Assembly (NCBI RefSeq): GCF_012932915.1
Contig: NZ_VCQU01000001.1
Coordinates: 496,001-560,000, forward strand
Length of the DNA: 64,000 nucleotides
Reading direction: 5' to 3'
Source of the DNA: Antrihabitans stalactiti
Lineage (GTDB): Bacteria; Actinomycetota; Actinomycetes; Mycobacteriales; Mycobacteriaceae
In this document: positions 1 through 64,000 of the stretch, piece after piece
Position numbering within the stretch: the first letter of the stretch is position 1
Layout: every line of letters starts with the position of its first letter
Notes under the pieces: model-generated
Databases searched by the model: none
Seen by the model: the letters and a program-made list of their open reading frames with translations, nothing else
Told to the model about the DNA's origin: nothing
Translations under genes and position numbers: made by a program

Positions 1-1347
1 CTGTGGCCGCTCCTCGATGAACGACGTGGTGACGTTTCCGGCCCCGAAGTCCTCGTCGTCGAGAACCGCCTGTAGGAACGGGATGTTCGTCGATACTCCG
101 CGTATACGGAACTCCGCCAACGCGCGACGCGCCCTGGCAACAGCTGTCGGGAAGTCCCGGCCACGACAGGTCAGTTTGACCAGCATCGAGTCGAAGTACG
201 CCGCGACGTCGGCGCCCAAGTTCGCGCCGCCGTCGAGCCGGATTCCGGCACCACCGGGCGACCGGTACGCGGTAATGCGGCCGGTGTCGGGCCGGAACCC
301 GTTCGCGGGATCCTCGGTCGTGATGCGGCACTGCAAAGCCGCGCCGCGCAAGACGATCTTGTCCTGGGTCAGCCCCAGGTCGGCGAGCGACTCCCCCGAC
401 GCGATGCGAAGCTGCGACTGAACGAGATCGACGTCGGTGACCTCCTCGGTCACTGTGTGCTCCACCTGGATTCGTGGATTCATCTCGATGAAGACGTGGT
501 TGCCGCGCTTGTCGAGCAGGAACTCGACAGTCCCTGCGCAGGTGTAGCCGATCTGCTTGGCGAAAGCGACCGCATCGGCGCAGATCTTCGCCCGCACCTC
601 CGACGGCAGATTCGGAGCAGGCGCAAGCTCGATGACCTTCTGGTGGCGGCGCTGCACCGAGCAGTCGCGCTCGTAGAGGTGAATCACGTTGCCCTGCTGG
701 TCTGCCAGGATCTGCACTTCGATGTGGCGCGGATCGATGACGGCCTGCTCGAGGAAGACGGTGGGATCGCCGAACGCCGATTCGGCTTCGCGCGCCGCAG
801 CCTCGATCGACTCCTTCAGTTGTTCACGTTCGGCCACGCGCCGCATGCCGCGACCGCCACCACCGGCGACCGCTTTGACGAACAACGGGAACGTCATGTC
901 CTCGGCAGCCGCGAGCAACTCCTCGACATCAGCAGACGGCTCCGACGACGCGAGCACCGGAAGTCCGGCTGCCTTCGCTGCGGCAATGGCGCGCGCCTTG
1001 TTGCCGGTCAGCTCGAGAATCTCCGCCGACGGCCCTACGAAGGTGATGCCTTCGGCCGCACATGCTGCGGCGAGGTCCGGGTTCTCGGAAAGAAAACCGT
1101 ATCCGGGGTACACCGCGTCTGCCCCGGAACTCTTTGCCGCAGAGACGATCTCCGAGATCGACAGGTACGCCCGCACCGGGTGACCTGTCTCACCGATCTG
1201 ATAGCTCTCGTCGGCCTTCAGCCTGTGCAGCGAGTTTCGATCCTCGTACGGAAAGACAGCGACCGTACCCGCACCGAGTTCGTACGAGGCACGAAACGCA
1301 CGGATAGCAATTTCGCCGCGATTGGCTACCAAAACTTTCGAGAACAA
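1..1347 (-). CDS. pyc: Pyruvate carboxylase, N-terminal 449 residues (3' end outside window)
   Basis: Biotin-dependent carboxylation of pyruvate to oxaloacetate, a cytosolic anaplerotic step. The visible part is the biotin-carboxylase half. It opens with FSKVLVANRGEIAIRAFRA, has the glycine-rich ATP-grasp loop (KAVAGGGGRGMR), the EVQILADQQGNVIHLYERDCS segment in two parts, and MNPRIQVEHTVTEEVT, and runs on in frame to base 1. The wording (SYELGAGTVAVFPYEDRNS) is of the pyruvate carboxylase type rather than acetyl-CoA carboxylase. The start is read as TTG at 1347, just after an AGGGG ribosome-binding sequence; no in-frame ATG precedes the conserved region. Carboxyltransferase and biotinyl domains should follow beyond the window edge. 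Confidence 0.93.
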   Translation of the reverse strand, partial: MFSKVLVANRGEIAIRAFRASYELGAGTVAVFPYEDRNSLHRLKADESYQIGETGHPVRAYLSISEIVSAAKSSGADAVYPGYGFLSENPDLAAACAAEGITFVGPSAEILELTGNKARAIAAAKAAGLPVLASSEPSADVEELLAAAEDMTFPLFVKAVAGGGGRGMRRVAEREQLKESIEAAAREAESAFGDPTVFLEQAVIDPRHIEVQILADQQGNVIHLYERDCSVQRRHQKVIELAPAPNLPSEVRAKICADAVAFAKQIGYTCAGTVEFLLDKRGNHVFIEMNPRIQVEHTVTEEVTDVDLVQSQLRIASGESLADLGLTQDKIVLRGAALQCRITTEDPANGFRPDTGRITAYRSPGGAGIRLDGGANLGADVAAYFDSMLVKLTCRGRDFPTAVARARRALAEFRIRGVSTNIPFLQAVLDDEDFGAGNVTTSFIEERPQ

Positions 1348-2311
1348 CGGATCCCCTAGATTTCAAGGTCGCTCGCACCGGCTGAAAACTGACGCCTTCG
1401 GTGACTGCAAACATCAACTTGCACGCTACGTTGGGCCAACCCGAGCAAACATCGGCCAACTGGTCAGTTCTCGTGACAACTTTTCAGCGTTTTGGAGCAG
1501 TCCTCCCGGCGGGCGACGCAATGGTCTCATCTCCTTCGACGCCAACGTGACGGCGATCAGCTGTCAGCACGCCGAGTGGAATGTCGACCGGCAGCGGGTT
1601 CGGTTCTTGCCGTCGTCGCCGCGTCGCAGTGGGCGAGACGCGGTCGGTTTGAAAACGCGTCCTCTGTGGTGCCTTCTGCTAACACTGGGTCCGAGTGAAC
1701 TTTGATCCCTCGGGATGGGCGGCCGCGCTGTTCGCACTGCTCCCCTCCCCCTGGCCGCAAACCTCATGGGGCAAAGGGGGTGGAGGCGCGCGGTGATTCG
1801 TTCCTAGCCTTCGAAGGACTACACGAAGTGCTACCCGTCACACCGCTTTCCGAACTCGCTGCAAGTGGAAGGATGTCTGCCGAACAACACCACCGATTGC
1901 GGTCGGTGGCGCAGACCTTCGGCGGACGCGATCGAACTGTTCAACCTCGCCGCGGTCCCGATCACTCGATACCGGTACCGCGACAACACAATCCCCAACC
2001 CCTGGACCGTGGCCAAACACGCCTAACGGCAGACACCATGGAGAGCCCGTGGGGTGGAAACACGCATGGCGGGTTCGGCGAGCGGGCTGCGGAAACGGAC
2101 CGATGGCAACATCGGCACCGCGCCGCACGCCGACTCAACCAACTCCTGACCTTCCGCCCCGCACATTCCGTGTTCCCGCGGGTTGTCGTCGGTTCATCCG
2201 GCAGCCATCCGGCGAAACCCGCCGGATAAACGCCGGATACTGGTCGAAAACGCTCCCCCGCACAGCCGGGGCTGTACCTTAAAGAGTCTCTGACCTGGGC
2301 CTTTTACGTGG
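1348..2311. other. Long intergenic stretch without a convincing gene
   Basis: Nearly 1 kb between pyc and tRNA-Val(CAC). Open frames exist on both strands but have poor codon bias and no recognisable domain, for example 1702-2229 on the plus strand. The only gene-like segment is the orphan open frame ending at 2026, listed separately. The stretch also contains the pyc promoter region. Confidence 0.5.
1808..2026 (+). pseudogene. Orphan 3' gene remnant
   Basis: An open frame of 72 codons ends in TAA at 2026. It has strongly GC-biased third positions and a protein-like tail (AIELFNLAAVPITRYRYRD followed by NTIPNPWTVAKHA), but it lacks a start codon with a ribosome-binding site and is closed upstream by a TAG at 1805. 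This is the look of a decayed or truncated gene. The family was not recognised. Confidence 0.3.
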
Positions 2312-2383
2312 TGGTCCCGGCTGGGTTCGAACCAGCGACCTTCCGCGTGTGAAGCGGACGCTCTTCCACTGAGCCACGGGACC
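2312..2383 (-). tRNA. tRNA-Val (anticodon CAC)
   Basis: Seven-bp acceptor stem GGTCCCG/CGGGACC. The anticodon stem TCCGC/GCGGA holds loop TTCACAC, giving anticodon CAC. A T arm with GGTTCGAACCC is present and the discriminator is A. CCA is not encoded. The gene is 72 nt and intact. Confidence 0.95.
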
Positions 2384-2434
2384 GTGTGACCGTGGTGGAA
2401 CATTACACGGTCGTTCGGATGCTTCCCAATCGCT

Positions 2435-4654
2435 TTGCCGGTCTATTGCGGCAATGTCTGCAGACCAGCCACCGATTCGGCATCGACACACGATACTGGT
2501 CGAGTGCAGCGGCTGGATGACGATGCGGCGATGGCCCTGTTGGAGAACACGGCCGGCGCGATCGTTTCCGTGGATACGAACGCCACGATCCTCTTCGTCA
2601 ATGCCGCGGCCGAGCGGCTGACCGGCTTTTCACGTTCCGAGTTGATCGGTACGCCGATCACGCGGTTGCTCCCACCGGAACATGCGGAGAAGCTGCTCTG
2701 CCGCGCGGACGGCACGTGCGTGCCGGTCGAGTTGTCCACCGCTACGTTGCCCAATTCGCCCCAAGCGTTCGTGCTCACGCTCCATGACATCACCGAGCGC
2801 CAAGTGACCGAGGAGGCATTGCGGGCGTCCGTGGCGGAACTTGCGGCCGAACGGCAGGCGCAGGCGGACCTCGAAACCTACCAACGGGTGCTCGAACAGA
2901 TCGCACGCGGCAAACCGCGCGACGAGACGCTCAATGATTTATGCCACGAGGTCGAAGCTCGCTTCCCCGGCACGATTTGCAGCGTCATGGTGCCCGACGC
3001 GACCGGCCAACGACTTCACGTCGCAGCGGCCCCGTCGTTGTCGCCTGCGGCCCGCACAGCGCTGGCCGACCTTCCTGTCCAAGATGGGGTCGGTTCGTGC
3101 GGCACCGCCGCCGCTACGGGCCGAACCACGATCGTCTTCAACACACTCACGGACCCGCGTACGGCAAATTTCGTCGACCTCGCTCGCGATTTCGATCTGC
3201 ACGCGGTGTGGTCGAGTCCGTTGTACGACTCCGACACCCGGCTCTTGGGCACGTTCGCGCTGTATCGCTCGGTCCCCCACCAGCCCGGCGCCTCCGAAAT
3301 CGCAGCAATTGGAGCGGCGGCGGGGCTTGCGGCCCTTGCGATTCAGCGGTCGGACGCAGATCGGGCACTGACCGAGGCCGCAGAACGCGATCAGCTGACC
3401 GGGCTCTTCAATCGCGCACGGTTCCTGACCCTGCTCGCGGGCGAGCTCGCGAACCCGGACGCGCGGGTTGCTGTGCTGTTCTTCGACCTAGATCGCTTCA
3501 AGCGCATCAACGACAGCATGGGTCACCCGGCCGGCGACCGGATTTTGGTCGAGGTCAGCGGGCGACTGTCCGATGTCGTCGGCGAATCGGCAATTCTCGC
3601 GCGTTTCGGCGGTGACGAGTTCACGGTCCTGCTGCCCGAGGGCACCGATTCCGGCATTGCGGCGTTGGCCGATCGAGTCAACGCCGCGTTTGCCGCACCC
3701 TTCGTGATCGACGGCGGCGAATTCTTCTTCACAGTGTCGATCGGGGTCGCCGTCAACGACGAACATTCCGACGCATTCAGCCTGGTTCGCGATGCCGACG
3801 CCGCGATGTACGTCGCTAAGGAACGTGGGCGGCCGGGATTCGTTCAGTTCGACAACGCCCTTCGCGAGCGTGCCGTCGAACGTCTGACCCGCGAGAACGA
3901 GCTGCTCCGCGCGATCGAACGAGACGAGTTGGTCGTCGAATATCAGCCACTGACGAGGCTGAGCGACGGCTCGTTGTATGGATACGAAGCGCTGGTCCGG
4001 TGGCCGCACCCCACCCTCGGCCTTCTGCCACCGGCTGAATTCATTCCTCTGGCAGAAGAAACCGGCCTGATCGTCCCGCTCGGCATCAGCGTTCTCCGGA
4101 CCACCATTCGCGACATCGCCGGATTAGCGAGCATCAATCCTGACGTTCGCGTCAGCGTGAACGTCTCCGTCCTCCAACTCGGCGACCGATCGGTCGAGAA
4201 CGCGATCCGTTCGTCGCTCGACCGATACCGGGTTGCGCCAGCCAACCTCGTCGTCGAAGTGACCGAAACCGGGTTCATGCAAGACCTCGACATCGCTGCC
4301 AACGCCCTGCGACGCATCGCCGATCTGGGGGTGGACGTGATGATCGACGACTTCGGCATCGGCTACTCCTCGATTGCACGCTTGTCGGAATTGCCGATCG
4401 TCGGTGTCAAGATCGACCGTCGTTTCACCAAGAATCTCGGAGCCGACACCCAAGCGAACGGGGTGCTCGCCGCAATCACCCGATTGGCCCACGCATTCGA
4501 GCTGCTCGTCGTCGCCGAGGGCATCGAATCGAGCGAGGCTCTCGCCGTAGCGGACAAGGTCGGCTGCGACTACGCCCAGGGCTTTCACCTCGCCAGACCG
4601 ATGAGGGTCGATGCAGCTCGAGCGGCGCTACTGACGTTTGTCAGCCAGGAATGA
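2435..4654 (+). CDS. PAS-GAF-GGDEF-EAL cyclic-di-GMP signalling protein
   Basis: Bifunctional-looking c-di-GMP enzyme of up to 739 residues. An N-terminal PAS domain (ENTAGAIVSVD to LHDITERQ, about residues 35-125) is followed by a GAF domain (about 150-305) and a GGDEF domain with intact signature ARFGGDEFTVLLPEG (about 390). The EAL domain has the catalytic motifs intact: YGYEALVRW, ETGFM, DDFGIGYSS, VKIDRRF and VVAEGIES. Both synthesis and hydrolysis of c-di-GMP are therefore possible. No membrane segment or signal peptide is seen, so it should be cytosolic and sense through PAS/GAF. The start is uncertain: TTG 2435, GTG 2504 and ATG 2531 are in frame and none has a strong ribosome-binding site. 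It stands alone. Confidence 0.9.
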   Translation: MPVYCGNVCRPATDSASTHDTGRVQRLDDDAAMALLENTAGAIVSVDTNATILFVNAAAERLTGFSRSELIGTPITRLLPPEHAEKLLCRADGTCVPVELSTATLPNSPQAFVLTLHDITERQVTEEALRASVAELAAERQAQADLETYQRVLEQIARGKPRDETLNDLCHEVEARFPGTICSVMVPDATGQRLHVAAAPSLSPAARTALADLPVQDGVGSCGTAAATGRTTIVFNTLTDPRTANFVDLARDFDLHAVWSSPLYDSDTRLLGTFALYRSVPHQPGASEIAAIGAAAGLAALAIQRSDADRALTEAAERDQLTGLFNRARFLTLLAGELANPDARVAVLFFDLDRFKRINDSMGHPAGDRILVEVSGRLSDVVGESAILARFGGDEFTVLLPEGTDSGIAALADRVNAAFAAPFVIDGGEFFFTVSIGVAVNDEHSDAFSLVRDADAAMYVAKERGRPGFVQFDNALRERAVERLTRENELLRAIERDELVVEYQPLTRLSDGSLYGYEALVRWPHPTLGLLPPAEFIPLAEETGLIVPLGISVLRTTIRDIAGLASINPDVRVSVNVSVLQLGDRSVENAIRSSLDRYRVAPANLVVEVTETGFMQDLDIAANALRRIADLGVDVMIDDFGIGYSSIARLSELPIVGVKIDRRFTKNLGADTQANGVLAAITRLAHAFELLVVAEGIESSEALAVADKVGCDYAQGFHLARPMRVDAARAALLTFVSQE

Positions 4655-4682
4655 GTCACAACCCGTCACAGGCCGTACGGAA

Positions 4683-5250
4683 TCAGTCGCTTGGTTTGGC
4701 CATGTATAGCCGGTACGGGTCACCAAGTCCGTCGACCAGCGCGCGCTCTTCCGCCGGTATCCGGATGACGTAGCCGAGCGCGAGGACCGAGACCGTCAGA
4801 GGCGCCAGCCAATTCCCGTATGCGATGGTGAAGCCCAGTGCACAGAGCACCGGCCTAAGACGGGTGCCTGATCAGGCGGTACAGGCCGGTGTCGATGACC
4901 CGGTGGCCGGGTGCGGTGTGAATTTCGAAGGTGAAGAACGATCCCAACTGCCGGACTGCGGCCAATCTGAGGGCCTGCCCAGCGCCGGGACGAGCGGGCT
5001 GAGGATGCCGCCTCGATGTATGCGGCGAGGAGGCCGATGCCGATGCCTACACCGGTCGCCGCAGCGCTGAGCTACGCATCGCTCGGTGGCTCGTTCTTGC
5101 CGATTCGGTACACGCAGTACACCCAAGCAACAAATCCGACGGCCAGGACGGTTGCGGCGATCGGGTTGGTCGCAAAGTAAGCGAGTCAACAGACCCCCTG
5201 GCCAGCGGATTTGTGACAACAGAGGTGGTTCGGCTAGTGTTTCCAGTCGC
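4683..5250 (-). pseudogene. Decayed isoprenylcysteine-methyltransferase-like membrane protein
   Basis: Read on the minus strand, pieces of an ICMT/PEMT-like methyltransferase lie in order but in different frames. First is a transmembrane segment AATVLAVGFVAWVYCVYRIG, then GVGIGIGLLAAYIEA. Next comes the hallmark GHRVIDTGLYRLIRHPS, then GFTIAYGNWLAPLTVSVLAL and PAEERALVDGLGDPY, ending YMAKPSD at 4683. In-frame stops (after GKNEPPSDA, and TAG directly after RHPS) and a one-base shift between GALC and GFTIAYG break the reading frame. The intact family is about 200 residues with several membrane helices. This copy cannot make a full protein. Confidence 0.75.
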
Positions 5251-5289
5251 ACCTCAGAGGCTGTTTCTTACGGCCGAAGAGGATGAAAT

Positions 5290-5362
5290 GCGGATGTAGC
5301 GCAGTTGGTAGCGCACAACCTTGCCAAGGTTGGGGTCGCGGGTTCGAATCCCGTCATCCGCT
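5290..5362 (+). tRNA. tRNA-Gly (anticodon GCC)
   Basis: Acceptor stem GCGGATG/CATCCGC. Anticodon stem CAACC/GGTTG encloses TTGCCAA, so the anticodon is GCC. The T arm is GGGTTCGAATCCC. It is the first of three closely packed tRNA genes (Gly, Cys, Val) that probably share one transcript. Confidence 0.96.
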
Positions 5363-5386
5363 CGAGAGGGTCGTTTTTGGCCTTAC

Positions 5387-5457
5387 GGTGGAGTGGCCGA
5401 GTGGTGAGGCAACGGCCTGCAAAGCCGTGCACACGGGTTCGATTCCCGTCTCCACCT
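5387..5457 (+). tRNA. tRNA-Cys (anticodon GCA)
   Basis: Acceptor stem GGTGGAG/CTCCACC. Anticodon stem ACGGC/GCCGT encloses CTGCAAA, giving GCA. The T arm is CGGGTTCGATTCCCG. It starts 24 bp after tRNA-Gly, and tRNA-Val begins two bases after it ends. Confidence 0.96.
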
Positions 5458-5458
5458 C

Positions 5459-5530
5459 GCGCGATTAGCTCAGCGGGAGAGCGCTTCCCTGACACGGAAG
5501 AGGTCACTGGTTCAATCCCAGTATCGCGCA
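5459..5530 (+). tRNA. tRNA-Val (anticodon GAC), integration target
   Basis: Acceptor stem GCGCGAT/ATCGCGC. Anticodon stem CTTCC/GGAAG encloses CTGACAC, giving GAC. An encoded CCA follows at 5531-5533. From base 5507 onward its 3' part is the left copy of a 34-bp direct repeat whose second copy lies at 14764-14797. The functional 3' end here is therefore supplied by the integrated element. Confidence 0.95.
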
Positions 5531-5540
5531 CCACAGTTAG
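5507..5540 (+). repeat. attL core repeat (34 bp, overlaps tRNA-Val 3' end)
   Basis: Identical over 34 bases to 14764-14797. It starts in the T-arm CTGGTTCAATCCCAG sequence and ends at CACAGTTAG beyond the CCA. The bases flanking each copy differ, so the repeat boundaries are sharp. Beyond the core, both copies continue into similar but not identical hairpins. Confidence 0.92.
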
Positions 5541-5548
5541 TGCAGGTC

Positions 5549-5569
5549 AGGCACCCTTTCGGGGTGCCT
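5549..5569 (+). terminator. Rho-independent terminator after tRNA-Val (element copy)
   Basis: The stem AGGCACCC/GGGTGCCT with a five-base loop is followed by a T-rich run (TTCTTGTTCT). It lies 16 bp after the CCA of tRNA-Val and should end the tRNA-Gly-Cys-Val transcript. It replaces the original chromosomal terminator now at 14800. Confidence 0.8.
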
Positions 5570-5580
5570 TTCTTGTTCTC

Positions 5581-5601
5581 ATGCGATAAGCATGCAATAG
5601 G
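5581..5601 (+). repeat. Left arm-type repeat, putative integrase arm site
   Basis: A 21-bp sequence made of two 11-bp units (ATGCGATAAGC, then ATGCAATAGG). It matches 14626-14646 at 19 of 21 positions in the same orientation. It sits 41 bp inside the left core repeat. Its position and tandem build fit arm-binding sites of a lambda-type tyrosine integrase (inference). Confidence 0.6.
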
Positions 5602-6033
5602 CGCCAGACAGGTCTACGGTCGCGGACGAATATTCCAGTACCGCGACCATCCGGAAGGCCCGCCACGATCACCACACCCTCAGCCGCAGCGACCATCGCC
5701 TTTAACGACCACAAAATTCTGTGGCAGACGCGCAATGCTGCGATCCCCCCTCCCCGCCGGCGCAATCGAAGCTGAGAAAATGGACGACGACTACGACTAC
5801 CCAGCCGCACGAGTTCGTCCGCTGGGAACTGGAGATGTACGGGCACTTCCGTCGTGTGGTCCGGCAGCCGGCTTCCCTCCGACACCGGACGTCACGACGC
5901 AGAAGATAGCCCGAGGGACTGACAAACCCTTTGCTTTCCCGAGATCAGCCGAAGAGGCGGCTCTATCGACGTCTACGAAGCAGCAGATGCATGATCGCCC
6001 GGTCAATCCGTGGATGGGTGGTAGCTTGCGGCG
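5602..6033. other. Left-end non-coding stretch of the element
   Basis: About 430 bp between the left arm repeat and the first element gene. Several short overlapping open frames occur, but none has a clear start, ribosome-binding site or recognisable motif. Confidence 0.4.
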
Positions 6034-6348
6034 ATGGAATCTTTGTACATCGTGTTGCTTATGGCTGCACTGATCTGCGGTTTCATAGCGGCGACCATTG
6101 CGGAGCAAAAGTGGCTGAGTTGGGGCGGGTACTTCGCTTTCGGCTTCTTCTTCGGACCGATAGGCATACTGGCAGCGGTTCTCGCCGCCACTCGCGTGCC
6201 CGCCCAAGGAGCGCCTCAATCGCGCTCGGACGCAGCGACTGCGCCGTCGGCAATATCCGAGCAACTCAAAGAGCTATCTGAATTACACGCCTCTGGAGTT
6301 CTGACCGACGACGAGTTCAGGGCTGCGAAGGCAAAGTTGCTCAGTTGA
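6034..6348 (+). CDS. Small membrane protein with C-terminal SHOCT-like motif
   Basis: 104 residues. Two N-terminal membrane helices (about 2-22 and 30-52: IVLLMAALICGFIAATIA and YFAFGFFFGPIGILAAVLAA) are followed by a polar linker. The short helical tail ISEQLKELSELHASGVLTDD continues into EFRAAKAKLLS and has the SHOCT pattern (leucine-rich helix, G-hydrophobic-T/S-x-x-E-F-x-x-x-K-x-x-L-L). SHOCT tails occur at the C-terminus of many small membrane proteins and are thought to mediate oligomerisation. It is element cargo with no operon partner on its strand nearby. Confidence 0.7.
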   Translation: MESLYIVLLMAALICGFIAATIAEQKWLSWGGYFAFGFFFGPIGILAAVLAATRVPAQGAPQSRSDAATAPSAISEQLKELSELHASGVLTDDEFRAAKAKLLS

Positions 6349-6474
6349 GCGCAACTTGCTGAGAAGGAGCACCGGGGCTGACGGCAGCGCTGGCGTCGCA
6401 CGATGCGCTGGGAAGGTTCTTTCCCCTCCGCACCCTTTAGAGCCAGACGACAGACCAGCACCTGAGGAGACTCA

Positions 6475-6951
6475 CTAACCAAAGGCAGTCGGCAAACAAG
6501 CGGAGCCGAAACACAGTTGCCCTACGACGACTGGAATTGGAGCGGCTGTGCCCGTCCCGCCATAAAACTCAGGGACCGGGGATGTGCCCCACATCTCGGA
6601 GCCGTCATCCACCCCGCAAACCCAGTACACGTGATACCGGCCGGGGGTTACTTCAGTCGAGACTTCATGCCCGTCTGCACCAGGCAGGACAGGTTTCAGC
6701 TGTCCGCGGTTTCCGAACCACGGCAGCTCGGGCGTCTCTTGGTCCGGCACCTCGGGGTCGGTGAACCCAATCTCCTCGCAGTTGATCTCGCGCGAAGTCC
6801 CGTTGTGGACGGTTACTGTGACGGTCGTTCCCGATACCGACGCCGTGGCTGTGACATTCCCCGGCGCAGCCTGGGCGGGGCCACCCGCGGACACCAAGCA
6901 CAGAAGACCCACGGATGTGACAACGGCGGTACGCAAAGTTGTGACGGTCAT
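6475..6951 (-). CDS. Secreted protein of unknown function
   Basis: 158 residues. A classical signal peptide (TLRTAVVTSVGLLCLVSAGG, then PAQA before A-P) predicts export and cleavage near residue 29. The mature part is beta-rich (ATASVSGTTVTVTVHNG) and has four cysteines (in REINCEE, YWVCGVD, QLCFG and SACLP), possibly two disulfides. The early part resembles an immunoglobulin-like or expansin-like fold, but no family was recognised. It is transcribed divergently from the three-gene cassette that starts near 7197 and is probably element cargo. Confidence 0.65.
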   Translation of the reverse strand: MTVTTLRTAVVTSVGLLCLVSAGGPAQAAPGNVTATASVSGTTVTVTVHNGTSREINCEEIGFTDPEVPDQETPELPWFGNRGQLKPVLPGADGHEVSTEVTPGRYHVYWVCGVDDGSEMWGTSPVPEFYGGTGTAAPIPVVVGQLCFGSACLPTAFG

Positions 6952-7196
6952 CTGAGCCTCAATTCAGCCTCTAGGATCACTAGCCTTCTGTGTACCCGGC
7001 CGATTGATAGCCCAATCAGTGGCCTCCATCAGCGAAGGCTTGTATTCCGCAAAATTGGAACTGGATGACAGCATTATCTGGGGCGATGACGGTGGCCCAA
7101 GGGGGATCGGCGACGGCTGATGCAGAATGCGACGCCCTGACCTCGAAACCTACGCGTCTGCCGACATGAACTTCCCGTCGGTTGTATGTTCAACTC

Positions 7197-7985
7197 GTGT
7201 CAACAAATGTGCCCGTAGTCCCCTTGCAACTTGCCCGATATGACAGTGAACCTCTTCAACGCAGTCCGCTCGTGCTGGTGGCGGCGCAGATCAACTTCGA
7301 AGAGATCGGGACCGGCGTATCCCACGCGCAAGCGCGCGAGATCCAAAAGGCTTTGGACGCTTCGTGGACCAGCCTGCAGCCCGCACCCCAGATGCGGGTC
7401 ACTCTCACTGCAACAGGGCCTGTTTCCGAAACAAGCCGCTCCGCATATCGGTTGCAATCGAGCGTCGGGGCCTGGTCTCTCGTCATCAGTCCAGACAGCG
7501 TGACACTTGAGACTCAGAATTACCCCGGTTGGGGAAAAATGGCGCCGCAAATAGAAAGTGTCGCCGACGCTGTTGCCAAAGTGTTTGACCCATCCCAATG
7601 TTTGCGTCTAGGGCTCAGATACATCGATAAGATTCCACTGCCAGACGGCCACGACAACTGGGATGGACTCATCCCGGCGGCGATCCGCAGTCTTCTGAGT
7701 GACCCCACCTTCGGCGGTTCTGTGTTGGGCTCCGATCAGCGCCACATGCTACAGCTAGAAGAGGGCGCGCTATGCATGTTTCACCACGGGTTACAAGCAG
7801 ACGATCAGGGCCGGGCCTCAGGCATATATCTGCTTGACTACGACGTCTTCGATCAAAGCCCCCGAGCATTCGCCGTCGGCGACATAATGGCGGCAACAAC
7901 TGTGCTCCATCAGCACACGGGCGCGCTGTTTCGCGCATCCCTCGACGACACGCTGTACGAATGGCTGAAAGGGGATGAGAAATAG
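7197..7985 (+). CDS. TIGR04255-like protein (cassette gene 1)
   Basis: About 262 residues from GTG 7197; an in-frame TTG at 7182 is an alternative, and neither has a strong ribosome-binding site. The pattern matches the sporadically distributed TIGR04255 family: an N-terminal LVLVAAQINFEEI strand, W-S-L-V-I-S followed by VTLETQNYPGW, LRLGLRYIDKIPLP, and the late GIYLLDYDVF. Biochemical function of that family is not known to me. The stop codon TAG is directly followed by the ATG of the next gene, so the two are translationally coupled. Base composition is lower in GC than the chromosome. Confidence 0.72.
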   Translation: MSTNVPVVPLQLARYDSEPLQRSPLVLVAAQINFEEIGTGVSHAQAREIQKALDASWTSLQPAPQMRVTLTATGPVSETSRSAYRLQSSVGAWSLVISPDSVTLETQNYPGWGKMAPQIESVADAVAKVFDPSQCLRLGLRYIDKIPLPDGHDNWDGLIPAAIRSLLSDPTFGGSVLGSDQRHMLQLEEGALCMFHHGLQADDQGRASGIYLLDYDVFDQSPRAFAVGDIMAATTVLHQHTGALFRASLDDTLYEWLKGDEK

Positions 7986-8747
7986 ATGTATTCAACCAAG
8001 ACCAGACTTGCGTCGCACGAGCCTTCTACGCTGCCGATCGACTATTTGACGACTGCCACTGAACTGGACGAGGTCCTCGACCCTTTCAGGACGCCTCTCA
8101 CCGATGCCACTTCACTTTCCGATGTCGTTACCAACCGCGACGCTCACAATCGGCCGTACGTGTATGTCGATCCCTGCATTGTGCGCTCGCCCCAGTTCCA
8201 TGATTGGCGCTGGAGCGCGGGCACGGCGACCTCGATCGACTTTGAGCCGACTCGCTACATCTTTGGGCTCATCGCGTCGGTCTGGCAATCGTCTCGCATG
8301 GGGTTCGCGACGAGCGACGCGCCAGTGTTCGACCGTGCCGCGCACGTGGATCTAGGTCCTGCGGCACACCTGCAGACCAGCCTCGCTGATATTCAAAGGT
8401 GGCTTGGCATCGGCCTTCAACAAGCGACAGACGCCGCAGGGATCAGTCGCGGAACCGTCTACGCGTGGCGCGATCGCGACAGCACGCCGCGGCCGGCGAC
8501 CGTACACGGGCCCGTTTTGAGACTGCATGGCCTCATCTCTTCAGCAGTAGAAGCCGTCGGGCGCGACGGCGCGCGCGCCTGGTTCCATCAGGGTGAACCG
8601 TCGCCGCTGGATCAGCTGGTAGATGCGCGCGGTGATACGGAAAAGGTGCGTCTCGTCGCGGCGCGATTGCGACGTGCGCTCACCGCGCCTCCTCTGCCGC
8701 CCGTCGACGACATGTTGGCGGCAAACTTCGCTGACGCCGCTGAGTAA
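7986..8747 (+). CDS. HTH protein with DUF2384-like (MbcA/ParS/Xre) tail (cassette gene 2)
   Basis: 253 residues. The first 125 are unassigned. Residues about 132-170 form a helix-turn-helix (DIQRWLGIGLQQATDAAG, then ISRGTVYAWRD). Residues about 176-232 resemble the toxin-binding DUF2384 domain of MbcA/ParS/Xre antitoxins (LISSAVEAVGRDGARAWFHQ and PSPLDQLVDARGD). In that family the protein neutralises a RES-domain toxin and represses its own operon. No RES toxin is next door here, so the partner may be one of the flanking unknown proteins, or the domain may be recruited for another sensing role (inference). It starts immediately after the stop of cassette gene 1. Confidence 0.6.
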   Translation: MYSTKTRLASHEPSTLPIDYLTTATELDEVLDPFRTPLTDATSLSDVVTNRDAHNRPYVYVDPCIVRSPQFHDWRWSAGTATSIDFEPTRYIFGLIASVWQSSRMGFATSDAPVFDRAAHVDLGPAAHLQTSLADIQRWLGIGLQQATDAAGISRGTVYAWRDRDSTPRPATVHGPVLRLHGLISSAVEAVGRDGARAWFHQGEPSPLDQLVDARGDTEKVRLVAARLRRALTAPPLPPVDDMLAANFADAAE

Positions 8748-8761
8748 GAACAAGCGACGAC

Positions 8762-9634
8762 GTGACTGAAAGTAGTGCAATCGGCGACTTCGGAAATTGC
8801 GATCCTTGGCCAGAGGGCCTGTTTGAGCACCTTGATACCTACCGGCAGGGCCATATCATCGAGAACGTCCCGGCGTTCTTTCTAGAGGCCGCACTCGCGC
8901 CGATATGGAGCCCTCCGAGACAACAACTGAGTTCGCTCACGCCGACGATTGCGGGCGAGTTCGGATATGGGCCCATGCGCGCGATGATGCTCACGCAAGC
9001 TTGTGACCTGCTAAAGAGGACGAATCCTTGGATCACCGTTGCGCCGGTCTATGATGCCGCCAACCGACTTCAACCAGGACAACACGGACAAGTCAGAAGT
9101 GGCCAATTCGGCCACTTCATACCCATCACCGCCGACTGGGCGACGAGTGGGCTTTGGGTCGCGGACCTTCGCCTAGAAATGCCTCTGGAAAAAACAGTCC
9201 TGATCGGTCAAACCCCACTCGAGGCGTTCGGAAATGACCTTGAATATGCCTTGCTTGCGCGGAAGCTTGGTGCTCGGCGGCAGCGGCTTGCCGCACCGCT
9301 GCCGTGTATCGCCCACCTTTCCGAACCGCTATACGACGGACTGCGGCGACAACCAGATGGAGGTGAAGCGCTAAACGCGCACGTTCGAGAGCTTCGAGTT
9401 CAGTGGAACGATCCCACAAACCCAACCGTCCTTGCGCTCTTCGTCGTGGCTTTAGACGAATCCGAGCGCTCGCAGATCGATGTCGACGGTTGGACTGAGC
9501 TTGTACTTAGTCTGTACCAGTCTGCGTACGCCGAAGGCGTCACTATCGTCGGTCCGGAATTCACAAGTATCGAAGTCATGTCGGCGGCCGACTATGTAAC
9601 AAGTTCGCTCATCGAGGACACACAATCGTCCTAA
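8762..9634 (+). CDS. Unknown protein, cassette gene 3
   Basis: 290 residues from GTG 8762, 14 bp after cassette gene 2, so probably one operon. No domain was recognised with confidence. A segment MMLTQACDLLKR (residues about 76-87) resembles the S/T-Q-x-C-D motif seen in some uncharacterised bacterial proteins. There is no signal peptide, membrane helix or RES, PIN or nuclease motif that I can see. Length, lower GC and fixed position after an antitoxin-like gene suggest an effector or partner of the module, but this is inference. Confidence 0.5.
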   Translation: MTESSAIGDFGNCDPWPEGLFEHLDTYRQGHIIENVPAFFLEAALAPIWSPPRQQLSSLTPTIAGEFGYGPMRAMMLTQACDLLKRTNPWITVAPVYDAANRLQPGQHGQVRSGQFGHFIPITADWATSGLWVADLRLEMPLEKTVLIGQTPLEAFGNDLEYALLARKLGARRQRLAAPLPCIAHLSEPLYDGLRRQPDGGEALNAHVRELRVQWNDPTNPTVLALFVVALDESERSQIDVDGWTELVLSLYQSAYAEGVTIVGPEFTSIEVMSAADYVTSSLIEDTQSS

Positions 9635-10110
9635 CATGATTGTCCCGCCCATTGGTCCGGGCACTCGATCACCCCGCGAAGCCAAAACATCGGAAAGCCG
9701 CATGCAAACTGTGGGGTGCTATGTGAACCGGGTGCCGGATGGGTGGGGTTGGGGGGTGCCAGGGGTATCTGACAAACATCCCGTACGGCGCGTACAAGAA
9801 TGCCGTACAGGTGTCGAGCCCGCCTCATGCAGGCCGAGGGCGGTATCCCTCTCCCCCGAACATCTCCTCGAGGTACCCGGCCACAGCGGTGGTGTCGGCC
9901 CATCATCAGGGCGCGTCGAGAGCCGATCTCAACGGCTTCTCCGACGTTCGCGACGGGGACTTGTCACCACCGTCGCCGGGGTCGCCACGCGCAGCTTGGA
10001 GGCATCCAATCGGCCTTCCGGGGTATGTGGGATCTGCTGTGAATAGATGGGTGCCTATGCCGGAGGGTGCGCGGCGGGTGCCGAGGGCGGTTGGTCCCCC
10101 ACCCCCCTGG
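9635..10110. other. Gap between cassette and minus-strand element genes
   Basis: About 475 bp between two convergent gene blocks. It holds G-rich runs (near 9740-9765) and several GTAC-containing repeats near 9780-9810. No coding frame is convincing. Termination of both blocks is expected here, but no strong hairpin with a T-run was found. Confidence 0.4.
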
Positions 10111-10890
10111 TCACACGGACGCGCGTGGATGAGCCGCAGCCTCGACGGCGGCCGCCGCACGGTCTCGCCTCTCCTGGTCCAACGCGCTGCGGCGGCGCCG
10201 GAATTCGCTGACGGTCGGCAGCGCCGGTGTCGCCCCTGAACACGCCACGTTCCAGGCAGTGGGCGCGCGTCCGCCGGTGTCGGCTTCGATCTGTTCGGCG
10301 GTGTCGAGGTCGACGGCGGCGAAGCGTAAGACACGGTGTCTGTGTCCTGATGTGTCGATCCGCTGGAGTCCGGCGAGGGTCGCGAACCCTGTAGTCGCGA
10401 GGTCGAAGCGGGCGACGGCTTCGACTGCTGCGGTCCATGCCGCGAGCGCGTCGGCGCCGGCCCTGAGGACGCTGCGAGTGTCGTCCAAGTCAGTCGTGGG
10501 CAGAGCGGTGGCGGCGTGGACGAGTGCCTCGCCGTCGGCCTCGAGGTCGCCGCGCCACTGCTCAAGCAGTTCGTCGGAGTGCTGAATGAGGACGCCGGCG
10601 ACGAGGGCGTCGGCTTCGGCGCGGCCGCGTTCGCCGAAGGACTGGAGCCCGAGCTGCACGCCCAGTTGTGCGATGCGGACTGCCTTGTCGACCGCGGGGT
10701 CTCTGCCCGCGCGGATGGCGGCGAGGACGGCGCCGGCGAGCTGATCGTGGGTTGCGACGAGCGCACCACATTCGCGAGCGAGCCGATCGGCTTCGGCGAA
10801 TCCGTCAACGACGGCCGGCGGTATGGGCAGTTCGAGCTGTCTAGCCGCCTGCGTGACAATCTGCCGGGCAGCGGATCCGGATGTTGGCAT
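10111..10890 (-). CDS. Element protein of unknown function
   Basis: 259 residues from ATG 10890, preceded by an AAAGG ribosome-binding sequence. It is very alanine-rich and predicted mostly helical (for example AGADALAAWTAAVEAVARFD), with no recognisable catalytic motif, signal peptide or membrane helix. It is last in the long minus-strand gene run that starts at the integrase, ten bases after the small gene at 10901. A longer open frame extends upstream in the same frame but overlaps two small genes with their own starts, so it was not used. Confidence 0.6.
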   Translation of the reverse strand: MPTSGSAARQIVTQAARQLELPIPPAVVDGFAEADRLARECGALVATHDQLAGAVLAAIRAGRDPAVDKAVRIAQLGVQLGLQSFGERGRAEADALVAGVLIQHSDELLEQWRGDLEADGEALVHAATALPTTDLDDTRSVLRAGADALAAWTAAVEAVARFDLATTGFATLAGLQRIDTSGHRHRVLRFAAVDLDTAEQIEADTGGRAPTAWNVACSGATPALPTVSEFRRRRSALDQERRDRAAAAVEAAAHPRASV

Positions 10891-10900
10891 GGTGAGCCTT

Positions 10901-11098
10901 TCAGCGGTAGTCGTAGGTGTCGACATTGTCGCGGAAGAAATTGCGGGACCATTCCCGCTCGAATCGGCCGGGCCGCTCGCTGTGAACAGGGCCGCCCTCG
11001 CGGGGCACGTGGTTCCGCGGCTGTGCGGGTTCGGGTTCTGTCGTCCGGTCGAACAGGTCGTCGGCCAGTTGGCGGAACTCGTCGTCGTGTTCGAACAT
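10901..11098 (-). CDS. Small acidic element protein
   Basis: 65 residues, charged (MFEHDDEFRQLADDLFDRTT). Its ATG directly abuts the TGA of the preceding 59-residue gene, so the two are translationally coupled. The family was not recognised. Part of the element's minus-strand operon. Confidence 0.5.
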   Translation of the reverse strand: MFEHDDEFRQLADDLFDRTTEPEPAQPRNHVPREGGPVHSERPGRFEREWSRNFFRDNVDTYDYR

Positions 11099-11278
11099 TC
11101 ACTTGCCGAACAGTTTTCGTGCGGTCGCCCGCGCGGCGGCGGTCTCGTCGGCGTTATCGTCGGTGCGGGGTTCCCTTGTGCGGGCAACGAGTTCGGCGAA
11201 TTGGTCGTCGTCGAGTTCGGCAACGAATGCCTCGATCGCGGTGACTACTGCCTCGGTCAGATCGGTTGTCGTTGCCAT
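11099..11278 (-). CDS. Small acidic element protein
   Basis: 59 residues, MATTTDLTEAVVTAIEAFVA continuing into ELDDDQFAELVARTRE and ending ARKLFGK. It is helical and acidic at the start, basic at the end. It is very short but sits between coupled genes and has consistent GC-rich codon use. Function unknown. Confidence 0.5.
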   Translation of the reverse strand: MATTTDLTEAVVTAIEAFVAELDDDQFAELVARTREPRTDDNADETAAARATARKLFGK

Positions 11279-11293
11279 TTCAGGTGCCTTCCC

Positions 11294-11581
11294 TTAGTCG
11301 AATACCCAGCGGCCAGCCACTTTTCTGCCGCCGAACTTGTGTGCATGTCTGCGAATTGTTCTTGCACTGCAACCGTTTTCGGTTGCGATGTCGTGTGCTG
11401 CTTTCAATGGTGCGCCGGTTTGTGCGTGAACGGTAGGGATGTGACCGGTAGCGGACAATTCGGTTCGTAGGTTCCTGTCGAGGGTGCGGAGCCATGGTGG
11501 TATGGGTTGTCCGTAGCGGCTGCGTTGGCGGATTGTGTCTGCGACGAGGTAGGCGCACGCCCGCACAGTGTCGGGAGTCAT
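11294..11581 (-). CDS. Small DNA-binding (HTH) element protein
   Basis: 95 residues. The C-terminal part HDIATENGCSARTIRRHAHK followed by FGGRKVAGRWVF reads as a helix-turn-helix with a beta-wing, as in small phage and plasmid DNA-binding proteins. Its ATG overlaps the stop of the initiator-like gene by four bases (ATGA). Likely a regulator of replication or excision for the element (inference). Confidence 0.6.
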   Translation of the reverse strand: MTPDTVRACAYLVADTIRQRSRYGQPIPPWLRTLDRNLRTELSATGHIPTVHAQTGAPLKAAHDIATENGCSARTIRRHAHKFGGRKVAGRWVFD

Positions 11582-12486
11582 GCCGGTTCAGGCTTTCCGT
11601 TCGCGCGGGGTTGGCGCCGTTCGCGCAGGATCACGTAGCGCGCCGCCGGGTAGCTCTTGCCTTCTGCGAGTAGGTGTTCGGCTCGTGCGCGCTCCCCCCG
11701 CAGGAAGCCTTGGGGCAACTCTCGGTCGATCCACGCGAGCGGATTCTTGGTGGGATCGGGTTCGGGGTGCGGTGCGAACTGCGTGGTTGCCTGCGGCGGT
11801 TCTTGGATCGGTGCGCGTGTTGTTAGACGCTCGAACGACGACGTGATTGGCGAGGTGATGTCGGTGGTGTCGGTGCCGTCGGGCTCGTCGATTACCTCCG
11901 CGTCGACCACTTCGGGTTCATCTTCTTCGTGTCCCGTTTTGTCGTCGCGCGCGTGCGCGATACGAAACGTAAGGGGAGAACTCTCTGGTGTAAGAGGATC
12001 TGGTGCTGCGTAAGTAGTGATCTGGTGGTAGGCAGTCTGGGTTGCACCTATTAAAGGGGTCTGATTGCACCTATTAACGTCCGTGATTGCACCTATTTCG
12101 GCCGTATTAGGTGCAGTCTGGGTTGCCCCCTTTTCGTCGGCTGAAATAGGTGCAGTCTGGGTTGCCTCCATTTCCGTCGGAATCACGAGCCGGTATACGT
12201 CGGATCGGCGGTTGCCTCGGCCGCGTGGCGCCTTCTCTGTCAGCTCGATGAAGCCACGCGTCAGTCCGGTCGCCAGCGCCGTCTTCACGGTCCGTTGGGA
12301 GACGTGCCCGTACTTCCCCTTGGCTGTATGCAGTTGCTCGGCGATGTTCCGCACGCCAGGACGCGCGTTCGACCCGTCCGGGTCCGCGTAGGACTCGAGT
12401 TCGAGCAACACGCGCCGGGTGGCTTCAGACAGGCCCGGGTCGCGCACCACGATCCGACGCCACGCATAACGCATCGAATGGGCCAT
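11578..12486 (-). CDS. Replication-initiator-like winged-helix protein
   Basis: 302 residues. The N-terminal domain (about 15-100) is a helix-turn-helix typical of phage and plasmid replication proteins: RRVLLELESYADPDGSNARP, IAEQLHTAKGKYGHVSQRTV and TRGFIELTEKAPRGRG. The middle has a repetitive GATQTA-type low-complexity stretch (about 110-155) that is the translation of the iteron cluster at 12030-12165. After an acidic linker the C-terminal segment (NPLAWIDRELPQGFLRGERA) resembles a conserved tail. Origin-in-initiator is the lambda O arrangement. The protein is inferred to bind these iterons and start element replication. It follows a zinc-finger-like gene by three bases. Confidence 0.65.
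   Translation of the reverse strand: MAHSMRYAWRRIVVRDPGLSEATRRVLLELESYADPDGSNARPGVRNIAEQLHTAKGKYGHVSQRTVKTALATGLTRGFIELTEKAPRGRGNRRSDVYRLVIPTEMEATQTAPISADEKGATQTAPNTAEIGAITDVNRCNQTPLIGATQTAYHQITTYAAPDPLTPESSPLTFRIAHARDDKTGHEEDEPEVVDAEVIDEPDGTDTTDITSPITSSFERLTTRAPIQEPPQATTQFAPHPEPDPTKNPLAWIDRELPQGFLRGERARAEHLLAEGKSYPAARYVILRERRQPRANGKPEPA
12030..12165. repeat. Iteron cluster inside the initiator gene, putative origin
   Basis: Three direct copies of TTGCACCTATT lie at 12042, 12065 and 12087, spaced 23 and 22 bp, about two helical turns. Two inverted copies, (A)ATTAGGTGCAG near 12106 and AATAGGTGCAG at 12145, each continue into CAGTCTGGGTTGC. The same CAGTCTGGGTTGC also precedes the first direct copy. 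AT-rich pockets lie between them. All of this is within the coding sequence of the initiator-like gene. Confidence 0.65.
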
Positions 12487-12489
12487 TCG

Positions 12490-12669
12490 TCAGCCGCTCC
12501 GGACCGTCGAATTCGGCGCGTTTCGCGGGTAGGTCGGGAAACCGCAACGGCCGCAGTGGATTTCCAATCCGTGGCCGTACCTCGCGCAATAGTCGCAATT
12601 CGCACATAATCCGTCGAACGGGTGCCCTGGACGATCGGTCTCGCGACCGCAGAGAATGCAGACAGTCAT
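12490..12669 (-). CDS. Small zinc-ribbon-like element protein
   Basis: 59 residues with four CxxC-like pairs: CILC, CANC, CDYC and CGRC. This suggests one or two structural zinc sites (MTVCILCGRETDRPG to LEIHCGRCGFPTYP). It starts at ATG 12669 and ends three bases before the initiator-like gene. Short zinc-ribbon proteins are common in actinophages and small elements; the specific role is unknown. Confidence 0.6.
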   Translation of the reverse strand: MTVCILCGRETDRPGHPFDGLCANCDYCARYGHGLEIHCGRCGFPTYPRNAPNSTVRSG

Positions 12670-12766
12670 GCCGACCACCTGCTTGGGAGCGCTACGCTCG
12701 ATGTAGTCCGTTGTCGTGGTGGATGCTGAAGAGGGCCGGTCCGAGGGGACCGGCTTTTTCGTTCCG

Positions 12767-12961
12767 TCATGCTGCACCACCGACCGGGCGCAGCAGTTGG
12801 TCGAGTTCTTCGAGGTCGACCTTGAGGAGTCGCGGGCCGATCCGGTAGCCGGTGATTCGGCCGGCAGCGATGTAGCGCCGGATCGTCTTCGTCGACACGT
12901 CGCAGCATTCGGCTGCGACGGCAATGCTCGCGAGACGACGTGCAGATTTGTTCATCGGCAT
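12767..12961 (-). CDS. xis: Putative excisionase (MerR-type HTH)
   Basis: 64 residues. The sequence AAECCDVSTKTIRRYIAAGR followed by ITGYRIGPRLLKVDLEELDQ is the compact winged helix of the excisionase/MerR-like DNA-binding family used as recombination directionality factors. It is encoded on the same strand as the integrase, with one gene between them. The start is ATG 12961 or the second ATG at 12955. The ribosome-binding GAAAGGGG lies in a hairpin (12968-12988), suggesting translational control. Confidence 0.72.
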   Translation of the reverse strand: MPMNKSARRLASIAVAAECCDVSTKTIRRYIAAGRITGYRIGPRLLKVDLEELDQLLRPVGGAA

Positions 12962-12967
12962 GGTTCA

Positions 12968-12988
12968 GTAATCCCCTTTCGGGATTAC
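12968..12988 (-). promoter_or_regulatory. Hairpin covering the xis ribosome-binding site
   Basis: A perfect 8-bp stem GTAATCCC/GGGATTAC has a five-base loop. In the transcript the loop and one arm contain the GAAAGGGG ribosome-binding sequence, six bases before the xis ATG. Folding would hide the site. Confidence 0.5.
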
Positions 12989-13105
12989 CGTCGCCACGCG
13001 GTTTCAGTTCGACATGTCCATGCCGGGCCAACAGTGTTCGGCTGTGTCTCAACTTTACAGCGGCTCGGCAAGTTTGCCGACCCCTTCAATAAACTAAGTC
13101 CGCAC

Positions 13106-13507
13106 TCATGGAAGTTGGATCTCGGCGCCACGGCGATTCGCGGCCAGGTCAGCTCGTATCTGTTCGGCGGTGACGATTTCGCTGACATGGTCGCATCTCG
13201 CACCGAACCGCTCCGGTCCCGGAGAGTCCCGCAGCAAGAATGCCGCTCGCTTGGTTCGGTTTTGGGGAGTGCCGTCAACTTTCATCGCGCGTGATGTGGA
13301 CACCTTGCCCGGTGGGTGGCCGACCAGCACGCCTTCGGTTGTGTCGAGGATGTGCAGCAGTGCGCAGCGGCAGTTTCGGCCCCGATAGGTCAGCAGGAGG
13401 TGGGATTTCAGTTTCCGCGTGCGTACCAGCTCTTCGTAGAGTCGGACTCGTCGGGCGTGCGCAGCGTGAGCGCTGTCGAAAACATCCCGGACGAACTCGT
13501 CGTTCAT
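13106..13507 (-). CDS. Unknown element protein between xis and int
   Basis: 133 residues, basic. It begins MNDEFVRDVFDSAHAAHARR, has an internal LKSHLLLTYRGRNCRCALLH segment, and ends QLP. Its ATG overlaps the integrase stop by four bases, so it is coupled to the integrase. No family was recognised. The position suggests a role in recombination control or immunity, but nothing in the sequence shows it. Confidence 0.55.
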   Translation of the reverse strand: MNDEFVRDVFDSAHAAHARRVRLYEELVRTRKLKSHLLLTYRGRNCRCALLHILDTTEGVLVGHPPGKVSTSRAMKVDGTPQNRTKRAAFLLRDSPGPERFGARCDHVSEIVTAEQIRADLAANRRGAEIQLP

Positions 13508-14610
13508 TCTGCACGCACCATTGCCGAGAGGGCTTGCGCGATAGCGTGATCGCGTCCGGCTGCAGTGTGCTGATACCGCAATGCAGCCTGCGGCGTCGAG
13601 TGCCCGAGCCTGCCCATCAGTTCGGCGAGCGTCGCCCCCGTCGAGGCCGCGAGGACCGCTCCTGTGTGCCGCAGGTCGTGCCAGCGGAGGTCTGGTCGCC
13701 CGGCAGCATCGCGAGCTTTGTAGAACTGCCTGTAGAGCGCTGAGGGCGCCAGGTGGCCACCGTGCTGCGCGGGAAACAGCAGCGCATCGCGGCCAGAATC
13801 GGTGTGCACCATCAAGTGTCGCTCTACCGCTGGCATCAGGTGTGGAGGAACCGCGACGTCTCGAGTACCGGCATCGGACTTCGGTGTCGTTACCTCGAAC
13901 CCACCACTAACGCGGACAACGGCGCGGCGAATCCTGACGACACCGTTCTTTGTGTCAATGTCTTTGCGGCGCAACTCCGTTAGTTCACCGAACCGGAGTC
14001 CGCACCACGCGGCGAGCAAGGTCATCACCTTGTAGCGGTCGGGCATGGCCGTCACCAATGCTTCGATTTCGGGCAGGGTTGCGGGCTTGATCTTCTTGAC
14101 TCGCTTCGAGGTCCCAGCACCGACGATCGTGCACGGGTTCGACGGGATCAGCCCATCCCCTGCGGCGGTCGTCAGAATCGACTTCAGCAGCCCGTAGGCG
14201 TGCGCCCTGGTGGTCGGCTTGCCGAGTGCCGCAGTGGCGTACCACTTTCGGACCGATGGCGAGGTGATGAGTCGGATGTCGGTGTCGTCGAACGTCGGCA
14301 GCAGGTAGTCATCGAGGATGTCTCGGTAGTGGGCGCGGGTTCGGGACTTCAGAGTGCGTTGCGTCAACCATGCCTCCGCGAACACAGCGAAGGTCGCGCT
14401 CGGCGCCTCTTCCTGCCCGCTCGATGGTGACCAGAGTTCGCGGTCGATTTCGCGGCGGCGGTCGGTCAACCATGCTTCGGCGTCGACCTTCGCACCGAAC
14501 GTCGACGGTGCCTTGTGCACGTTGCCGTCCGGCCCGACGTAAGCGGCCTGCCATCGGTTCGACGGTTTGACCTGTCGGAGCCTGCCGAACGTTCTTCGGT
14601 TGCGCGTCAC
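13504..14610 (-). CDS. int: Tyrosine-recombinase integrase
   Basis: About 368 residues from GTG 14610, preceded by an AGCAGG ribosome-binding sequence. An in-frame ATG at 14655 would add residues translated from the arm-repeat region and is less likely. An N-terminal AP2-like arm-binding domain, a SAM-like core-binding domain (about 65-150) and the catalytic domain are present. Catalytic residues are visible: Arg in AAWCGLRFGELTEL, His-x-x-Arg in LRWHDLRHTG, His in LGHSTPQAALRYQH and the terminal Tyr of that motif. It should catalyse site-specific integration at the tRNA-Val 3' end, where it sits about 150 bp from the right core. Confidence 0.93.
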   Translation of the reverse strand: MTRNRRTFGRLRQVKPSNRWQAAYVGPDGNVHKAPSTFGAKVDAEAWLTDRRREIDRELWSPSSGQEEAPSATFAVFAEAWLTQRTLKSRTRAHYRDILDDYLLPTFDDTDIRLITSPSVRKWYATAALGKPTTRAHAYGLLKSILTTAAGDGLIPSNPCTIVGAGTSKRVKKIKPATLPEIEALVTAMPDRYKVMTLLAAWCGLRFGELTELRRKDIDTKNGVVRIRRAVVRVSGGFEVTTPKSDAGTRDVAVPPHLMPAVERHLMVHTDSGRDALLFPAQHGGHLAPSALYRQFYKARDAAGRPDLRWHDLRHTGAVLAASTGATLAELMGRLGHSTPQAALRYQHTAAGRDHAIAQALSAMVRAE

Positions 14611-14625
14611 CGAGCCTGCTTTCCC

Positions 14626-14646
14626 ATGCAATAAACATGCAATAGG
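14626..14646 (+). repeat. Right arm-type repeat, putative integrase arm site
   Basis: Tandem ATGCAATAAAC and ATGCAATAGG units, matching the left copy at 5581-5601 in 19 of 21 positions and the same orientation. It lies just upstream of the integrase start and 118 bp inside the right core. In the excised circle the two arm repeats would flank the core. Confidence 0.6.
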
Positions 14647-14763
14647 AGAGTACATCTGTGGCCGCTTGTGGTCACTAGTGGCTCGCGGTACTGTTCGAAG
14701 AACATGCAGGTCAGCTGCCTAGAAATGCTGGTCAAACAACAGAAACGCACCGAGCATATGACT

Positions 14764-14797
14764 CTGGTTCAATCCCAGTATCGCGCACCACAGTTAG
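14764..14797 (+). repeat. attR core repeat (34 bp)
   Basis: Exact duplicate of the tRNA-Val 3' end at 5507-5540, lying downstream of the integrase with no tRNA body. It marks the right end of the element and is the original chromosomal tRNA tail. Confidence 0.92.
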
Positions 14798-14799
14798 AC

Positions 14800-14833
14800 C
14801 AGGTCAGGCCCCCTTTCGAGGGGGCCTGACCTG
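14800..14833 (+). terminator. Original tRNA-Val terminator, displaced by the element
   Basis: A perfect 15-bp stem CAGGTCAGGCCCCCT/AGGGGGCCTGACCTG with loop TTCG, two bases after the right core repeat. It resembles the hairpin after tRNA-Val at 5549, so the element appears to carry its own terminator replacement. There is only a short T-run after it. Confidence 0.75.
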
Positions 14834-14974
14834 TTCCTACGGGTTATCAGGGCTAATTGATAAGGCGCGATACAGAACACGCATCGCGCCGTCGTTTGTC
14901 GGTGTTCCTGGCGTCTCGGCTCGCCTGACGTGTTTGGCACCCTCACGACTTGCCCGCGCCGTAAGGTCCGCCAA

Positions 14975-15448
14975 ATGAGCGCGCCGAGAGTTGCCCTGGC
15001 CTGTGTTGCCGTTCTTCTACCGCTACTCGCGGGCTGCGGATCGTCGGACGGCGACTCACAAACCGACACGAGCAGCGTGGTCGTTAGCATCCGGACGTGG
15101 ACGCCACCGAGCAGTGCCGTCGAGAACACGCCGCCGCCGACGAGCCCGGCCGAGTACACGCCGCCCAAGTCAGGTGCCGACAAGTACAAACAGACTTGGA
15201 CGACGCCGTACGAAGAGACCACCTGCAGCCAGTTCAAAACCGCCATGAGCGGCAAACAGCAGTGGGTCCTGGCGGCGGACATGCTCACCAGCGCGCGACA
15301 GGTGGACGAGAAGGGTGCAGAAATGGCGTCCGACGATTTGATCACCGAATTCCGAAACGGCCTTGTGACCGTCTGCGTGATCGACACGATGACAATGACG
15401 GATGCAGGCGTGGGGCTTTACATGACCGAGCCGCGATTCAAGCCGTGA
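14975..15448 (+). CDS. Putative lipoprotein
   Basis: 157 residues from ATG 14975, seven bases after AAGG. The signal sequence VALACVAVLLPLLAGCGSS has a lipobox (L-A-G-C) with Cys at residue 20, so membrane anchoring by lipidation is expected. A Pro/Thr-rich linker (PPPTSPAEYTPPKSG) precedes a small C-terminal domain with two further cysteines (ETTCSQF and TVCVID). No family was named. Chromosomal gene next to the element's right end. Confidence 0.72.
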   Translation: MSAPRVALACVAVLLPLLAGCGSSDGDSQTDTSSVVVSIRTWTPPSSAVENTPPPTSPAEYTPPKSGADKYKQTWTTPYEETTCSQFKTAMSGKQQWVLAADMLTSARQVDEKGAEMASDDLITEFRNGLVTVCVIDTMTMTDAGVGLYMTEPRFKP

Positions 15449-15675
15449 GAAGCTGTCAAATTTCGCCACATAAAGCCCTCAAATCGACGCGCTCATCACG
15501 ATCACGATTCGCCGACAGGCCAGGGCCGCAAGGCTTTCGGCCCGGCGTCGTTCGTCCCCGACTGGCGCACTGAGGCCGCCCGAGATCGACGCTGACGCCC
15601 GAAACCGGCCGCCCTGGATGACGGGGATGCCCGCGAAATATGCTGTCGGCGTGTCGACCTGGCCGGGCCGACTCG

Positions 15676-16158
15676 ATGCGGAAGACTGCAACCATGGGGG
15701 TTGCTGGTTGGGCGCTCGTCTTCTCGGTCGCGGCGATCGGCTGGCAAGTTCTGGCCACGTGGATTCGCTGGCCCCGCGTGGCGGTCGTCATGCGGCAGGG
15801 GGTCGTAGTTGGCCAGACGTCGGGCGGTTACACGGCCCATCTGATCGTCGTGAACAGTGGGGCCGAGGCTGCGACGATCGCGAACGCGGGAATCTACACC
15901 GATGACCCGAGCGTGCAGCGATTCGATATCGAGTACCAACGCGACAACGGAGTTGATATCGATGGTCCGGAACTTCCGGCTCGCATCGAGGCTCACGGCT
16001 GTCTGGTGTTCAAGTTTCCGAATGACCAACTGGCCTACATTCGCCCCGGCGACAAGTACGGCGGCTATGCCCAACGCTACAAGCGGTTCCGCCGATGGTT
16101 TCTGCCGTCGAGGCAGACTCCAATTCGTGAGTACACAACCAATCGCTGGATCACGTAG
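15676..16158 (+). CDS. Membrane-anchored hypothetical protein
   Basis: 160 residues from ATG 15676. One N-terminal membrane helix (GVAGWALVFSVAAIGWQVLA) is followed by a beta-rich soluble domain (VAVVMRQGVVVGQTSGGYTA, then HLIVVNSGAEAATIANAGIY). That pattern is seen in small proteins that interact with membranes. Function unknown. Codon use matches the chromosome, not the element. Confidence 0.6.
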   Translation: MRKTATMGVAGWALVFSVAAIGWQVLATWIRWPRVAVVMRQGVVVGQTSGGYTAHLIVVNSGAEAATIANAGIYTDDPSVQRFDIEYQRDNGVDIDGPELPARIEAHGCLVFKFPNDQLAYIRPGDKYGGYAQRYKRFRRWFLPSRQTPIREYTTNRWIT

Positions 16159-16499
16159 TAGGGAAATCTCCGATACTCGCTGATCACGGCCAATTCTGCG
16201 ACGGGAAACCTACCCAACGTCAGTGCAGTTGATTCCCTAGTTCTGTAGCAATCTCTGTATCTAGGGAGGGTCAGGCGGCCGCGATCGGGTCCGCAAGCTC
16301 GCTGGACTACTGCGAGAACCCCTCCCCCCCAGGTCAGCAATTTTCATGCCGCATGAATACCGACAACTCGCCGACGAGACCGTTGAGATTCCGCCGACGA
16401 CGGGCGCAATGCCGCTGCCGACATCATGTACTTGTGGACGAAGTCACCCGGCGTCGAGGCGAAATTTCACTCGAAGAAACCGCCGACGCCGGGTGACCG
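16159..16499. other. Gap with a long inverted repeat
   Basis: No convincing gene. A perfect 14-bp inverted repeat GTCACCCGGCGTCG/CGACGCCGGGTGAC lies at 16443-16456 and 16484-16497 with a 27-bp spacer. No T-run follows, so it is not a standard terminator. It sits at the ragged end of the neighbouring pseudogene. Confidence 0.45.
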
Positions 16500-17169
16500 T
16501 TGCCCGGCGCGAGGAAGGGATTCACCCATTTGTAGGCCTGCATGAGGCGGAGGAAAGTCTGCACTCGCTTCTCGCCGTCCCGGTTGATACGCGGTGCAAT
16601 ATCGATCAAGACCAGCCCGACTGACAGTCCCGGACCTTCCCTTCGGCTACCAGCGCTGCTCGACCGCCTAGCGAGGCACCCACGAGTACCGGCGGTCGGT
16701 CCAGCGCACCGACAATTGCGCGCAGATCGGCAACAAAATCGACGAGCGCATAGCTACCGTCTGGCGGCCACTCGCTGGCGCCGTGTCCGCGAGCATCCAC
16801 GTTGAAGACGAGCCAGCCGTGGTCGGCGAGGTGCGACGCAGTGCGCACCCAGGAGTGCCTGGTCTGGCCACCGCCATGCAACAACACAACTGTTCCGCGC
16901 GGATCGGCTGATGGCGTCCACCTGTCAGCGGCGAGACGGTTTCCGGCCACTACCGGGAGCGATTCGGCGTCTTCCATCGGAGACGTTTCAGCACGACCTG
17001 GGTGGAAGAAGTTCCAACCAGCAGCGACGTCGGTGACGGATTGCGCTACGCCGGAACACAACTCCAGATGAACACGATCGAGGCGGACGCTGCGAAGGTA
17101 GGTCATCGACGACATCCCGACCACGTCGCCGAAGCCGATCTGCAAGGCACGCGCACTCACACCTGCCAT
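16500..17169 (-). pseudogene. AraC-regulator/alpha-beta-hydrolase composite remnant
   Basis: The first about 60 residues (GVSARALQIGFGDVVGMSSM, TYLRSVRLDRVHLEL, SVTDVAAGWNFFHPGR) are the C-terminal half of an AraC-type DNA-binding domain with no upstream part. They run in frame into the start of an alpha/beta hydrolase: VVLLHGGGQTRHSW, NVDARGHGASEW, and the nucleophile elbow GASLGGRAAL. The hydrolase then shifts frame by one base near 16615 (family text GLVLIDIAPRI continues in another frame) and loses its C-terminal half, including the Asp and His. Deletion between two neighbouring genes followed by decay is the simplest explanation. Confidence 0.7.
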
Positions 17170-17349
17170 GCCGACGAGGCGTCCATCGTGATCTCCTGAA
17201 CGGGTATGTGCAGGTGCGGGGTGAGCTGGCTCGGGACCGTCATCAGATTCTGCGTCACGAGTGCGGCTTCGGCTAATAACATGCAGCCGGAATGGTCGCC
17301 GCCGCTATCCCGCGGGCTACTCAGCGGTCGCCTTTCTTGGATTGGGTTG

Positions 17350-18771
17350 CTATACGTGGGTCTTGGCGACGGCTTCGAGCTCAGCGAGGGCGACGGCGAG
17401 GTAGTTCGCCATTCTCTGCAGATGCGGGAGTTTGTCGCGGCAGCCGACGATGCCGATGTTCAGCCGACCGCCGGTCGAGAACGCAGTGATGTTGAGGGCC
17501 TGGCTGTGCATGAGCATGGACAGCGGGTAGGCCTCTTCCAACGTGGCTCCGCCGAGGTAGTGCGGCGCGGGCGGGCCTGGAACGTTCGACAGCACGAGAT
17601 TCGCGTGTGGCAGACCGCCTCGGCCCGCGATCCCGAGCAGTGACTGCGCCACCAAGGGGCCAGCGATCAGGACAGCTTCGCGTTCCCTCGCAGCGGGCGA
17701 TTTCCGCATCAAGGCTGCTTTGCCGTCGCTGGTGGATCGATTGATCGCGTTTAGACGCTCGACCGGATCGGCGAGCTCGGTGTGTAGTTTGGCGAGGACC
17801 ATGCTGACCGCGTTGCCGCCCGCGGCCACATTTGGCTGGCGTAGGGACACCGGGACACCGGCAGTGAGGCTGCGGACCTGCGGCTCTCCGATGTCCTCGA
17901 GATAGCGGCGAAGGGCAGCGGCACATATCGCGAGAAAGACGTCGTTGAGCGTCACCCCATACGCGGCCGAGACGGCCTTGAGGCGAGTCAGTTCATAGGT
18001 TTGAGTGACCGCTCGGCGCTGTCGGCTGATTCTGCCGTTCAGCGTCGGTGAGGTTGGTCCGCCAAATGGCAGGACGTTCTTGGGATCGCGTACCTCCGAT
18101 ACCTTCTTGGCGGCGTCGAGGACCAGTCTGCCGGCGTCGGCGACCCCGGCGACTATTCCTCGCAGACCCGTCGACAACGTGGCAATCCTCGGTTGGACCG
18201 AAGGGCCGGCGCCGGTGTTGTGCGGGTCGACAGTCCAGATCGGACGCGCAACGGGATTGGCCGGGTCCGTGGCCAGGCTCTTGATGAAGGCCTGGGTCCC
18301 GGCAACGCCGTCCATGAGCGCGTGGTGGACCTTGAAGTACAGCGCGAACCGACCGTCCTCGAGTCCTTCGATGATGTGTTGTTCCCACATCGGACGGCTG
18401 GGATCCAACGGACGCGAGTGGAGCCTGGAGATGAGGATGCCCAGCTCGCGTTGACTGCCCGGACGAGGCAGTGCCGAGTGCCGGAAGTGGTAGTCGAGGT
18501 CCACCGCGGTGGGGTCGAGTTGCAGCCACGGTCCGAGCAGCAGCGGCGGGAGATGATGGGCCAGGGTGTAGGTGAACGTGGGGGCGACGTCGTGTCGTTC
18601 ACGCATGCTCGCGACGAGTTCGCGGACGAATTCCGGGCCGGCCCCCTCAGGCGGGGTGAAGATCGCGCGGAGTCCAACGTGGCAGTACGCCTCGTCGGAT
18701 TCGAACAGGAAGAACCCACGGTCGACGAGATTGAGCGGGTGTTTGATCGGGCTACGGGTCTGCTTACTCAT
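17350..18771 (-). CDS. Wax ester synthase/diacylglycerol acyltransferase (WS/DGAT)
   Basis: 473 residues, full family length. The acyl-transfer motif HHALMDG is at residues 149-155, in the pattern HHxxxDG where the second His is the catalytic base. PLDPSRPMWEQHIIEG precedes it, and the C-terminal block with NVPGPPAPHYLGG and NITAFSTGGRLNIG is present. The enzyme esterifies acyl-CoA to a long-chain alcohol or diacylglycerol at the membrane, making storage wax or triacylglycerol. Its ATG overlaps the stop of the upstream acyl-CoA ligase by four bases. It is last in a four-gene operon: hydratase, hydrolase, ligase, WS/DGAT. Confidence 0.92.
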   Translation of the reverse strand: MSKQTRSPIKHPLNLVDRGFFLFESDEAYCHVGLRAIFTPPEGAGPEFVRELVASMRERHDVAPTFTYTLAHHLPPLLLGPWLQLDPTAVDLDYHFRHSALPRPGSQRELGILISRLHSRPLDPSRPMWEQHIIEGLEDGRFALYFKVHHALMDGVAGTQAFIKSLATDPANPVARPIWTVDPHNTGAGPSVQPRIATLSTGLRGIVAGVADAGRLVLDAAKKVSEVRDPKNVLPFGGPTSPTLNGRISRQRRAVTQTYELTRLKAVSAAYGVTLNDVFLAICAAALRRYLEDIGEPQVRSLTAGVPVSLRQPNVAAGGNAVSMVLAKLHTELADPVERLNAINRSTSDGKAALMRKSPAAREREAVLIAGPLVAQSLLGIAGRGGLPHANLVLSNVPGPPAPHYLGGATLEEAYPLSMLMHSQALNITAFSTGGRLNIGIVGCRDKLPHLQRMANYLAVALAELEAVAKTHV

Positions 18772-20234
18772 GCGGGTTGCCCCGATGGCATACGCGTCCC
18801 GCGGAGCGCCTTCTTGTCGATCTTGCCTACGGCGTTCTTGGGCAGCGCGTCTAGGACGTGGATCGTTTTGGGGCGCTTGTACTTGCTCAGATGAGTGGCG
18901 CAGCGCTCTTCGAGCTGTTGCAGATCGATGGTCGAACCGGGTCGCGGTTGCACGTAGGCGACCACGATCTCACCCCAGGTTGGGTCGGGTACGCCGATGA
19001 CAGCGGCTTCGAGGACTGCGGGTTCTCCCGCGAGCACGTCCTCGATTTCCTTGGGGTAGATGTTCTCCCCGCCGCGGATGATCATCTCCTTGGACCGACC
19101 CACCAGGCTCAGGTAGCCGTCAGCGTCGAGGTGCCCGACGTCGCCGGTACGCAGCCATCCATTGACGATGACCGCTGCTGTGTCGTCGGCGCGGCCGAGA
19201 TAGCCACGCATGACGTTCGGGCCTCGGACCACGACGTCCCCGTTTTCGCCCTGCGCAACTTCGTTGCCGTCGGGATCGAGAATGCGCAATTCCTGTCCGG
19301 GGAAGGGAATTCCGACGGTGCCGGCTTTCCGCACCCCGGAGACGGGGTTGATCGTCGAGCCGCAGGTTCCTTCGGAGAGCCCGTAGCCCTCCAGCAGTGG
19401 AAATCCGTAGCGGTTCTCGAAGCGGGCCAGCAGCTCGGCCGAGGCCGGGGCGGCCCCGCACACGGCGAATCGAACCGAAGAGGTATCCGGCTTCACCTCG
19501 TCCGGCAGTGCAGCAAGCATGCTGTAGATCGTGGGCACGGCACTGAAGAACGTCGGGCGCACGCTTTCGATCGTGGCGAAGAAGGTCCTGGGGTTGAATC
19601 GGTCGGCGATGACCACACTTCCGCCCGCGCGCAGCGGGGTGAGCACGCTGACCACGATGCCGTTGACGTGGAACAACGGCAGGATCAGCAGGCTGCGGTC
19701 GGTCGCGGTCATTTCGAGCGCCGCTTCGCCCATGGCCGTCATGGCGTCGAGGTTGGCGTGGTCGAGCATGACGCCCTTGGGCGTACCGGTGGTTCCGCTG
19801 GTGTAGATCAGCAGCGCGATAGCGGACTGGTCCGAGTGCGGCTTGGGCCCGGGGTCAACTGGCTCGTGGGCGATATCGCTGACGTGCAGTGTCGGCACTA
19901 TGGCCGGGGCGGCGTCGCCGTCGACAACGAGCAGGCGCGCGTCCGAGTCGGCTAGCTGGCGGTCGACTTCGGTTGGTGTGAGGGCCGGGTTGACCGGTGT
20001 GACGGTTGCACCGATGCGCCAGGCCGCGAAGAGCAGCACGACGAACTCGGGCCGGTTGCGGAGCTCGAGTGCCACGACATCGCCGGGGCCGATTCCGAGG
20101 CCATGCAGCTGACCGGCGGCCGCTTGGACGCGCTCGAGCAAGGTGACGTTGGTGAGCCAATGTCGGCCGTCGGAGATCGCGTGTCCGTCCGGGTCGCGGG
20201 CCGCCCGGTTGTCCGGCAGAGTGCTGTAATGCAT
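18768..20234 (-). CDS. Acyl-CoA synthetase (AMP-forming ligase)
   Basis: 488 residues of the ANL adenylating family. The P-loop-like core LLIYTSGTTGTPKGVMLDH (about 145), YGLSEGTCGSTINP, GWLRTGDVGHLDADGYLSL and the C-terminal catalytic lysine motif LPKNAVGKIDKKAL are all present. It activates a carboxylic acid to acyl-AMP and then acyl-CoA; the substrate is unknown. It sits five bases after the alpha/beta hydrolase and overlaps the WS/DGAT. Hydrolase-released acids would be activated here. Confidence 0.92.
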   Translation of the reverse strand: MHYSTLPDNRAARDPDGHAISDGRHWLTNVTLLERVQAAAGQLHGLGIGPGDVVALELRNRPEFVVLLFAAWRIGATVTPVNPALTPTEVDRQLADSDARLLVVDGDAAPAIVPTLHVSDIAHEPVDPGPKPHSDQSAIALLIYTSGTTGTPKGVMLDHANLDAMTAMGEAALEMTATDRSLLILPLFHVNGIVVSVLTPLRAGGSVVIADRFNPRTFFATIESVRPTFFSAVPTIYSMLAALPDEVKPDTSSVRFAVCGAAPASAELLARFENRYGFPLLEGYGLSEGTCGSTINPVSGVRKAGTVGIPFPGQELRILDPDGNEVAQGENGDVVVRGPNVMRGYLGRADDTAAVIVNGWLRTGDVGHLDADGYLSLVGRSKEMIIRGGENIYPKEIEDVLAGEPAVLEAAVIGVPDPTWGEIVVAYVQPRPGSTIDLQQLEERCATHLSKYKRPKTIHVLDALPKNAVGKIDKKALRGTRMPSGQPA

Positions 20235-20239
20235 TGCGG

Positions 20240-21151
20240 TTAGCGGGCTTTCGACTTCAGGTGGCGGGTCAGGAACTCGATCTGGTCGGCGACGATCTCT
20301 TCGAATGGTTCGCCGAGATAGAACGCGAAGTGTCCGGCGTCGTAGGTCTTGATTTCTGCGTGTGGTGCGGTGCGTGCGTAGCGAATCGTCTCCTCGGGCG
20401 GGGTGACGGAGTCGGTGTTGCTGACGCAGAACAGGATCGGCATCTTGACGTTCTTGGCCGACTTGCCCGGCCGGTAGGCCACGATCGTCGGGATGACGCG
20501 GGCAGCGACCTCGTTGCGAAACGGCATGCTCGGCGAAACGAGCGCTTCATAGCCGGGAAGTGCGTCGGGGGCGTTCATGAGCGCGAGTGATCCGGGTGGT
20601 CCCGCGAGCGGAATCATCGCTGGCTCGCCGCCGCGGACCATGGCGACCAGATCTTTGGCGAGGGTCGGCATTCCTTTCGCGGTCGCTTTGGGGCCCAGCG
20701 CCATCGCCGAGGCGAGCCCGTCGGTGAACGGGCACTGCGAAATCGCGGCGACAAGTTCGGGGTGGCGGGAGGCGACGGTGATCGAATGTCCGCCGCCGAA
20801 GGAACTCCCCCACACTGCGAGGCGTGTGCCGTCGACGTCGGGGCGACTCTCGAGGTGCGCGATCGCGGCGTCCCAGTCGGCGAGTTGGCGCTTGATGGAC
20901 AGCAGTTGGCGGGGTTCGCCGGTGCTGTCGCCGAAGTGCCGGTAGGTGAAGGCGAACGCGGCGATTCCCGCCTGGGCGAACCGTTCGGCGAACGCGTCCA
21001 GGCGCATCTCGCGGGTCGCGCCAAGTCCGTGGCCGAGGATCACCACGGGTGGATTCGCAACTCCGGCAGGCAAGTAGAGCCAGGCTGCGCAGGTGTCCTC
21101 ACCCGAGCGGAAGGTGACGTCTTTACGGATATAGGCAGGTGTTGATGACAT
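20240..21151 (-). CDS. Alpha/beta hydrolase
   Basis: 303 residues. Oxyanion region VVILGHGLGATREMR, nucleophile elbow WGSSFGGGHS, acid in CVSNTDSVTPPEE and His in YDAGHFAFYLGEPFEE form a complete triad of the dienelactone-hydrolase/acyl-hydrolase type. It is cytosolic, with no signal peptide. The ATG shares a base with the stop of the upstream enoyl-CoA hydratase (coordinate 21151). Substrate unknown; probably an ester or lactone intermediate of the pathway. Confidence 0.85.
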   Translation of the reverse strand: MSSTPAYIRKDVTFRSGEDTCAAWLYLPAGVANPPVVILGHGLGATREMRLDAFAERFAQAGIAAFAFTYRHFGDSTGEPRQLLSIKRQLADWDAAIAHLESRPDVDGTRLAVWGSSFGGGHSITVASRHPELVAAISQCPFTDGLASAMALGPKATAKGMPTLAKDLVAMVRGGEPAMIPLAGPPGSLALMNAPDALPGYEALVSPSMPFRNEVAARVIPTIVAYRPGKSAKNVKMPILFCVSNTDSVTPPEETIRYARTAPHAEIKTYDAGHFAFYLGEPFEEIVADQIEFLTRHLKSKAR

Positions 21152-22182
21152 CAGCGGACTACCTTTGCTTCTGCATTGCGCAGGCCGGGCACTGTGCCTG
21201 CTTGGAGGGCGGCGTCGAAGACGCCGGGGCTGTAGAGGGGCAGTTCACCGTCGGCGTCTGTGGTGGCCATGTAGTCGAGCATCAGTTCCTGGCCGATCTT
21301 GGACAGCGCGGTGGCGAGGAACTCTGCGCGCTCGATGTGCAGGCCATCCTCCAGCGATGCCGATCCGCCGAAGTAGACCGACCGTTTGATCGCGGCAACG
21401 GATCCCTTCGGGCGCGAACCGAAGTGCTGCGCGAGTTCGATCGCCCTCTCCAAAACCTGGTCCTGCGGAACCACATCGTCAACCGCACCGTTGGCCAAGG
21501 CCTCGGCGGGAGTGAAGGGCTTGCCCTCGAGGATCGCGACCAGGGATTTGTGGGTGCCGATCAGGCGAGTCAAGCGTTGTGTGCCGCCGCCACCGGGCAT
21601 GATGCCCAGCAAAATTTCGGGCTGGCCGATGAAGTAGTCGCCATCCGCCATGACACGCAGGTCGTTGGCCCACGTGAATTCCGCACCGAGGCCCAGTGCT
21701 GAACCGTTGAGGGCGGCCACGAAGATCACGCCGCTGCGGTTCATCTTCAGGAAGGTCTGGTGCACGCGTTCGAGCTGGATAGCCGGCCACAGGGGCGTCT
21801 TGCCGAGCACGGCTTTGAGTCCGCCTACGCTGTTGACTCCCTTGGCGGTGCGCGCAAGCGCGGAGGCGCCTTTGACACCGACCGAGGGAACGGTCGCGCC
21901 GCCTTCTTGGAGCCAGCGGACCTCGGCGTGGCTGACGAACCGCGTCGGATGGGTTCCGGTGAACACCACCGCGCGGATGTTCGGGTCGTTGTCGGCGCGC
22001 TCCACCAGCGCTTCGAGTTGTTCGGCGATGTCGTTGCCGAACAGGCCGAGCGGACCGCCGTCGATGCGGGCAACGAGCACGGCGCCACGGTCCTCGATCT
22101 CGAGGTGGCCTCTGACTTCTTGTGTCACTTCGCTAGTTCCTTCGAATTGCAGGTCTTGGAGTTCTCGCTGTTCACGACTCAT
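21151..22182 (-). CDS. Enoyl-CoA hydratase/isomerase family protein
   Basis: 343 residues from ATG 22182; the open frame extends further upstream, but those residues fall in the operator region. Crotonase-fold signatures are seen: AVVFTGTHPTRFVSHAEV, the oxyanion region IFVAALNGSALGLGAEFTWA, and PEILLGIMPGGGGTQRLTRL with a glycine-rich oxyanion turn. It is longer than the usual 260 residues because of an N-terminal extension and a C-terminal segment. First gene of the operon with hydrolase, ligase and WS/DGAT. It is transcribed divergently from the GMC oxidoreductase across three TetR-type operators. Confidence 0.85.
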   Translation of the reverse strand: MSREQRELQDLQFEGTSEVTQEVRGHLEIEDRGAVLVARIDGGPLGLFGNDIAEQLEALVERADNDPNIRAVVFTGTHPTRFVSHAEVRWLQEGGATVPSVGVKGASALARTAKGVNSVGGLKAVLGKTPLWPAIQLERVHQTFLKMNRSGVIFVAALNGSALGLGAEFTWANDLRVMADGDYFIGQPEILLGIMPGGGGTQRLTRLIGTHKSLVAILEGKPFTPAEALANGAVDDVVPQDQVLERAIELAQHFGSRPKGSVAAIKRSVYFGGSASLEDGLHIERAEFLATALSKIGQELMLDYMATTDADGELPLYSPGVFDAALQAGTVPGLRNAEAKVVR

Positions 22183-22214
22183 TTTTCTGCTCGGAATCGC
22201 GATCGCTGCAATGA

Positions 22215-22321
22215 CTATAACCAAGTTATAGTAGAGAAGGCAATGACTTCGATCGAGAAATATAACGAAGTTACAGGAGTGTGTGCAGACTGTTGACCCG
22301 GGCCTCATAACGAAGTTACAT
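22215..22321. promoter_or_regulatory. Three TAAC-N3-GTTA operators in a divergent promoter
   Basis: CTATAAC-CAA-GTTATAG (22215-22231, perfect palindromic arms), ATATAAC-GAA-GTTACAG (22260-22276) and TCATAAC-GAA-GTTACAT (22305-22321), spaced 45 bp apart. The same motif lies upstream of the TetR gene ending at 27849, so that regulator is the likely binder. Confidence 0.7.
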
Positions 22322-22351
22322 TGCTGGAGTCAGCCACTTCTAGGAGTTCCC

Positions 22352-23995
22352 ATGATGAAAACCGGTCACGACAGCGGCCCAAACCCCAGTCCAGCGCCGG
22401 ACGTCGACTGGGTGGTGATCGGCTCAGGCTTCGGCGGAAGCGTGGCTGCCCTGCGCCTCGCCGAGAAGGGCTATCGAGTGGCTGTCATCGAACGCGGACG
22501 TCGCTACGCGGACGAGGATCTTCCGGCCTCGGCATCGGATCGGGGTCGATTTCTCTGGGCACCCGCATTCGGACTGCGCGGGATCATGCGCAACCGCCCG
22601 TTCCGGCACGTCTTCAGCTCGACCCAGACGGGTGTCGGCGGTGGCAGTCTCGTCTACGGCGGTGTGCTGTTTCGAGCCCAAGAGAAGTTCTTTCAGGACG
22701 CGCAGTGGCGCGCGCTAGGGAATTGGGCACAGACACTCGACCCGCACTACGCCACTGCCGAGCAGATGCTCGGAGTGCAGACCACCCCGTGGGAGTCGGT
22801 GACCATGGGGCTCACGCGCGAGGTCGCCGAGCACTTCGGGGCGACCGAAACCTTTTCTGCCGCACCGGTCGGCGTCTTTTTCGGCATGCCGGGAGTGCGG
22901 GTCGACGATCCGTACTTCGGCGGCGAGGGACCGGCGAGAACCGGTTGTACGCGGTGCGGTTCATGCATGGTCGGCTGCCGCGTCGGCGCCGCGAATCGAC
23001 TGACGAAGAACTACCTGTGGTTCGCGGAGAAACGGGGCGCTCAGATCACTGCAGAACGCGAGGTCATCGACGTCTCCCCGATCGGCTCACCCGATGGGCG
23101 CGACGGATATCGCGTTACCACCCAGCGGCCCGGTTCACCACTCACACGCGACCGAACTACCATCACAACCCGGGGCGTGGTGTTCGCCGGCGGCGCCGTC
23201 GGGACCAACGAGCTACTTGCCGACTGCAAACATCGAGGCTCGCTCCCCCGCATCAGCGATCGGCTCGGCACCCTGGTCCGGACCAACAGTGAAGCCGTTT
23301 TGTCGGTCTTGCTGCCCGAAGACCGGCAAACGTGGCGCGACGTCACAGCGAGCAGTCGGGTCATTCTCGATGGGGACACTCAGATCGAGTTCCTCACCTA
23401 TGGGCAACACGGCGACTTCATGCGCCTGATGTTCACCCTGCTCACCGGCGAGGGCAGAGTGCCCAAGCGTCTGGCCAACTGGCTGGGCACTGTTGCCCAT
23501 CACCCCGGCCAGTGGGTCGAGACCATGCGCCAGGGATGGAGCAGTCGAACCTTGATGATGCTGGTCATGCAGGCCCGCGACAACGCGATTCGCTTCAAGG
23601 CCACCAAGCGCCGCTTCGGTCGGGGCTATCGACTCACGACTGCCGTCGACAGCGAGCGGCCCGCTCCGACCTATCTCGAGATTGGCCACCAGGTGGCGAA
23701 GTGGGTCGCTGAACGGACCGGCGGCATTGCACAGAGCAGCATCTTCGAAGCGTTCGGCAACATTCCTATGACTGCACACGTCCTCGGCGGCGCCACAATT
23801 GGGGCCGACGCCCGTTCCGGAGTCCTCGACACGCAACTCAAGGTTTTCGGCTACGAGAACATGGTGGTCTGTGATGCAGCCGCACTACCGGCCAACCCGG
23901 GCGTGAATCCAGCACTCACGATCACCGCACTCGCCGAGCATGCAATGGCGCACGTTCCCGCGGCACGAGAATTCGCTCGCGAGACGTGCAGGTAA
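22352..23995 (+). CDS. GMC-family (cholesterol-oxidase-like) flavin oxidoreductase
   Basis: 547 residues from ATG 22352, behind AGGAG. The FAD-binding motif VVIGSGFGGSVAALRLAEKG lies near residues 21-40. TQTGVGGGSLVYGGVLF is typical of GMC enzymes. A cysteine-rich GCTRCGSCMVGCRVGA block could bind a metal or Fe-S centre, as in fructose-dehydrogenase- and cholesterol-oxidase-like relatives. The C-terminal ALPANPGVNPALTITALAEH carries the usual His/Asn substrate region. It probably oxidises a hydroxyl on a sterol- or terpenoid-type compound (inference). It is monocistronic and lies under the divergent TetR operators. Confidence 0.85.
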   Translation: MMKTGHDSGPNPSPAPDVDWVVIGSGFGGSVAALRLAEKGYRVAVIERGRRYADEDLPASASDRGRFLWAPAFGLRGIMRNRPFRHVFSSTQTGVGGGSLVYGGVLFRAQEKFFQDAQWRALGNWAQTLDPHYATAEQMLGVQTTPWESVTMGLTREVAEHFGATETFSAAPVGVFFGMPGVRVDDPYFGGEGPARTGCTRCGSCMVGCRVGAANRLTKNYLWFAEKRGAQITAEREVIDVSPIGSPDGRDGYRVTTQRPGSPLTRDRTTITTRGVVFAGGAVGTNELLADCKHRGSLPRISDRLGTLVRTNSEAVLSVLLPEDRQTWRDVTASSRVILDGDTQIEFLTYGQHGDFMRLMFTLLTGEGRVPKRLANWLGTVAHHPGQWVETMRQGWSSRTLMMLVMQARDNAIRFKATKRRFGRGYRLTTAVDSERPAPTYLEIGHQVAKWVAERTGGIAQSSIFEAFGNIPMTAHVLGGATIGADARSGVLDTQLKVFGYENMVVCDAAALPANPGVNPALTITALAEHAMAHVPAAREFARETCR

Positions 23996-24109
23996 GAAAG
24001 CCGGTCGAATTCCCGATCCAGCGGTGCTGCCGCTCTCCGACCGTCGTTCCGTGTCAGGAGCACCTCTCGGCCCAGGATTTCATCAGCAGGGCCTTGCATT
24101 CAAGATGAC

Positions 24110-24135
24110 ATTATGTTCATAATAGTATGATCATA
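24110..24135. promoter_or_regulatory. ATTATG-N2-CATAAT operator pair before the SDR operon
   Basis: ATTATG-TT-CATAAT (24110-24123, perfect arms) and TATG-AT-CATA (24126-24135, perfect). A 12-of-14 match occurs at 30108-30121 between the old-yellow-enzyme gene and the TetR gene at 30175. Confidence 0.65.
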
Positions 24136-24212
24136 AGCCAATGTGAACGAGGACCCGAAATGCCAATGCTCGCCGACATACTCGACCTCCCCTGTGAACT
24201 CCGGGGGATGGA

Positions 24213-25079
24213 ATGAGCAGCACGTCCACCAACCTGGCCGGCAAAGTCGTCCTGATCACCGGCGGCAACGGCGGCATCGGCGCAGCAACCACGCGCGAAC
24301 TCCTCGAGCGTGGCGCGAAGGTATCCATTGCTGATATCGACCCCGCGACCCCCGCTCGAGCTGCCCAACTGCCCGGCGAAGTCCTCGGCTGCGTCGCCGA
24401 CGTCCGCGACCGCGCGTCACTCGACAACGCGGTTGCCCAAGCCATCGATCGATTCGGCCACCTCGACATCGTCATCGCGAACGCCGGCCTCCTCGCCAAG
24501 GCCGCAACGATCCGCAACACGCCGATCGCCGACCTCGAAGCGACCTTGGCCGTCAACGTGACAGGAGTCGCCAACACGGTCCAAGCAGCACTCGAGCCGG
24601 TCATCGTCAGCCAGGGCCAGATCGTGCTGATCAGCTCGGTATTCGCCTTCCTCAACGGCATGGGAACCATCCCCTACGCCATGAGCAAGGCAGCCGTGGA
24701 ACAACTCGGGCGAGGATTACGCGTAGAACTCGCCGACCACCACGTCTCGGTGCTCACGGCGTACTTCTCGCTCGTCGACACTGACATGATCAAAAACGGC
24801 GTCGACCAGGACCCGGTGGTGATGGACCTGCTCTCGACCCTTCCCAAACCGATGCTCAAACGGGTCACCCCAGCATCGGCCGCCACCGCACTTGTAGACG
24901 GCATCCAGGCCAGATCGTCTGTGGTCGTTCATCCAGGACTCTGGCGACCCGTCTCGGTATTGCGCGGCCTGCTCGGCCCCACCCTCGACACCCGTTTCAC
25001 CCGCGACCGCCGCATCCTCGACGTGCTCGCCCGCCTCGACAACCGCACCACGAACTCGAGCAAGAAGGAACTGGCATGA
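24213..25079 (+). CDS. Short-chain dehydrogenase/reductase
   Basis: 288 residues. NAD(P)-binding motif VVLITGGNGGIGAATTRELL, NAG motif VIANAGLLAKAA, and catalytic Ser (LISSVFAFLNG) with Tyr-x-x-x-Lys (PYAMSKAAVEQLG) are intact. It interconverts an alcohol and a ketone with NAD(P)H; substrate unknown. First gene of an operon in which the next two genes overlap by ATGA. The operator pair at 24110-24135 lies about 80 bp upstream. Confidence 0.9.
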   Translation: MSSTSTNLAGKVVLITGGNGGIGAATTRELLERGAKVSIADIDPATPARAAQLPGEVLGCVADVRDRASLDNAVAQAIDRFGHLDIVIANAGLLAKAATIRNTPIADLEATLAVNVTGVANTVQAALEPVIVSQGQIVLISSVFAFLNGMGTIPYAMSKAAVEQLGRGLRVELADHHVSVLTAYFSLVDTDMIKNGVDQDPVVMDLLSTLPKPMLKRVTPASAATALVDGIQARSSVVVHPGLWRPVSVLRGLLGPTLDTRFTRDRRILDVLARLDNRTTNSSKKELA

Positions 25080-25927
25080 CAACCTGGCGCACCGCCCCCA
25101 CCCGGACCATCGACGTCAACGGCACAAAGTTCGCTTACCGCGAGCTAGGTGACCCGACCGGGGTGCCGGTTGTCTTCCTGCACCACTTCACGGCGGTCCT
25201 CGACGACTGGGATCCGCGCATCATCGATGGCGTGGCCGCCCGCCACCAGGTGATCGCCTTCGACAACCGCGGTGTCGGTTCGACGGGCTCGACAGTCCCC
25301 ACCGACCTGGAAGAGATGGGCGCGGACGCAATCGCATTCATCAAAGCGCTCGGCTACGACAAGGTCGACCTGTTTGGCTTCTCGGTCGGCGGTGCCGTCG
25401 CACAGATGGTCGCTCTTCAGGCTCCCGATCTCGTACGCCGTATGGTGCTCGCCGGCACCGGACCACGCGGCGGAGGCGGCATCTGGAAGATGCCGTTCAT
25501 CGTCGGCGGCGCCTACGCCAAGGCGTTCCTCACCCGCAAAGATCCACGACACTTCTTGTTCTTCCCACGCAACGCCGAAGGGAAGAAGGCCGCCAACGAC
25601 TACTTCGCCCGCCTCGCCGAGCGAACTGCCGACCGCGACCAGCCGATCTCCCAACAGGCGCGCCTGGCCCAACTTCGTGCCATCACCGGCGGCGGACTTC
25701 ACGCCCCGGACGACCTGTCCAAAATCACGGTTCCGGTCCTCGTCGCAAACGGCGACAACGACCTCATGGTCGCCAGCAAGCTCTCTGCGGACCTGGCCAA
25801 CCGCCTCCCGAACGCCACCCTGCGGATCTACCCGAACTCCGGACACGGCGGCATCTTCCAGCACCATCGAGCGTTCGTACCTGAAGTGCTCGACTTTCTG
25901 GCGAGCAAATCGTCGGTGGCGCGATGA
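25076..25927 (+). CDS. Alpha/beta hydrolase
   Basis: 283 residues. FLHHFTAVLDDWDPR oxyanion region, GFSVGGAVAQMV nucleophile elbow, Asp in VLVANGDNDLMV and His in PNSGHGGIFQHH complete the triad. Overlaps the SDR stop by ATGA. It is close in wording to the hydrolase at 31479-32366 (shared VIFLHHxxAxLDxWDPRxID and AFDNRGVG segments), so the two are paralogues under different TetR operators. Confidence 0.88.
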   Translation: MTTWRTAPTRTIDVNGTKFAYRELGDPTGVPVVFLHHFTAVLDDWDPRIIDGVAARHQVIAFDNRGVGSTGSTVPTDLEEMGADAIAFIKALGYDKVDLFGFSVGGAVAQMVALQAPDLVRRMVLAGTGPRGGGGIWKMPFIVGGAYAKAFLTRKDPRHFLFFPRNAEGKKAANDYFARLAERTADRDQPISQQARLAQLRAITGGGLHAPDDLSKITVPVLVANGDNDLMVASKLSADLANRLPNATLRIYPNSGHGGIFQHHRAFVPEVLDFLASKSSVAR

Positions 25928-26664
25928 GTTCGCCAGATTTCGTGACCATCGACGTCTTCCAGCGACCGCCCGGCGGCCGCATTCTCTGGTGGCTCAACCT
26001 CCGACGCCAACTCCAGCAGACCCCCGGACTGCGGGGCGCGACGGTGAACCATTCGAACAACGGCACCCACGCGTTGATCCCGGCGATCATTCCTGGAGGG
26101 GGCGCGCTGGTTGCGGCATGGGAATCACCTGAGGCCGCCGAGGCTGCCTTTCGCGGACCACTGCGTCGAGCCGTCGACGGCCCGGGTCGCTTCAGCCTCG
26201 ACGGCGAATTGGTCCGGGTCAGGGTGGATTCGGAATCCGAGCGGGACAACTGGCACGGGTGGGTGCCACGACCCGAGGGAGCCAAACCCCTCACCAAGGA
26301 CGAGCCCATGGTGGCGATCGTGCACGGGATCTTGCACCGTCGCGAACTCGGTACCTTCTTGCGCAACAACATGCACGCAGCCAGCCGCGCCGCCCATCAT
26401 CCCGGGCATCGCGGGAGTGTCGACATCTCATCGCAACTGCCGTTCGAGCACACCTCGATCAGCTTGTGGAAGACCTACGCCCTGGCCCTGGACTATGCGT
26501 ACAAGCCCGGCGGCCACGCCACCGCCATGAAGCACACACAAACCGCCAAGGCCCATCGCGTCGGAGTCTTCCTCCAAGTTCGACCCGTCGCATCAACCGG
26601 GTCGCTGGGCATCGACTCACCCGCATATCCGAACCTTCCACCGGCAAACCGCGGAGGATTGTGA
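25924..26664 (+). CDS. CrtA/spheroidene-monooxygenase-like protein
   Basis: 246 residues. Two related halves with a ferredoxin-like look. The tail LPFEHTSISLWKTYALALDY followed by AYKPGGHATAMKHTQTAK matches the pattern of CrtA-like (spheroidene monooxygenase-type) proteins. In characterised family members this fold oxygenates carotenoids; whether this one does is unknown. Overlaps the hydrolase stop by ATGA, so it belongs to the SDR-hydrolase operon, which hints at an isoprenoid or terpenoid substrate (inference). Confidence 0.65.
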   Translation: MSSPDFVTIDVFQRPPGGRILWWLNLRRQLQQTPGLRGATVNHSNNGTHALIPAIIPGGGALVAAWESPEAAEAAFRGPLRRAVDGPGRFSLDGELVRVRVDSESERDNWHGWVPRPEGAKPLTKDEPMVAIVHGILHRRELGTFLRNNMHAASRAAHHPGHRGSVDISSQLPFEHTSISLWKTYALALDYAYKPGGHATAMKHTQTAKAHRVGVFLQVRPVASTGSLGIDSPAYPNLPPANRGGL

Positions 26665-26776
26665 CGTCCGCCGTCCTGGCGGGCATCACCGGCCTTCGAC
26701 AGCATCCACTCGCCACTTACACAACACAGTTACATCCGGTTGATCGCAGCCGGACGCTACGAGAAAGCAGATCGAC

Positions 26777-27775
26777 ATGAAGGCATTCGTCGTCGAAAAA
26801 TACGGCACGGACACACTCCGCGCCGCGGACGTACCTCAGCCGACCGTGGGTGCCAACGACGTCCTGGTCAAGGTGAGCGCAGCGAGCATCAACCCCCTGG
26901 ACAAAATGGTCCGCAACGGCGAGTTCAAGCAGCTGCTCAAGTACAAGACGCCATTCGTGCTCGGCCATGACGTCGCCGGGGTCATCACCCAGGTCGGGTC
27001 GGCCGTTCGCGGTTTCAAGGTTGGCGATGAGATCTACTCGCGGCCTCGTGACCTGCATATCGGAACCTTCGCCGAGTACATCGCGATCAACCAGGACGAC
27101 GTCGCACTCAAACCCGCCGCATTGAGCCTGCACGAGGCCGCCGCAGTCCCCCTTGTCGCACTCGCGGCACAGCAGGTCCTCGTCGACCGCGCAAACATCA
27201 AGCCTGGCCAGAAGGTTCTCATTCATGCGGGCGCCGGAGGCCTCGGGTCCACGGTCATCCAGTTCGCCAAACATCTGGGCGCCCACGTGGCCACCACCGC
27301 TCACACCCGCGACGTCGATCGCGTGCGCGAGCTCGGCGCCGACGTCGTCATCGACTACACCAAGGAGGACTTCTCCGAGGTGCTGTCCGGCTACGACTTC
27401 GTACTGGACTCGCTCGGCGGCAAGAACCTCGAGAAGTCCTTGACGATCCTCCAGCCGGGCGGGCTCGCCGTCGGTGTCGCCGGCCCACCCGACGCGGGGT
27501 TCGCCAAGCAGCTCGGTCTGCCCTTCTTCATGGGCCTGCCGATGAACTTCCTCAGCCGCAAGGTTCGCGGCGCCGCCAAGAAACTCGGCGTGACCTACTC
27601 GTTCTTCTTCATGCACGCAAGCGGAGCGCAGCTGCGCGACCTCGCCGCCCTATACGACGCCGGCGTTCTCCGACCCGTCCTCGACCGAACCTTCCCGTTC
27701 GACCAGACCCTCGAAGCAATGGCGTTCGTCGAGCAGGGCAAAGCCAACGGCAAGATAGTCATCACGATGGACTGA
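26777..27775 (+). CDS. NAD(P)H:quinone-type oxidoreductase (zinc-independent MDR)
   Basis: 332 residues of the medium-chain dehydrogenase superfamily, quinone oxidoreductase type. The nucleotide-binding motif is HAGAGGLGSTVIQFAKHLGA. The substrate domain has INPLDKMVRNGEF and VLGHDVAGVITQVGS. The zinc-ligand set of alcohol dehydrogenases is absent. It reduces an activated C=C or quinone with NADPH. It follows the CrtA-like gene by 112 bp and probably shares its transcript. Confidence 0.88.
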   Translation: MKAFVVEKYGTDTLRAADVPQPTVGANDVLVKVSAASINPLDKMVRNGEFKQLLKYKTPFVLGHDVAGVITQVGSAVRGFKVGDEIYSRPRDLHIGTFAEYIAINQDDVALKPAALSLHEAAAVPLVALAAQQVLVDRANIKPGQKVLIHAGAGGLGSTVIQFAKHLGAHVATTAHTRDVDRVRELGADVVIDYTKEDFSEVLSGYDFVLDSLGGKNLEKSLTILQPGGLAVGVAGPPDAGFAKQLGLPFFMGLPMNFLSRKVRGAAKKLGVTYSFFFMHASGAQLRDLAALYDAGVLRPVLDRTFPFDQTLEAMAFVEQGKANGKIVITMD

Positions 27776-27848
27776 GGCATCGATGCAAGGCTCACCAACG
27801 GCGCGTCTACGCGCACTTCGCGTTCAAAGAGGATCTGCTCCGTTGGCG

Positions 27849-28535
27849 TCACCCTGACCGACGGGAGTGCAAGCCGGTGCCGGCGACCACCGCTGCGTGC
27901 GAGATTGTTGCCCGCTCGCGAGTATCGCCAAGTCCGACAGCGAAAGTGATGCCCATGGGGAGCAGAACCTGACCAGCTGGATCGTCGAACTCCGTGAAGT
28001 GTCCGGCGAGTTCGAGGGTGACGTAACCGTGCACGAAACTCCATAACTGAGCCGCAACCACCTCGACCGCCTCCGGACAGATTCGGCCAGAGTTCACCAG
28101 ACGCTCGGACGCCGCCACAAGGTGAACGTAAGCACTCTGGAAAGCAGGTGAATGTCCACTCAACCGGAGATCTGCATCCGACAGGGGCCGGTAGGTCGCA
28201 CGGGTCGACAGTCCGAACATTAGGTCGTAAAGGTGCGGATTCTGCTGGGCGACGTCCCGGCAGGTCAGCGCCATCGCGAAGAGGTCAGCGACCGGATCGT
28301 CGGTGACTGGAACATCGGCGAGCGCACGTCCGAAGTCCGTGAACGCTTGATCTACCACTGCACGCATAAGCTCGGGAATCCCACCGAAATGGTGGTAAAC
28401 CACCATGGTCGACAAGCCGCTTGCCGACGCGACCGAGCGAGCTTTGATCGCGGACGGCCCCTGCTGGGCGATCAGTTCGATTGTTGCCCTGATCAGCCGC
28501 TCCGGCACCGTTTCGGTGGCCTGATCCTCTGACAT
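27849..28535 (-). CDS. TetR-family repressor (regulator 1)
   Basis: 228 residues from ATG 28535, behind GAGG. The N-terminal TetR helix-turn-helix (ERLIRATIELIAQQGPSAIK, then ASASGLSTMVVYHHFGG) precedes a ligand-binding domain ending in a WSFVHGYVTLELAGHF helix, a TetR C-domain of the WHG-like type. The CTGTAAC-TTT-GTTATAG element 157 bp upstream of its ATG matches the triplet between hydratase and GMC genes, so it probably represses itself and both of those units. Confidence 0.85.
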   Translation of the reverse strand: MSEDQATETVPERLIRATIELIAQQGPSAIKARSVASASGLSTMVVYHHFGGIPELMRAVVDQAFTDFGRALADVPVTDDPVADLFAMALTCRDVAQQNPHLYDLMFGLSTRATYRPLSDADLRLSGHSPAFQSAYVHLVAASERLVNSGRICPEAVEVVAAQLWSFVHGYVTLELAGHFTEFDDPAGQVLLPMGITFAVGLGDTRERATISHAAVVAGTGLHSRRSG

Positions 28536-28691
28536 GTCCTCACGCTTTCTACCGGTCACGCTCGTCGCCAGGAATCGCGTCATTCACTCCCCGGTCCCCT
28601 GCGAGCGCTCAGCTTACGGTGCGATTTGCCAACACACCTTCGTCCAGTCCGCCCCATTACCGCTCCGAATCTATTGCGATAACTCAGGCGC

Positions 28692-28728
28692 CTGTAACTT
28701 TGTTATAGTAGCCAGCGTAACTTATTAC
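28692..28728. promoter_or_regulatory. TAAC-N3-GTTA operator upstream of TetR regulator 1
   Basis: CTGTAAC-TTT-GTTATAG (28692-28708) carries the same arms as the three sites at 22215-22321. A degenerate second copy with GTAA and TTAC follows at 28717-28728. Autoregulation is inferred. Confidence 0.6.
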
Positions 28729-28808
28729 ACAGCACGCGGTCGGCCCCAGGGATCGATCGTTCGACAAATCAAAGTCAGGCCGGAAGTGCATCGTCGCTCT
28801 GTCGCGTG

Positions 28809-30050
28809 TTATCGGATTCCCCGCTTCGGGCGCAGCGTGACTCGACCGTTGCGACGCAGCAAGGCGACCGCGGTAGCCAACCGGCCACGATCGAGGTCGG
28901 GTTGCAGTCCGTTGCCGATCCGGTGCAGCTGGTCGGCGTTCCAGCCTAGGTTGAGAACACCCGTCAGCGCTTTGGTGTCGACGACCCTACCGAGCAACCG
29001 GGGCAGCGTGAGTTCGGTGACCGTCAGGGTGTCGGCGGTTCCGGTCAGGATCGCGTCGGCAGCCTCGGGCCGGGTCGCGGTCGGTCGGGCGATGCCGACC
29101 ACGTCGCACTCCCCCGCCTCGACAGCGGACGCCATGCCCGCGCGGGTTCGGAAGCCGCCGGTGACGGCCAGCGGGACGGCACCGGCGGCCGCTCGGACCG
29201 AGCGGGCGTAGTCGAGGAAATAGGCTTCCCGTGCGCGGGTGCTGGCGGCGGACGAGCCGTCCATCGCCGGGGATTCGTATGTGCCGCCGCTGATCTCGAT
29301 CAGGTCGACCGCCTCCCCCGCGAGACTGGCCACCACCGCCCGCGACTCGTCTTCGGTGAACCCGCCGCGTTGGAAATCGGCCGAGTTGAGCTTCACTGTC
29401 ACCGCGAATCCTGGCGACACCCGTGCGCGGATACGGCGCACGATCTCGAGCAGGAATCGCATCCGCCGCGCCGGATCCCCGCCCCACTCGTCGGTGCGTC
29501 GATTGGTCAGCGGCGACAGGAACTGGGTGACCAGATACCCGTGGGCGGCGTGGATCTGCACGCCGTCGAAGCCGGCGGTCTCACACACCGCGGCCGCGGA
29601 GGCGAACCGATCGACGATGTCCTCGATCTCGGCACCCGTCAACGCCCGCGGCGTCGTCGCGCCCGGAAAGTCGAGCCCCACCGCGCTGGGCGCCACCGGG
29701 GTGTGTCCGATCGACAGCGGATTCGCCTGTCGGCCAGGGTGATTCAGCTGCACCACGATCGGGACGCCGGCGTCCTTGGTGGCTTTCGCCCACGCCGTCA
29801 ACGCCGCCAGATCACGCTCGTCCTCGATCGCGATGTTGCCGGGCTCGCCGAGCTGGCGACGATCCACCATCACATTGCCGGTGACCAGCAACCCGTATCC
29901 GCCGTGCGCCCACCGGCGGTACAACCGCTCGATCCGGTCGTCGGGCTCGTTGCGGCGCCCGCCGAGGGCCTCGCTCATCGCAGCCTTCATGATGCGATTG
30001 GGCAGCACCAACCCGCAGGGCAAAGGCAACGGGTCGTGGAGCGTCGTCAT
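28809..30050 (-). CDS. Old-yellow-enzyme-family FMN oxidoreductase
   Basis: 413 residues from ATG 30050, behind GGAAGG. TIM-barrel flavoenzyme: LVLPNRIMKAAMSEALG start, VVQLNHPGRQANP, the active-site pair in QIHAAHGYLVTQFLSPLTN (H-x-x-H type), and VKLNSADFQRGGF. It belongs to the NADH:flavin oxidoreductase group that reduces enones or 2,4-dienoyl substrates. It is transcribed divergently from TetR regulator 2 with an operator between them. Confidence 0.9.
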   Translation of the reverse strand: MTTLHDPLPLPCGLVLPNRIMKAAMSEALGGRRNEPDDRIERLYRRWAHGGYGLLVTGNVMVDRRQLGEPGNIAIEDERDLAALTAWAKATKDAGVPIVVQLNHPGRQANPLSIGHTPVAPSAVGLDFPGATTPRALTGAEIEDIVDRFASAAAVCETAGFDGVQIHAAHGYLVTQFLSPLTNRRTDEWGGDPARRMRFLLEIVRRIRARVSPGFAVTVKLNSADFQRGGFTEDESRAVVASLAGEAVDLIEISGGTYESPAMDGSSAASTRAREAYFLDYARSVRAAAGAVPLAVTGGFRTRAGMASAVEAGECDVVGIARPTATRPEAADAILTGTADTLTVTELTLPRLLGRVVDTKALTGVLNLGWNADQLHRIGNGLQPDLDRGRLATAVALLRRNGRVTLRPKRGIR

Positions 30051-30101
30051 AGATTCGGAACCTTCCTCCGAGAGGTGAAACCAACTACATTGGCTGTCGA
30101 T

Positions 30102-30121
30102 CATAATCTTATGTTCGTAAT
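30102..30121. promoter_or_regulatory. Operator between old-yellow-enzyme gene and TetR regulator 2
   Basis: CTTATG-TT-CGTAAT at 30108-30121 matches ATTATG-TT-CATAAT at 24110-24123 in 12 of 14 bases. A further CATAAT half-site lies at 30102-30107. The two promoters are 6 kb apart. Confidence 0.6.
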
Positions 30122-30174
30122 GCTATCTTGGAGGTGGAAGCAACGCAAGAGACCGCATCGAAAGAGGAGGGCCC

Positions 30175-30750
30175 GTGGCTCGATATCCCAAGGAGCACAA
30201 GGACGTCACCCGCCGACGCATCATCGACACATCTGGCAGACGGTTCAAACGCGACGGGCTCGACGGATCGGGAATCGCGACTTTGATGTCGGACGCTGCG
30301 CTGACCAACGGTGCGTTCTACGCACACTTCACCTCCAAGGACGACCTAGTCGCGGCCGTGGTGAGCGACCAATTGAGCACCCAAGCCGCCGCGATTCACG
30401 ATCTGCCGCCGGGGCGGGCCGGCCTCGCGGATTTCGTGCGCGGATACCTGACCGCCGAGCATCGCGACGATCTCGCCACCGGATGCCCGTCGGCGGCGCT
30501 ACTCGATGAGATCGCCCGCAGCGGCGATCCGGTCAAACTCGCCTACACCGCCGGCGCGGCCGCGATCCTCGACGAGGTCGCCACGCGCCTGGCACCCAGC
30601 GATCCCGACTCCGCCCGCCGCACCGCCCAGACCTTGTTCACTCTGCTGGTCGGCACCATGCAACTCGCCCGTGCGCTCGCCGACAAAGCAGAGTCCAACA
30701 GAGTCCTCGACAATGGCATCGCCGCCGCACTCGACTTTCTCGCCCGCTGA
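30175..30750 (+). CDS. TetR-family repressor (regulator 2)
   Basis: 191 residues from GTG 30175, behind GGAGG. TetR HTH of the YPKEHKDVTRRRIIDTSGRR, LTNGAFYAHFTSKDDLVAA type with a compact C-domain. It is inferred to bind the ATTATG-N2-CATAAT motif found in its own upstream region and before the SDR-hydrolase-CrtA operon at 24213. It ends 26 bp before the end of the opposing TetR regulator 3. Confidence 0.85.
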   Translation: MARYPKEHKDVTRRRIIDTSGRRFKRDGLDGSGIATLMSDAALTNGAFYAHFTSKDDLVAAVVSDQLSTQAAAIHDLPPGRAGLADFVRGYLTAEHRDDLATGCPSAALLDEIARSGDPVKLAYTAGAAAILDEVATRLAPSDPDSARRTAQTLFTLLVGTMQLARALADKAESNRVLDNGIAAALDFLAR

Positions 30751-30775
30751 CCTCGCAACCAGGTCCGCCCGGGAC

Positions 30776-31360
30776 TCAAGCAGAGCGCGACCCGTCCAGC
30801 AGAGCCGCGGCCGTGGTTCGTGCGCACGCCCACGGCGCCGAGTCGTCGAGTGACGTCGACAGCGCCGCCGCACCTTCATAGAGCAGCGCGATTTGTTTGC
30901 CCAGCAACACCGGATCGTCGGCGCCGAACTCGCGACACAGGTCGGTGACCGCGTCGAGGAACGCCAGTTTGTGCAGACGGACGAAGTCTTCGACCCCGGG
31001 CATGGACGCAGCGGCTTCGACCGCCGCGTTGTGGAACGGACATCCACGCATCCGACCGACCCCCTGCTCGGGAACGGGGAAGAGCGACAACAGGCGTGCC
31101 CGCGGCCCCTCGGCCTCAGCCTCGCGCGGGTCGGGTAACGCCGCCCGTAAGTGCGCTAGGTACTGCTCCACCAGCACGGCCTTACTCGGGAAGTGCTTGT
31201 ACAGAGTTCTTTTGGAGACATCCGCCTTCGAGGCGACCCGGTCGACGCCGGTGGCATTGATGCCGTCGAAGTAGAACAACTCCGTCGCGGCGGCGAGGAT
31301 CCGATCGCGGGCTCCTCGGCCACCGCCCGTTCGCTTGCTCGCAGTCGCAGTCGTCGTCAT
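30776..31360 (-). CDS. TetR-family repressor (regulator 3)
   Basis: 194 residues. The HTH ARDRILAAATELFYFDGINA, VDRVASKADVSKRTLYKHFP is typical, and the C-domain has a CPFHNAAVEAAASMPGVEDF segment. It is divergent from the hydrolase-SDR-SDR operon starting at 31479. Two 20-bp near-palindromes lie between the two start codons and are the likely operator. Confidence 0.85.
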   Translation of the reverse strand: MTTTATASKRTGGGRGARDRILAAATELFYFDGINATGVDRVASKADVSKRTLYKHFPSKAVLVEQYLAHLRAALPDPREAEAEGPRARLLSLFPVPEQGVGRMRGCPFHNAAVEAAASMPGVEDFVRLHKLAFLDAVTDLCREFGADDPVLLGKQIALLYEGAAALSTSLDDSAPWACARTTAAALLDGSRSA

Positions 31361-31396
31361 TACCCGGTCCCATCGCTGAAAGTTTCTCGAAACAAG

Positions 31397-31464
31397 TGTA
31401 CACAGATCTGTTTACATCCGCGCCGAATGCGGCTACTGTCCCGAAGTACACCGATTGGTTTACT
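31397..31464. promoter_or_regulatory. Twin 20-bp operators for TetR regulator 3
   Basis: TGTACACAGA/TCTGTTTACA (31397-31416, one mismatch between arms) and AGTACACCGA/TTGGTTTACT (31445-31464, two mismatches). The second copy lies 14 bp before the hydrolase ATG, overlapping the expected promoter. Confidence 0.65.
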
Positions 31465-31478
31465 ACATTGGAGCAGCG

Positions 31479-32366
31479 ATGACCGGCCTGAACGCACACG
31501 ACAACCAACACACCCCCTCACCCACGCCCCCGGCGACATCCTGGGCCACCGTCCCCACTCGCAGCATCGCCGTCGGCGGCGCCGACTTCGCCTATCGCAC
31601 ATACGGTCCGGTGGGTGGTGTCCCGGTGATCTTCCTCCATCACCTGGCAGCCAACCTCGACAACTGGGACCCGCGCGTGATCGACGGGATCGCTGCACAC
31701 CACCACGTAGTGGCCTTCGACAACAGGGGCGTCGGCGCCTCGGGCGGCTCCACCCCCGACACCATCGAGGCGATGGCCGCGGACGCGATCGCATTCATCG
31801 AGGCGATGGGTTTCGCGAAAGTGGACCTGCTCGGCTTCTCTATGGGCGGCTTCATCGCCCAGGTCATCGCCGCTGCTCGCCCCGAACTCGTCCGCTCGAT
31901 CATCCTGGCCGGCACCGGGCCTGCCGGCGGCGAGGGAATCGAGCGCGTCACCAGGGTGACCTACGTCGACAGCATCACCGCCATTCTCACCAACAAGGAT
32001 CCGAAGCAGAACCTGTTCTTCACCCGCACCGAAAACGGCAAAGCACAAGCACGAGCATTTGTCGCACGCCTGAAGGAACGTACCGACGACCGTGACGCCG
32101 CCGTCTCGCTACGCGTGCTCCGCACGCAACTGCGCGCCATCCACGCTTGGGGCGCACAGACTCCGGCCGACCTCAGCGCGATCACCCACCCGGTGCTGGT
32201 AGCCAACGGCGAGCACGACCGGATGGTGCCGACCAGCAACTCCTACGACCTCGCGCGCCGACTACCCAACGCAACCCTGCGTATCTACGCCGACGCCGGA
32301 CATGGCGGAATCTTCCAGGAGCACCGCCAGTTCGTCACCGCTGCACTGGAATTCCTTGCGGCCTGA
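31479..32366 (+). CDS. Alpha/beta hydrolase
   Basis: 295 residues from ATG 31479, behind GGAG. Triad: Ser in GFSMGGFIAQVI, Asp in VANGEHDRMV, His in ADAGHGGIFQEH. Paralogue of the hydrolase at 25076-25927. First of three genes under the twin operators of TetR regulator 3, followed by two short-chain dehydrogenases. Confidence 0.88.
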   Translation: MTGLNAHDNQHTPSPTPPATSWATVPTRSIAVGGADFAYRTYGPVGGVPVIFLHHLAANLDNWDPRVIDGIAAHHHVVAFDNRGVGASGGSTPDTIEAMAADAIAFIEAMGFAKVDLLGFSMGGFIAQVIAAARPELVRSIILAGTGPAGGEGIERVTRVTYVDSITAILTNKDPKQNLFFTRTENGKAQARAFVARLKERTDDRDAAVSLRVLRTQLRAIHAWGAQTPADLSAITHPVLVANGEHDRMVPTSNSYDLARRLPNATLRIYADAGHGGIFQEHRQFVTAALEFLAA

Positions 32367-32432
32367 ACCGCCCAAGCACACACAATCCCCGACGACGACG
32401 TGTCGTCCTCCATCGAACAGGAAGTCACCACC

Positions 32433-33155
32433 ATGCCCACTCTCGACGACACCGTCGTACTCGTCACCGGCGCGAACGGCGGACTCGGTGCACATTTCGT
32501 CCATCAGGCACTCTCCCGCGGCGCACGCAAGGTGTACGCGGCAGCCCGTACTCCCCGCGAATGGGAGGACGAGCGCATCATCCCGTTGCGTCTCGACGTC
32601 ACCGATGCCGAGTCCATCGCCGCCGCTGTCGACGCCGCACCCGATGTCTCGGTCCTCATCAACAACGCCGGTGCACTCCCGCCCACCGCCAGTCTCGTCG
32701 AGGTGCCCGAAGCCGATCTTCGCGCGATCATGGAGACCAACTTCTTCGGACCCGTCCTCTTGGCGAGAGCTTTCACCCCGGCGCTGAGCGCAGCACATGG
32801 CGCCGTCCTCATCGACGTTCACTCGGTGGCAAGTTGGAACGCATACGGCGGCGCATACAGCGTCTCGAAAGCGGCACTCTGGGCCGCAACGAACTCACTG
32901 CGCCTCGAATTTGCACCGCGCGACATCCACGTTGTCGGAGTGCACATGGGCTACGTCGACACCGCCATGGCCGCGCACGCCGACGGTCCGAAACTTCGCC
33001 CCGAAGACCTCGTCGCTGCGGTCTACGACACCGTTGCCGCAGGCGGATACGAGGTAATCGGTGACGAACTGACCTCCAGAGCCAAGGCAGCACTGAGCGG
33101 ACCGATCGAGGCCGCCTACCCGGACCTGCACGCGACCGCAGGGGCGACGTCATGA
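32433..33155 (+). CDS. Short-chain dehydrogenase/reductase
   Basis: 240 residues from ATG 32433, behind AGGAAG. VVLVTGANGGLGAHFVHQAL cofactor loop, INNAGALPPTAS, Ser region HSVASWNAYGG and YSVSKAALWAATN active-site motif are present. It lies 66 bp after the hydrolase and overlaps the next SDR by ATGA. Confidence 0.9.
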   Translation: MPTLDDTVVLVTGANGGLGAHFVHQALSRGARKVYAAARTPREWEDERIIPLRLDVTDAESIAAAVDAAPDVSVLINNAGALPPTASLVEVPEADLRAIMETNFFGPVLLARAFTPALSAAHGAVLIDVHSVASWNAYGGAYSVSKAALWAATNSLRLEFAPRDIHVVGVHMGYVDTAMAAHADGPKLRPEDLVAAVYDTVAAGGYEVIGDELTSRAKAALSGPIEAAYPDLHATAGATS

Positions 33156-33997
33156 CCACCCGGACAACCAATCCCGCTGCCCGCACAGTATTGGTCACAG
33201 GAGCAGGACGCGGCATCGGCCTGGCCATCACCCAGCGCATGAGCGAGGCCGGGTGGACGGTGTACGCAACCGCCCGATCCGAATCGGCACTCGCTCGACT
33301 CAACGCGATGACCAACGTCATCGGCGTTCCGCTCGACATCACCGACCGCGACGCCATTGCCACACTCCCACAACACCTTCCGTCCACATTGGACGCTGTC
33401 GTGAACAACGCGGGCATCATCGTCAGCGGACCAGTCGAGGGATTGTCGATCGACAACCTGTCGAAGCAGCTCGACGTGAACGTCGTATCGCAGATCGCGG
33501 TCACTCAAGCCGTACTCCCCGCACTGCGCGCAGGACACGGCAGAGTCGTGTTCATCTCCTCGGTCAGCGGACTGATCACCACCCCCGGCACCGGCGCCTA
33601 CAGCGCGTCGAAGTACGCCATCGAGTCGCTGGCCGACGCTCTACGAATGGAGCTGCGTCCGTGGAAGATTCCGGTCTCACTCATCGAACCCGGACCCATC
33701 AAGACCGACATGTGGGACGGCATGCTCGACGACTACGACGCCATGACCGCCCAACTCAGCGACGAGGTCCGTGAGCTATACGCGGCCCATCTCACCGGCA
33801 GCCGCACGCTGCTCGGACGCATGCAGAAGTTCGCAGCTGACCCCAAACGCGTGACCAAAGCCGTCCACCACGCCCTCACGTCGTCGCGACCCAAACGGCG
33901 ATACATCCTCGACACCGCAAGCCGCGCTCAGAAACTCGCGGTGGGCATCACACCAACGGCCTTCACCGACCGGATCCTGGCGGCAGCGACCACCTGA
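33152..33997 (+). CDS. Short-chain dehydrogenase/reductase
   Basis: 281 residues. TVLVTGAGRGIGLAITQRMS, VNNAGIIVSGP, SSVSGLITTPGTGAYSASKY with catalytic Ser, Tyr and Lys; the C-terminal extension is typical of classical SDRs acting on bulky substrates. Last gene of the hydrolase-SDR-SDR operon. Confidence 0.9.
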   Translation: MTTRTTNPAARTVLVTGAGRGIGLAITQRMSEAGWTVYATARSESALARLNAMTNVIGVPLDITDRDAIATLPQHLPSTLDAVVNNAGIIVSGPVEGLSIDNLSKQLDVNVVSQIAVTQAVLPALRAGHGRVVFISSVSGLITTPGTGAYSASKYAIESLADALRMELRPWKIPVSLIEPGPIKTDMWDGMLDDYDAMTAQLSDEVRELYAAHLTGSRTLLGRMQKFAADPKRVTKAVHHALTSSRPKRRYILDTASRAQKLAVGITPTAFTDRILAAATT

Positions 33998-34145
33998 GCA
34001 GAATCGCGAATACCAGCTCGATACGACAGAATTGTGTCCGATCTGGAGATGAACGGACCTCATTCAAGTAACCTATTCGAGGTCTCGCGGTGAGCCTGCA
34101 AAGTCGCGAGATCGTCGAGAAGGGCAAGGAACGGAGGGCTCATCC

Positions 34146-35207
34146 GTGACGCTGAGTCGCTTCAAACGCTCGCTCGGACAGGCGCTCGCTGTTGGGCTGT
34201 TATTCGTCGCAATGGCCGGAATGCCCGCCTTGCCGGCCACTGCCGACCCAGTAATGTTGCCCGACAGCTCCAGCGAGGCTGTGCAAAAGCTTGTGGAACT
34301 TGCGCGATATTCCGAGCAGATCACCGAAGCCCTGCACAATGCGCAGATCGATCTGGACAACAAAATCGCAGTGCAACAGGCCGCTGAGGCGAAGCAAGCT
34401 GACCACCAACGTGCGCTGGATGCTGCACAAAACTCGGTTGCGAGGTATCAGCCCCTGATCGATCAGGTGGCGTTGGCTGGTTATCAGGGTGCGCTGACAT
34501 ACCGGCTCTCCGCGATCTTTACGAGCGATTCGCCGCAGCAGTTGCTCGCCCAGATGTCGGCGATCGACCTGATCTCGAACAAGACGCGTATACAGGTCGC
34601 CGAGTTGAAGAACGCGATCGTCGGACTCGCAGCCGTCGAAAAAGACTCTCGTACATCCGCAGACGCCGCTCGCGCTGCCGCAGTGCAAGCGCAGTTCGTC
34701 CGCACGGACCTCCAACAAACTCAGAGCGAGCTGAAGTCCGCGATCGCTGCTGTCACTGCGGCATGGGCGCAACTTTCGCCAGGAGAGCAGGCTGGTCTTT
34801 CCGGGGCTGCCCTCCCTCCCGGATTTGATATGAGCATCATCCTCGAGGCCCTCGGTACAGACGCCGGTGCGAGCGCGGTACAAGCAGCCCTCACGAAAGT
34901 CGGCAGCCCATACGAGTGGGGAGCGACTGGGCCGACGACATTCGACTGCTCAGGGCTTGTGGTCTGGGCCTACAGTCAGGTCGGCAAGGTACTTCCGCGA
35001 TCGAGCTACGCCCAGATGGAAGGAGGAATCCCGGTCCCCCGCGACAAGATGCAGCCTGGTGACGTCGTCGGGTTCTACGAGGACGCGCACCATGTCGGAA
35101 TCTATCTGGGACACGGAATGCTGCTGCACGCGCCGATGTTCGGAGTTCCGGTCTCCGTCGTCCCGCTCGACCGAGGCGGGCCGTTCTACGGCGCGAGGCG
35201 CTACTGA
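34146..35207 (+). CDS. Secreted NlpC/P60 peptidoglycan endopeptidase (RipA-like)
   Basis: 353 residues from GTG 34146, behind GGAGGG. A signal peptide (LAVGLLFVAMAGMPALPATA) precedes a coiled-coil region of about 170 residues rich in Gln and Ala. The C-terminal NlpC/P60 domain has catalytic Cys in TTFDCSGLVVWAYSQ and His in AHHVGIYLGHG. Such enzymes cut D-Glu-mDAP bonds in the cell wall and the coiled coil controls activation. It stands alone. Confidence 0.9.
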   Translation: MTLSRFKRSLGQALAVGLLFVAMAGMPALPATADPVMLPDSSSEAVQKLVELARYSEQITEALHNAQIDLDNKIAVQQAAEAKQADHQRALDAAQNSVARYQPLIDQVALAGYQGALTYRLSAIFTSDSPQQLLAQMSAIDLISNKTRIQVAELKNAIVGLAAVEKDSRTSADAARAAAVQAQFVRTDLQQTQSELKSAIAAVTAAWAQLSPGEQAGLSGAALPPGFDMSIILEALGTDAGASAVQAALTKVGSPYEWGATGPTTFDCSGLVVWAYSQVGKVLPRSSYAQMEGGIPVPRDKMQPGDVVGFYEDAHHVGIYLGHGMLLHAPMFGVPVSVVPLDRGGPFYGARRY

Positions 35208-35325
35208 TCAGCTGGTTGGCAACAAGATCCGATACGCCAAATCGCTGACTCAAAGGTGAAACTCCCAGCGCGATTTCGACGCTCAGCCACGATGGTAGGC
35301 GGTAAATCATTTACGGGCTTCGACG

Positions 35326-35538
35326 TCAGGCAACCGCGCGTGTGCGCAGTAAGCGCAATGAATGTTCGTGCGCCTGAACGGCCAGTGCGCTTTCGCGTGC
35401 CCGGTCCGCGCCACCTTCGGCGGCCAAGTGTTCGTGAAGACGTGCCTTCGCTTCGAACCACGCTGCGAGTTTCTCGGCATCTCCACAACTGGCAGAACGA
35501 CTCATTGACAGAGCAGTCATTTCGATCAAGACGTTCAT
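35326..35538 (-). CDS. Small hypothetical protein
   Basis: 70 residues from ATG 35538 (MNVLIEMTALSMSRSASCGD, then AEKLAAWFEAKARLHEHLAA). A helical, Ala/Glu-rich sequence with good codon bias. A longer in-frame extension upstream is possible. No family recognised. Confidence 0.45.
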   Translation of the reverse strand: MNVLIEMTALSMSRSASCGDAEKLAAWFEAKARLHEHLAAEGGADRARESALAVQAHEHSLRLLRTRAVA

Positions 35539-35703
35539 GCCGGGCCTAGCCTTCCGATCACCGATGCCACTTCGTGGCCCGGCCTTGCGAGTTCGTTGTG
35601 CTACCAACTTTCGCAACATCGGGTTGCCGCCACATCCGTAGATTCACGGGTCCGTATACGTAAGTTACGAAAACACGTAGCCGCTCGGCCGACCGACCGA
35701 CGA

Positions 35704-36888
35704 TCACCCCAGCCCGGCGTCCACGGCTCTCGCACTGAGAACGTGGTCGAGAATCATTGCGGCGCTACCGATAACACCGGCTTCTTCGCCGTGCGTCGAC
35801 GGCCGTATCTGAAGTTCTCTGGTGACCAGGGCTGCGGCATTGCCGTAGAGGGTTTCCCGGAGGCCTGCGACGAACGTGTCGTAGGCGTTCGACATGTCGC
35901 CGCCTACTACAAGGACCTCGGGGTTGAGCAGATTCACCGCGCCGGCAAGCACTTCACCGATCAGCCGTCCGCTCTCCCGGATCAGGCGGCGCGCTTCGGG
36001 ATCGCCGGCAATAGCGAGGTCGACGACGGCGCGGATGTGCCCGACCGGACGGCCTTGCTCTTGCAATCGCCGCACGAGCGCCCATCCGCCGGCTACGGCT
36101 TCCAAACATCCGGTGTCACCGCACCTGCATGAAACTCCCACCGCTGCTTGGGTTTTGGTGTGGCCGAACTCGCCGGCCGCGCCGAGGGCGCCGCGCTGCA
36201 CGACTCCCCCGGCGACGATCCCTGCACCGAGCCCGGTCGACGCCTTGATCAGCAACACATTCTCGAAATTCGCACGGTGTTCGCGCTTTTCGGAGAGGAC
36301 GATTGCATTGGCGTCGTTGTCGAGGAGCACAGGCGCCGACGTGAGGGTCTCGAAATACGGCGCTAGCGGGATCCCGTCCCAACCGCTCATGATGGGCGAA
36401 CTGAGGCTGCAACCGCGCTCTCGGTCGGCAGTTCCCGGAATGCTCAGCCCCACCCCGAGAACCTGATCATGGCCACGCCCCAGTTCGTCGAGCAGGACTT
36501 CGAGGCGCTTGACGACATCGGGCATCAGGTCGTTGGGTCCAGTACCAACCTCTTGATCCAGGTCCGCCATTGCCAGCACTCGACCGGCGAGGTCGCACAC
36601 ACCCAGTCGAGTGCGGCTACGCCCGATTGCTGCCGCCAGAACAACGCCCGCGTCGGAATTGAAGGTCAACCTCGCGGGCGGACGACCGCCGGTGGACGGG
36701 CCTTCTTCGTTCTCCACGACAAGTCCGCGTGCCTCCAGCGCCGACACCCGGGCAGCGACCGCCGTGCGGGACAGTCCGGTTATCCGGCCGACCTCACTGC
36801 GAGTAGTGGCCGCACCGTCTCGGATCAGGGCAAACACTTCGCCTGCAGTCGCCACAGGCGCAGAAAAGGACAGGCGCATACCCGTCAT
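35704..36888 (-). CDS. ROK-family transcriptional regulator
   Basis: 394 residues from ATG 36888; an in-frame start at 36918 is possible. An N-terminal winged helix (TTRSEVGRITGLSRTAVAAR) is fused to a ROK domain with the zinc-binding signature GEFGHTKTQAAVGVSCRCGD followed by GCLEAV, and sugar-kinase-like motifs (DNDANAIVLSEKR). It is divergent from zwf-edd-eda. ROK repressors often respond to a sugar or sugar phosphate, so control of this Entner-Doudoroff operon is likely (inference). Confidence 0.88.
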   Translation of the reverse strand: MTGMRLSFSAPVATAGEVFALIRDGAATTRSEVGRITGLSRTAVAARVSALEARGLVVENEEGPSTGGRPPARLTFNSDAGVVLAAAIGRSRTRLGVCDLAGRVLAMADLDQEVGTGPNDLMPDVVKRLEVLLDELGRGHDQVLGVGLSIPGTADRERGCSLSSPIMSGWDGIPLAPYFETLTSAPVLLDNDANAIVLSEKREHRANFENVLLIKASTGLGAGIVAGGVVQRGALGAAGEFGHTKTQAAVGVSCRCGDTGCLEAVAGGWALVRRLQEQGRPVGHIRAVVDLAIAGDPEARRLIRESGRLIGEVLAGAVNLLNPEVLVVGGDMSNAYDTFVAGLRETLYGNAAALVTRELQIRPSTHGEEAGVIGSAAMILDHVLSARAVDAGLG

Positions 36889-37028
36889 TGAATCAACTGA
36901 CCATTGGGCGAGCAACAACGTAACCCACCGATCTTTGTGCTTAGAAATACATAAGTCAGGTTGCCAGGACGCCTAAGTGTGCCATAGGGTCGTTCTCGAC
37001 AGACTTCACATCATGTGAGGAGGCACCA

Positions 37029-38507
37029 ATGTCAACCGCGATACCCGTGGAACCATTCGATTTCGTCGTCTTCGGCGGAACCGGCGATCTCGCCGTACGA
37101 AAGCTCCTACCAGCCCTCTATCTCCGCGACCGTGACGGAGAGCTCCCACCGGACACCCGGATCATCGCCGCTTCCCGGGCCGGCCTGGATACGTCGGGTT
37201 ACCGCGACAAAGTGCGCGGCGAACTCGGCCGATTCGTCCCCGAGCACGCCCTCGACCAGGAAACACTGCAACGATTCCGCGCCAGGCTCGACTACGCGAG
37301 CATCGATTTCGCTGACGGAACCGACTGGGCCGAGCTGACAACTCGGCTGAGCGACAAGTCGGGCAAGATACGCGTGTTCTATCTCGCCTGCGCACCTGCG
37401 TTGTTCGGCCCGATCTGCGCACAGCTCGCCGAGCACGATCTCGTCGACGCCGATTCTCGCGTCGTGCTGGAAAAGCCGATCGGACACAGTCTCGAGTCGG
37501 CACGCGCGATCAACGACGCGGTCGGCGCGGTATTCGAGGAATCCCAGATCTTCCGCATCGACCACTATCTCGGCAAAGAGAGCGTGCAGAACCTGCTCGT
37601 GACGCGCTTCGCCAACACGTTCCTCGAACCGTTGTGGAACTCGAGCTGGATCGACAACATCCAGATCACCGTGTCGGAGTCCCTCGGCGTCGGCGCGCGC
37701 GGCGACTACTACGACGGCTCGGGTGCATTGCGGGACATGCTGCAGAACCATCTACTTCAGATGCTCTGCCTGGTCGCGATGGAGCCCCCGACCTACGTCG
37801 ACAGAGAAACGGTCCGCGACGAGAAACTGAAGGTATTGCTGGCCCTGCAACCGATGACGCCCAAAGACGTGAAGCGGAACACGGTTGCCGGACAATATGT
37901 TCCGGGTTTGTCGGACGGGGTTGCTGTTCCCGGCTACAAGGAAGAAGTCGAAAACCCCGACAGTCGCACCGAGACGTTCGTTGCGGTGAAGGCCGAGGTG
38001 CGCAACTGGCGCTGGGCCGGAGTTCCGTTCTATCTACGGACCGGTAAACGCATGGAGCGACGACTCTCCGAAATCATCATCGAATTCAAACCTGTTCCGC
38101 ACCCGATGTTTCCGGACAGCGAGGGTGGCGGCGAACCAAACAAGCTCGTCATCCAACTGCAGCCCAACGAAGGCATGCGGCTACAGATGACGGCCAAACA
38201 ACCCGGTCCGGGCGGCATCCGGCTGCGTCCGGTCGCACTAGACCTCAGCTACACAGAAGCATTTGCGCAGCCGTCGCCGGATGCCTACGAGCGCCTGCTC
38301 ATGGACGTCGTCCGCGGCAATCCGACGTTGTTCATGCGGCGCGACGAGGTCGAAGCGGCATGGGCATGGGTAGAGCCGATCCTGTCCGGCTGGAAACAGT
38401 CCGAACGCGGCCCACGCAAATACGCGGCAGGAACGAACGGTCCCACCGATGCGACCACTCTCATCGAGCGCGACGGCCGTACCTGGCACGAAGGAGCAAC
38501 ACCGTGA
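37029..38507 (+). CDS. zwf: Glucose-6-phosphate 1-dehydrogenase
   Basis: 492 residues, start ATG 37029 behind AGGAGG. The cofactor motif [20 protein letters not shown] and the active-site motif [20 protein letters not shown] are intact, with the conserved FEPVPHPMF-like [10 protein letters not shown] late block. It oxidises glucose 6-phosphate to 6-phosphoglucono-lactone with NAD(P). It overlaps edd by four bases (GTGA), so it heads an Entner-Doudoroff operon zwf-edd-eda. No lactonase gene is in this operon. Confidence 0.96.
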
Positions 38508-40336
38508 ACTACATTCATCCAGCCCTTGCAGAAGTCACCGACCGCATCGTCGAGGCAAGCAAGCCGCAACGATCCGCCTATCTGGACCGCATTCGCGAAG
38601 CAGGCGAGCGCGGACCGGCACGTGGTCGGCTGGCCTGCGCCAACCTCGCGCATGGGTTCGCGGCGTCCGGCAAAGCCGACAAGCAAGCCCTCCGCGGCAT
38701 GGTCAAGCCGAACATCGCAATCGTCTCCGCCTACAACGACATGCTGTCGGCACACAAGCCGTTCGAGTCGTTTCCCGCACAGCTGAAGCAGTCGGTCATC
38801 GAGGCCGGCGGTATTGCGCAGTTCGCCGGTGGCGTGCCTGCCATGTGCGACGGCATCACGCAGGGTCGCGACGGAATGCAACTTTCGTTGTTCAGCCGCG
38901 ACGTCATCGCCATGTCCACCGCAATCGCGTTGTCCCACGACATGTTCGACGGTGCACTCATGCTCGGCGTCTGCGACAAGATCGTGCCGGGAATGCTGAT
39001 CGGGGCGCTCGCATTCGGGCACTTGCCAACGGTTTTCGTTCCCGCCGGACCGATGACCTCCGGACTTCCTAACGGCGAAAAGGCGAAAGCACGCCAGCTG
39101 TACGCCGAAGGCAAAGTCGGCCGCGAGGCGCTGCTGGAAGCCGAGGCAGCGTCGTATCACAGCAGCGGAACGTGCACATTCTTCGGCACGGCCAACTCCA
39201 ATCAGTTGCTGATGGAGGTCATGGGTCTGCACTTGCCGGGTTCGAGTTTCGTCAATCCCGGTACGCCGCTGCGTGATGCGCTCACGTCCGAAGCCGGCCG
39301 TCAGGTGACCGGCTTGACTGCTCTGGGTGACGACTACACACCCGTCGGCGAAATGATCGACGAGCGCGCGATCGTCAACGGCTGCGTCGCACTTCTCGCG
39401 TGTGGCGGTTCGACGAACCACACCATGCACCTTGTCGCGATCGCCCGTGCCGCCGGAATCACGTTGACGTGGCGCGATCTTTCGGACCTGTCCGCTGTGG
39501 TTCCGCTGCTCGCGCGGATCTATCCGAACGGCAGCGCAGACGTCAACCACTTCCACGCCGCAGGCGGCCTCGGCGTCGTCATCGGAACGCTGCTCGACGC
39601 CGGACTCCTGCACGACGACGTCATGACGGTCGCCGGTCGCGGCCTGCGCCGGTACACCCAGGAGCCGAAACTCGACGGGGCAGGCGTGCGCTGGTTCGAC
39701 GGCACCAAGATCAGCCACGACACCTCGGTCCTTCGTGGCTACGAGGATCCGTTCGATGCCGACGGCGGTCTCAAAACCCTCGAAGGCAATCTCGGCAAGT
39801 CGGTGATCAAGACGTCGGCGGTCAAACCCGAACATCGCTCGATCACCGCGCCAGCGGTCGTGTTCGACGACCAAGCCGACTTCCTCGACGCTTTCGGCGC
39901 CGGCGACCTCGACGGCGACATGGTCGCAGTGCTGCGCTATCAAGGGCCGCGGGCCATCGGTATGCCGGAGTTGCACAAGCTCTCCCCCGCGTTGGGCGTA
40001 TTGCAGGATCGCGGCCATCGGGTGGCCCTTGTCACCGACGGCCGAATGTCCGGCGCATCCGGAAAGGTGCCTGCAGCAATACATCTCACACCTGAAGCAG
40101 CGTTGGGCGGACCGCTCGCTCGGGTGCAGGACGGCGATGTCATCACCGTCGACGCCATCGCAGGGACTTTGACCCTGCATGTTGCCGACGACGAGTTCGA
40201 GCAGCGCACACCGACCGGCCGCGCCCCGGATCCCGACGAGTGGGTCGGCACCGGCCGGGAACTGTTCGCCGGCCTGCGCGCGGTCGTCGGTCCCGCAGAC
40301 CAGGGCGCCAGCGTCATCACCGAGTGGGTGGCGTGA
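38504..40336 (+). CDS. edd: 6-Phosphogluconate dehydratase
   Basis: 610 residues from GTG 38504, overlapping the zwf stop. IlvD/Edd family: [69 protein letters not shown]-like segment [20 protein letters not shown], and the C-terminal [20 protein letters not shown]. The family uses a [4Fe-4S] cluster to dehydrate 6-phosphogluconate to KDPG. Its stop overlaps the eda ATG. Confidence 0.96.
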
Positions 40337-40989
40337 TGACAACGACAACCACCCGATCGTTGCTCGATCTGGTCCCAGTCATCCCCGTGGTCGTCATCGA
40401 TCGCGTCGAGGACGCGGTTCCGCTTGCCCGAGCCCTGGTCGACGGCGGGCTACCGGTCATCGAACTCACGCTGCGGACGCCGGTGGCCATCGAGGCGATC
40501 GAGCGGATCGCCGCTGAAGTACCTGAGATTCTGGTGGGCGCGGGCACGATCGTCGCTCCGCAGCAGGCAATGCTTGCGGCGGCGGCGGGTGCCCAGTTCT
40601 TGGTGTCGCCGGGAAGCACGCCAAGCTTGCTGGGCGCGATGACCGACACCGGACTGCCGCATTTGCCAGGTGTCGCAACGGTTTCCGAGGTTCTCGCGCT
40701 GCTGGAGGCGGGATACACGGAGATGAAGTTCTTTCCGGCAGAGGCTGCGGGAGGTGCAAAGTTTCTCGCGTCGATTCACTCCCCCGTGCAGGCAGCACGG
40801 TTCTGCCCCACCGGCGGCATCTCGATTTCGAATGCCGCGGACTACTTGGCGCTTCCCAACGTGGGATGCGTGGGCGGCTCGTGGATCACGCCCGCTGCCG
40901 CAATGGGCGCGCAGGAATGGACACGTATCCGAACGCTCGCCGCGCAGGCAGCGACGCTCGGGGAACATCCAGGCAGCGCCCCGGGCTAG
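40336..40989 (+). CDS. eda: KDPG aldolase (2-dehydro-3-deoxy-phosphogluconate aldolase)
   Basis: 217 residues from ATG 40336, overlapping the edd stop. VIPVVVIDRVEDAVPLARAL, IELTLRTPVAIEAIERIA (with the E in the catalytic pattern), VGAGTIVAPQQAMLAAAAGA, the Schiff-base lysine region EMKFFPAEAAGGAKFLASIH and GRFCPTGGIS-like segment are all present. It splits KDPG to pyruvate and glyceraldehyde 3-phosphate. Its end overlaps the convergent acetolactate-synthase-like gene by four bases. Confidence 0.96.
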   Translation: MTTTTTRSLLDLVPVIPVVVIDRVEDAVPLARALVDGGLPVIELTLRTPVAIEAIERIAAEVPEILVGAGTIVAPQQAMLAAAAGAQFLVSPGSTPSLLGAMTDTGLPHLPGVATVSEVLALLEAGYTEMKFFPAEAAGGAKFLASIHSPVQAARFCPTGGISISNAADYLALPNVGCVGGSWITPAAAMGAQEWTRIRTLAAQAATLGEHPGSAPG

Positions 40990-42665
40990 AGCGCATCGTC
41001 GAGCTGGCCGAGGCGGTCGGTCAGCCGGAGGTTCTCCGAATAGTCGACCGGGCAGCAGATCAGCGTCACACCGTCATCGGCAAGCGCGGAGCGCAGCGTC
41101 GGGAGAAGTTCATCGGCCGAACTGATCCGATAGCCCTTCGCCCCAAAGCTTTCCGCGTACTTGACGATGTCCGGATTGGCGAACGAGACGTAATGGTGCT
41201 CGCCCAGCTCCAGGTCCATCTTCCATTCGATGAGCCCGTATCCGTTGTCTTCCCAGATCAGCACGACCAGCGGAATATGTTCGCGGACAGCGGTTTCGAT
41301 CTCCTGCGAATTCATGAGGAACGCTCCGTCCCCCATCACGGCGAGCACCTTGACGTCGGGCAGTGCCAGCGATACCCCGAGAGCGCCCGGCAGCGCGAAC
41401 GCCATCGTGGACAGGCCGTTCGAGATCAAGCACGTGTTCGGCTCGTATGTCGGATACATCCGGGCCATCCACATCTTCACCGCGCCGGTGTCGACCAGAA
41501 CGACATCGCTGCGCCCCAGCGCGGCTCGCGTATCGGCAACCACGCGCTGAGGCGCCAGCGGGAACCTGGAATCTTGCGCCCCACGCTGGAGTTCGTCGGC
41601 GAGCATGTCGCACAACGGGGCCTGCGGCGCAACCGGGAATCGATGGTCCCGGAGCGTGTCGCTGAGCGCGTCGAGCGAGGCACTGATATCACCGACAATG
41701 CCGACGTCGACGGAGTAGTGACCGTCGACCTCGGCAGGAAACCGGTGAATGTGGATGATCTTTTTGTCCGCGGCCGGATTGATCCGCACCGGATCGAACT
41801 CCTGCAACTCATAGCCCACTGCGACGATGACGTCCGCGGCGTCGAAGCCGAAATTGACATAGTCGCGCCGCATGAAGCCGATTGTTCCGATCGAATTCGG
41901 ATCGTCGTCCGGCATGACGCCCTTGCCGTGAAATGTCGTCGCGACCGGAATGCGTAGTTCGTTCGCGAAACGGATCAGCGCTGCGCTTGCGTTGTTACGG
42001 GCGGCGCCATGGCCTGCAAGAACAATCGGTGACTTGGCATCGCGAAGGATCTGCGCCGCTCGAGTGACTTGATTCGGCGAAGGGGCTTCGGCGCGAACGA
42101 CGTTGCGAGGAAGCGGCGACAACGCAGCGTCCGCCGGTGCGGAGTCGATGTTTTCGGGAACGGCAAGATAGACCGCCGCGGGGCGCTCGGTCTCTGCGGA
42201 TTTGAAGGCCTTGCGGAACATTTCGGGGATCGCCCGCACGGTCGGCACACCGGCCGACCATCGGGTGATCGGCGCGAACATCGAGACCAGATCAACGAAC
42301 TGATGCGATTCCTTGTACTCCCGGTCATGGCCGACCTGCGCCGACAACGCGACCAAGGGGGTGCTGTTGGTCGTGGCATCGGCGACGCCGAGTTGCATGT
42401 TGATCGCACCCGGCCCCAGAGTCGCAGATACCACCCCTGCGCGACCGGTGACACGGCCGTACATCTCGGCCATGAACGACGCCCCTTGCTCGTGCCGAGT
42501 CAGGATGTACCGGATTCCCGACTTGGCGAGCGCCTGGACGAGACGGATGTTCTCCTCCCCAGGAATGCCGAAGACGAATTGCACCCCTTCGGACTCGAGA
42601 CAACGAACCATCAGTTCAGCCGCTGATGACTCGGAGCCGGGTTCGGTTGTCGTTGGCTCGTGCAC
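40986..42665 (-). CDS. Acetolactate synthase-like ThDP enzyme
   Basis: 559 residues from GTG 42665; a longer frame reaches 42872 but begins in sequence unlike the family. ThDP-enzyme signatures: FVFGIPGEENIRLVQAL, the catalytic Glu in TRHEQGASFMAEMYGR, GPGAINMQLGVADATTNSTP, and the cofactor motif MGDGAFLMNSQEIETAVREH through EDNGYGLIEW. It resembles catabolic (AlsS-type) acetolactate synthases, which condense two pyruvates. Position against the Entner-Doudoroff genes suggests it handles pyruvate overflow, but it is convergent, not co-transcribed. Confidence 0.85.
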   Translation of the reverse strand: MHEPTTTEPGSESSAAELMVRCLESEGVQFVFGIPGEENIRLVQALAKSGIRYILTRHEQGASFMAEMYGRVTGRAGVVSATLGPGAINMQLGVADATTNSTPLVALSAQVGHDREYKESHQFVDLVSMFAPITRWSAGVPTVRAIPEMFRKAFKSAETERPAAVYLAVPENIDSAPADAALSPLPRNVVRAEAPSPNQVTRAAQILRDAKSPIVLAGHGAARNNASAALIRFANELRIPVATTFHGKGVMPDDDPNSIGTIGFMRRDYVNFGFDAADVIVAVGYELQEFDPVRINPAADKKIIHIHRFPAEVDGHYSVDVGIVGDISASLDALSDTLRDHRFPVAPQAPLCDMLADELQRGAQDSRFPLAPQRVVADTRAALGRSDVVLVDTGAVKMWMARMYPTYEPNTCLISNGLSTMAFALPGALGVSLALPDVKVLAVMGDGAFLMNSQEIETAVREHIPLVVLIWEDNGYGLIEWKMDLELGEHHYVSFANPDIVKYAESFGAKGYRISSADELLPTLRSALADDGVTLICCPVDYSENLRLTDRLGQLDDAL

Positions 42666-42907
42666 GACGCCTGCCTGTCCCCGGCCGTAGCCGGACGCGA
42701 GGTTGTTACTTCTCTGTACGGTTTCGAGACGCGCCGATGTCGGCACCAGCACGCCTGGGTCGCGAGCCGCCCGAGCTAGGGCAGCATGACCTGCGTATTC
42801 CGGATAGTACGCGCGTGTTCCGGATCGAATTCTTCGGCGGATCTCCATAGCGTTCTTGCCAGTTCGGCTCACGGAACAGAGCGAGCCGCCGGCACAGGAA
42901 TACCGTC

Positions 42908-43132
42908 ATGAACGTCCCCACTGATTCACATACCGCTTCGAAAGAACTGCGCGTCTGGCTCGTTGCAACGTTGAGCAACGCCCCCGAGCCTGCCGATCGT
43001 CCGATTGTGCGCGACGACATGATGCGGACCTGGCTGCCGACCGACAGCCGCGGCTACTGCAGCAGCGACGGTCGTAGGACGATCACCTGGGCCGAGCTGC
43101 ACGCCCGGTTCGATCTCGTCGAAGTCATCTAG
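42908..43132 (+). CDS. Small hypothetical protein
   Basis: 74 residues (MNVPTDSHTASKELRVWLVA ... TITWAELHARFDLVEVI). Codon use looks chromosomal, but there is no recognised domain, the start lacks a clear ribosome-binding site, and only 64 bp separate it from the DinB-like gene. It may be a true short gene or a remnant. Confidence 0.35.
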   Translation: MNVPTDSHTASKELRVWLVATLSNAPEPADRPIVRDDMMRTWLPTDSRGYCSSDGRRTITWAELHARFDLVEVI

Positions 43133-43196
43133 GATTCGGTCGACATGCAGGTGGGCCGTTCGCTGCCGACGGCCTGGGGCGTGACGGGAGACTCGG

Positions 43197-43676
43197 ATGG
43201 GATCGTTCGACGTGCTGCTCGAGGATGAACGCACCCAGCTCGACGCGTTCGTCGAGGAGTACCGCAGCACACTGGAGGCCACACTCGAGGGCGTCACCGA
43301 GGAGCAAGCTCGCCGTCGGCTCGTCTCGTCCGCGACGACGTTGCTCGGCCTGCTCAAGCACGTCACGTGGATGCAGCGCGTGTGGTTCGAGGAGTGCATC
43401 GGCGGCACATCTCGCCGAGAGCTGGGCCTGGTACAGAGCCCGGACGAGTCGTTCATGCTCGCTGCTGACGACACCATCGCCTCCGTCACCACAGCCCACC
43501 GGGAGGCATGCGCGACCGCCCGCGCGGCGGTCGCGGAGCTGTCGCTCGACGCCGTCGTGACCGGCCACCGGACCGGGCCTCGCACAGTGCGGTGGGTGTA
43601 TTTACAAGTCCTGCGCGAGCTCGCCCACCACTGCGGGCACGCCGACATCCTGCGCGAGCAGTTGCTGGCCGACTGA
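43197..43676 (+). CDS. DinB-fold (DUF664) protein
   Basis: 159 residues. The DinB four-helix fold metal ligands are visible as His in LGLLKHVTWMQRVWFEE and the His pair in LRELAHHCGHADILREQLL. Actinobacterial DUF664 proteins include mycothiol-dependent transferases, but whether this one uses mycothiol is not shown by sequence. A metal-dependent enzyme is likely. Confidence 0.8.
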   Translation: MGSFDVLLEDERTQLDAFVEEYRSTLEATLEGVTEEQARRRLVSSATTLLGLLKHVTWMQRVWFEECIGGTSRRELGLVQSPDESFMLAADDTIASVTTAHREACATARAAVAELSLDAVVTGHRTGPRTVRWVYLQVLRELAHHCGHADILREQLLAD

Positions 43677-43692
43677 GTTGCCGAGACCCCGT

Positions 43693-43935
43693 CTATCGGA
43701 GATCCTCTGTCACTAGCGGTTCTGCCCGGTGCTCAGCTTCGTTTCGCGGCGAGGAACCGAACACTCGCCAACCCGCGTATGCGATGCCGCCGAAGACGGC
43801 AAGAATCAGCGAAAGTCGCAGAGCCAGAATGAGTCCGAAGACGGCCGGTTGCCGTCGTGTCACCTTCCAGGCGATACGACCCGCCTTCCGAGGCTTCGAA
43901 TCTGCCCGATCAGTAGCTTTCCCGCGAGCAGGCAT
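43693..43935 (-). CDS. Small single-pass membrane protein
   Basis: 80 residues from ATG 43935. A basic N-terminus (MPARGKATDRADSKPRKAGR) is followed by one membrane helix (AVFGLILALRLSLILAVFGG IAYAGW). A frame extending to 44031 starts in less likely sequence. Function unknown. Confidence 0.5.
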   Translation of the reverse strand: MPARGKATDRADSKPRKAGRIAWKVTRRQPAVFGLILALRLSLILAVFGGIAYAGWRVFGSSPRNEAEHRAEPLVTEDLR

Positions 43936-44126
43936 CTTGTTCGAACCTCTCCCTCTAGGCCGACGCCACGGTGGCACCCGCCGACCGCACAGAATGCCCA
44001 GAACATCGGGCCGCGAAACCACGTCGCCCATCGCCGTTCAAAGTTTTGCCTCGTCAGGTGTTATTTCGCGGATACGGTGGTCGGGGAAGCAGCTTCCCAT
44101 TCGATTGCCCCCGGACGGAGCGAAAA

Positions 44127-44513
44127 ATGACCCAAGAGCCAGCAGGACGCGCTGACAAGATCTCGTCGTCGTTGAAGGAGCGTGTCGATGATCTTGCTGC
44201 GAAAGCGAAGGATCTCACCGAGACCGTCGCGTCCCGTGGTGACGACATCTCGGAGACAGTGCGGCAACTGATCGACGATCTCGCCGAAAAGGCGAAGGAA
44301 CTCATCGAGTCCCTTGGCGAGCACGGCGACGACATTTCGGAGACAGTGCGGCAGCGAATCGAAGATCTCAGCGCCTCGACCAAAGACCTGACGGACTCGG
44401 TCAAAGACCGCACCGATTCCGCCTCTGCGACGTTGCGCCAGCGACTCGACGATCTCACCGCGTCGTCGAAGAAGCTCGCCGAGTCCGTGAAGGGACGAAT
44501 CGCCGACCGCTAG
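44127..44513 (+). CDS. Helical repeat protein
   Basis: 128 residues from ATG 44127. Heptad-like amphipathic helices throughout, with a near-exact internal repeat: GDDISETVRQLIDDLAEKAK, then GDDISETVRQRIEDLSASTK. The two DNA copies (44240-44285 and 44326-44372) are also alike, so it arose by duplication. It resembles apolipoprotein- or LEA-type helical proteins that bind membranes or lipid-droplet surfaces. No signal peptide. Function unknown. Confidence 0.6.
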   Translation: MTQEPAGRADKISSSLKERVDDLAAKAKDLTETVASRGDDISETVRQLIDDLAEKAKELIESLGEHGDDISETVRQRIEDLSASTKDLTDSVKDRTDSASATLRQRLDDLTASSKKLAESVKGRIADR

Positions 44514-44581
44514 CTACTCGCCGGCATCGTTGAGCGTATTAGGTATTGGACTGATCTTGATCGCGCCCGCATAGTTGGCCC

Positions 44582-45760
44582 ATGCCGAATCGCAATCCCG
44601 ACGTGCCGGATGACGTCTTCGCCGGTGTGCTCGCGCAGCTCAACCATTTCGTACGCACCCGCGTGGTGCCTCGTGAGCTGGAAATCATGATCACCGACTC
44701 GATCCCCGCAGACTTGCGCAAGCAGGCCACCGACATGGGGTTGTTCGGCTACGCGATTCCGCAGGAGTGGGGCGGACTCGGGCTCGATCTGGTCCAAGAC
44801 GTCGAGGTCGCCATGGCACTCGGGTACACGTCACTGTCCCTACGGTCGATGTTCGGCACCAACAACGGCATTGCCGGTCAGGTGCTGGTCGGCTTCGGTA
44901 CCGACGAGCAGAAGGCCCGGTGGTTACCCGACATCGCGTCCGGTGACGTCGTCGCATCCTTCGCACTCACCGAAGACGGTGCCGGATCGAACCCCGCGGG
45001 ACTGCGGACCACTGCGAAGGCCGATGGCGACGGGTGGATCCTCGACGGGAGCAAACGGTTCATCACCAACGCCACCGAGGCGGGGCTGTTTGTGGTGTTT
45101 GCCCGCACCGACCCGAAACCCCCGTCCGGCAACGGCATCGCCGTCTTCCTCGTTCCCTCCGGCCTTGCTGGGATCGAGGTCGGCGCCAAGGACGCCAAGA
45201 TGGGACAGGAGGGTTCACGCACCGCCGACGTCACCTTCAACCACGTTCGCATCGGCCCGGACTCACTCGTTGGCGGCGACGGCGACGTCGGCTACCGCGC
45301 TGCGATGACATCACTGGCTCGCGGCCGCATCCACATCGCGGCATTGTCGGTCGGTCAGGCGCAACGTGCACTGGACGAGTCGGTGGCCTACGCGAGCACC
45401 GCGAAGCAAGGCGGAACAGCGATCGGCGACTTCCAACTCGTCCAGGCAATGCTTGCCGATCAGCAAACGGGCGTCATGGCCGGCCGCGCCCTGGCGCGCG
45501 AAGCGGCGAAAGCGTGGGTCGAGAACACCGACCGGCGGATCGCGCCGTCAGCCGCCAAGCTGTTCTGCACGGAGATGGTCGGCAAGGTCGCAGACCTTGC
45601 CGTGCAGATCCACGGCGGCACAGGCTATATGCGCGAAGTGCCTGTCGAGCGGATCTACCGCGATGTCCGACTGCTGCGGCTGTACGAAGGCACCAGCGAG
45701 ATTCAGCGCCTGATCATCGGCGGCGGCCTCGTCCGCGCGGAGAAGAAGAAGGCGCTATGA
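44582..45760 (+). CDS. Acyl-CoA dehydrogenase
   Basis: 392 residues. FAD-binding motifs FALTEDGAGSNPAGLRTTA and VFARTDPKPPSGNGIAVFL, the C-terminal VQIHGGTGYMREVPVERIYR and the catalytic Glu in LYEGTSEIQRLIIGGGL are present. It oxidises an acyl-CoA to the enoyl-CoA. Overlaps the CoA-transferase gene by ATGA, so the two form a unit handling one carboxylic acid. Confidence 0.93.
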   Translation: MPNRNPDVPDDVFAGVLAQLNHFVRTRVVPRELEIMITDSIPADLRKQATDMGLFGYAIPQEWGGLGLDLVQDVEVAMALGYTSLSLRSMFGTNNGIAGQVLVGFGTDEQKARWLPDIASGDVVASFALTEDGAGSNPAGLRTTAKADGDGWILDGSKRFITNATEAGLFVVFARTDPKPPSGNGIAVFLVPSGLAGIEVGAKDAKMGQEGSRTADVTFNHVRIGPDSLVGGDGDVGYRAAMTSLARGRIHIAALSVGQAQRALDESVAYASTAKQGGTAIGDFQLVQAMLADQQTGVMAGRALAREAAKAWVENTDRRIAPSAAKLFCTEMVGKVADLAVQIHGGTGYMREVPVERIYRDVRLLRLYEGTSEIQRLIIGGGLVRAEKKKAL

Positions 45761-46971
45761 CGCTCCCGCTCGACGGAGTCACCGTCGTCTCGATCGAGCA
45801 AGCGGTCGCGGCTCCCCTGGCTACGCGCAACCTTGCGGACCTTGGTGCGCGTGTGATCAAGGTCGAACGTATCGACGGCGGCGACTTCGCCCGCGAGTAC
45901 GACCACGTAGTCCACGGCACGGGTGCGCATTTCGTCTGGCTCAATCGTGGCAAAGAATCGATCGCCGTCGACCTGAAGTCGATCGAGGGGCGCGCTGTTG
46001 TGCGCCGCCTGGTCGATACCGCCGACGTATTCGTGCAGAACCTCGCACCGGGGGCAGCCGAGCGACTCGGACTCGGCGCGGACGAACTGCGGTCGAACCA
46101 CCCCGAGTTGGTCGTGGTTAATCTCTCCGGTTACGGGACAGCTGGGCCGATGTCGGACCGCAAGGCCTACGACCTGCTCATCCAGGCCGAGTCCGGGCTC
46201 ATTTCCATCACCGGCACCGCTGAATCTCCGGTCAAGACCGGCATTCCTACGGCCGACATCGCATCCGGAATGTACTGCGCGCAAGCAGTTCTCGCAGCCT
46301 TGCTGCGCAGGTGGCGCACCGGCCAAGGCGCATCCATCGACCTATCCATGCTCGAAGCCACCGTCGAGTGGATGGGGCATGCCATGTACACCCAGATGCA
46401 CACGGGCATGCAGCCCGCGCGAATGGGATTGGGCCACAGCTCGATTGCCCCGTACGACGCCTTCCCCACCAGTGACGGCCAGATGCTGATCGGCGTGCAG
46501 AACGACAAAGGCTGGCGGGCGCTCGTCACCGACGTGTTCGATCTTCCCGCACTCGCCGACGATGCGCGATTCGCGACAAATGTGCAGCGAGTGCGCCACC
46601 GCCACGAATGCGATGCCGTTGTGGCCGAACAGACTTCACAGTGGACCACCGCGGAACTGGATGCCCGTCTCGCCGCGGCGGGAGTACCTGCGGCCCAGAT
46701 CAAAGACCTCGATCAGGTCGTCGATCACCCGCAACTTCGCGCGCGCAACCGCTGGCGAACAATCGCCACCGAGAACGCGCCCGTCGAGGCGTTGCTCCCA
46801 CCTGTCACCTTTGCCGACACCGAGGCTGCGATGGGTGACGTTCCTGCGCTTGGTCAGCACACACACGCCCTGCTGATCGAATCCGGACTGGAAGCGGCCG
46901 CAGCCGACGACATTGTCAGTCGGAGCGTCGCCTTTCAGGCCAAGCGCTTGCAACCGGCACAGACCAAATAG
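45757..46971 (+). CDS. CaiB/BaiF-family CoA-transferase
   Basis: 404 residues from ATG 45757. Type III CoA-transferase: GVTVVSIEQAVAAPLATRNL, ARVIKVERIDGGDFAREYD, and FVWLNRGKESIAVDLKSIEG typical of the family, with the conserved Asp in KAYDLLIQAESGLISITG. It transfers CoA between acids. Coupled to the acyl-CoA dehydrogenase, it likely activates the substrate acid with a donor CoA. Confidence 0.92.
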   Translation: MTLPLDGVTVVSIEQAVAAPLATRNLADLGARVIKVERIDGGDFAREYDHVVHGTGAHFVWLNRGKESIAVDLKSIEGRAVVRRLVDTADVFVQNLAPGAAERLGLGADELRSNHPELVVVNLSGYGTAGPMSDRKAYDLLIQAESGLISITGTAESPVKTGIPTADIASGMYCAQAVLAALLRRWRTGQGASIDLSMLEATVEWMGHAMYTQMHTGMQPARMGLGHSSIAPYDAFPTSDGQMLIGVQNDKGWRALVTDVFDLPALADDARFATNVQRVRHRHECDAVVAEQTSQWTTAELDARLAAAGVPAAQIKDLDQVVDHPQLRARNRWRTIATENAPVEALLPPVTFADTEAAMGDVPALGQHTHALLIESGLEAAAADDIVSRSVAFQAKRLQPAQTK

Positions 46972-47348
46972 AGGTTGACACAGCGCACGGATCGCGATCG
47001 GCGATCTCGACGAATCGAAAGCCGAAGACGCTGCCCGGATCCAGCATCGCAACATCGCACCACTCTTTTGTGGCCAGCAGGCGCAACTGGTCGCTCCGCC
47101 GACTGCCGACGGATTGGGGCGTCGAGCTGACCGATTCCAGTGAGACCGTCAGGACCCGACTGGAGATCGAACTGAAGAGGGCGAATCAGCGAGAGTTCGG
47201 TCGTCGTCATGATGCGATTCCGCTCGTTGATCGACGCGGCCGGAGATAGGTTGTGAGTGGTCGTCGGTTGAAACGTCGACACGTCGACGCTGGCTTCGTC
47301 GCTGGTGTTGTTGCATCGCAGCACATTCGGAAGGGATGGCACCAAGGC
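46972..47348. other. Gap before alpha/beta hydrolase
   Basis: No convincing gene. Frames on either strand (for example RLPTDWGVELTDSSETVRTR on plus) read for a short stretch only. It holds the promoter of the hydrolase gene. Confidence 0.4.
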
Positions 47349-48173
47349 ATGGGCACGATCACTACCCCCGATGGAATCGAAATCTTCTACAAGGATTGGG
47401 GCAGCGGACAGCCGATCGTGTTCAGCCACGGCTGGCCGTTGTCGAGCGACGACTGGGATGCCCAGATGATGTTCTTTCTCCTACACGGATATCGGGTCAT
47501 TGCGCACGACCGTCGCGGTCACGGTCGCTCGACGCAGACCGCCGACGGCCACGATATGGACCACTACGCAGACGACCTCGCCGCATTGACGAGCGAGCTC
47601 GACTTGCACGACGCGATCCATGTCGGTCACTCCACCGGGGGCGGCGAAGTTGCGCATTACCTGGCTCGCCACGGCGAAGACCGGGTTGCCAAGGCAGCAC
47701 TGATCAGTGCGGTCCCGCCGTTGATGGTCCAGACCGAAGCCAATCCGGGTGGCCTGCCGAAAGAGGTGTTCGACGGGTTGCAGGTGCAGGTAGCGACGAG
47801 GCGGTCCCAGTTCTATCGTGAACTGCCCGAGGGACCGTTCTATGGCTTCAACCGGCCCGGGGTCGAGCCGTCGGAAGCTGTGATCGCCAACTGGTGGCGC
47901 CAGGGCATGATGGGCGGCGCGAAAGCACACTACGACGGCATCGTCGCGTTTTCGCAGACCGACTTCACCGGGGACCTGCAGAAGATCACCGTGCCGGTGT
48001 TGGTGATGCACGGCGACGACGACCAAGTCGTTCCTTACGAAGACTCGGGGCCGCTTTCGGCGAAGCTGCTGGTCAACGGCACGTTGAAGACCTACCCGGG
48101 CTTCCCGCACGGCATGCCGACCACCGAAGCGGAGACGATCAACAAGGACCTGCTGGAATTCATCCGCTCGTGA
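47349..48173 (+). CDS. Alpha/beta hydrolase (non-haem chloroperoxidase/arylesterase type)
   Basis: 274 residues from ATG 47349, behind [42 protein letters not shown], nucleophile Ser in [18 protein letters not shown], Asp in [12 protein letters not shown] and His in [11 protein letters not shown] complete the triad. Family members act as perhydrolases or esterases. Confidence 0.9.
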
Positions 48174-48368
48174 TGCCGCGTGCTCGCACGCCTTGCGCTC
48201 TAACTCTGTAGGTAGTCGTCGACGACGGCGAGCATGTCGGTGGCGAGTTCGATGAGTCCGTCACGGCTGACGGCGAGATCGCCATCGGCGACCCGCTCGG
48301 AGCTTCGGGCACGCGCATACTCGCGACGATGGTGCAGCGAAAGCCCCGTAACGATCCGACTCGCCCGT

Positions 48369-48410
48369 CGTGAGTCTTTTTGGAGTCCCTGGACTCCAAA
48401 AAGACTCACG
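48369..48410. repeat. Perfect 42-nt palindrome
   Basis: Two 20-base arms (CGTGAGTCTTTTTGGAGTCC and its exact complement) around a two-base centre CT. It lies between the ends of two converging genes (hydrolase at 48173 and the USP ending 48449). The T5/A5 tracts inside the arms could serve as terminators in both directions. Confidence 0.7.
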
Positions 48411-48448
48411 AGGGAGGGTCGGACGACGCGGGTGCCTTGCTCGAGTAG

Positions 48449-49339
48449 TCAGCGTTGAGCGTCGCCTCGGCACACGACGACAGGGCATGGCGAGCGATGA
48501 ACCAACCGCTGGCTGGTCGAGCCGAGTAGGGCGCCTGCCAGATTGTGCCGACCGTGACTTCCGACGACCACCAACTGGGCGTCCTGCGCCTGAGTCAGCA
48601 GTTCGACACCCGGACTGGCCTGTTTGCACACTCGAACGACCTCGACGTCGGGGAACTTTTCGCTCCAGCCCGCCAAACACTCGGCGAGCAGGGCAGTTTC
48701 GCGTTCCTCGTCGCCCGCGGGCGCGACGGTCGGCGGGTAGGGCAGTTCGTTCTCGATCCAGGTGTGTACCGCAACGAGCGGCGCACCGTGCGTCGATGCG
48801 AAGTCGAAGGCGTATTCGATGGCTCGCTCACTCGTCGGGCTCCCGTCCACGCCGACGACGACCGAACGCGCGTCGGGCGTGGCGGAGGCATGTTCTCCCC
48901 GCCACACGGCGACGGGGCACGCAGCGTGGTTGGCAACCTGCGTCGCGGTGGATCCGAGCAGCGATGTTCTGGTTCGCGATCGCCCGGTTGCTCCTACAAC
49001 GATCAGGCTCGCGCTCTTGCTGAGGTCCACCAGTATGTCCGCGCCCGTGCCCGGGTACACATGCCAGGACACCACCAACCCGGGATGCTCGCGTCGCAAC
49101 GACGTCGCAGAACCAGCGACCTCGTCTTTCGCCGCGGTCAGCGCTTGCAACCTGAACGCTTCTTCGATGGGCTGTGCGTCGGCGTCGCTGAAATAGGTCG
49201 TCGACGGCACGGCCCGCGCAATGACCAACGGCACTCGCCGCAGGCCGGCCAGCTCGGCCGCCCATTGCGCAGCCCTGTACGAGGTGCGTGAACCGTCGAC
49301 ACCGACGACAATCGACCCGCGCGGTACCGATTCGCTCAT
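48449..49339 (-). CDS. Tandem universal stress protein (USP)
   Basis: 296 residues, two USP domains. Each has the nucleotide-binding motif G-x2-G-x9-G-S/T: first VVGATGRSRTRTSLLGSTAT, second VVGSHGRHNLAGALLGSTSQ; each starts with IVVGVDGS. Such tandem USPs bind ATP and are induced in dormancy in related actinobacteria. ATG overlaps the CBS-protein stop by four bases; third gene of the USP-CBS-USP operon. Confidence 0.93.
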   Translation of the reverse strand: MSESVPRGSIVVGVDGSRTSYRAAQWAAELAGLRRVPLVIARAVPSTTYFSDADAQPIEEAFRLQALTAAKDEVAGSATSLRREHPGLVVSWHVYPGTGADILVDLSKSASLIVVGATGRSRTRTSLLGSTATQVANHAACPVAVWRGEHASATPDARSVVVGVDGSPTSERAIEYAFDFASTHGAPLVAVHTWIENELPYPPTVAPAGDEERETALLAECLAGWSEKFPDVEVVRVCKQASPGVELLTQAQDAQLVVVGSHGRHNLAGALLGSTSQRLVHRSPCPVVVCRGDAQR

Positions 49340-49848
49340 GTGGTTCGCCGAAGCCTTTCTGTGAGATACGAAATCGAAGCAGATGGGGCCTCATTCCTGA
49401 AGCTGGTTGCGAAAACCGCTGCCCACGTGACGATTCCAGTCGGTCGACCATCGACGACGATCGGCACGGCACGAATTCGCCACCGCAGCATCGTTTTCGC
49501 TATGTCTTCGACCTCGAATTCCTGGCGCACCGAGACCGCTGGGAACGCGAAGTCGAGCACCGACGATTTCAGGAACGACGCCGTTCCCGGCCCGTTCGGG
49601 ATCGTCGACGCCGCCCAGAGTCGAACAAGGCTTGCATCGGCGATCGATTCCTCGGTGACCAACTTGGCCAGGCGGCCGGCGGCGTCGACAACAGCAAGCA
49701 TCTTCTGCCGATTCACAGTCATCGCGGCGATGGCTTCACTGACGGTCGCGTCTCGCGAGATCGTCGTGACCGGCAACGCCAAGTCAGCGGCGCACACGCG
49801 GCTGGAGTTGTCGCACTCCAGGCTTCGTGGAAACTCGATGATCGACAT
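49336..49848 (-). CDS. Two-CBS-domain protein
   Basis: 170 residues. CBS pair: DATVSEAIAAMTVNRQKMLA with VVDAAGRLAKLVTEESIADA, and EDIAKTMLRWRIRAVPIVVD with GRPTGIVTWAAVFATSF. CBS domains bind adenosine nucleotides and sense energy state. It lies seven bases after a USP and overlaps the next USP, so the three are co-transcribed. Confidence 0.9.
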   Translation of the reverse strand: MSIIEFPRSLECDNSSRVCAADLALPVTTISRDATVSEAIAAMTVNRQKMLAVVDAAGRLAKLVTEESIADASLVRLWAASTIPNGPGTASFLKSSVLDFAFPAVSVRQEFEVEDIAKTMLRWRIRAVPIVVDGRPTGIVTWAAVFATSFRNEAPSASISYLTERLRRTT

Positions 49849-49854
49849 GAGAGT

Positions 49855-50724
49855 TCACGCCTCCGGCCGAGCGACGATGATCGGGCAGGACACTGCATTG
49901 AGCAGCGCTTGGCTCATCGAGCCATACGTCAGTCCGACAAATCCACCGCGTCCGCGACTGCCGACGACGAGCAGTTCCGCATCCTCGGACAGGTCGTAGA
50001 GGTGCCGCAGGGGCTGGCTTTCGACGACGACGCGCTGGACAGCGACCTCGGGATAGCGCTCGGCGAAGCCGGCAAGGCACTCAGCCAGTAAAGCCTGCTC
50101 CTCGGTTTCCACGTCGGTCCAGCCAGCGACACGGAGTTGATGGCTGTCATTGGACCGCGCATGGAGCGCCACTAGCTTGGCGTCGCGTAGCGAGGCCTCT
50201 TCGAAAGCTACTTCGATTGCGCGGCTGCTACTTTCCGAACCATCGACACCGACAACGATCGCGCCGCGGGGTCGCGAAAGGTCCCAGGCACGGTTGGAGC
50301 GGAAATGGAGCACCGCAACCGGGCAGTGCGCGTGCCGGGACAGCGTGAAATCCAGCGAACCAGCTATTGCTCTGCTCAGTGCGCGCGGTCCGCGACCGCC
50401 TATGACTAGCATCTGCGACGTCTTCGATCGGTCGATGAGGATGGGGCCGATCGGTGCGTGGATGAGTTCGGTGCTCACCTCGACGGCCGGGGCAACGCCG
50501 GTCGCTTGCTGTCGCGCGCTGTCCAGAAGTCGCAAGCCCTCGCTCTCGAGCAGCTCGAATTCTTCTTGGCCATAACGTGGTCCGCGGTCGAGCGGTGCGC
50601 TCACCGCGTGGACTATCTGCAGTCGCGCACGGCGGCGTGCAGCGTCGTCGGCTGCCCACCGGACGGCCTCCTGCGAGGACCTCGAACCGCAAATGCCGAC
50701 GACAACCGGTGGCGTTGTTCTCAT
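49855..50724 (-). CDS. Tandem universal stress protein (USP)
   Basis: 289 residues with two USP domains. Nucleotide-loop motifs VIGGRGPRALSRAIAGSLDF (first) and VVGSRGRGGFVGLTYGSMSQ (second). The start is ATG 50724 and a Dos-box-like sequence lies 61-74 bp upstream. First gene of the USP-CBS-USP operon. Confidence 0.92.
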   Translation of the reverse strand: MRTTPPVVVGICGSRSSQEAVRWAADDAARRRARLQIVHAVSAPLDRGPRYGQEEFELLESEGLRLLDSARQQATGVAPAVEVSTELIHAPIGPILIDRSKTSQMLVIGGRGPRALSRAIAGSLDFTLSRHAHCPVAVLHFRSNRAWDLSRPRGAIVVGVDGSESSSRAIEVAFEEASLRDAKLVALHARSNDSHQLRVAGWTDVETEEQALLAECLAGFAERYPEVAVQRVVVESQPLRHLYDLSEDAELLVVGSRGRGGFVGLTYGSMSQALLNAVSCPIIVARPEA

Positions 50725-50784
50725 CTCGCTCCTCCACGTTGTGCTGCATAAGACACCTTGGCCGCGTCGCCCTCTTGTGCGTTA

Positions 50785-50798
50785 GGGACTTTGGTCGT
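50785..50798. promoter_or_regulatory. Dos-box-like site upstream of USP operon
   Basis: GGGACTTTGGTCGT agrees with the DosR consensus core GGGACTWWAGTCCC at 11 of 14 positions by eye, and lies 61-74 bp before the USP start. Confidence 0.5.
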
Positions 50799-50989
50799 GA
50801 GTGCACATCGACCTGACCTGACATTTCGGAGACCATCGGCACCTCCGTTTTCCGGCGGTGATTCGTAACGTCAATTCCAATCTCGTCGGACAGGGAGCAG
50901 AGAGCCTCGCTGAATCGCCCGCGTTGCGGCCGCAGAACGGGCACTCCTGGCTCGGCAAGTCGGCACAGGGCCCATTGCATGACCGACCA

Positions 50990-51003
50990 AGGACTTCGGA
51001 CCC
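50990..51003. promoter_or_regulatory. Dos-box-like site upstream of DUF1876 gene
   Basis: AGGACTTCGGACCC matches the DosR core at 10 of 14 positions and lies 60-73 bp before the ATG at 51063. Confidence 0.4.
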
Positions 51004-51062
51004 TCGCCGCTGGGGTACTCGAAGCAGATCCTGAGTTCAACGCACAAATGGAGGCCAGCACA

Positions 51063-51311
51063 ATGAAGATCACTAGCGTCGAGATTCTCCTCGACAAGAA
51101 CGGAAACGATACGCGGGCTGTGGCGAGGCTCCGCCCCGACGGCGCCCCAGCGACGATCGGGACCGGCCTTGCCAATCTCAGTCGGACCGACGCGGATTCG
51201 CCTGAGAACATCGAAAAGCTAGCTACCGCACGAGCATTGGTGGACCTGGCCGAGCAGCTGTTCGAGACCGTCGATTCGGCAAACGCGTTGCCGACCGGCT
51301 GGTCGTACTGA
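51063..51311 (+). CDS. DUF1876 (Rv1738-like) small protein
   Basis: 82 residues. GGAGG eight bases before ATG 51063 decides the start over the earlier in-frame ATG at 51048. ITSVEILLDKNGNDTRAVAR, LVDLAEQLFETVDSA fit the DUF1876 fold. In mycobacteria Rv1738 is a DosR-regulon gene with structural similarity to ribosome hibernation factors (family knowledge). It precedes a USP gene by 28 bp and probably shares its transcript. Confidence 0.75.
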   Translation: MKITSVEILLDKNGNDTRAVARLRPDGAPATIGTGLANLSRTDADSPENIEKLATARALVDLAEQLFETVDSANALPTGWSY

Positions 51312-51339
51312 GTCGTCGACCCCGAATCAGGACTCTGCA

Positions 51340-52239
51340 ATGACCGGACTCAGCACGCGCAATGCGATTGTCGTCGGCGTCGACGGTTCGCGAACCGGGC
51401 TGAGCGCCGCCCTTTGGGCCGCCGGCGTCGCAAGCCGACTGCACTGCAGGCTCGTCGTCGCTTGTGTGGCAACTCATCCGGAGTACTACTTCAGTAATGC
51501 AGCCTTTCTCCGATCGCCCGAGCAGCCGACGCAAGCGCTTCAGAACGCAAAGGTTGTCGTCTCCGGCGCAATAGAATTCGTGCGCAGCAACTACGCAGAC
51601 CTCGACGTGGTTTCGACGGTTCTCGAAGGACCCGTCGTCGCGAAGCTGGTTGCGCTTTCAGAAGATGCCCGGATGGTCGTGCTCGGCAACGGGGGTGCGA
51701 ATGTCGTCAGCTCACTCCTGCTCGGATCGACAGCACTCGGGGTTGCCAACCACGCGCATTGTCCAGTTGTGCTGTGGCGCGGCGATCACGAACCACCAGA
51801 GTCGAACCACCACCGCGTAGTTGTGGGTATCGATGGCAGCGAGTCCGGCGAAGAAGCGATAGCGCACGCATTCGAGTACGCCTCCGCGTTCGGCGTTCCC
51901 TTGGTCGCCCTCCATGCATGGCAGCCGGACACTCTTCCCGTCCACTACCCGGTCGCGGATGCGCTGCATCCTGTCGCTGTTCAAGCCGAAGCCGAGGCAG
52001 GTCTACTGGCGGCGTGCATAGCCGGCTGGGCGGAGCGGTACCCAGACGTCGTTGTCATCCGTGCTACCGAGCGTGGATCGGCCGCGGATGCGTTGTTGGC
52101 ACAAGCGGGAAGCACCGATTTGCTAGTCGTCGGCAGTCGAGGGCTCCACCGTGTCGTCGGCACACTCTTGGGCTCGACGAGCCAGGACATGATCCACCAT
52201 GCTCCGTGCCCGGTCATGATCTGCCGCATCGACGACTAG
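51340..52239 (+). CDS. Tandem universal stress protein (USP)
   Basis: 299 residues, two USP domains. Motifs VLGNGGANVVSSLLLGSTAL and VVGSRGLHRVVGTLLGSTSQ. Downstream of the DUF1876 gene and likely regulated with it. Confidence 0.93.
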   Translation: MTGLSTRNAIVVGVDGSRTGLSAALWAAGVASRLHCRLVVACVATHPEYYFSNAAFLRSPEQPTQALQNAKVVVSGAIEFVRSNYADLDVVSTVLEGPVVAKLVALSEDARMVVLGNGGANVVSSLLLGSTALGVANHAHCPVVLWRGDHEPPESNHHRVVVGIDGSESGEEAIAHAFEYASAFGVPLVALHAWQPDTLPVHYPVADALHPVAVQAEAEAGLLAACIAGWAERYPDVVVIRATERGSAADALLAQAGSTDLLVVGSRGLHRVVGTLLGSTSQDMIHHAPCPVMICRIDD

Positions 52240-52450
52240 CGCACCTTTGGCCCAAAGGCCATGCACGGGCCTTGTCATTGGTAGGTACTCGGCAGGTGCG
52301 AAGAAAGCCCACCGCGGGACGGCCGATTCAGGACCATCGGAGTACAAATCGAGGACCAACGCCTCCGTTGCGGAAGCACGCCAGTTCGTACCGTAGTGAG
52401 CATTCTTCGTCGCCCGGGCCCGCTGGTGACGATCTTTGAAGGGAGAAAAG

Positions 52451-53434
52451 ATGACCATCGATATGCCCACAGACGAAGTGTTAAGAGACGCCGTCGCTCT
52501 AGCTTGTCGCGCACCCTCGCTGCACAACAGTCAGCCATGGCAATGGATCAAACAGGGTGAGTCGCTCGACCTATTCGGCGATTCCGACCGCATTCTGCCC
52601 TCCACCGACGCGTTCGGGCGGCAGATGATCATCAGTTGCGGCGTTGCGTTGAACCACGTCCAGTCAGCGTTCGCGGCCGTTGGCTGGTCGACGACCGTTG
52701 CACGAATTCCCAACCCGAACAACGCGAAACACCTCGCCCGCATCTCGTTCCGGCGCTCGCCGAACATCTCCGAACCGGAGGTCGAGCGCGCGGCTGCCAT
52801 CGCCCGACGACGCACCGATCGCCTACCGCTCGCGGAGCCCGCGGATTGGGCGACATTCGAGATGGTGGTGCGCAACATCCTGGCCCGATATGAGACCGAT
52901 TTGGCGGTCTTACCCACTGAATCGAGGCCGGAGTTGGCGAAAGCGTCCGAACTGACGGCAGGCATTCGTCGGTACGACTCGATGTATCAGGCCGAACTTA
53001 ATTGGTGGAGCGGTCATTCCGGCCTCGCTGAAGGTGTGCCGCGCGATGCGTTGGTATCTCGCGCCGAGGACCGGCGAGTCGACGTAGGTCGACGATTTCC
53101 TGCGTTGGACACGATCGAACGGCGTGGCGAGATCGGCGAAGATCGCGCGACCATCGTGGTCCTCATGACCAGAGGGGAGAGCCCCCAGGAGCTCCTGTCG
53201 TGCGGCGAGGCGCTCTCTGCGTTGCTGCTCGAAGCCACGATCGACGGCATGGCCACGTGTCCGCTCACCCACATTACCGAGATCCCGCAGAGCCGGGCTA
53301 TTGTTCGAAAGCTGCTGGGCGGAAAGGGATTCCCGCAGGTCATCGTGCGGCTCGGCGTCGCACCCAAGGGCACGGACCAGCCGCCCGCGACGTTACGCAA
53401 ACCGCTGGCGGATGTGCTCGAATTCCGCTCATGA
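52451..53434 (+). CDS. Acg-like nitroreductase-fold protein
   Basis: 327 residues from ATG 52451, behind AAGGGAG; the frame reaches TTG 52436 but that is inside the ribosome-binding site. CRAPSLHNSQPWQWI is the FMN-fold motif of the Acg (Rv2032) family. Acg proteins in Mycobacterium belong to the DosR regulon; they bind FMN but are not known to reduce nitro compounds. A second such gene lies at 59085-60104. A weak Dos-box-like AGGACCAACGCCTC (9 of 14) sits at 52352-52365. Confidence 0.85.
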   Translation: MTIDMPTDEVLRDAVALACRAPSLHNSQPWQWIKQGESLDLFGDSDRILPSTDAFGRQMIISCGVALNHVQSAFAAVGWSTTVARIPNPNNAKHLARISFRRSPNISEPEVERAAAIARRRTDRLPLAEPADWATFEMVVRNILARYETDLAVLPTESRPELAKASELTAGIRRYDSMYQAELNWWSGHSGLAEGVPRDALVSRAEDRRVDVGRRFPALDTIERRGEIGEDRATIVVLMTRGESPQELLSCGEALSALLLEATIDGMATCPLTHITEIPQSRAIVRKLLGGKGFPQVIVRLGVAPKGTDQPPATLRKPLADVLEFRS

Positions 53435-55491
<2,057 letters not shown>

Positions 55492-55656
55492 TGGCAAGTT
55501 TCGCGACCCTCTCGGTCAGTGCGCACCGTCGACTTGCCTTCCCACCTCACGACATCACAAATCGGAGGCCCACCGCCGCTGGGCAGTTACGCAGAACGCG
55601 TGTCGTTCGGTAACCATAGAGGATTTCGATTCGGCGCCGGACTCACCCCCACCACA

Positions 55657-57444
55657 TTAGATAGGCATGCGGTAACCGAAGAACTCGCGGTCCTCGTTGT
55701 AACCGCCTTGCCCTGCGCCAAGGTGAGCGAAATCGTGGACAAGTTCGATTGCTGCGATCCATTTGACCTGTTTGAAACCCAGTTCGAGTTCGTTGCGCAA
55801 GCGCAAGGGGGCGCCATGCAACTCGTTCAGTCGCCGGCCGTTCATCTCGTAAGCCAAGATAGCCATCGGCTCCCGCATGTGCGCTAAGCGATGACAATCG
55901 TAATACCGTCCAGTGCCCGGCGTGGCTGGACCGTCGGCAAATGAATAGAACACTACCCATTTCGCCTCCGGGAGCGGACGCACGAGGTCGAGAATTTCCG
56001 ATACCCGGACGCCGCCCCACTTCGCGATTCCGGACCAACCCTGAATGCAGTAGTGCTGGGTGATCTGCTCGGTCTTGGGTAGCGCGAGAATGCCCGCATA
56101 CGAGAGGGTTATCGGCTTCTCGACCAATCCTTCTACGCGGAGTTCGTAGTTCTTCCAATCATCCGCCTGCAACCGCCGATATTCGTCGGACCGGGGTCGA
56201 TCACCATTCGGCCAAAAGAAGGGTGAGATGTCCTTTTCGTCATATATCGCTTTCGGATGCGACCACTCCATGAACGATTTGACCCAGCCGACGACAGCGC
56301 GTCCCGATCTCTGCACGATTCGCGGGTGGCGAATCGTCAATGGCGAAGCGCCGACCCAGAGAACGGCCAACACCAGCATGACGGCGACATAGATCGCCAG
56401 GGCCCAATAGGATTCGGTCTCGGTGCCGAGCACAATGTGATTCAGATTTCCGACAAAGCCCGTGACGAACACCATTGTGGTGTGCACGAGAATGAAGAAG
56501 ATCATCCACAGCAGAATTGTGAAATGCAGGCTTCGCGCCACCTGACGGTTGAGAACTCCTCGTCCGAAACCGAATCGCGCCGCAATCGACGGCGCCTGCA
56601 GCAGCCCTGTCACGAAGGCGAGCGGCGCGGCCACGAACACCGTTGCGAAGTACGCCAGTATCTGCAATCCGTTGTAGTTGGTGAAACCCTCGTTGGCGGG
56701 AAAATCCAAGGACGCATATTGGACTGCTGTGGACACGGCATTCGGAAATACGTCCCACGATCGCGGGACGATACGCCGCCATTGACCGGTGCTGAACAGC
56801 AAAACGTAAAACACAATTCCGTTCACCAGCCAGAACAGGTCTAAACTGAAATGCCACCAACGCGCCAAGCCGATCGAATGTCTGAAACCCGGAATTCCCA
56901 GCCACTTCGGCAACGCAACCGAATCGTCTTTGGCCGTCCACGCGGTCGCGGCGTTTTCTGGATCCATTCGGTCTTCCGGGACCGCGTCGCGGAGCCGCAA
57001 CCACTCGGTCCCCGGCCGGCTCCCAGCATTCAGGTACAAACGCGGGTGATCGGCCAGTATCTGTAGTCCGGCTCGGATGAGAAACATCATGAAGACGATG
57101 TTGAACAAATGTTGCCAACGCAACCAGGCCGGAAAACCAGTGTCGACGGCCGGCGCATAGCTTGCCGAAGTGCCCGGATAGCTCTCGATGAAGCTATGCA
57201 TCCACTCGTACTGTCGCAGGTGCTGCGCCAAAGCAATCGCGACGATCAACCCGGCAATAGTGATGGGCAACAGCCACAAAGAGCTGAACCAGCGCCTGCC
57301 GATTCGGACGGACGGCACTTGCGCATTGTCTTGCGAAATTCCACCCGCCCACGTGTCGATATCAATTCGGCCGTCCAGACGACTCTGGTCGAGAAGGTCC
57401 TCGAGCCGTCGCCCACGTGATGAATTCTCGGCAGAATCGCTCAT
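55657..57444 (-). CDS. Cytochrome-b/sulfite-oxidase-like molybdopterin fusion oxidoreductase
   Basis: 595 residues. The first about 400 hold several membrane helices (LWLLPITIAGLIVAIALAQH, WLVNGIVFYVLLFSTGQW, ILLWMIFFILVHTTMVFV, YVAVMLVLAVLWVGASPLT) with conserved His residues fit for haem b. The C-terminal about 170 are a sulfite-oxidase/MsrP-like molybdopterin domain: ILALPKTEQITQHYCIQG with the Mo-ligand Cys466, then GWSGIAKWGGVRVSEILD, and VVFYSFADG. No Tat signal is visible. Electrons would pass between the membrane quinone pool and the Mo site; substrate unknown. It separates devS from devR and has a Dos-box-like site upstream. Confidence 0.85.
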   Translation of the reverse strand: MSDSAENSSRGRRLEDLLDQSRLDGRIDIDTWAGGISQDNAQVPSVRIGRRWFSSLWLLPITIAGLIVAIALAQHLRQYEWMHSFIESYPGTSASYAPAVDTGFPAWLRWQHLFNIVFMMFLIRAGLQILADHPRLYLNAGSRPGTEWLRLRDAVPEDRMDPENAATAWTAKDDSVALPKWLGIPGFRHSIGLARWWHFSLDLFWLVNGIVFYVLLFSTGQWRRIVPRSWDVFPNAVSTAVQYASLDFPANEGFTNYNGLQILAYFATVFVAAPLAFVTGLLQAPSIAARFGFGRGVLNRQVARSLHFTILLWMIFFILVHTTMVFVTGFVGNLNHIVLGTETESYWALAIYVAVMLVLAVLWVGASPLTIRHPRIVQRSGRAVVGWVKSFMEWSHPKAIYDEKDISPFFWPNGDRPRSDEYRRLQADDWKNYELRVEGLVEKPITLSYAGILALPKTEQITQHYCIQGWSGIAKWGGVRVSEILDLVRPLPEAKWVVFYSFADGPATPGTGRYYDCHRLAHMREPMAILAYEMNGRRLNELHGAPLRLRNELELGFKQVKWIAAIELVHDFAHLGAGQGGYNEDREFFGYRMPI

Positions 57445-57954
57445 AACGATTACCTGACTCTCGACCCGGCACGTTCGGAACGGACGTTACTCCCGACCCG
57501 TGACTTTGGTCCTAGCGCCCGACGACTTTTGTCGACGACATTTCAGGACAATGGCCTCCATGGAATCGATGTGACAATCCCTATTGTTGAAACCGTCGTC
57601 GAACCCGCCCGACACGACAAATTCGGTCACACGACCCGATGTGCGAGTTCAACAGTCCTGCAACGTTTTCGGTTTCAATCGAGTTAGTCCTCAAGTCAAG
57701 TGGCCGAGCAGATCGCCCTGGATCCACTCGCAAGCAGGGATCCCCGCCGCCGGGTCGTCTGGGCGATACATGACCTACGATTCGATCGCCGAGCGCCCGG
57801 GCAGAGTCGAGGGGCGTTCCAGCAAAGCGTCGATGACAGCCATGACCGTGCCAGCGTTCAACACCGTAGGGTGCCGATTGCTCAACTACATCGATTCTGC
57901 AGTGTACGGGTAATCTCGTTTTTGCACACTGCGCTGACGAACTAAGGATTTGTC
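57445..57954. other. Divergent promoter region between molybdoenzyme and devR
   Basis: About 500 bp. Contains the Dos-box-like site at 57500-57513. A short minus-strand remnant (MAVIDALLERPSTLPGRS, stop, then VMYRPDDPAAGIPACEWIQG) near 57710-57850 looks like a broken gene but is unidentified. Confidence 0.45.
57500..57513. promoter_or_regulatory. Dos-box-like site upstream of molybdoenzyme gene
   Basis: GTGACTTTGGTCCT matches the DosR core GGGACTWWAGTCCC at 11 of 14 positions and lies 56-69 bp upstream of the molybdoenzyme ATG. Confidence 0.5.
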
Positions 57955-58590
57955 ATGATCAAGGTGTTTTTGGTCGATGATCACGAGGTGGTGCGTCGCG
58001 GTCTGGCGGACCTCCTCGGGGACGACCCGGAGCTGACAGTCGTCGGCGAGGCCGGGAGCGTGGCTCAAGCGCTCGCGCGAATACCCGCGCTTCGCCCCGA
58101 CGTTGCAGTGCTAGACCTACAGTTGCCCGACGGCAACGGCGTTGAACTGTGCCGTGATCTGCTGTCTCAGCTTCCCGGTCTGCATTGCCTGATGTTGACA
58201 TCGTTCACCGACGAACAAGCCATGATCGATGCGATCCTCGCGGGCGCGAGCGGGTATGTCATCAAGGATATTCGAGGCATGGAACTCGCCAAGGCGATCA
58301 AGGAGGTCGGCTCCGGAAAATCGTTGCTGGATAACCGAGCTGCGGCGGCACTGATGACCAAACTACGCGCCCGTACGGAGGAACCCGGACCCCTTGCTGG
58401 CCTGACCGAGCAGGAGCGGACGCTCCTTACGTTGCTCGGCGAGGGGCTCACCAACCGGCAGATCGCCGCGCGAATGTTCTTGGCGGAGAAGACTGTCAAG
58501 AACTACGTGTCGCGACTACTGGCCAAACTCGGCATGGAGCGACGGACTCAGGCGGCGGTCTTCGTGTCCAAACTCGGAAGGGACAATTGA
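57955..58590 (+). CDS. devR: DevR/DosR-like response regulator
   Basis: 211 residues. Receiver domain with phospho-acceptor Asp54 in [21 protein letters not shown]104-region [12 protein letters not shown], and NarL-type [57 protein letters not shown], very close to DosR wording. It is the likely partner of the haem-GAF kinase upstream and the likely binder of the Dos-box-like sites in this region. Confidence 0.94.
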
Positions 58591-59084
58591 ACCAGCTTTG
58601 AACGGCCGGTGGCATAGCGGCGCGAGTATCACCCGGACCATGTCGCATACGACTCGCTTCGCTGCAATCTTGGCACCCCAGATTCCGGCTCGGGCCAAAT
58701 CACCGGGCAGCATCGGGCCAAGAATGTCCGTCGAATAGAGATCGTCCGGTTCGACCAGCTCTCGAAGTTATTTGTACACAACATCATTGCCGCGCTGCGC
58801 ACGGCCGAATCTGCCAGCCATCGAACTTTGTTGCCCGGGTCGCGGGTGCTGCCGCCGCACCCAGCTCTCGCTTGTGAACAAGGGTGAAAGCGAGTTTTCA
58901 CCTTGAATTCGTGCCGCACCACCTGGCCGCGTTTGCTCGCCGCTTAGTCCAGACGGGTGGGTTGACTCCGAGGTCGATCGAGGAACGTTCAGTACGTAGT
59001 CCCCCGAACCAGGGCCTTCGTCCTCTGCACTCACCGAACGCGAACTGCGACAGTCGATACAGGAAACGATAGAAAGGTACGGCA
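58591..59084. other. Gap between devR and second Acg-like gene
   Basis: About 490 bp with no convincing gene. A weak Dos-box-like AGGGCCTTCGTCCT lies at 59011-59024 (9 of 14), close to the Acg-like start. Confidence 0.4.
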
Positions 59085-60104
59085 ATGGACGTGGAATTCC
59101 CGGACGACGGCACGATCAGGACGGCCATCGCTCTGGCGATGCGCGCACCGTCCGTGCACAATTCGCAGCCCTGGCGTTGGCGGATCGGGGACGAGTCCGT
59201 GCATCTGTACGTCGACCCCACAATCTTGCTGCGCCATACGGATCCGGACGGTCGCGATTTGATGTTGAGCTGCGGCACCGTGCTGCACCACTTCAGGGTG
59301 GCCATTGCTTCATTGGGTTGGCGCGCTCGCGCCCACCGCTTTCCGAATCCGGCCGACCCCCAGCACATTGCCGCTATCGAACTGGTGCGGCATGTCCCCT
59401 CCGAACAAGACATCGCGATGGCCGCTGCCATTCCCAGCCGCAGGACGGACCGGCGCCGCTACAGTTCGTGGCCGGTGCCGCTCGGCCACATCGCACTGAT
59501 TGCCGCTCGGGCCGCACAGGAAGGCGTCCTGCTGTACCGCGCCGAGGCACTGTCGCACGTCGAGCGCGCACTCGCGGAGTCGGCAGCGACGCACGCACGC
59601 GACGCCAACTACCAGTCAGAACTGAAAGTGTGGAGCGGTCGCAGAGGTTCGCTCGACGGCGTTCCAGCCTCGAACACTCCTGCGCCCGACGATACGACCA
59701 GAATGCCGTCGCGCGCGTTTGCAAACCCGCAGTTGCAGCAAACACGCAGCGGACAGCCCGATGACGATGCAACCGAACTGCTTGTGTTGGCAACGCCTTC
59801 CGACGACATCATGTCTCGACTTCGTGCCGGTGAAGCCACAAGCGCTGCCTTGCTGACAGCAACGACTTTGGGGTTGGCGACCTGCGCGCTCACCGAACCG
59901 CTCGAGCTACCCGAGACCCGCGCCCTTATTCGGTCGGCTGTGTTGGACGACAGCGGCTTCCCGCAAATCATGGTGCGGATTGGCTGGGCACCCCCCAGCG
60001 CGGACCCATTACCTGCCACGCCGAGGCACACGGTGGATGAGATGATCGATTCGTTCGACGGCGCCATGGTCGGTCGCCGGCACGAATCCGTTCAGAAATA
60101 CTGA
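59085..60104 (+). CDS. Acg-like nitroreductase-fold protein
   Basis: 339 residues. Starts with MDVEFPDDGTIRTAIALAMR; MRAPSVHNSQPWRW is the FMN-fold motif shared with the Acg-like protein at 52451. The two are divergent paralogues. It is convergent with the frameshifted USP, with a terminator hairpin between them. Confidence 0.85.
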   Translation: MDVEFPDDGTIRTAIALAMRAPSVHNSQPWRWRIGDESVHLYVDPTILLRHTDPDGRDLMLSCGTVLHHFRVAIASLGWRARAHRFPNPADPQHIAAIELVRHVPSEQDIAMAAAIPSRRTDRRRYSSWPVPLGHIALIAARAAQEGVLLYRAEALSHVERALAESAATHARDANYQSELKVWSGRRGSLDGVPASNTPAPDDTTRMPSRAFANPQLQQTRSGQPDDDATELLVLATPSDDIMSRLRAGEATSAALLTATTLGLATCALTEPLELPETRALIRSAVLDDSGFPQIMVRIGWAPPSADPLPATPRHTVDEMIDSFDGAMVGRRHESVQKY

Positions 60105-60118
60105 GGCGCAGCAATAAG

Positions 60119-60150
60119 AAACCCGGCTGGCGAACTTACCAGCCGGGTTT
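60119..60150. terminator. Bidirectional terminator hairpin
   Basis: AAACCCGGCTGG/CCAGCCGGGTTT, a 12-bp perfect stem with an eight-base loop, between two converging genes. The A-run and T-run ends suit both directions. Confidence 0.75.
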
Positions 60151-60165
60151 CGGCAGCTTTGCTGA

Positions 60166-61024
60166 TCAGTCGGTGGCCGGAACGACGAGCACAGGGCACT
60201 TCGCGTGGTACACCATCGCGTGCGCCGTGGAGCCGAGCTTGGCACCCGATTCGGAGCGGGACTTCTCGCGAACCACGATGACCAGCTGAGCGCTCTTGCT
60301 CAACTGCTCGAAGGTAAGCGATCGGATAGCCCTCGATGATCATCGAGTGTGAGACGACCTCGGGGAATTGCCGACGCAGTACATCCATTTCGGTCTGTAC
60401 CGGTGCCATGGCCCCACGTTCTACAGTCGTCGAACTTGCCGGCACGGCCCACGGCCGGTTGCGTCGGGTCTGCGGAACCATCACCTCGGCCCCTCGGATG
60501 CTGCCCTCGAAAAACGCGGCGCCGAGAACGGCTGAGAGGTAAGAATGTCCGTCGACAAGAACGACGATCGGGCCCGCAATGGGAACGGCGGCGTAGCGAT
60601 GTGGTGGGCGGATGATCGCGACCGTGCACTGCGCCGTCCGTGCAAGCGTGGAGGCAGTCGACCCCAGAATCATTTCCGCGAAGAAGCCGATGCCCACCGA
60701 TCCGACGACGACCATGTCGGCGTTGGCCGAGAGGTCCGTCAAGGTCGAGTCGATGTCGCCCCGGACCAGTTCGAGGTCGACCTTCAAACCTTCGGCACGG
60801 CGCTCGGCCGCTTGCCGCGCAGTGTGCAATGCTGCTCTGCCGTAGTCGAATTCCGTCTGCGGCGCATTTGTGACCGGTTCCTCGGAATCCGGCGCGGCGA
60901 CGTAGACGAGCGTCAGGGGCAGATCTCTGGCAACTGCGTCGGTCGCGGCCCACTCGGCCGCGTGCACCGCTGCAGCGGATCCGTCGATGCCGACGACGAT
61001 CGATTTCTGGAGGGGGTGAACCAT
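60166..61024 (-). pseudogene. Tandem universal stress protein, frameshifted
   Basis: ATG 61024 (behind GGAG) begins MVHPLQKSIVVGIDGSAAAV. USP domain 1 is intact (VVVGSVGIGFFAEMILGSTA), and domain 2 reads until YPIAYLRAVEQ near 60310. There a one-base shift moves the family text (EQLSKSAQLVIVVREKSRSE, then AKLGSTAHAMVYHAKCPVL VVPATD) into another frame ending at 60166. Unless this is a sequencing error, the second domain is lost. The nucleotide motif of domain 2 also lacks the usual glycines. Confidence 0.75.
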
Positions 61025-61338
61025 GTTCTGCTCCGTTCGGTGAGAGAGGACCCGCTCTTGGCGAGCCGGAAAACTCAGGCGGAGCTCAGTTGGCGAACAG
61101 GCCTCCGCACCGACTGATCTGTATTCAGGCTGCCGGAATCGGCCGACCGTGCGAAGAGTCGGTTGGCCCGACAGGATGGGCCAATAGTCGTTGATCGACC
61201 TGCCCTCGCACCGTGACCTTCGTATCCGCCGCGCATGACCGTCGACCATCGAGCACGAGCCGTCTTCCCCTACGCGTGGCGTTCCTGCATCCGCACAATC
61301 GAATTCATATATGCGAACTCCAAAAGTGAGGAAGGACA
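61025..61338. other. Divergent promoter region
   Basis: About 310 bp between the USP and the small membrane protein; no gene recognised. Confidence 0.4.
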
Positions 61339-61542
61339 ATGAAACCGACCGCGTGGACGACCGTATACGTGCTCATCTTGCTGACCGTGGCCCTCGTTGG
61401 TTCCAGTCTGACGGCAGCCGGATCCGGGTTCGGCAACTGGGCCGTCCTGGGTGCTGCCGCCGCCTTGATGACCGCCGGTACGGCCACCGCCGTCGTCATC
61501 GGCAGTCTCCGCGGTCATGGCAATGTGCCGCGGCATTCGTGA
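61339..61542 (+). CDS. Small two-helix membrane protein
   Basis: 67 residues, behind AAGGA. Two hydrophobic segments (TVYVLILLTVALVGSSLTAA and WAVLGAAAALMTAGTATAVV) predict membrane insertion. Function unknown. Confidence 0.65.
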   Translation: MKPTAWTTVYVLILLTVALVGSSLTAAGSGFGNWAVLGAAAALMTAGTATAVVIGSLRGHGNVPRHS

Positions 61543-61684
61543 ACCGCTGAACCATCGGCCGAACGACCTCGCAACCGCGGACTTCGGGCACTAACTTCCC
61601 GACGGACCGTTGCGCAGACTTACGGTCATGCAGCTCTCAACGCGACATTCGCTCCACAACATTTGGGCGTTTTAGGTAGCAACC

Positions 61685-62046
61685 TTGGCCGGAGTTACCG
61701 CGACCCTTGCTTTCGTCGGGGCCGCCGGTCTCATGACCGGCGTGCTGGACCCAGGTGACATCGTCACCGACCGGATTCCGTTCGGCAGTAAAGCATTCGG
61801 TGGCTTTGCGCTGGCACTGATCGTCGGGATTCCGATGGCGCTGACAACCCCCTGGCGGTCGCCCATGACCCAAGGGCGACCGCCGCCGCGATCGGCACCG
61901 GGCTTCTTCTCGTCGCGTGGATCGTTGTCGAGGCAGTCATCATCAAAGAGTTGAGCTGGTCGCAACCAACGTTTCTGGTGGTCGGCGTCGTGTTGGCTGC
62001 ATTCGGGTTGGTGCGTCATCACCTCGATGGCGGAGCCGGAATGTGA
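61685..62046 (+). pseudogene. Four-helix membrane protein, frameshifted
   Basis: Frame 1 (TTG 61685) gives TATLAFVGAAGLMTGVLDPG and FGGFALALIVGIPMALTT. A C-run (61848-61852) one base short of in-frame then moves the rest (DPRATAAAIGTGLLLVAWIV VEAVIIKEL, then FLVVGVVLAAFGLVRHHLDG) to another frame ending at 62046. One added C would restore a single protein of about 120 residues. Either a homopolymer sequencing error or a real frameshift. Confidence 0.65.
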
Positions 62047-62219
62047 AATCCGGAGTATCCACTCCAGGAGTAACGAGAGCAGAAAGTTGCCCAACCGGCT
62101 TCGAATGAGGCCCACCGCATACGAAGGCTCTTTCTTTATTTCACTCCGAGTGCAGTCCGGCGAGCAGAGTCCGAAGCCGCCGCATTCGACACCGTTCATC
62201 GCGCCTCGAGGGCCGAAAG

Positions 62220-62651
62220 TCACTTTGACGGGGTAGCGCCTGCTCGAGCAATTGCATGAACGACATCGGTCGTCGTGAGAATCCCTGCGATTCGGTCACC
62301 CTGGCCGACAATCAGCGCATCTGCGCCCGCGAGTTCGAGCACCTGGGCTGCTGCGTCCAGCGAGGCATCGGGGGCGATGAACGGAGCTGGACTGCGCGCG
62401 CACACACCGGCACGACCTGCCGACTCTGCGCGCAGATAGAGCTCCCAGAGCGCGTCGCATTCGTAGAGGAGGCCGACACATCTGCCGTCGTGGACTACCG
62501 GCAGGTGTCGGACCCCAGCGCCCAACATGGCAGCCAGTGCCTCATGCAGGGTGGCCAACGGTCCGACAGCAACCACGCGCGACGTCATGACCTCGGCTAC
62601 GGTCGGAACTGTTGGCACAGAACGAATTTCGTCGTCTCGATTGTCCGTCAC
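62220..62651 (-). CDS. Two-CBS-domain protein
   Basis: 143 residues. CBS pair: TVAEVMTSRVVAVGPLATLH with VRHLPVVHDGRCVGLLYECD, and PFIAPDASLDAAAQVLELAG with GDRIAGILTTTDVVHAIARA. It lies 27 bp downstream of a USP gene on the same strand and probably shares its transcript. Confidence 0.9.
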   Translation of the reverse strand: MTDNRDDEIRSVPTVPTVAEVMTSRVVAVGPLATLHEALAAMLGAGVRHLPVVHDGRCVGLLYECDALWELYLRAESAGRAGVCARSPAPFIAPDASLDAAAQVLELAGADALIVGQGDRIAGILTTTDVVHAIARAGATPSK

Positions 62652-62678
62652 GAGCGCCCCTCACATCTGGCGGTATGG

Positions 62679-63557
62679 TCAGGCAGTTCCACGCGTGATG
62701 ATCAATGGGCAGGTCACGCTGTGCAGCAATGCCTGACTTGTCGATCCGAGCAACAGACCAGCGAAACCACCGCGACCATGACTTCCGACGACCACAAGGC
62801 TTGCGCCGGAAGCCTGTTCCGCCAGATTCCGGGCAGGTCGGTCTTTCACCACGATCCGGTGGACCGCTACGTCGGGAAACTTCTCCGACCAGCCGGCGAG
62901 ACTCTCCGCGAGCGAGACCTCTTCGGTCATCGCAGTCGCGGGCCAGTTGATCGACGGATACTCGAAATCACTGGTGTCGGCCCAGGCGTGCACCGCGACG
63001 AGGTCGCAGCCGCGATGGGAGGCTTCGTCGAACGCAATCTCTATCGCCGGCTCACTGTTCCGCGTGCCGTCCACCCCCACAACGACCGGCTTCTTCGACG
63101 CCACGAATTCGTCGTCGTCTTGTTCGTGGATGATGGCGACCGGGCAATGTGCGTGCCGTGCGACGGCGGTACTGACCGACCCCATCAGCCCTCGTTTGAA
63201 AGCCCCTAGTCCCCCACTGCCGACGACGAGCATACGTGCACTCCGCGACAAATCGATGAGCGTCGGCTCGGCAGGATCATCACTGAGAATCGTCTTTACC
63301 TCGGGAATGTGTCGGCCTGCGAAGTGTGCGTCGACGTCGGTCTTCGCACGGGAGAGCACCTTTCGCGCAGCTTCCTGGAGTGGTGCACGGTCGAACGCAG
63401 CTTCCGCGACGGCAGCGGCGTAGCCACGAGCGTCACCGCAGGAATTCACAATGTGCAGCGGCACGTGATGTTGTGCCGCCTCGTTTGCAGCCCAGCGCAA
63501 TGCACTTCCCGACGACGGCGAACCGTCGACGCCGACAATGATCGGCTGACCGGCCAT
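62679..63557 (-). CDS. Tandem universal stress protein (USP)
   Basis: 292 residues with two USP domains. Motifs VVGSGGLGAFKRGLMGSVST and VVGSHGRGGFAGLLLGSTSQ. Divergent from the WS/DGAT gene at 63755 with a Dos-box-like sequence between. Confidence 0.93.
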   Translation of the reverse strand: MAGQPIIVGVDGSPSSGSALRWAANEAAQHHVPLHIVNSCGDARGYAAAVAEAAFDRAPLQEAARKVLSRAKTDVDAHFAGRHIPEVKTILSDDPAEPTLIDLSRSARMLVVGSGGLGAFKRGLMGSVSTAVARHAHCPVAIIHEQDDDEFVASKKPVVVGVDGTRNSEPAIEIAFDEASHRGCDLVAVHAWADTSDFEYPSINWPATAMTEEVSLAESLAGWSEKFPDVAVHRIVVKDRPARNLAEQASGASLVVVGSHGRGGFAGLLLGSTSQALLHSVTCPLIITRGTA

Positions 63558-63648
63558 GACGATCTCCTTGTTCCACAGTATCGAGTTCCTCCGAAACGCT
63601 AAGCCCGCACGCCCACGTGATACCGCTGTCTTTTGTCACATGAGGTGC

Positions 63649-63662
63649 GGACCCTTCGTCCC
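63649..63662. promoter_or_regulatory. Dos-box-like site between USP and WS/DGAT genes
   Basis: GGACCCTTCGTCCC matches the DosR core at 10 of 14 positions. It lies 92-105 bp from either start codon. Confidence 0.4.
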
Positions 63663-63754
63663 CCTTTTGTCTTTCGAACGCGGGGCCTTCGGCACTGTGG
63701 CGACCGGTCGGTGAGGTGTTCGATTGGTAACAAACCAACTGCAGGAGACGGGAA

Positions 63755-64000
63755 ATGCACGCTAACGACGGCGAATTCATGCGGGCCAGTGATGCGTTCT
63801 CCTGGTACCAGGAAAACGATCCAGCATTGCGCGCGACGATCGTCTCCATCATTTGGCTCGACAGCTCCCCGGATTGGGACGAGCTCCGCGCCCGCCTGGA
63901 CAATGCGAGCAGGCAGATCGTCCGGTTTCGGGAGCGAGTCGAGGAACCGCCTGCGAGGCTCTCGACGCCCCGGTTCATCATCGATGAACATTTCGACATC
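63755..64000 (+). CDS. WS/DGAT acyltransferase, first 82 residues (3' end outside window)
   Basis: From ATG 63755, behind GGAGA. The start MHANDGEFMRASDAFSWYQE, TIVSIIWLDSSPDWDELRAR and RQIVRFRERVEEPPARLSTP are N-terminal WS/DGAT wording; the HHxxxDG motif lies beyond the window. An ATG at 63779 is an alternative start. In Mycobacterium a DosR-regulon member, Tgs1, belongs to this family, fitting the surrounding USP genes. Confidence 0.8.
   Translation, partial: MHANDGEFMRASDAFSWYQENDPALRATIVSIIWLDSSPDWDELRARLDNASRQIVRFRERVEEPPARLSTPRFIIDEHFDI

What the first reader, a model, noticed from the sequence alone, without database searches (positions are those of the whole stretch)
7197..9634. Three-gene cassette: TIGR04255-like, HTH/DUF2384-like, unknown protein
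Seen: tightly packed, co-oriented genes (stop-start abutting, then 14 bp), lower GC than the chromosome, inside a mobile element. The middle protein pairs a helix-turn-helix with a tail like the toxin-binding domain of MbcA/ParS/Xre antitoxins, yet no RES toxin is present. The third protein is unassigned with a TQACDL motif. Element cargo with an antitoxin-like centre is a common layout for toxin-antitoxin or anti-phage modules, and this combination is not one I recognise.
Basis: partly seen in the sequence, partly recalled or inferred. Interest (0 to 1): 0.78.

Follow-up and report, generated by a model that had tools for sequence, protein, structure and literature searches.

The report
Three-gene toxin-antitoxin-like cassette
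A small mobile element carries three linked genes that look like an unusual toxin-antitoxin set, whose first gene belongs to an unstudied family that also sits in front of several known toxin types in other bacteria.

Summary
In detail: three co-oriented, abutting genes at 7197-9634 in a 9.3-kb element with 58-bp flanking repeats at tRNA-Val and an integrase. Gene 1 is TIGR04255 (106.8 bits). Gene 2 has an Xre-type HTH and a tail; its family profile matches the antitoxin MbcA across both (E 5e-9). Gene 3 belongs to an unnamed family marked by QG and QxCD. Of 103 non-redundant TIGR04255 loci (window included), 40 carry the same gene 2 and 3 classes and 20 a sister pair, none crossed. Elsewhere slot 3 held single cases of recognised toxins: RES, PemK/MazF, PIN, HEPN. 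Best reading: a three-component toxin-antitoxin-type module with gene 2 as antitoxin, gene 3 as toxin of a new family, and gene 1 as a constant partner, analogous to SecB-type TAC chaperones but without SecB similarity. Toxicity, neutralisation and gene 1's role are inferred. Structure prediction was off, the gene 2 tail alone does not retrieve MbcA, and a MazF-like fold for gene 3 is only hinted at. No paper in the held library names TIGR04255.

The parts
5459..5533 (+). tRNA-Val (GAC), integration target of the element
   Evidence: ARAGORN
5507..5564 (.). left attachment-type repeat (overlaps the tRNA-Val 3' end)
   Evidence: 58-nt direct repeat, 93% identical to 14764-14821
14764..14821 (.). 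right attachment-type repeat
13504..14655 (-). tyrosine integrase of the element
   Evidence: PF00589 6e-19, PF14659 1.3e-6
7197..7985 (+). gene 1: TIGR04255 family protein, constant partner of the module
   Evidence: TIGR04255 106.8 bits; 52% identical relative in L018
7986..8747 (+). gene 2: HTH plus MbcA-like tail, putative antitoxin and repressor
   Evidence: family profile A9 to MbcA 6fkg_C 5.3e-9; Xre-like-HTH in 17 of 27 members at E 0.1, though not in the window protein itself
8762..9634 (+). gene 3: QG/QxCD family, putative toxin
   Evidence: family alignment A8; class A gene 3 follows class A gene 2 in 40 of 103 loci

Best explanation
The cassette is a three-component toxin-antitoxin-type module carried as cargo of a small integrative element. 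Gene 2 is an antitoxin and autorepressor: an Xre-type HTH for the operon's own promoter and an MbcA-like tail that holds the toxin. Gene 3 is the toxin, of a family not previously assigned. Gene 1 (TIGR04255) is a constant third partner that probably binds the freshly made antitoxin, with which it is usually translationally coupled, and stabilises it or reports a signal; when gene 1 is lost or titrated, for example by phage, gene 3 is freed. Shown here: operon structure, family membership of gene 1, recurrence of the triad, class matching of genes 2 and 3, MbcA-like profile of gene 2, recognised toxins in slot 3 of other TIGR04255 loci. Inferred: toxicity of gene 3, neutralisation by gene 2, binding by gene 1, the operator, and the trigger.
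For: Class A triad in 40 of 103 non-redundant TIGR04255 loci (window included) plus a sister class B triad in 20, none crossed. Profile comparison joins class A and B gene 2 (P 1.9e-11) and gene 3 A with B (P 1e-5) and A with a short form (3.6e-12). The gene 1-gene 2 junction is a 4-base overlap in 56 of 103; 77 of 92 TIGR04255-seeded loci start gene 2 within -14 to +3 of the gene 1 stop, and 74 of those 77 have gene 3 within 20 bp (my script preferred start codons at -14 to +20, so these two counts lean that way). Gene 2 profile finds MbcA at 5.3e-9; tail shuffles 0 of 500. Slot 3 of other TIGR04255 operons: PemK/MazF 1.1e-18, RES 1.1e-11, PIN 6.8e-11, HEPN 4.7e-8, one member each of 37 proteins scanned. 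Class A triads lie on plasmids typed as conjugative (L087, L089, L090, L092).
Against: No function has been tested in any triad. At E 0.01 only one case each of RES, PemK, PIN and HEPN was seen; all but three or four of the 32 loci in neither class have unassigned third genes or no evident partner. Gene 3 has nothing better than E 0.05 in Pfam, NCBIfam, PADLOC or PHROGs, and its family profile nothing better than E 1 in the PDB. The gene 2 tail alone does not find MbcA in the PDB, and no DUF2384 model hit occurred. Some TIGR04255 genes of the host's family show no such partner in the 1.5 kb held (L060-L062, L071), so the family has other uses. The TIGR04255 profile shows no relation to SecB. 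No operator or promoter above chance was found upstream.
Confidence: 0.62

Rival explanations
1. Anti-phage abortive-infection system rather than an addiction module: gene 1 senses infection, gene 2 is the switch, gene 3 the effector. The parts are the same; the difference is the trigger and the selected role.
For: Cargo of an integrative element; a TIGR04255 operon (neither class A nor B) on a Rhizobium plasmid lies next to a multiubiquitin-ThiF-DUF6527 set, and a class B triad lies before a TIR-like gene by my reading (L045); slot 3 of L042 is an AbiEii-like AAA protein.
Against: PADLOC gave only one sub-threshold-looking match, mad1 to gene 2's HTH at E 0.018, and none for genes 1 and 3; defence-gene neighbourhoods were not counted against a background.
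Confidence: 0.35
2. Gene 1 is the toxin or effector and gene 3 a regulator or accessory enzyme; gene 2 only represses the operon.
For: Gene 1 is the constant member; gene 3 has no known toxin fold.
Against: Gene 1 is kept while slot 3 varies and in single cases holds recognised toxins; TIGR04255 genes without such partners exist, which a toxin would not easily allow (inference).
Confidence: 0.13
3. A non-toxic regulatory or metabolic operon: a conserved HTH-regulated protein pair of unknown chemistry that spreads on mobile elements.
For: Gene 3 has conserved Q, C, D, K and R that could be an active site of any sort.
Against: Gene 2 resembles a toxin-binding antitoxin, not only a repressor; class-matched gene 2-gene 3 pairs and recognised toxins in slot 3 elsewhere.
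Confidence: 0.12

Closest known systems
MbcTA / RES-Xre (ParST) toxin-antitoxin systems
   Same: Gene 2's family matches MbcA through HTH and C-terminal region; the antitoxin-like gene precedes the toxin slot. One TIGR04255 operon elsewhere (L024) has a RES gene in slot 3.
   Different: No RES match in this genome at E 1e-5; gene 3 profiles show no relation to the one RES sequence compared; TIGR04255 leads the operon.
TAC systems (toxin-antitoxin-SecB-like chaperone)
   Same: A third-partner family attached to unrelated toxin-antitoxin types; passages of PMC5105189 describe SecB-like chaperones with HigBA, MqsRA and HicAB pairs.
   Different: TIGR04255 has no SecB similarity by profile and stands first in the operon; chaperone activity is not shown.
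MazF/PemK toxins
   Same: Class B gene 3 aligns with a MazF profile over 91 columns, the best of ten targets compared (P 0.0014). One TIGR04255 operon (L120) has a true PemK gene in slot 3.
   Different: Class A, to which the window gene belongs, shows no relation (P 0.4); the QxCD signature is not a MazF feature (recalled).
HipBST and other three-gene toxin-antitoxin systems
   Same: Tripartite toxin-antitoxin system (search listing and start of abstract of PMC10627512).
   Different: Different protein families (recalled).

Membership tests
TIGR04255 | score over the curated cut-off (30 bits) over most of the model | tested here: met
   106.8 bits, positions 2-249 of 252
MbcTA / RES-Xre toxin-antitoxin | antitoxin with Xre-type HTH | tested here: met
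   By family: PF20432 in 17 of 27 members at E 0.1 and profile to 6fkg_C; the window protein alone shows only weak HTH matches (0.03 or worse in Pfam)
MbcTA / RES-Xre toxin-antitoxin | toxin-binding (DUF2384-type) tail in the antitoxin | tested here: inconclusive
   Tail raises the MbcA match from 17.3 to 39.0 bits, 0 of 500 shuffles; no PF09722 hit in 27 members; tail-only profile does not find MbcA in the PDB
MbcTA / RES-Xre toxin-antitoxin | RES-domain toxin beside the antitoxin | tested here: not met
   gene 3 has no RES match; own genome 0 RES at E 1e-5
TAC (toxin-antitoxin-chaperone) | SecB-like chaperone gene | tested here: not met
   gene 1 profiles against 28 SecB sequences: P 0.91 and 0.84
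TAC (toxin-antitoxin-chaperone) | antitoxin folding depends on the partner through an added segment | not testable with these tools
   a short N-terminal motif in gene 2 is a candidate only, absent from the window's gene 2
MazF/PemK toxin | sequence-profile relation to MazF | tested here: inconclusive
   class B P 0.0014, class A P 0.4, short form P 0.12, merged core P 0.098
type II toxin-antitoxin module (general) | toxicity relieved by the antitoxin through binding | not testable with these tools
   needs expression tests

The most novel reading that the evidence does not exclude
TIGR04255 is a general third component, a control protein attached to at least five unrelated toxin-antitoxin types (the QxCD family, RES, PemK/MazF, PIN, HEPN). 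It would define a class of tripartite toxin-antitoxin systems parallel to but unrelated to SecB-based TAC, together with a new large toxin family (QG...QxCD) that may be a remote MazF-fold branch.
Probability: 0.5. Interest if true: 0.85.

Novelty: new variant of a known kind. Interest (0 to 1): 0.72.

Why it matters
TIGR04255 is a family that NCBI labels sporadic and that no paper in the held library names. If it is the constant control protein of many toxin-antitoxin pairs, many unassigned operon neighbours gain a testable role, and it would show for a second time that unrelated toxin-antitoxin pairs are put under the control of one kind of third protein. Gene 3 would be a new toxin family on plasmids and chromosomes of several phyla.

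Tried and rejected
Gene 2 as a single-sequence query found nothing in plasmids or genome contigs and only itself in 351 family genomes; profiles were needed. Gene 3 found nothing in plasmids or phages as a single sequence, and two relatives found nothing in phages. RES as the fold of gene 3: no relation, P 0.38 to 0.53, but the RES side was one sequence because my collection of RES relatives failed. SecB as the fold of gene 1: no relation, P 0.91 and 0.84. MazF as the fold of gene 3 is left open. A first set of 19 MazF sequences gave scores 26.3 (class B), 21.9 (merged core) and 17.1 (class A), with 0 of 60 column-shuffled decoys reaching each. With 31 sequences the core fell to 15.0 and class A to 11.9, while class B stayed at 26.7; an unrelated pair (class A gene 3 with class B gene 2) scored 24.5 over 13 columns, so such scores are not strong. 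HicA in L074 and HEPN in L077 are below cut-off (0.045, 0.048), and L059's slot 3 has no Pfam hit; L112's slot 3 has no PDB match at 0.01. Upstream of gene 1 only two weak inverted repeats and no promoter above chance. Not counted: weak gene-3 hits L008 and L015-L017, without TIGR04255 in the locus; L082, L084, L085, L111, L129, L133 and L135, no gene 1 by my own profile; L083, L130 and L136, above the E 1e-3 limit; L075, cut by the contig end. L043 is counted as class A although its gene 3 lacks the QxCD stretch.

Full report
What is there. Three genes on the plus strand, 7197-7985, 7986-8747 and 8762-9634, stop-to-start abutting and then 14 bp apart. They lie in a 9.3-kb element bounded by a 58-nt repeat (5507-5564 and 14764-14821, 93% identical) whose left copy covers the 3' end of tRNA-Val, with a tyrosine integrase next to the right copy.

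Gene 1 is a TIGR04255 protein, the only one found in the genome. Genes 2 and 3 match no Pfam or NCBIfam model above its cut-off, and PADLOC and PHROGs give nothing better than E 0.018.

Conserved synteny, seeded from gene 3. A single-protein search in 351 family genomes (own genome included) gave 6 hits: the window, L004-L007 and L008. L004-L007 show TIGR04255, HTH gene, gene 3 in this order; L008 does not. A profile search in 396 genomes of the phylum gave 9 hits: the window, the L007 locus again, four new triads L011-L014, and three weak hits L015-L017 without TIGR04255. In plasmids 7 records matched a class A gene 3 (L048's); 6 have TIGR04255 upstream and the seventh, covering 37% of the query, does not.

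Conserved synteny, seeded from TIGR04255. I took loci from named genomes (38 loci; query close to the window's own gene 1, so biased to near relatives), one viral contig, 396 phylum genomes (31 with a match, own included), plasmids (5 records), five genomes behind earlier loci, and the phyla of two of those (13 of 146 and 21 of 249 genomes, the two seed genomes included). With the window and the gene-3-seeded loci, 118 loci, repeats of one place included, had gene 1 (E 1e-3, own profile) and room downstream; 103 had a downstream ORF and remained after near-identical gene 2 were removed. Of the 103: 40 have class A gene 2 with class A gene 3, 20 class B with class B, none crossed, 3 class A gene 2 without a recognised gene 3, 8 a short gene 3 form without a recognised HTH gene 2, 32 neither (E 0.01). 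The class profiles were built from a part of these same loci, so the classes are descriptive, and the absence of crossing partly reflects common descent of whole operons. 92 of the 103 were seeded by TIGR04255; the other 11 (window and ten) were found by gene 3, so 29 of the 92 are class A pairs. The gene 1-gene 2 junction is a 4-base overlap in 56 of 103; my script preferred start codons at -14 to +20, which favours close junctions.

What sits in slot 3. In class A the motif is mostly [ST]QTCD[LIV], with G30, C81, D82, P95 and K144 of the window protein invariant in 24 aligned members. In class B it is H[PA]C[SAT][MIL]R. The short form, which I picked by the pattern itself, has QG[DE] and [STN][QN]xCD[LM]. 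Profile comparison links A with B (P 1e-5, probability 82%), A with short (3.6e-12) and B with short (4.5e-7). In other TIGR04255 operons slot 3 is recognised: 37 proteins, 34 of them slot-3 and 3 slot-2, were scanned against Pfam at E 0.01 and gave one PemK/MazF (1.1e-18, L120), one RES (1.1e-11), one PIN (6.8e-11), one HEPN (4.7e-8) and one AbiEii-like AAA (1e-28). The tool names only the first member: RES is L024; PIN as L112 and AAA as L042 are my reading of the sequences; HEPN is L110 or L136, and L110 matches HEPN chain 9xbd_A at 3e-4. L112, L120 and L024 have a gene 2 of 79, 95 and 179 aa that overlaps or abuts both neighbours. These are single cases, and I did not test how often toxin genes follow a random mobile-element gene.

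Gene 2. The 27-member profile A9 against all PDB sequences gives MbcA (6fkg_C) first, 5.3e-9, covering MbcA 17-110, then an Xre/MbcA/ParS-like antitoxin, 5.9e-5. Against MbcA 17-110 the profile scores 39.0 bits; the HTH part alone 17.3; with the tail shuffled the maximum of 500 is 31.0. A C-terminal profile scores 11.8 bits on MbcA's tail against 6.9 for the best of 500 shuffles, but a 14-member C-terminal profile finds no MbcA in the whole PDB at E 5. So the MbcA-like tail is well supported in context and not independently. What MbcA does (neutralises the NAD-destroying toxin MbcT by binding) I take from the abstract of PMC7291234.

Mechanism. The steps shown are sequence-level: operon, families, recurrence, class matching, resemblance to an antitoxin, toxins in the same slot elsewhere. 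That gene 3 is toxic, that gene 2 holds it, and that gene 1 acts on gene 2 are inferences. TAC systems are the working analogy: SecB-like chaperones attached to HigBA, MqsRA and HicAB pairs through an added antitoxin segment (passages of PMC5105189). TIGR04255 is not SecB-like by profile, so it is not filed there. A short N-terminal motif T[SRK][AS]x[GS] occurs in 12 of 43 class A, 8 of 20 class B and 3 of 31 other gene 2 proteins (others limited to a junction under 30 bp), against means of 1.5, 0.6 and 0.6 in 2000 shuffles with maxima 7, 4 and 4. The pattern was chosen after looking, and the window's gene 2 lacks it; it is a candidate contact for gene 1, no more.

A MazF-like fold for gene 3 was tested and stays open: class B against 31 MazF-family sequences P 0.0014, the best of ten targets, but class A P 0.4, short P 0.12, merged core P 0.098.

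Literature. No paper in the held library contains TIGR04255. Searches around three-component and RES/Xre toxin-antitoxin systems gave HipBST, TAC, MbcTA and others (listings and abstract starts only). The NetFlax paper PMC10440598 has no mention of TIGR04255, MbcA or DUF2384 in its main text (find). Most subscription papers are not held, and no preprint collection is, so novelty is provisional.

Noticed in passing
window 5507-14821: 9.3-kb integrative element at tRNA-Val with integrase, a SHOCT-domain gene (6034-6348, PF09851 4e-10) and a small putative exported protein gene (6475-6951, minus, no Pfam hit).
   Followed up: partly
window 11001-12200: Strong AT skew (-0.353 over 11001-12000) and short repeats with GCAGTCTGGGTTGC at 12032-12172, inside the element.
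   Followed up: no
L045 7174-7959: A TIR-like protein gene (by my reading) directly follows a class B triad in a Frankiales MAG.
   Followed up: no
L086 3174-5471: Multiubiquitin, ThiF and DUF6527 genes lie just upstream of a TIGR04255 operon (neither class A nor B) on a Rhizobium conjugative plasmid.
   Followed up: no
L042 5723-7542: Class A gene 2 is followed by an AAA ATPase instead of gene 3.
   Followed up: partly
L109, L116, L125, L126 slot 3: A further unassigned slot-3 family (93 to 137 aa as read) follows TIGR04255 with its own gene 2 type.
   Followed up: no
L060, L061, L062, L071, L096: TIGR04255 genes without recognisable partners in the 1.5 kb held; the first four are in the host's family, L096 in a Mycobacterium angelicum record set. 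Possibly a standalone form.
   Followed up: no
gene 2 N-termini, many loci: Short TSAxGS-like motif near the N-terminus of class A and B gene 2 proteins.
   Followed up: partly
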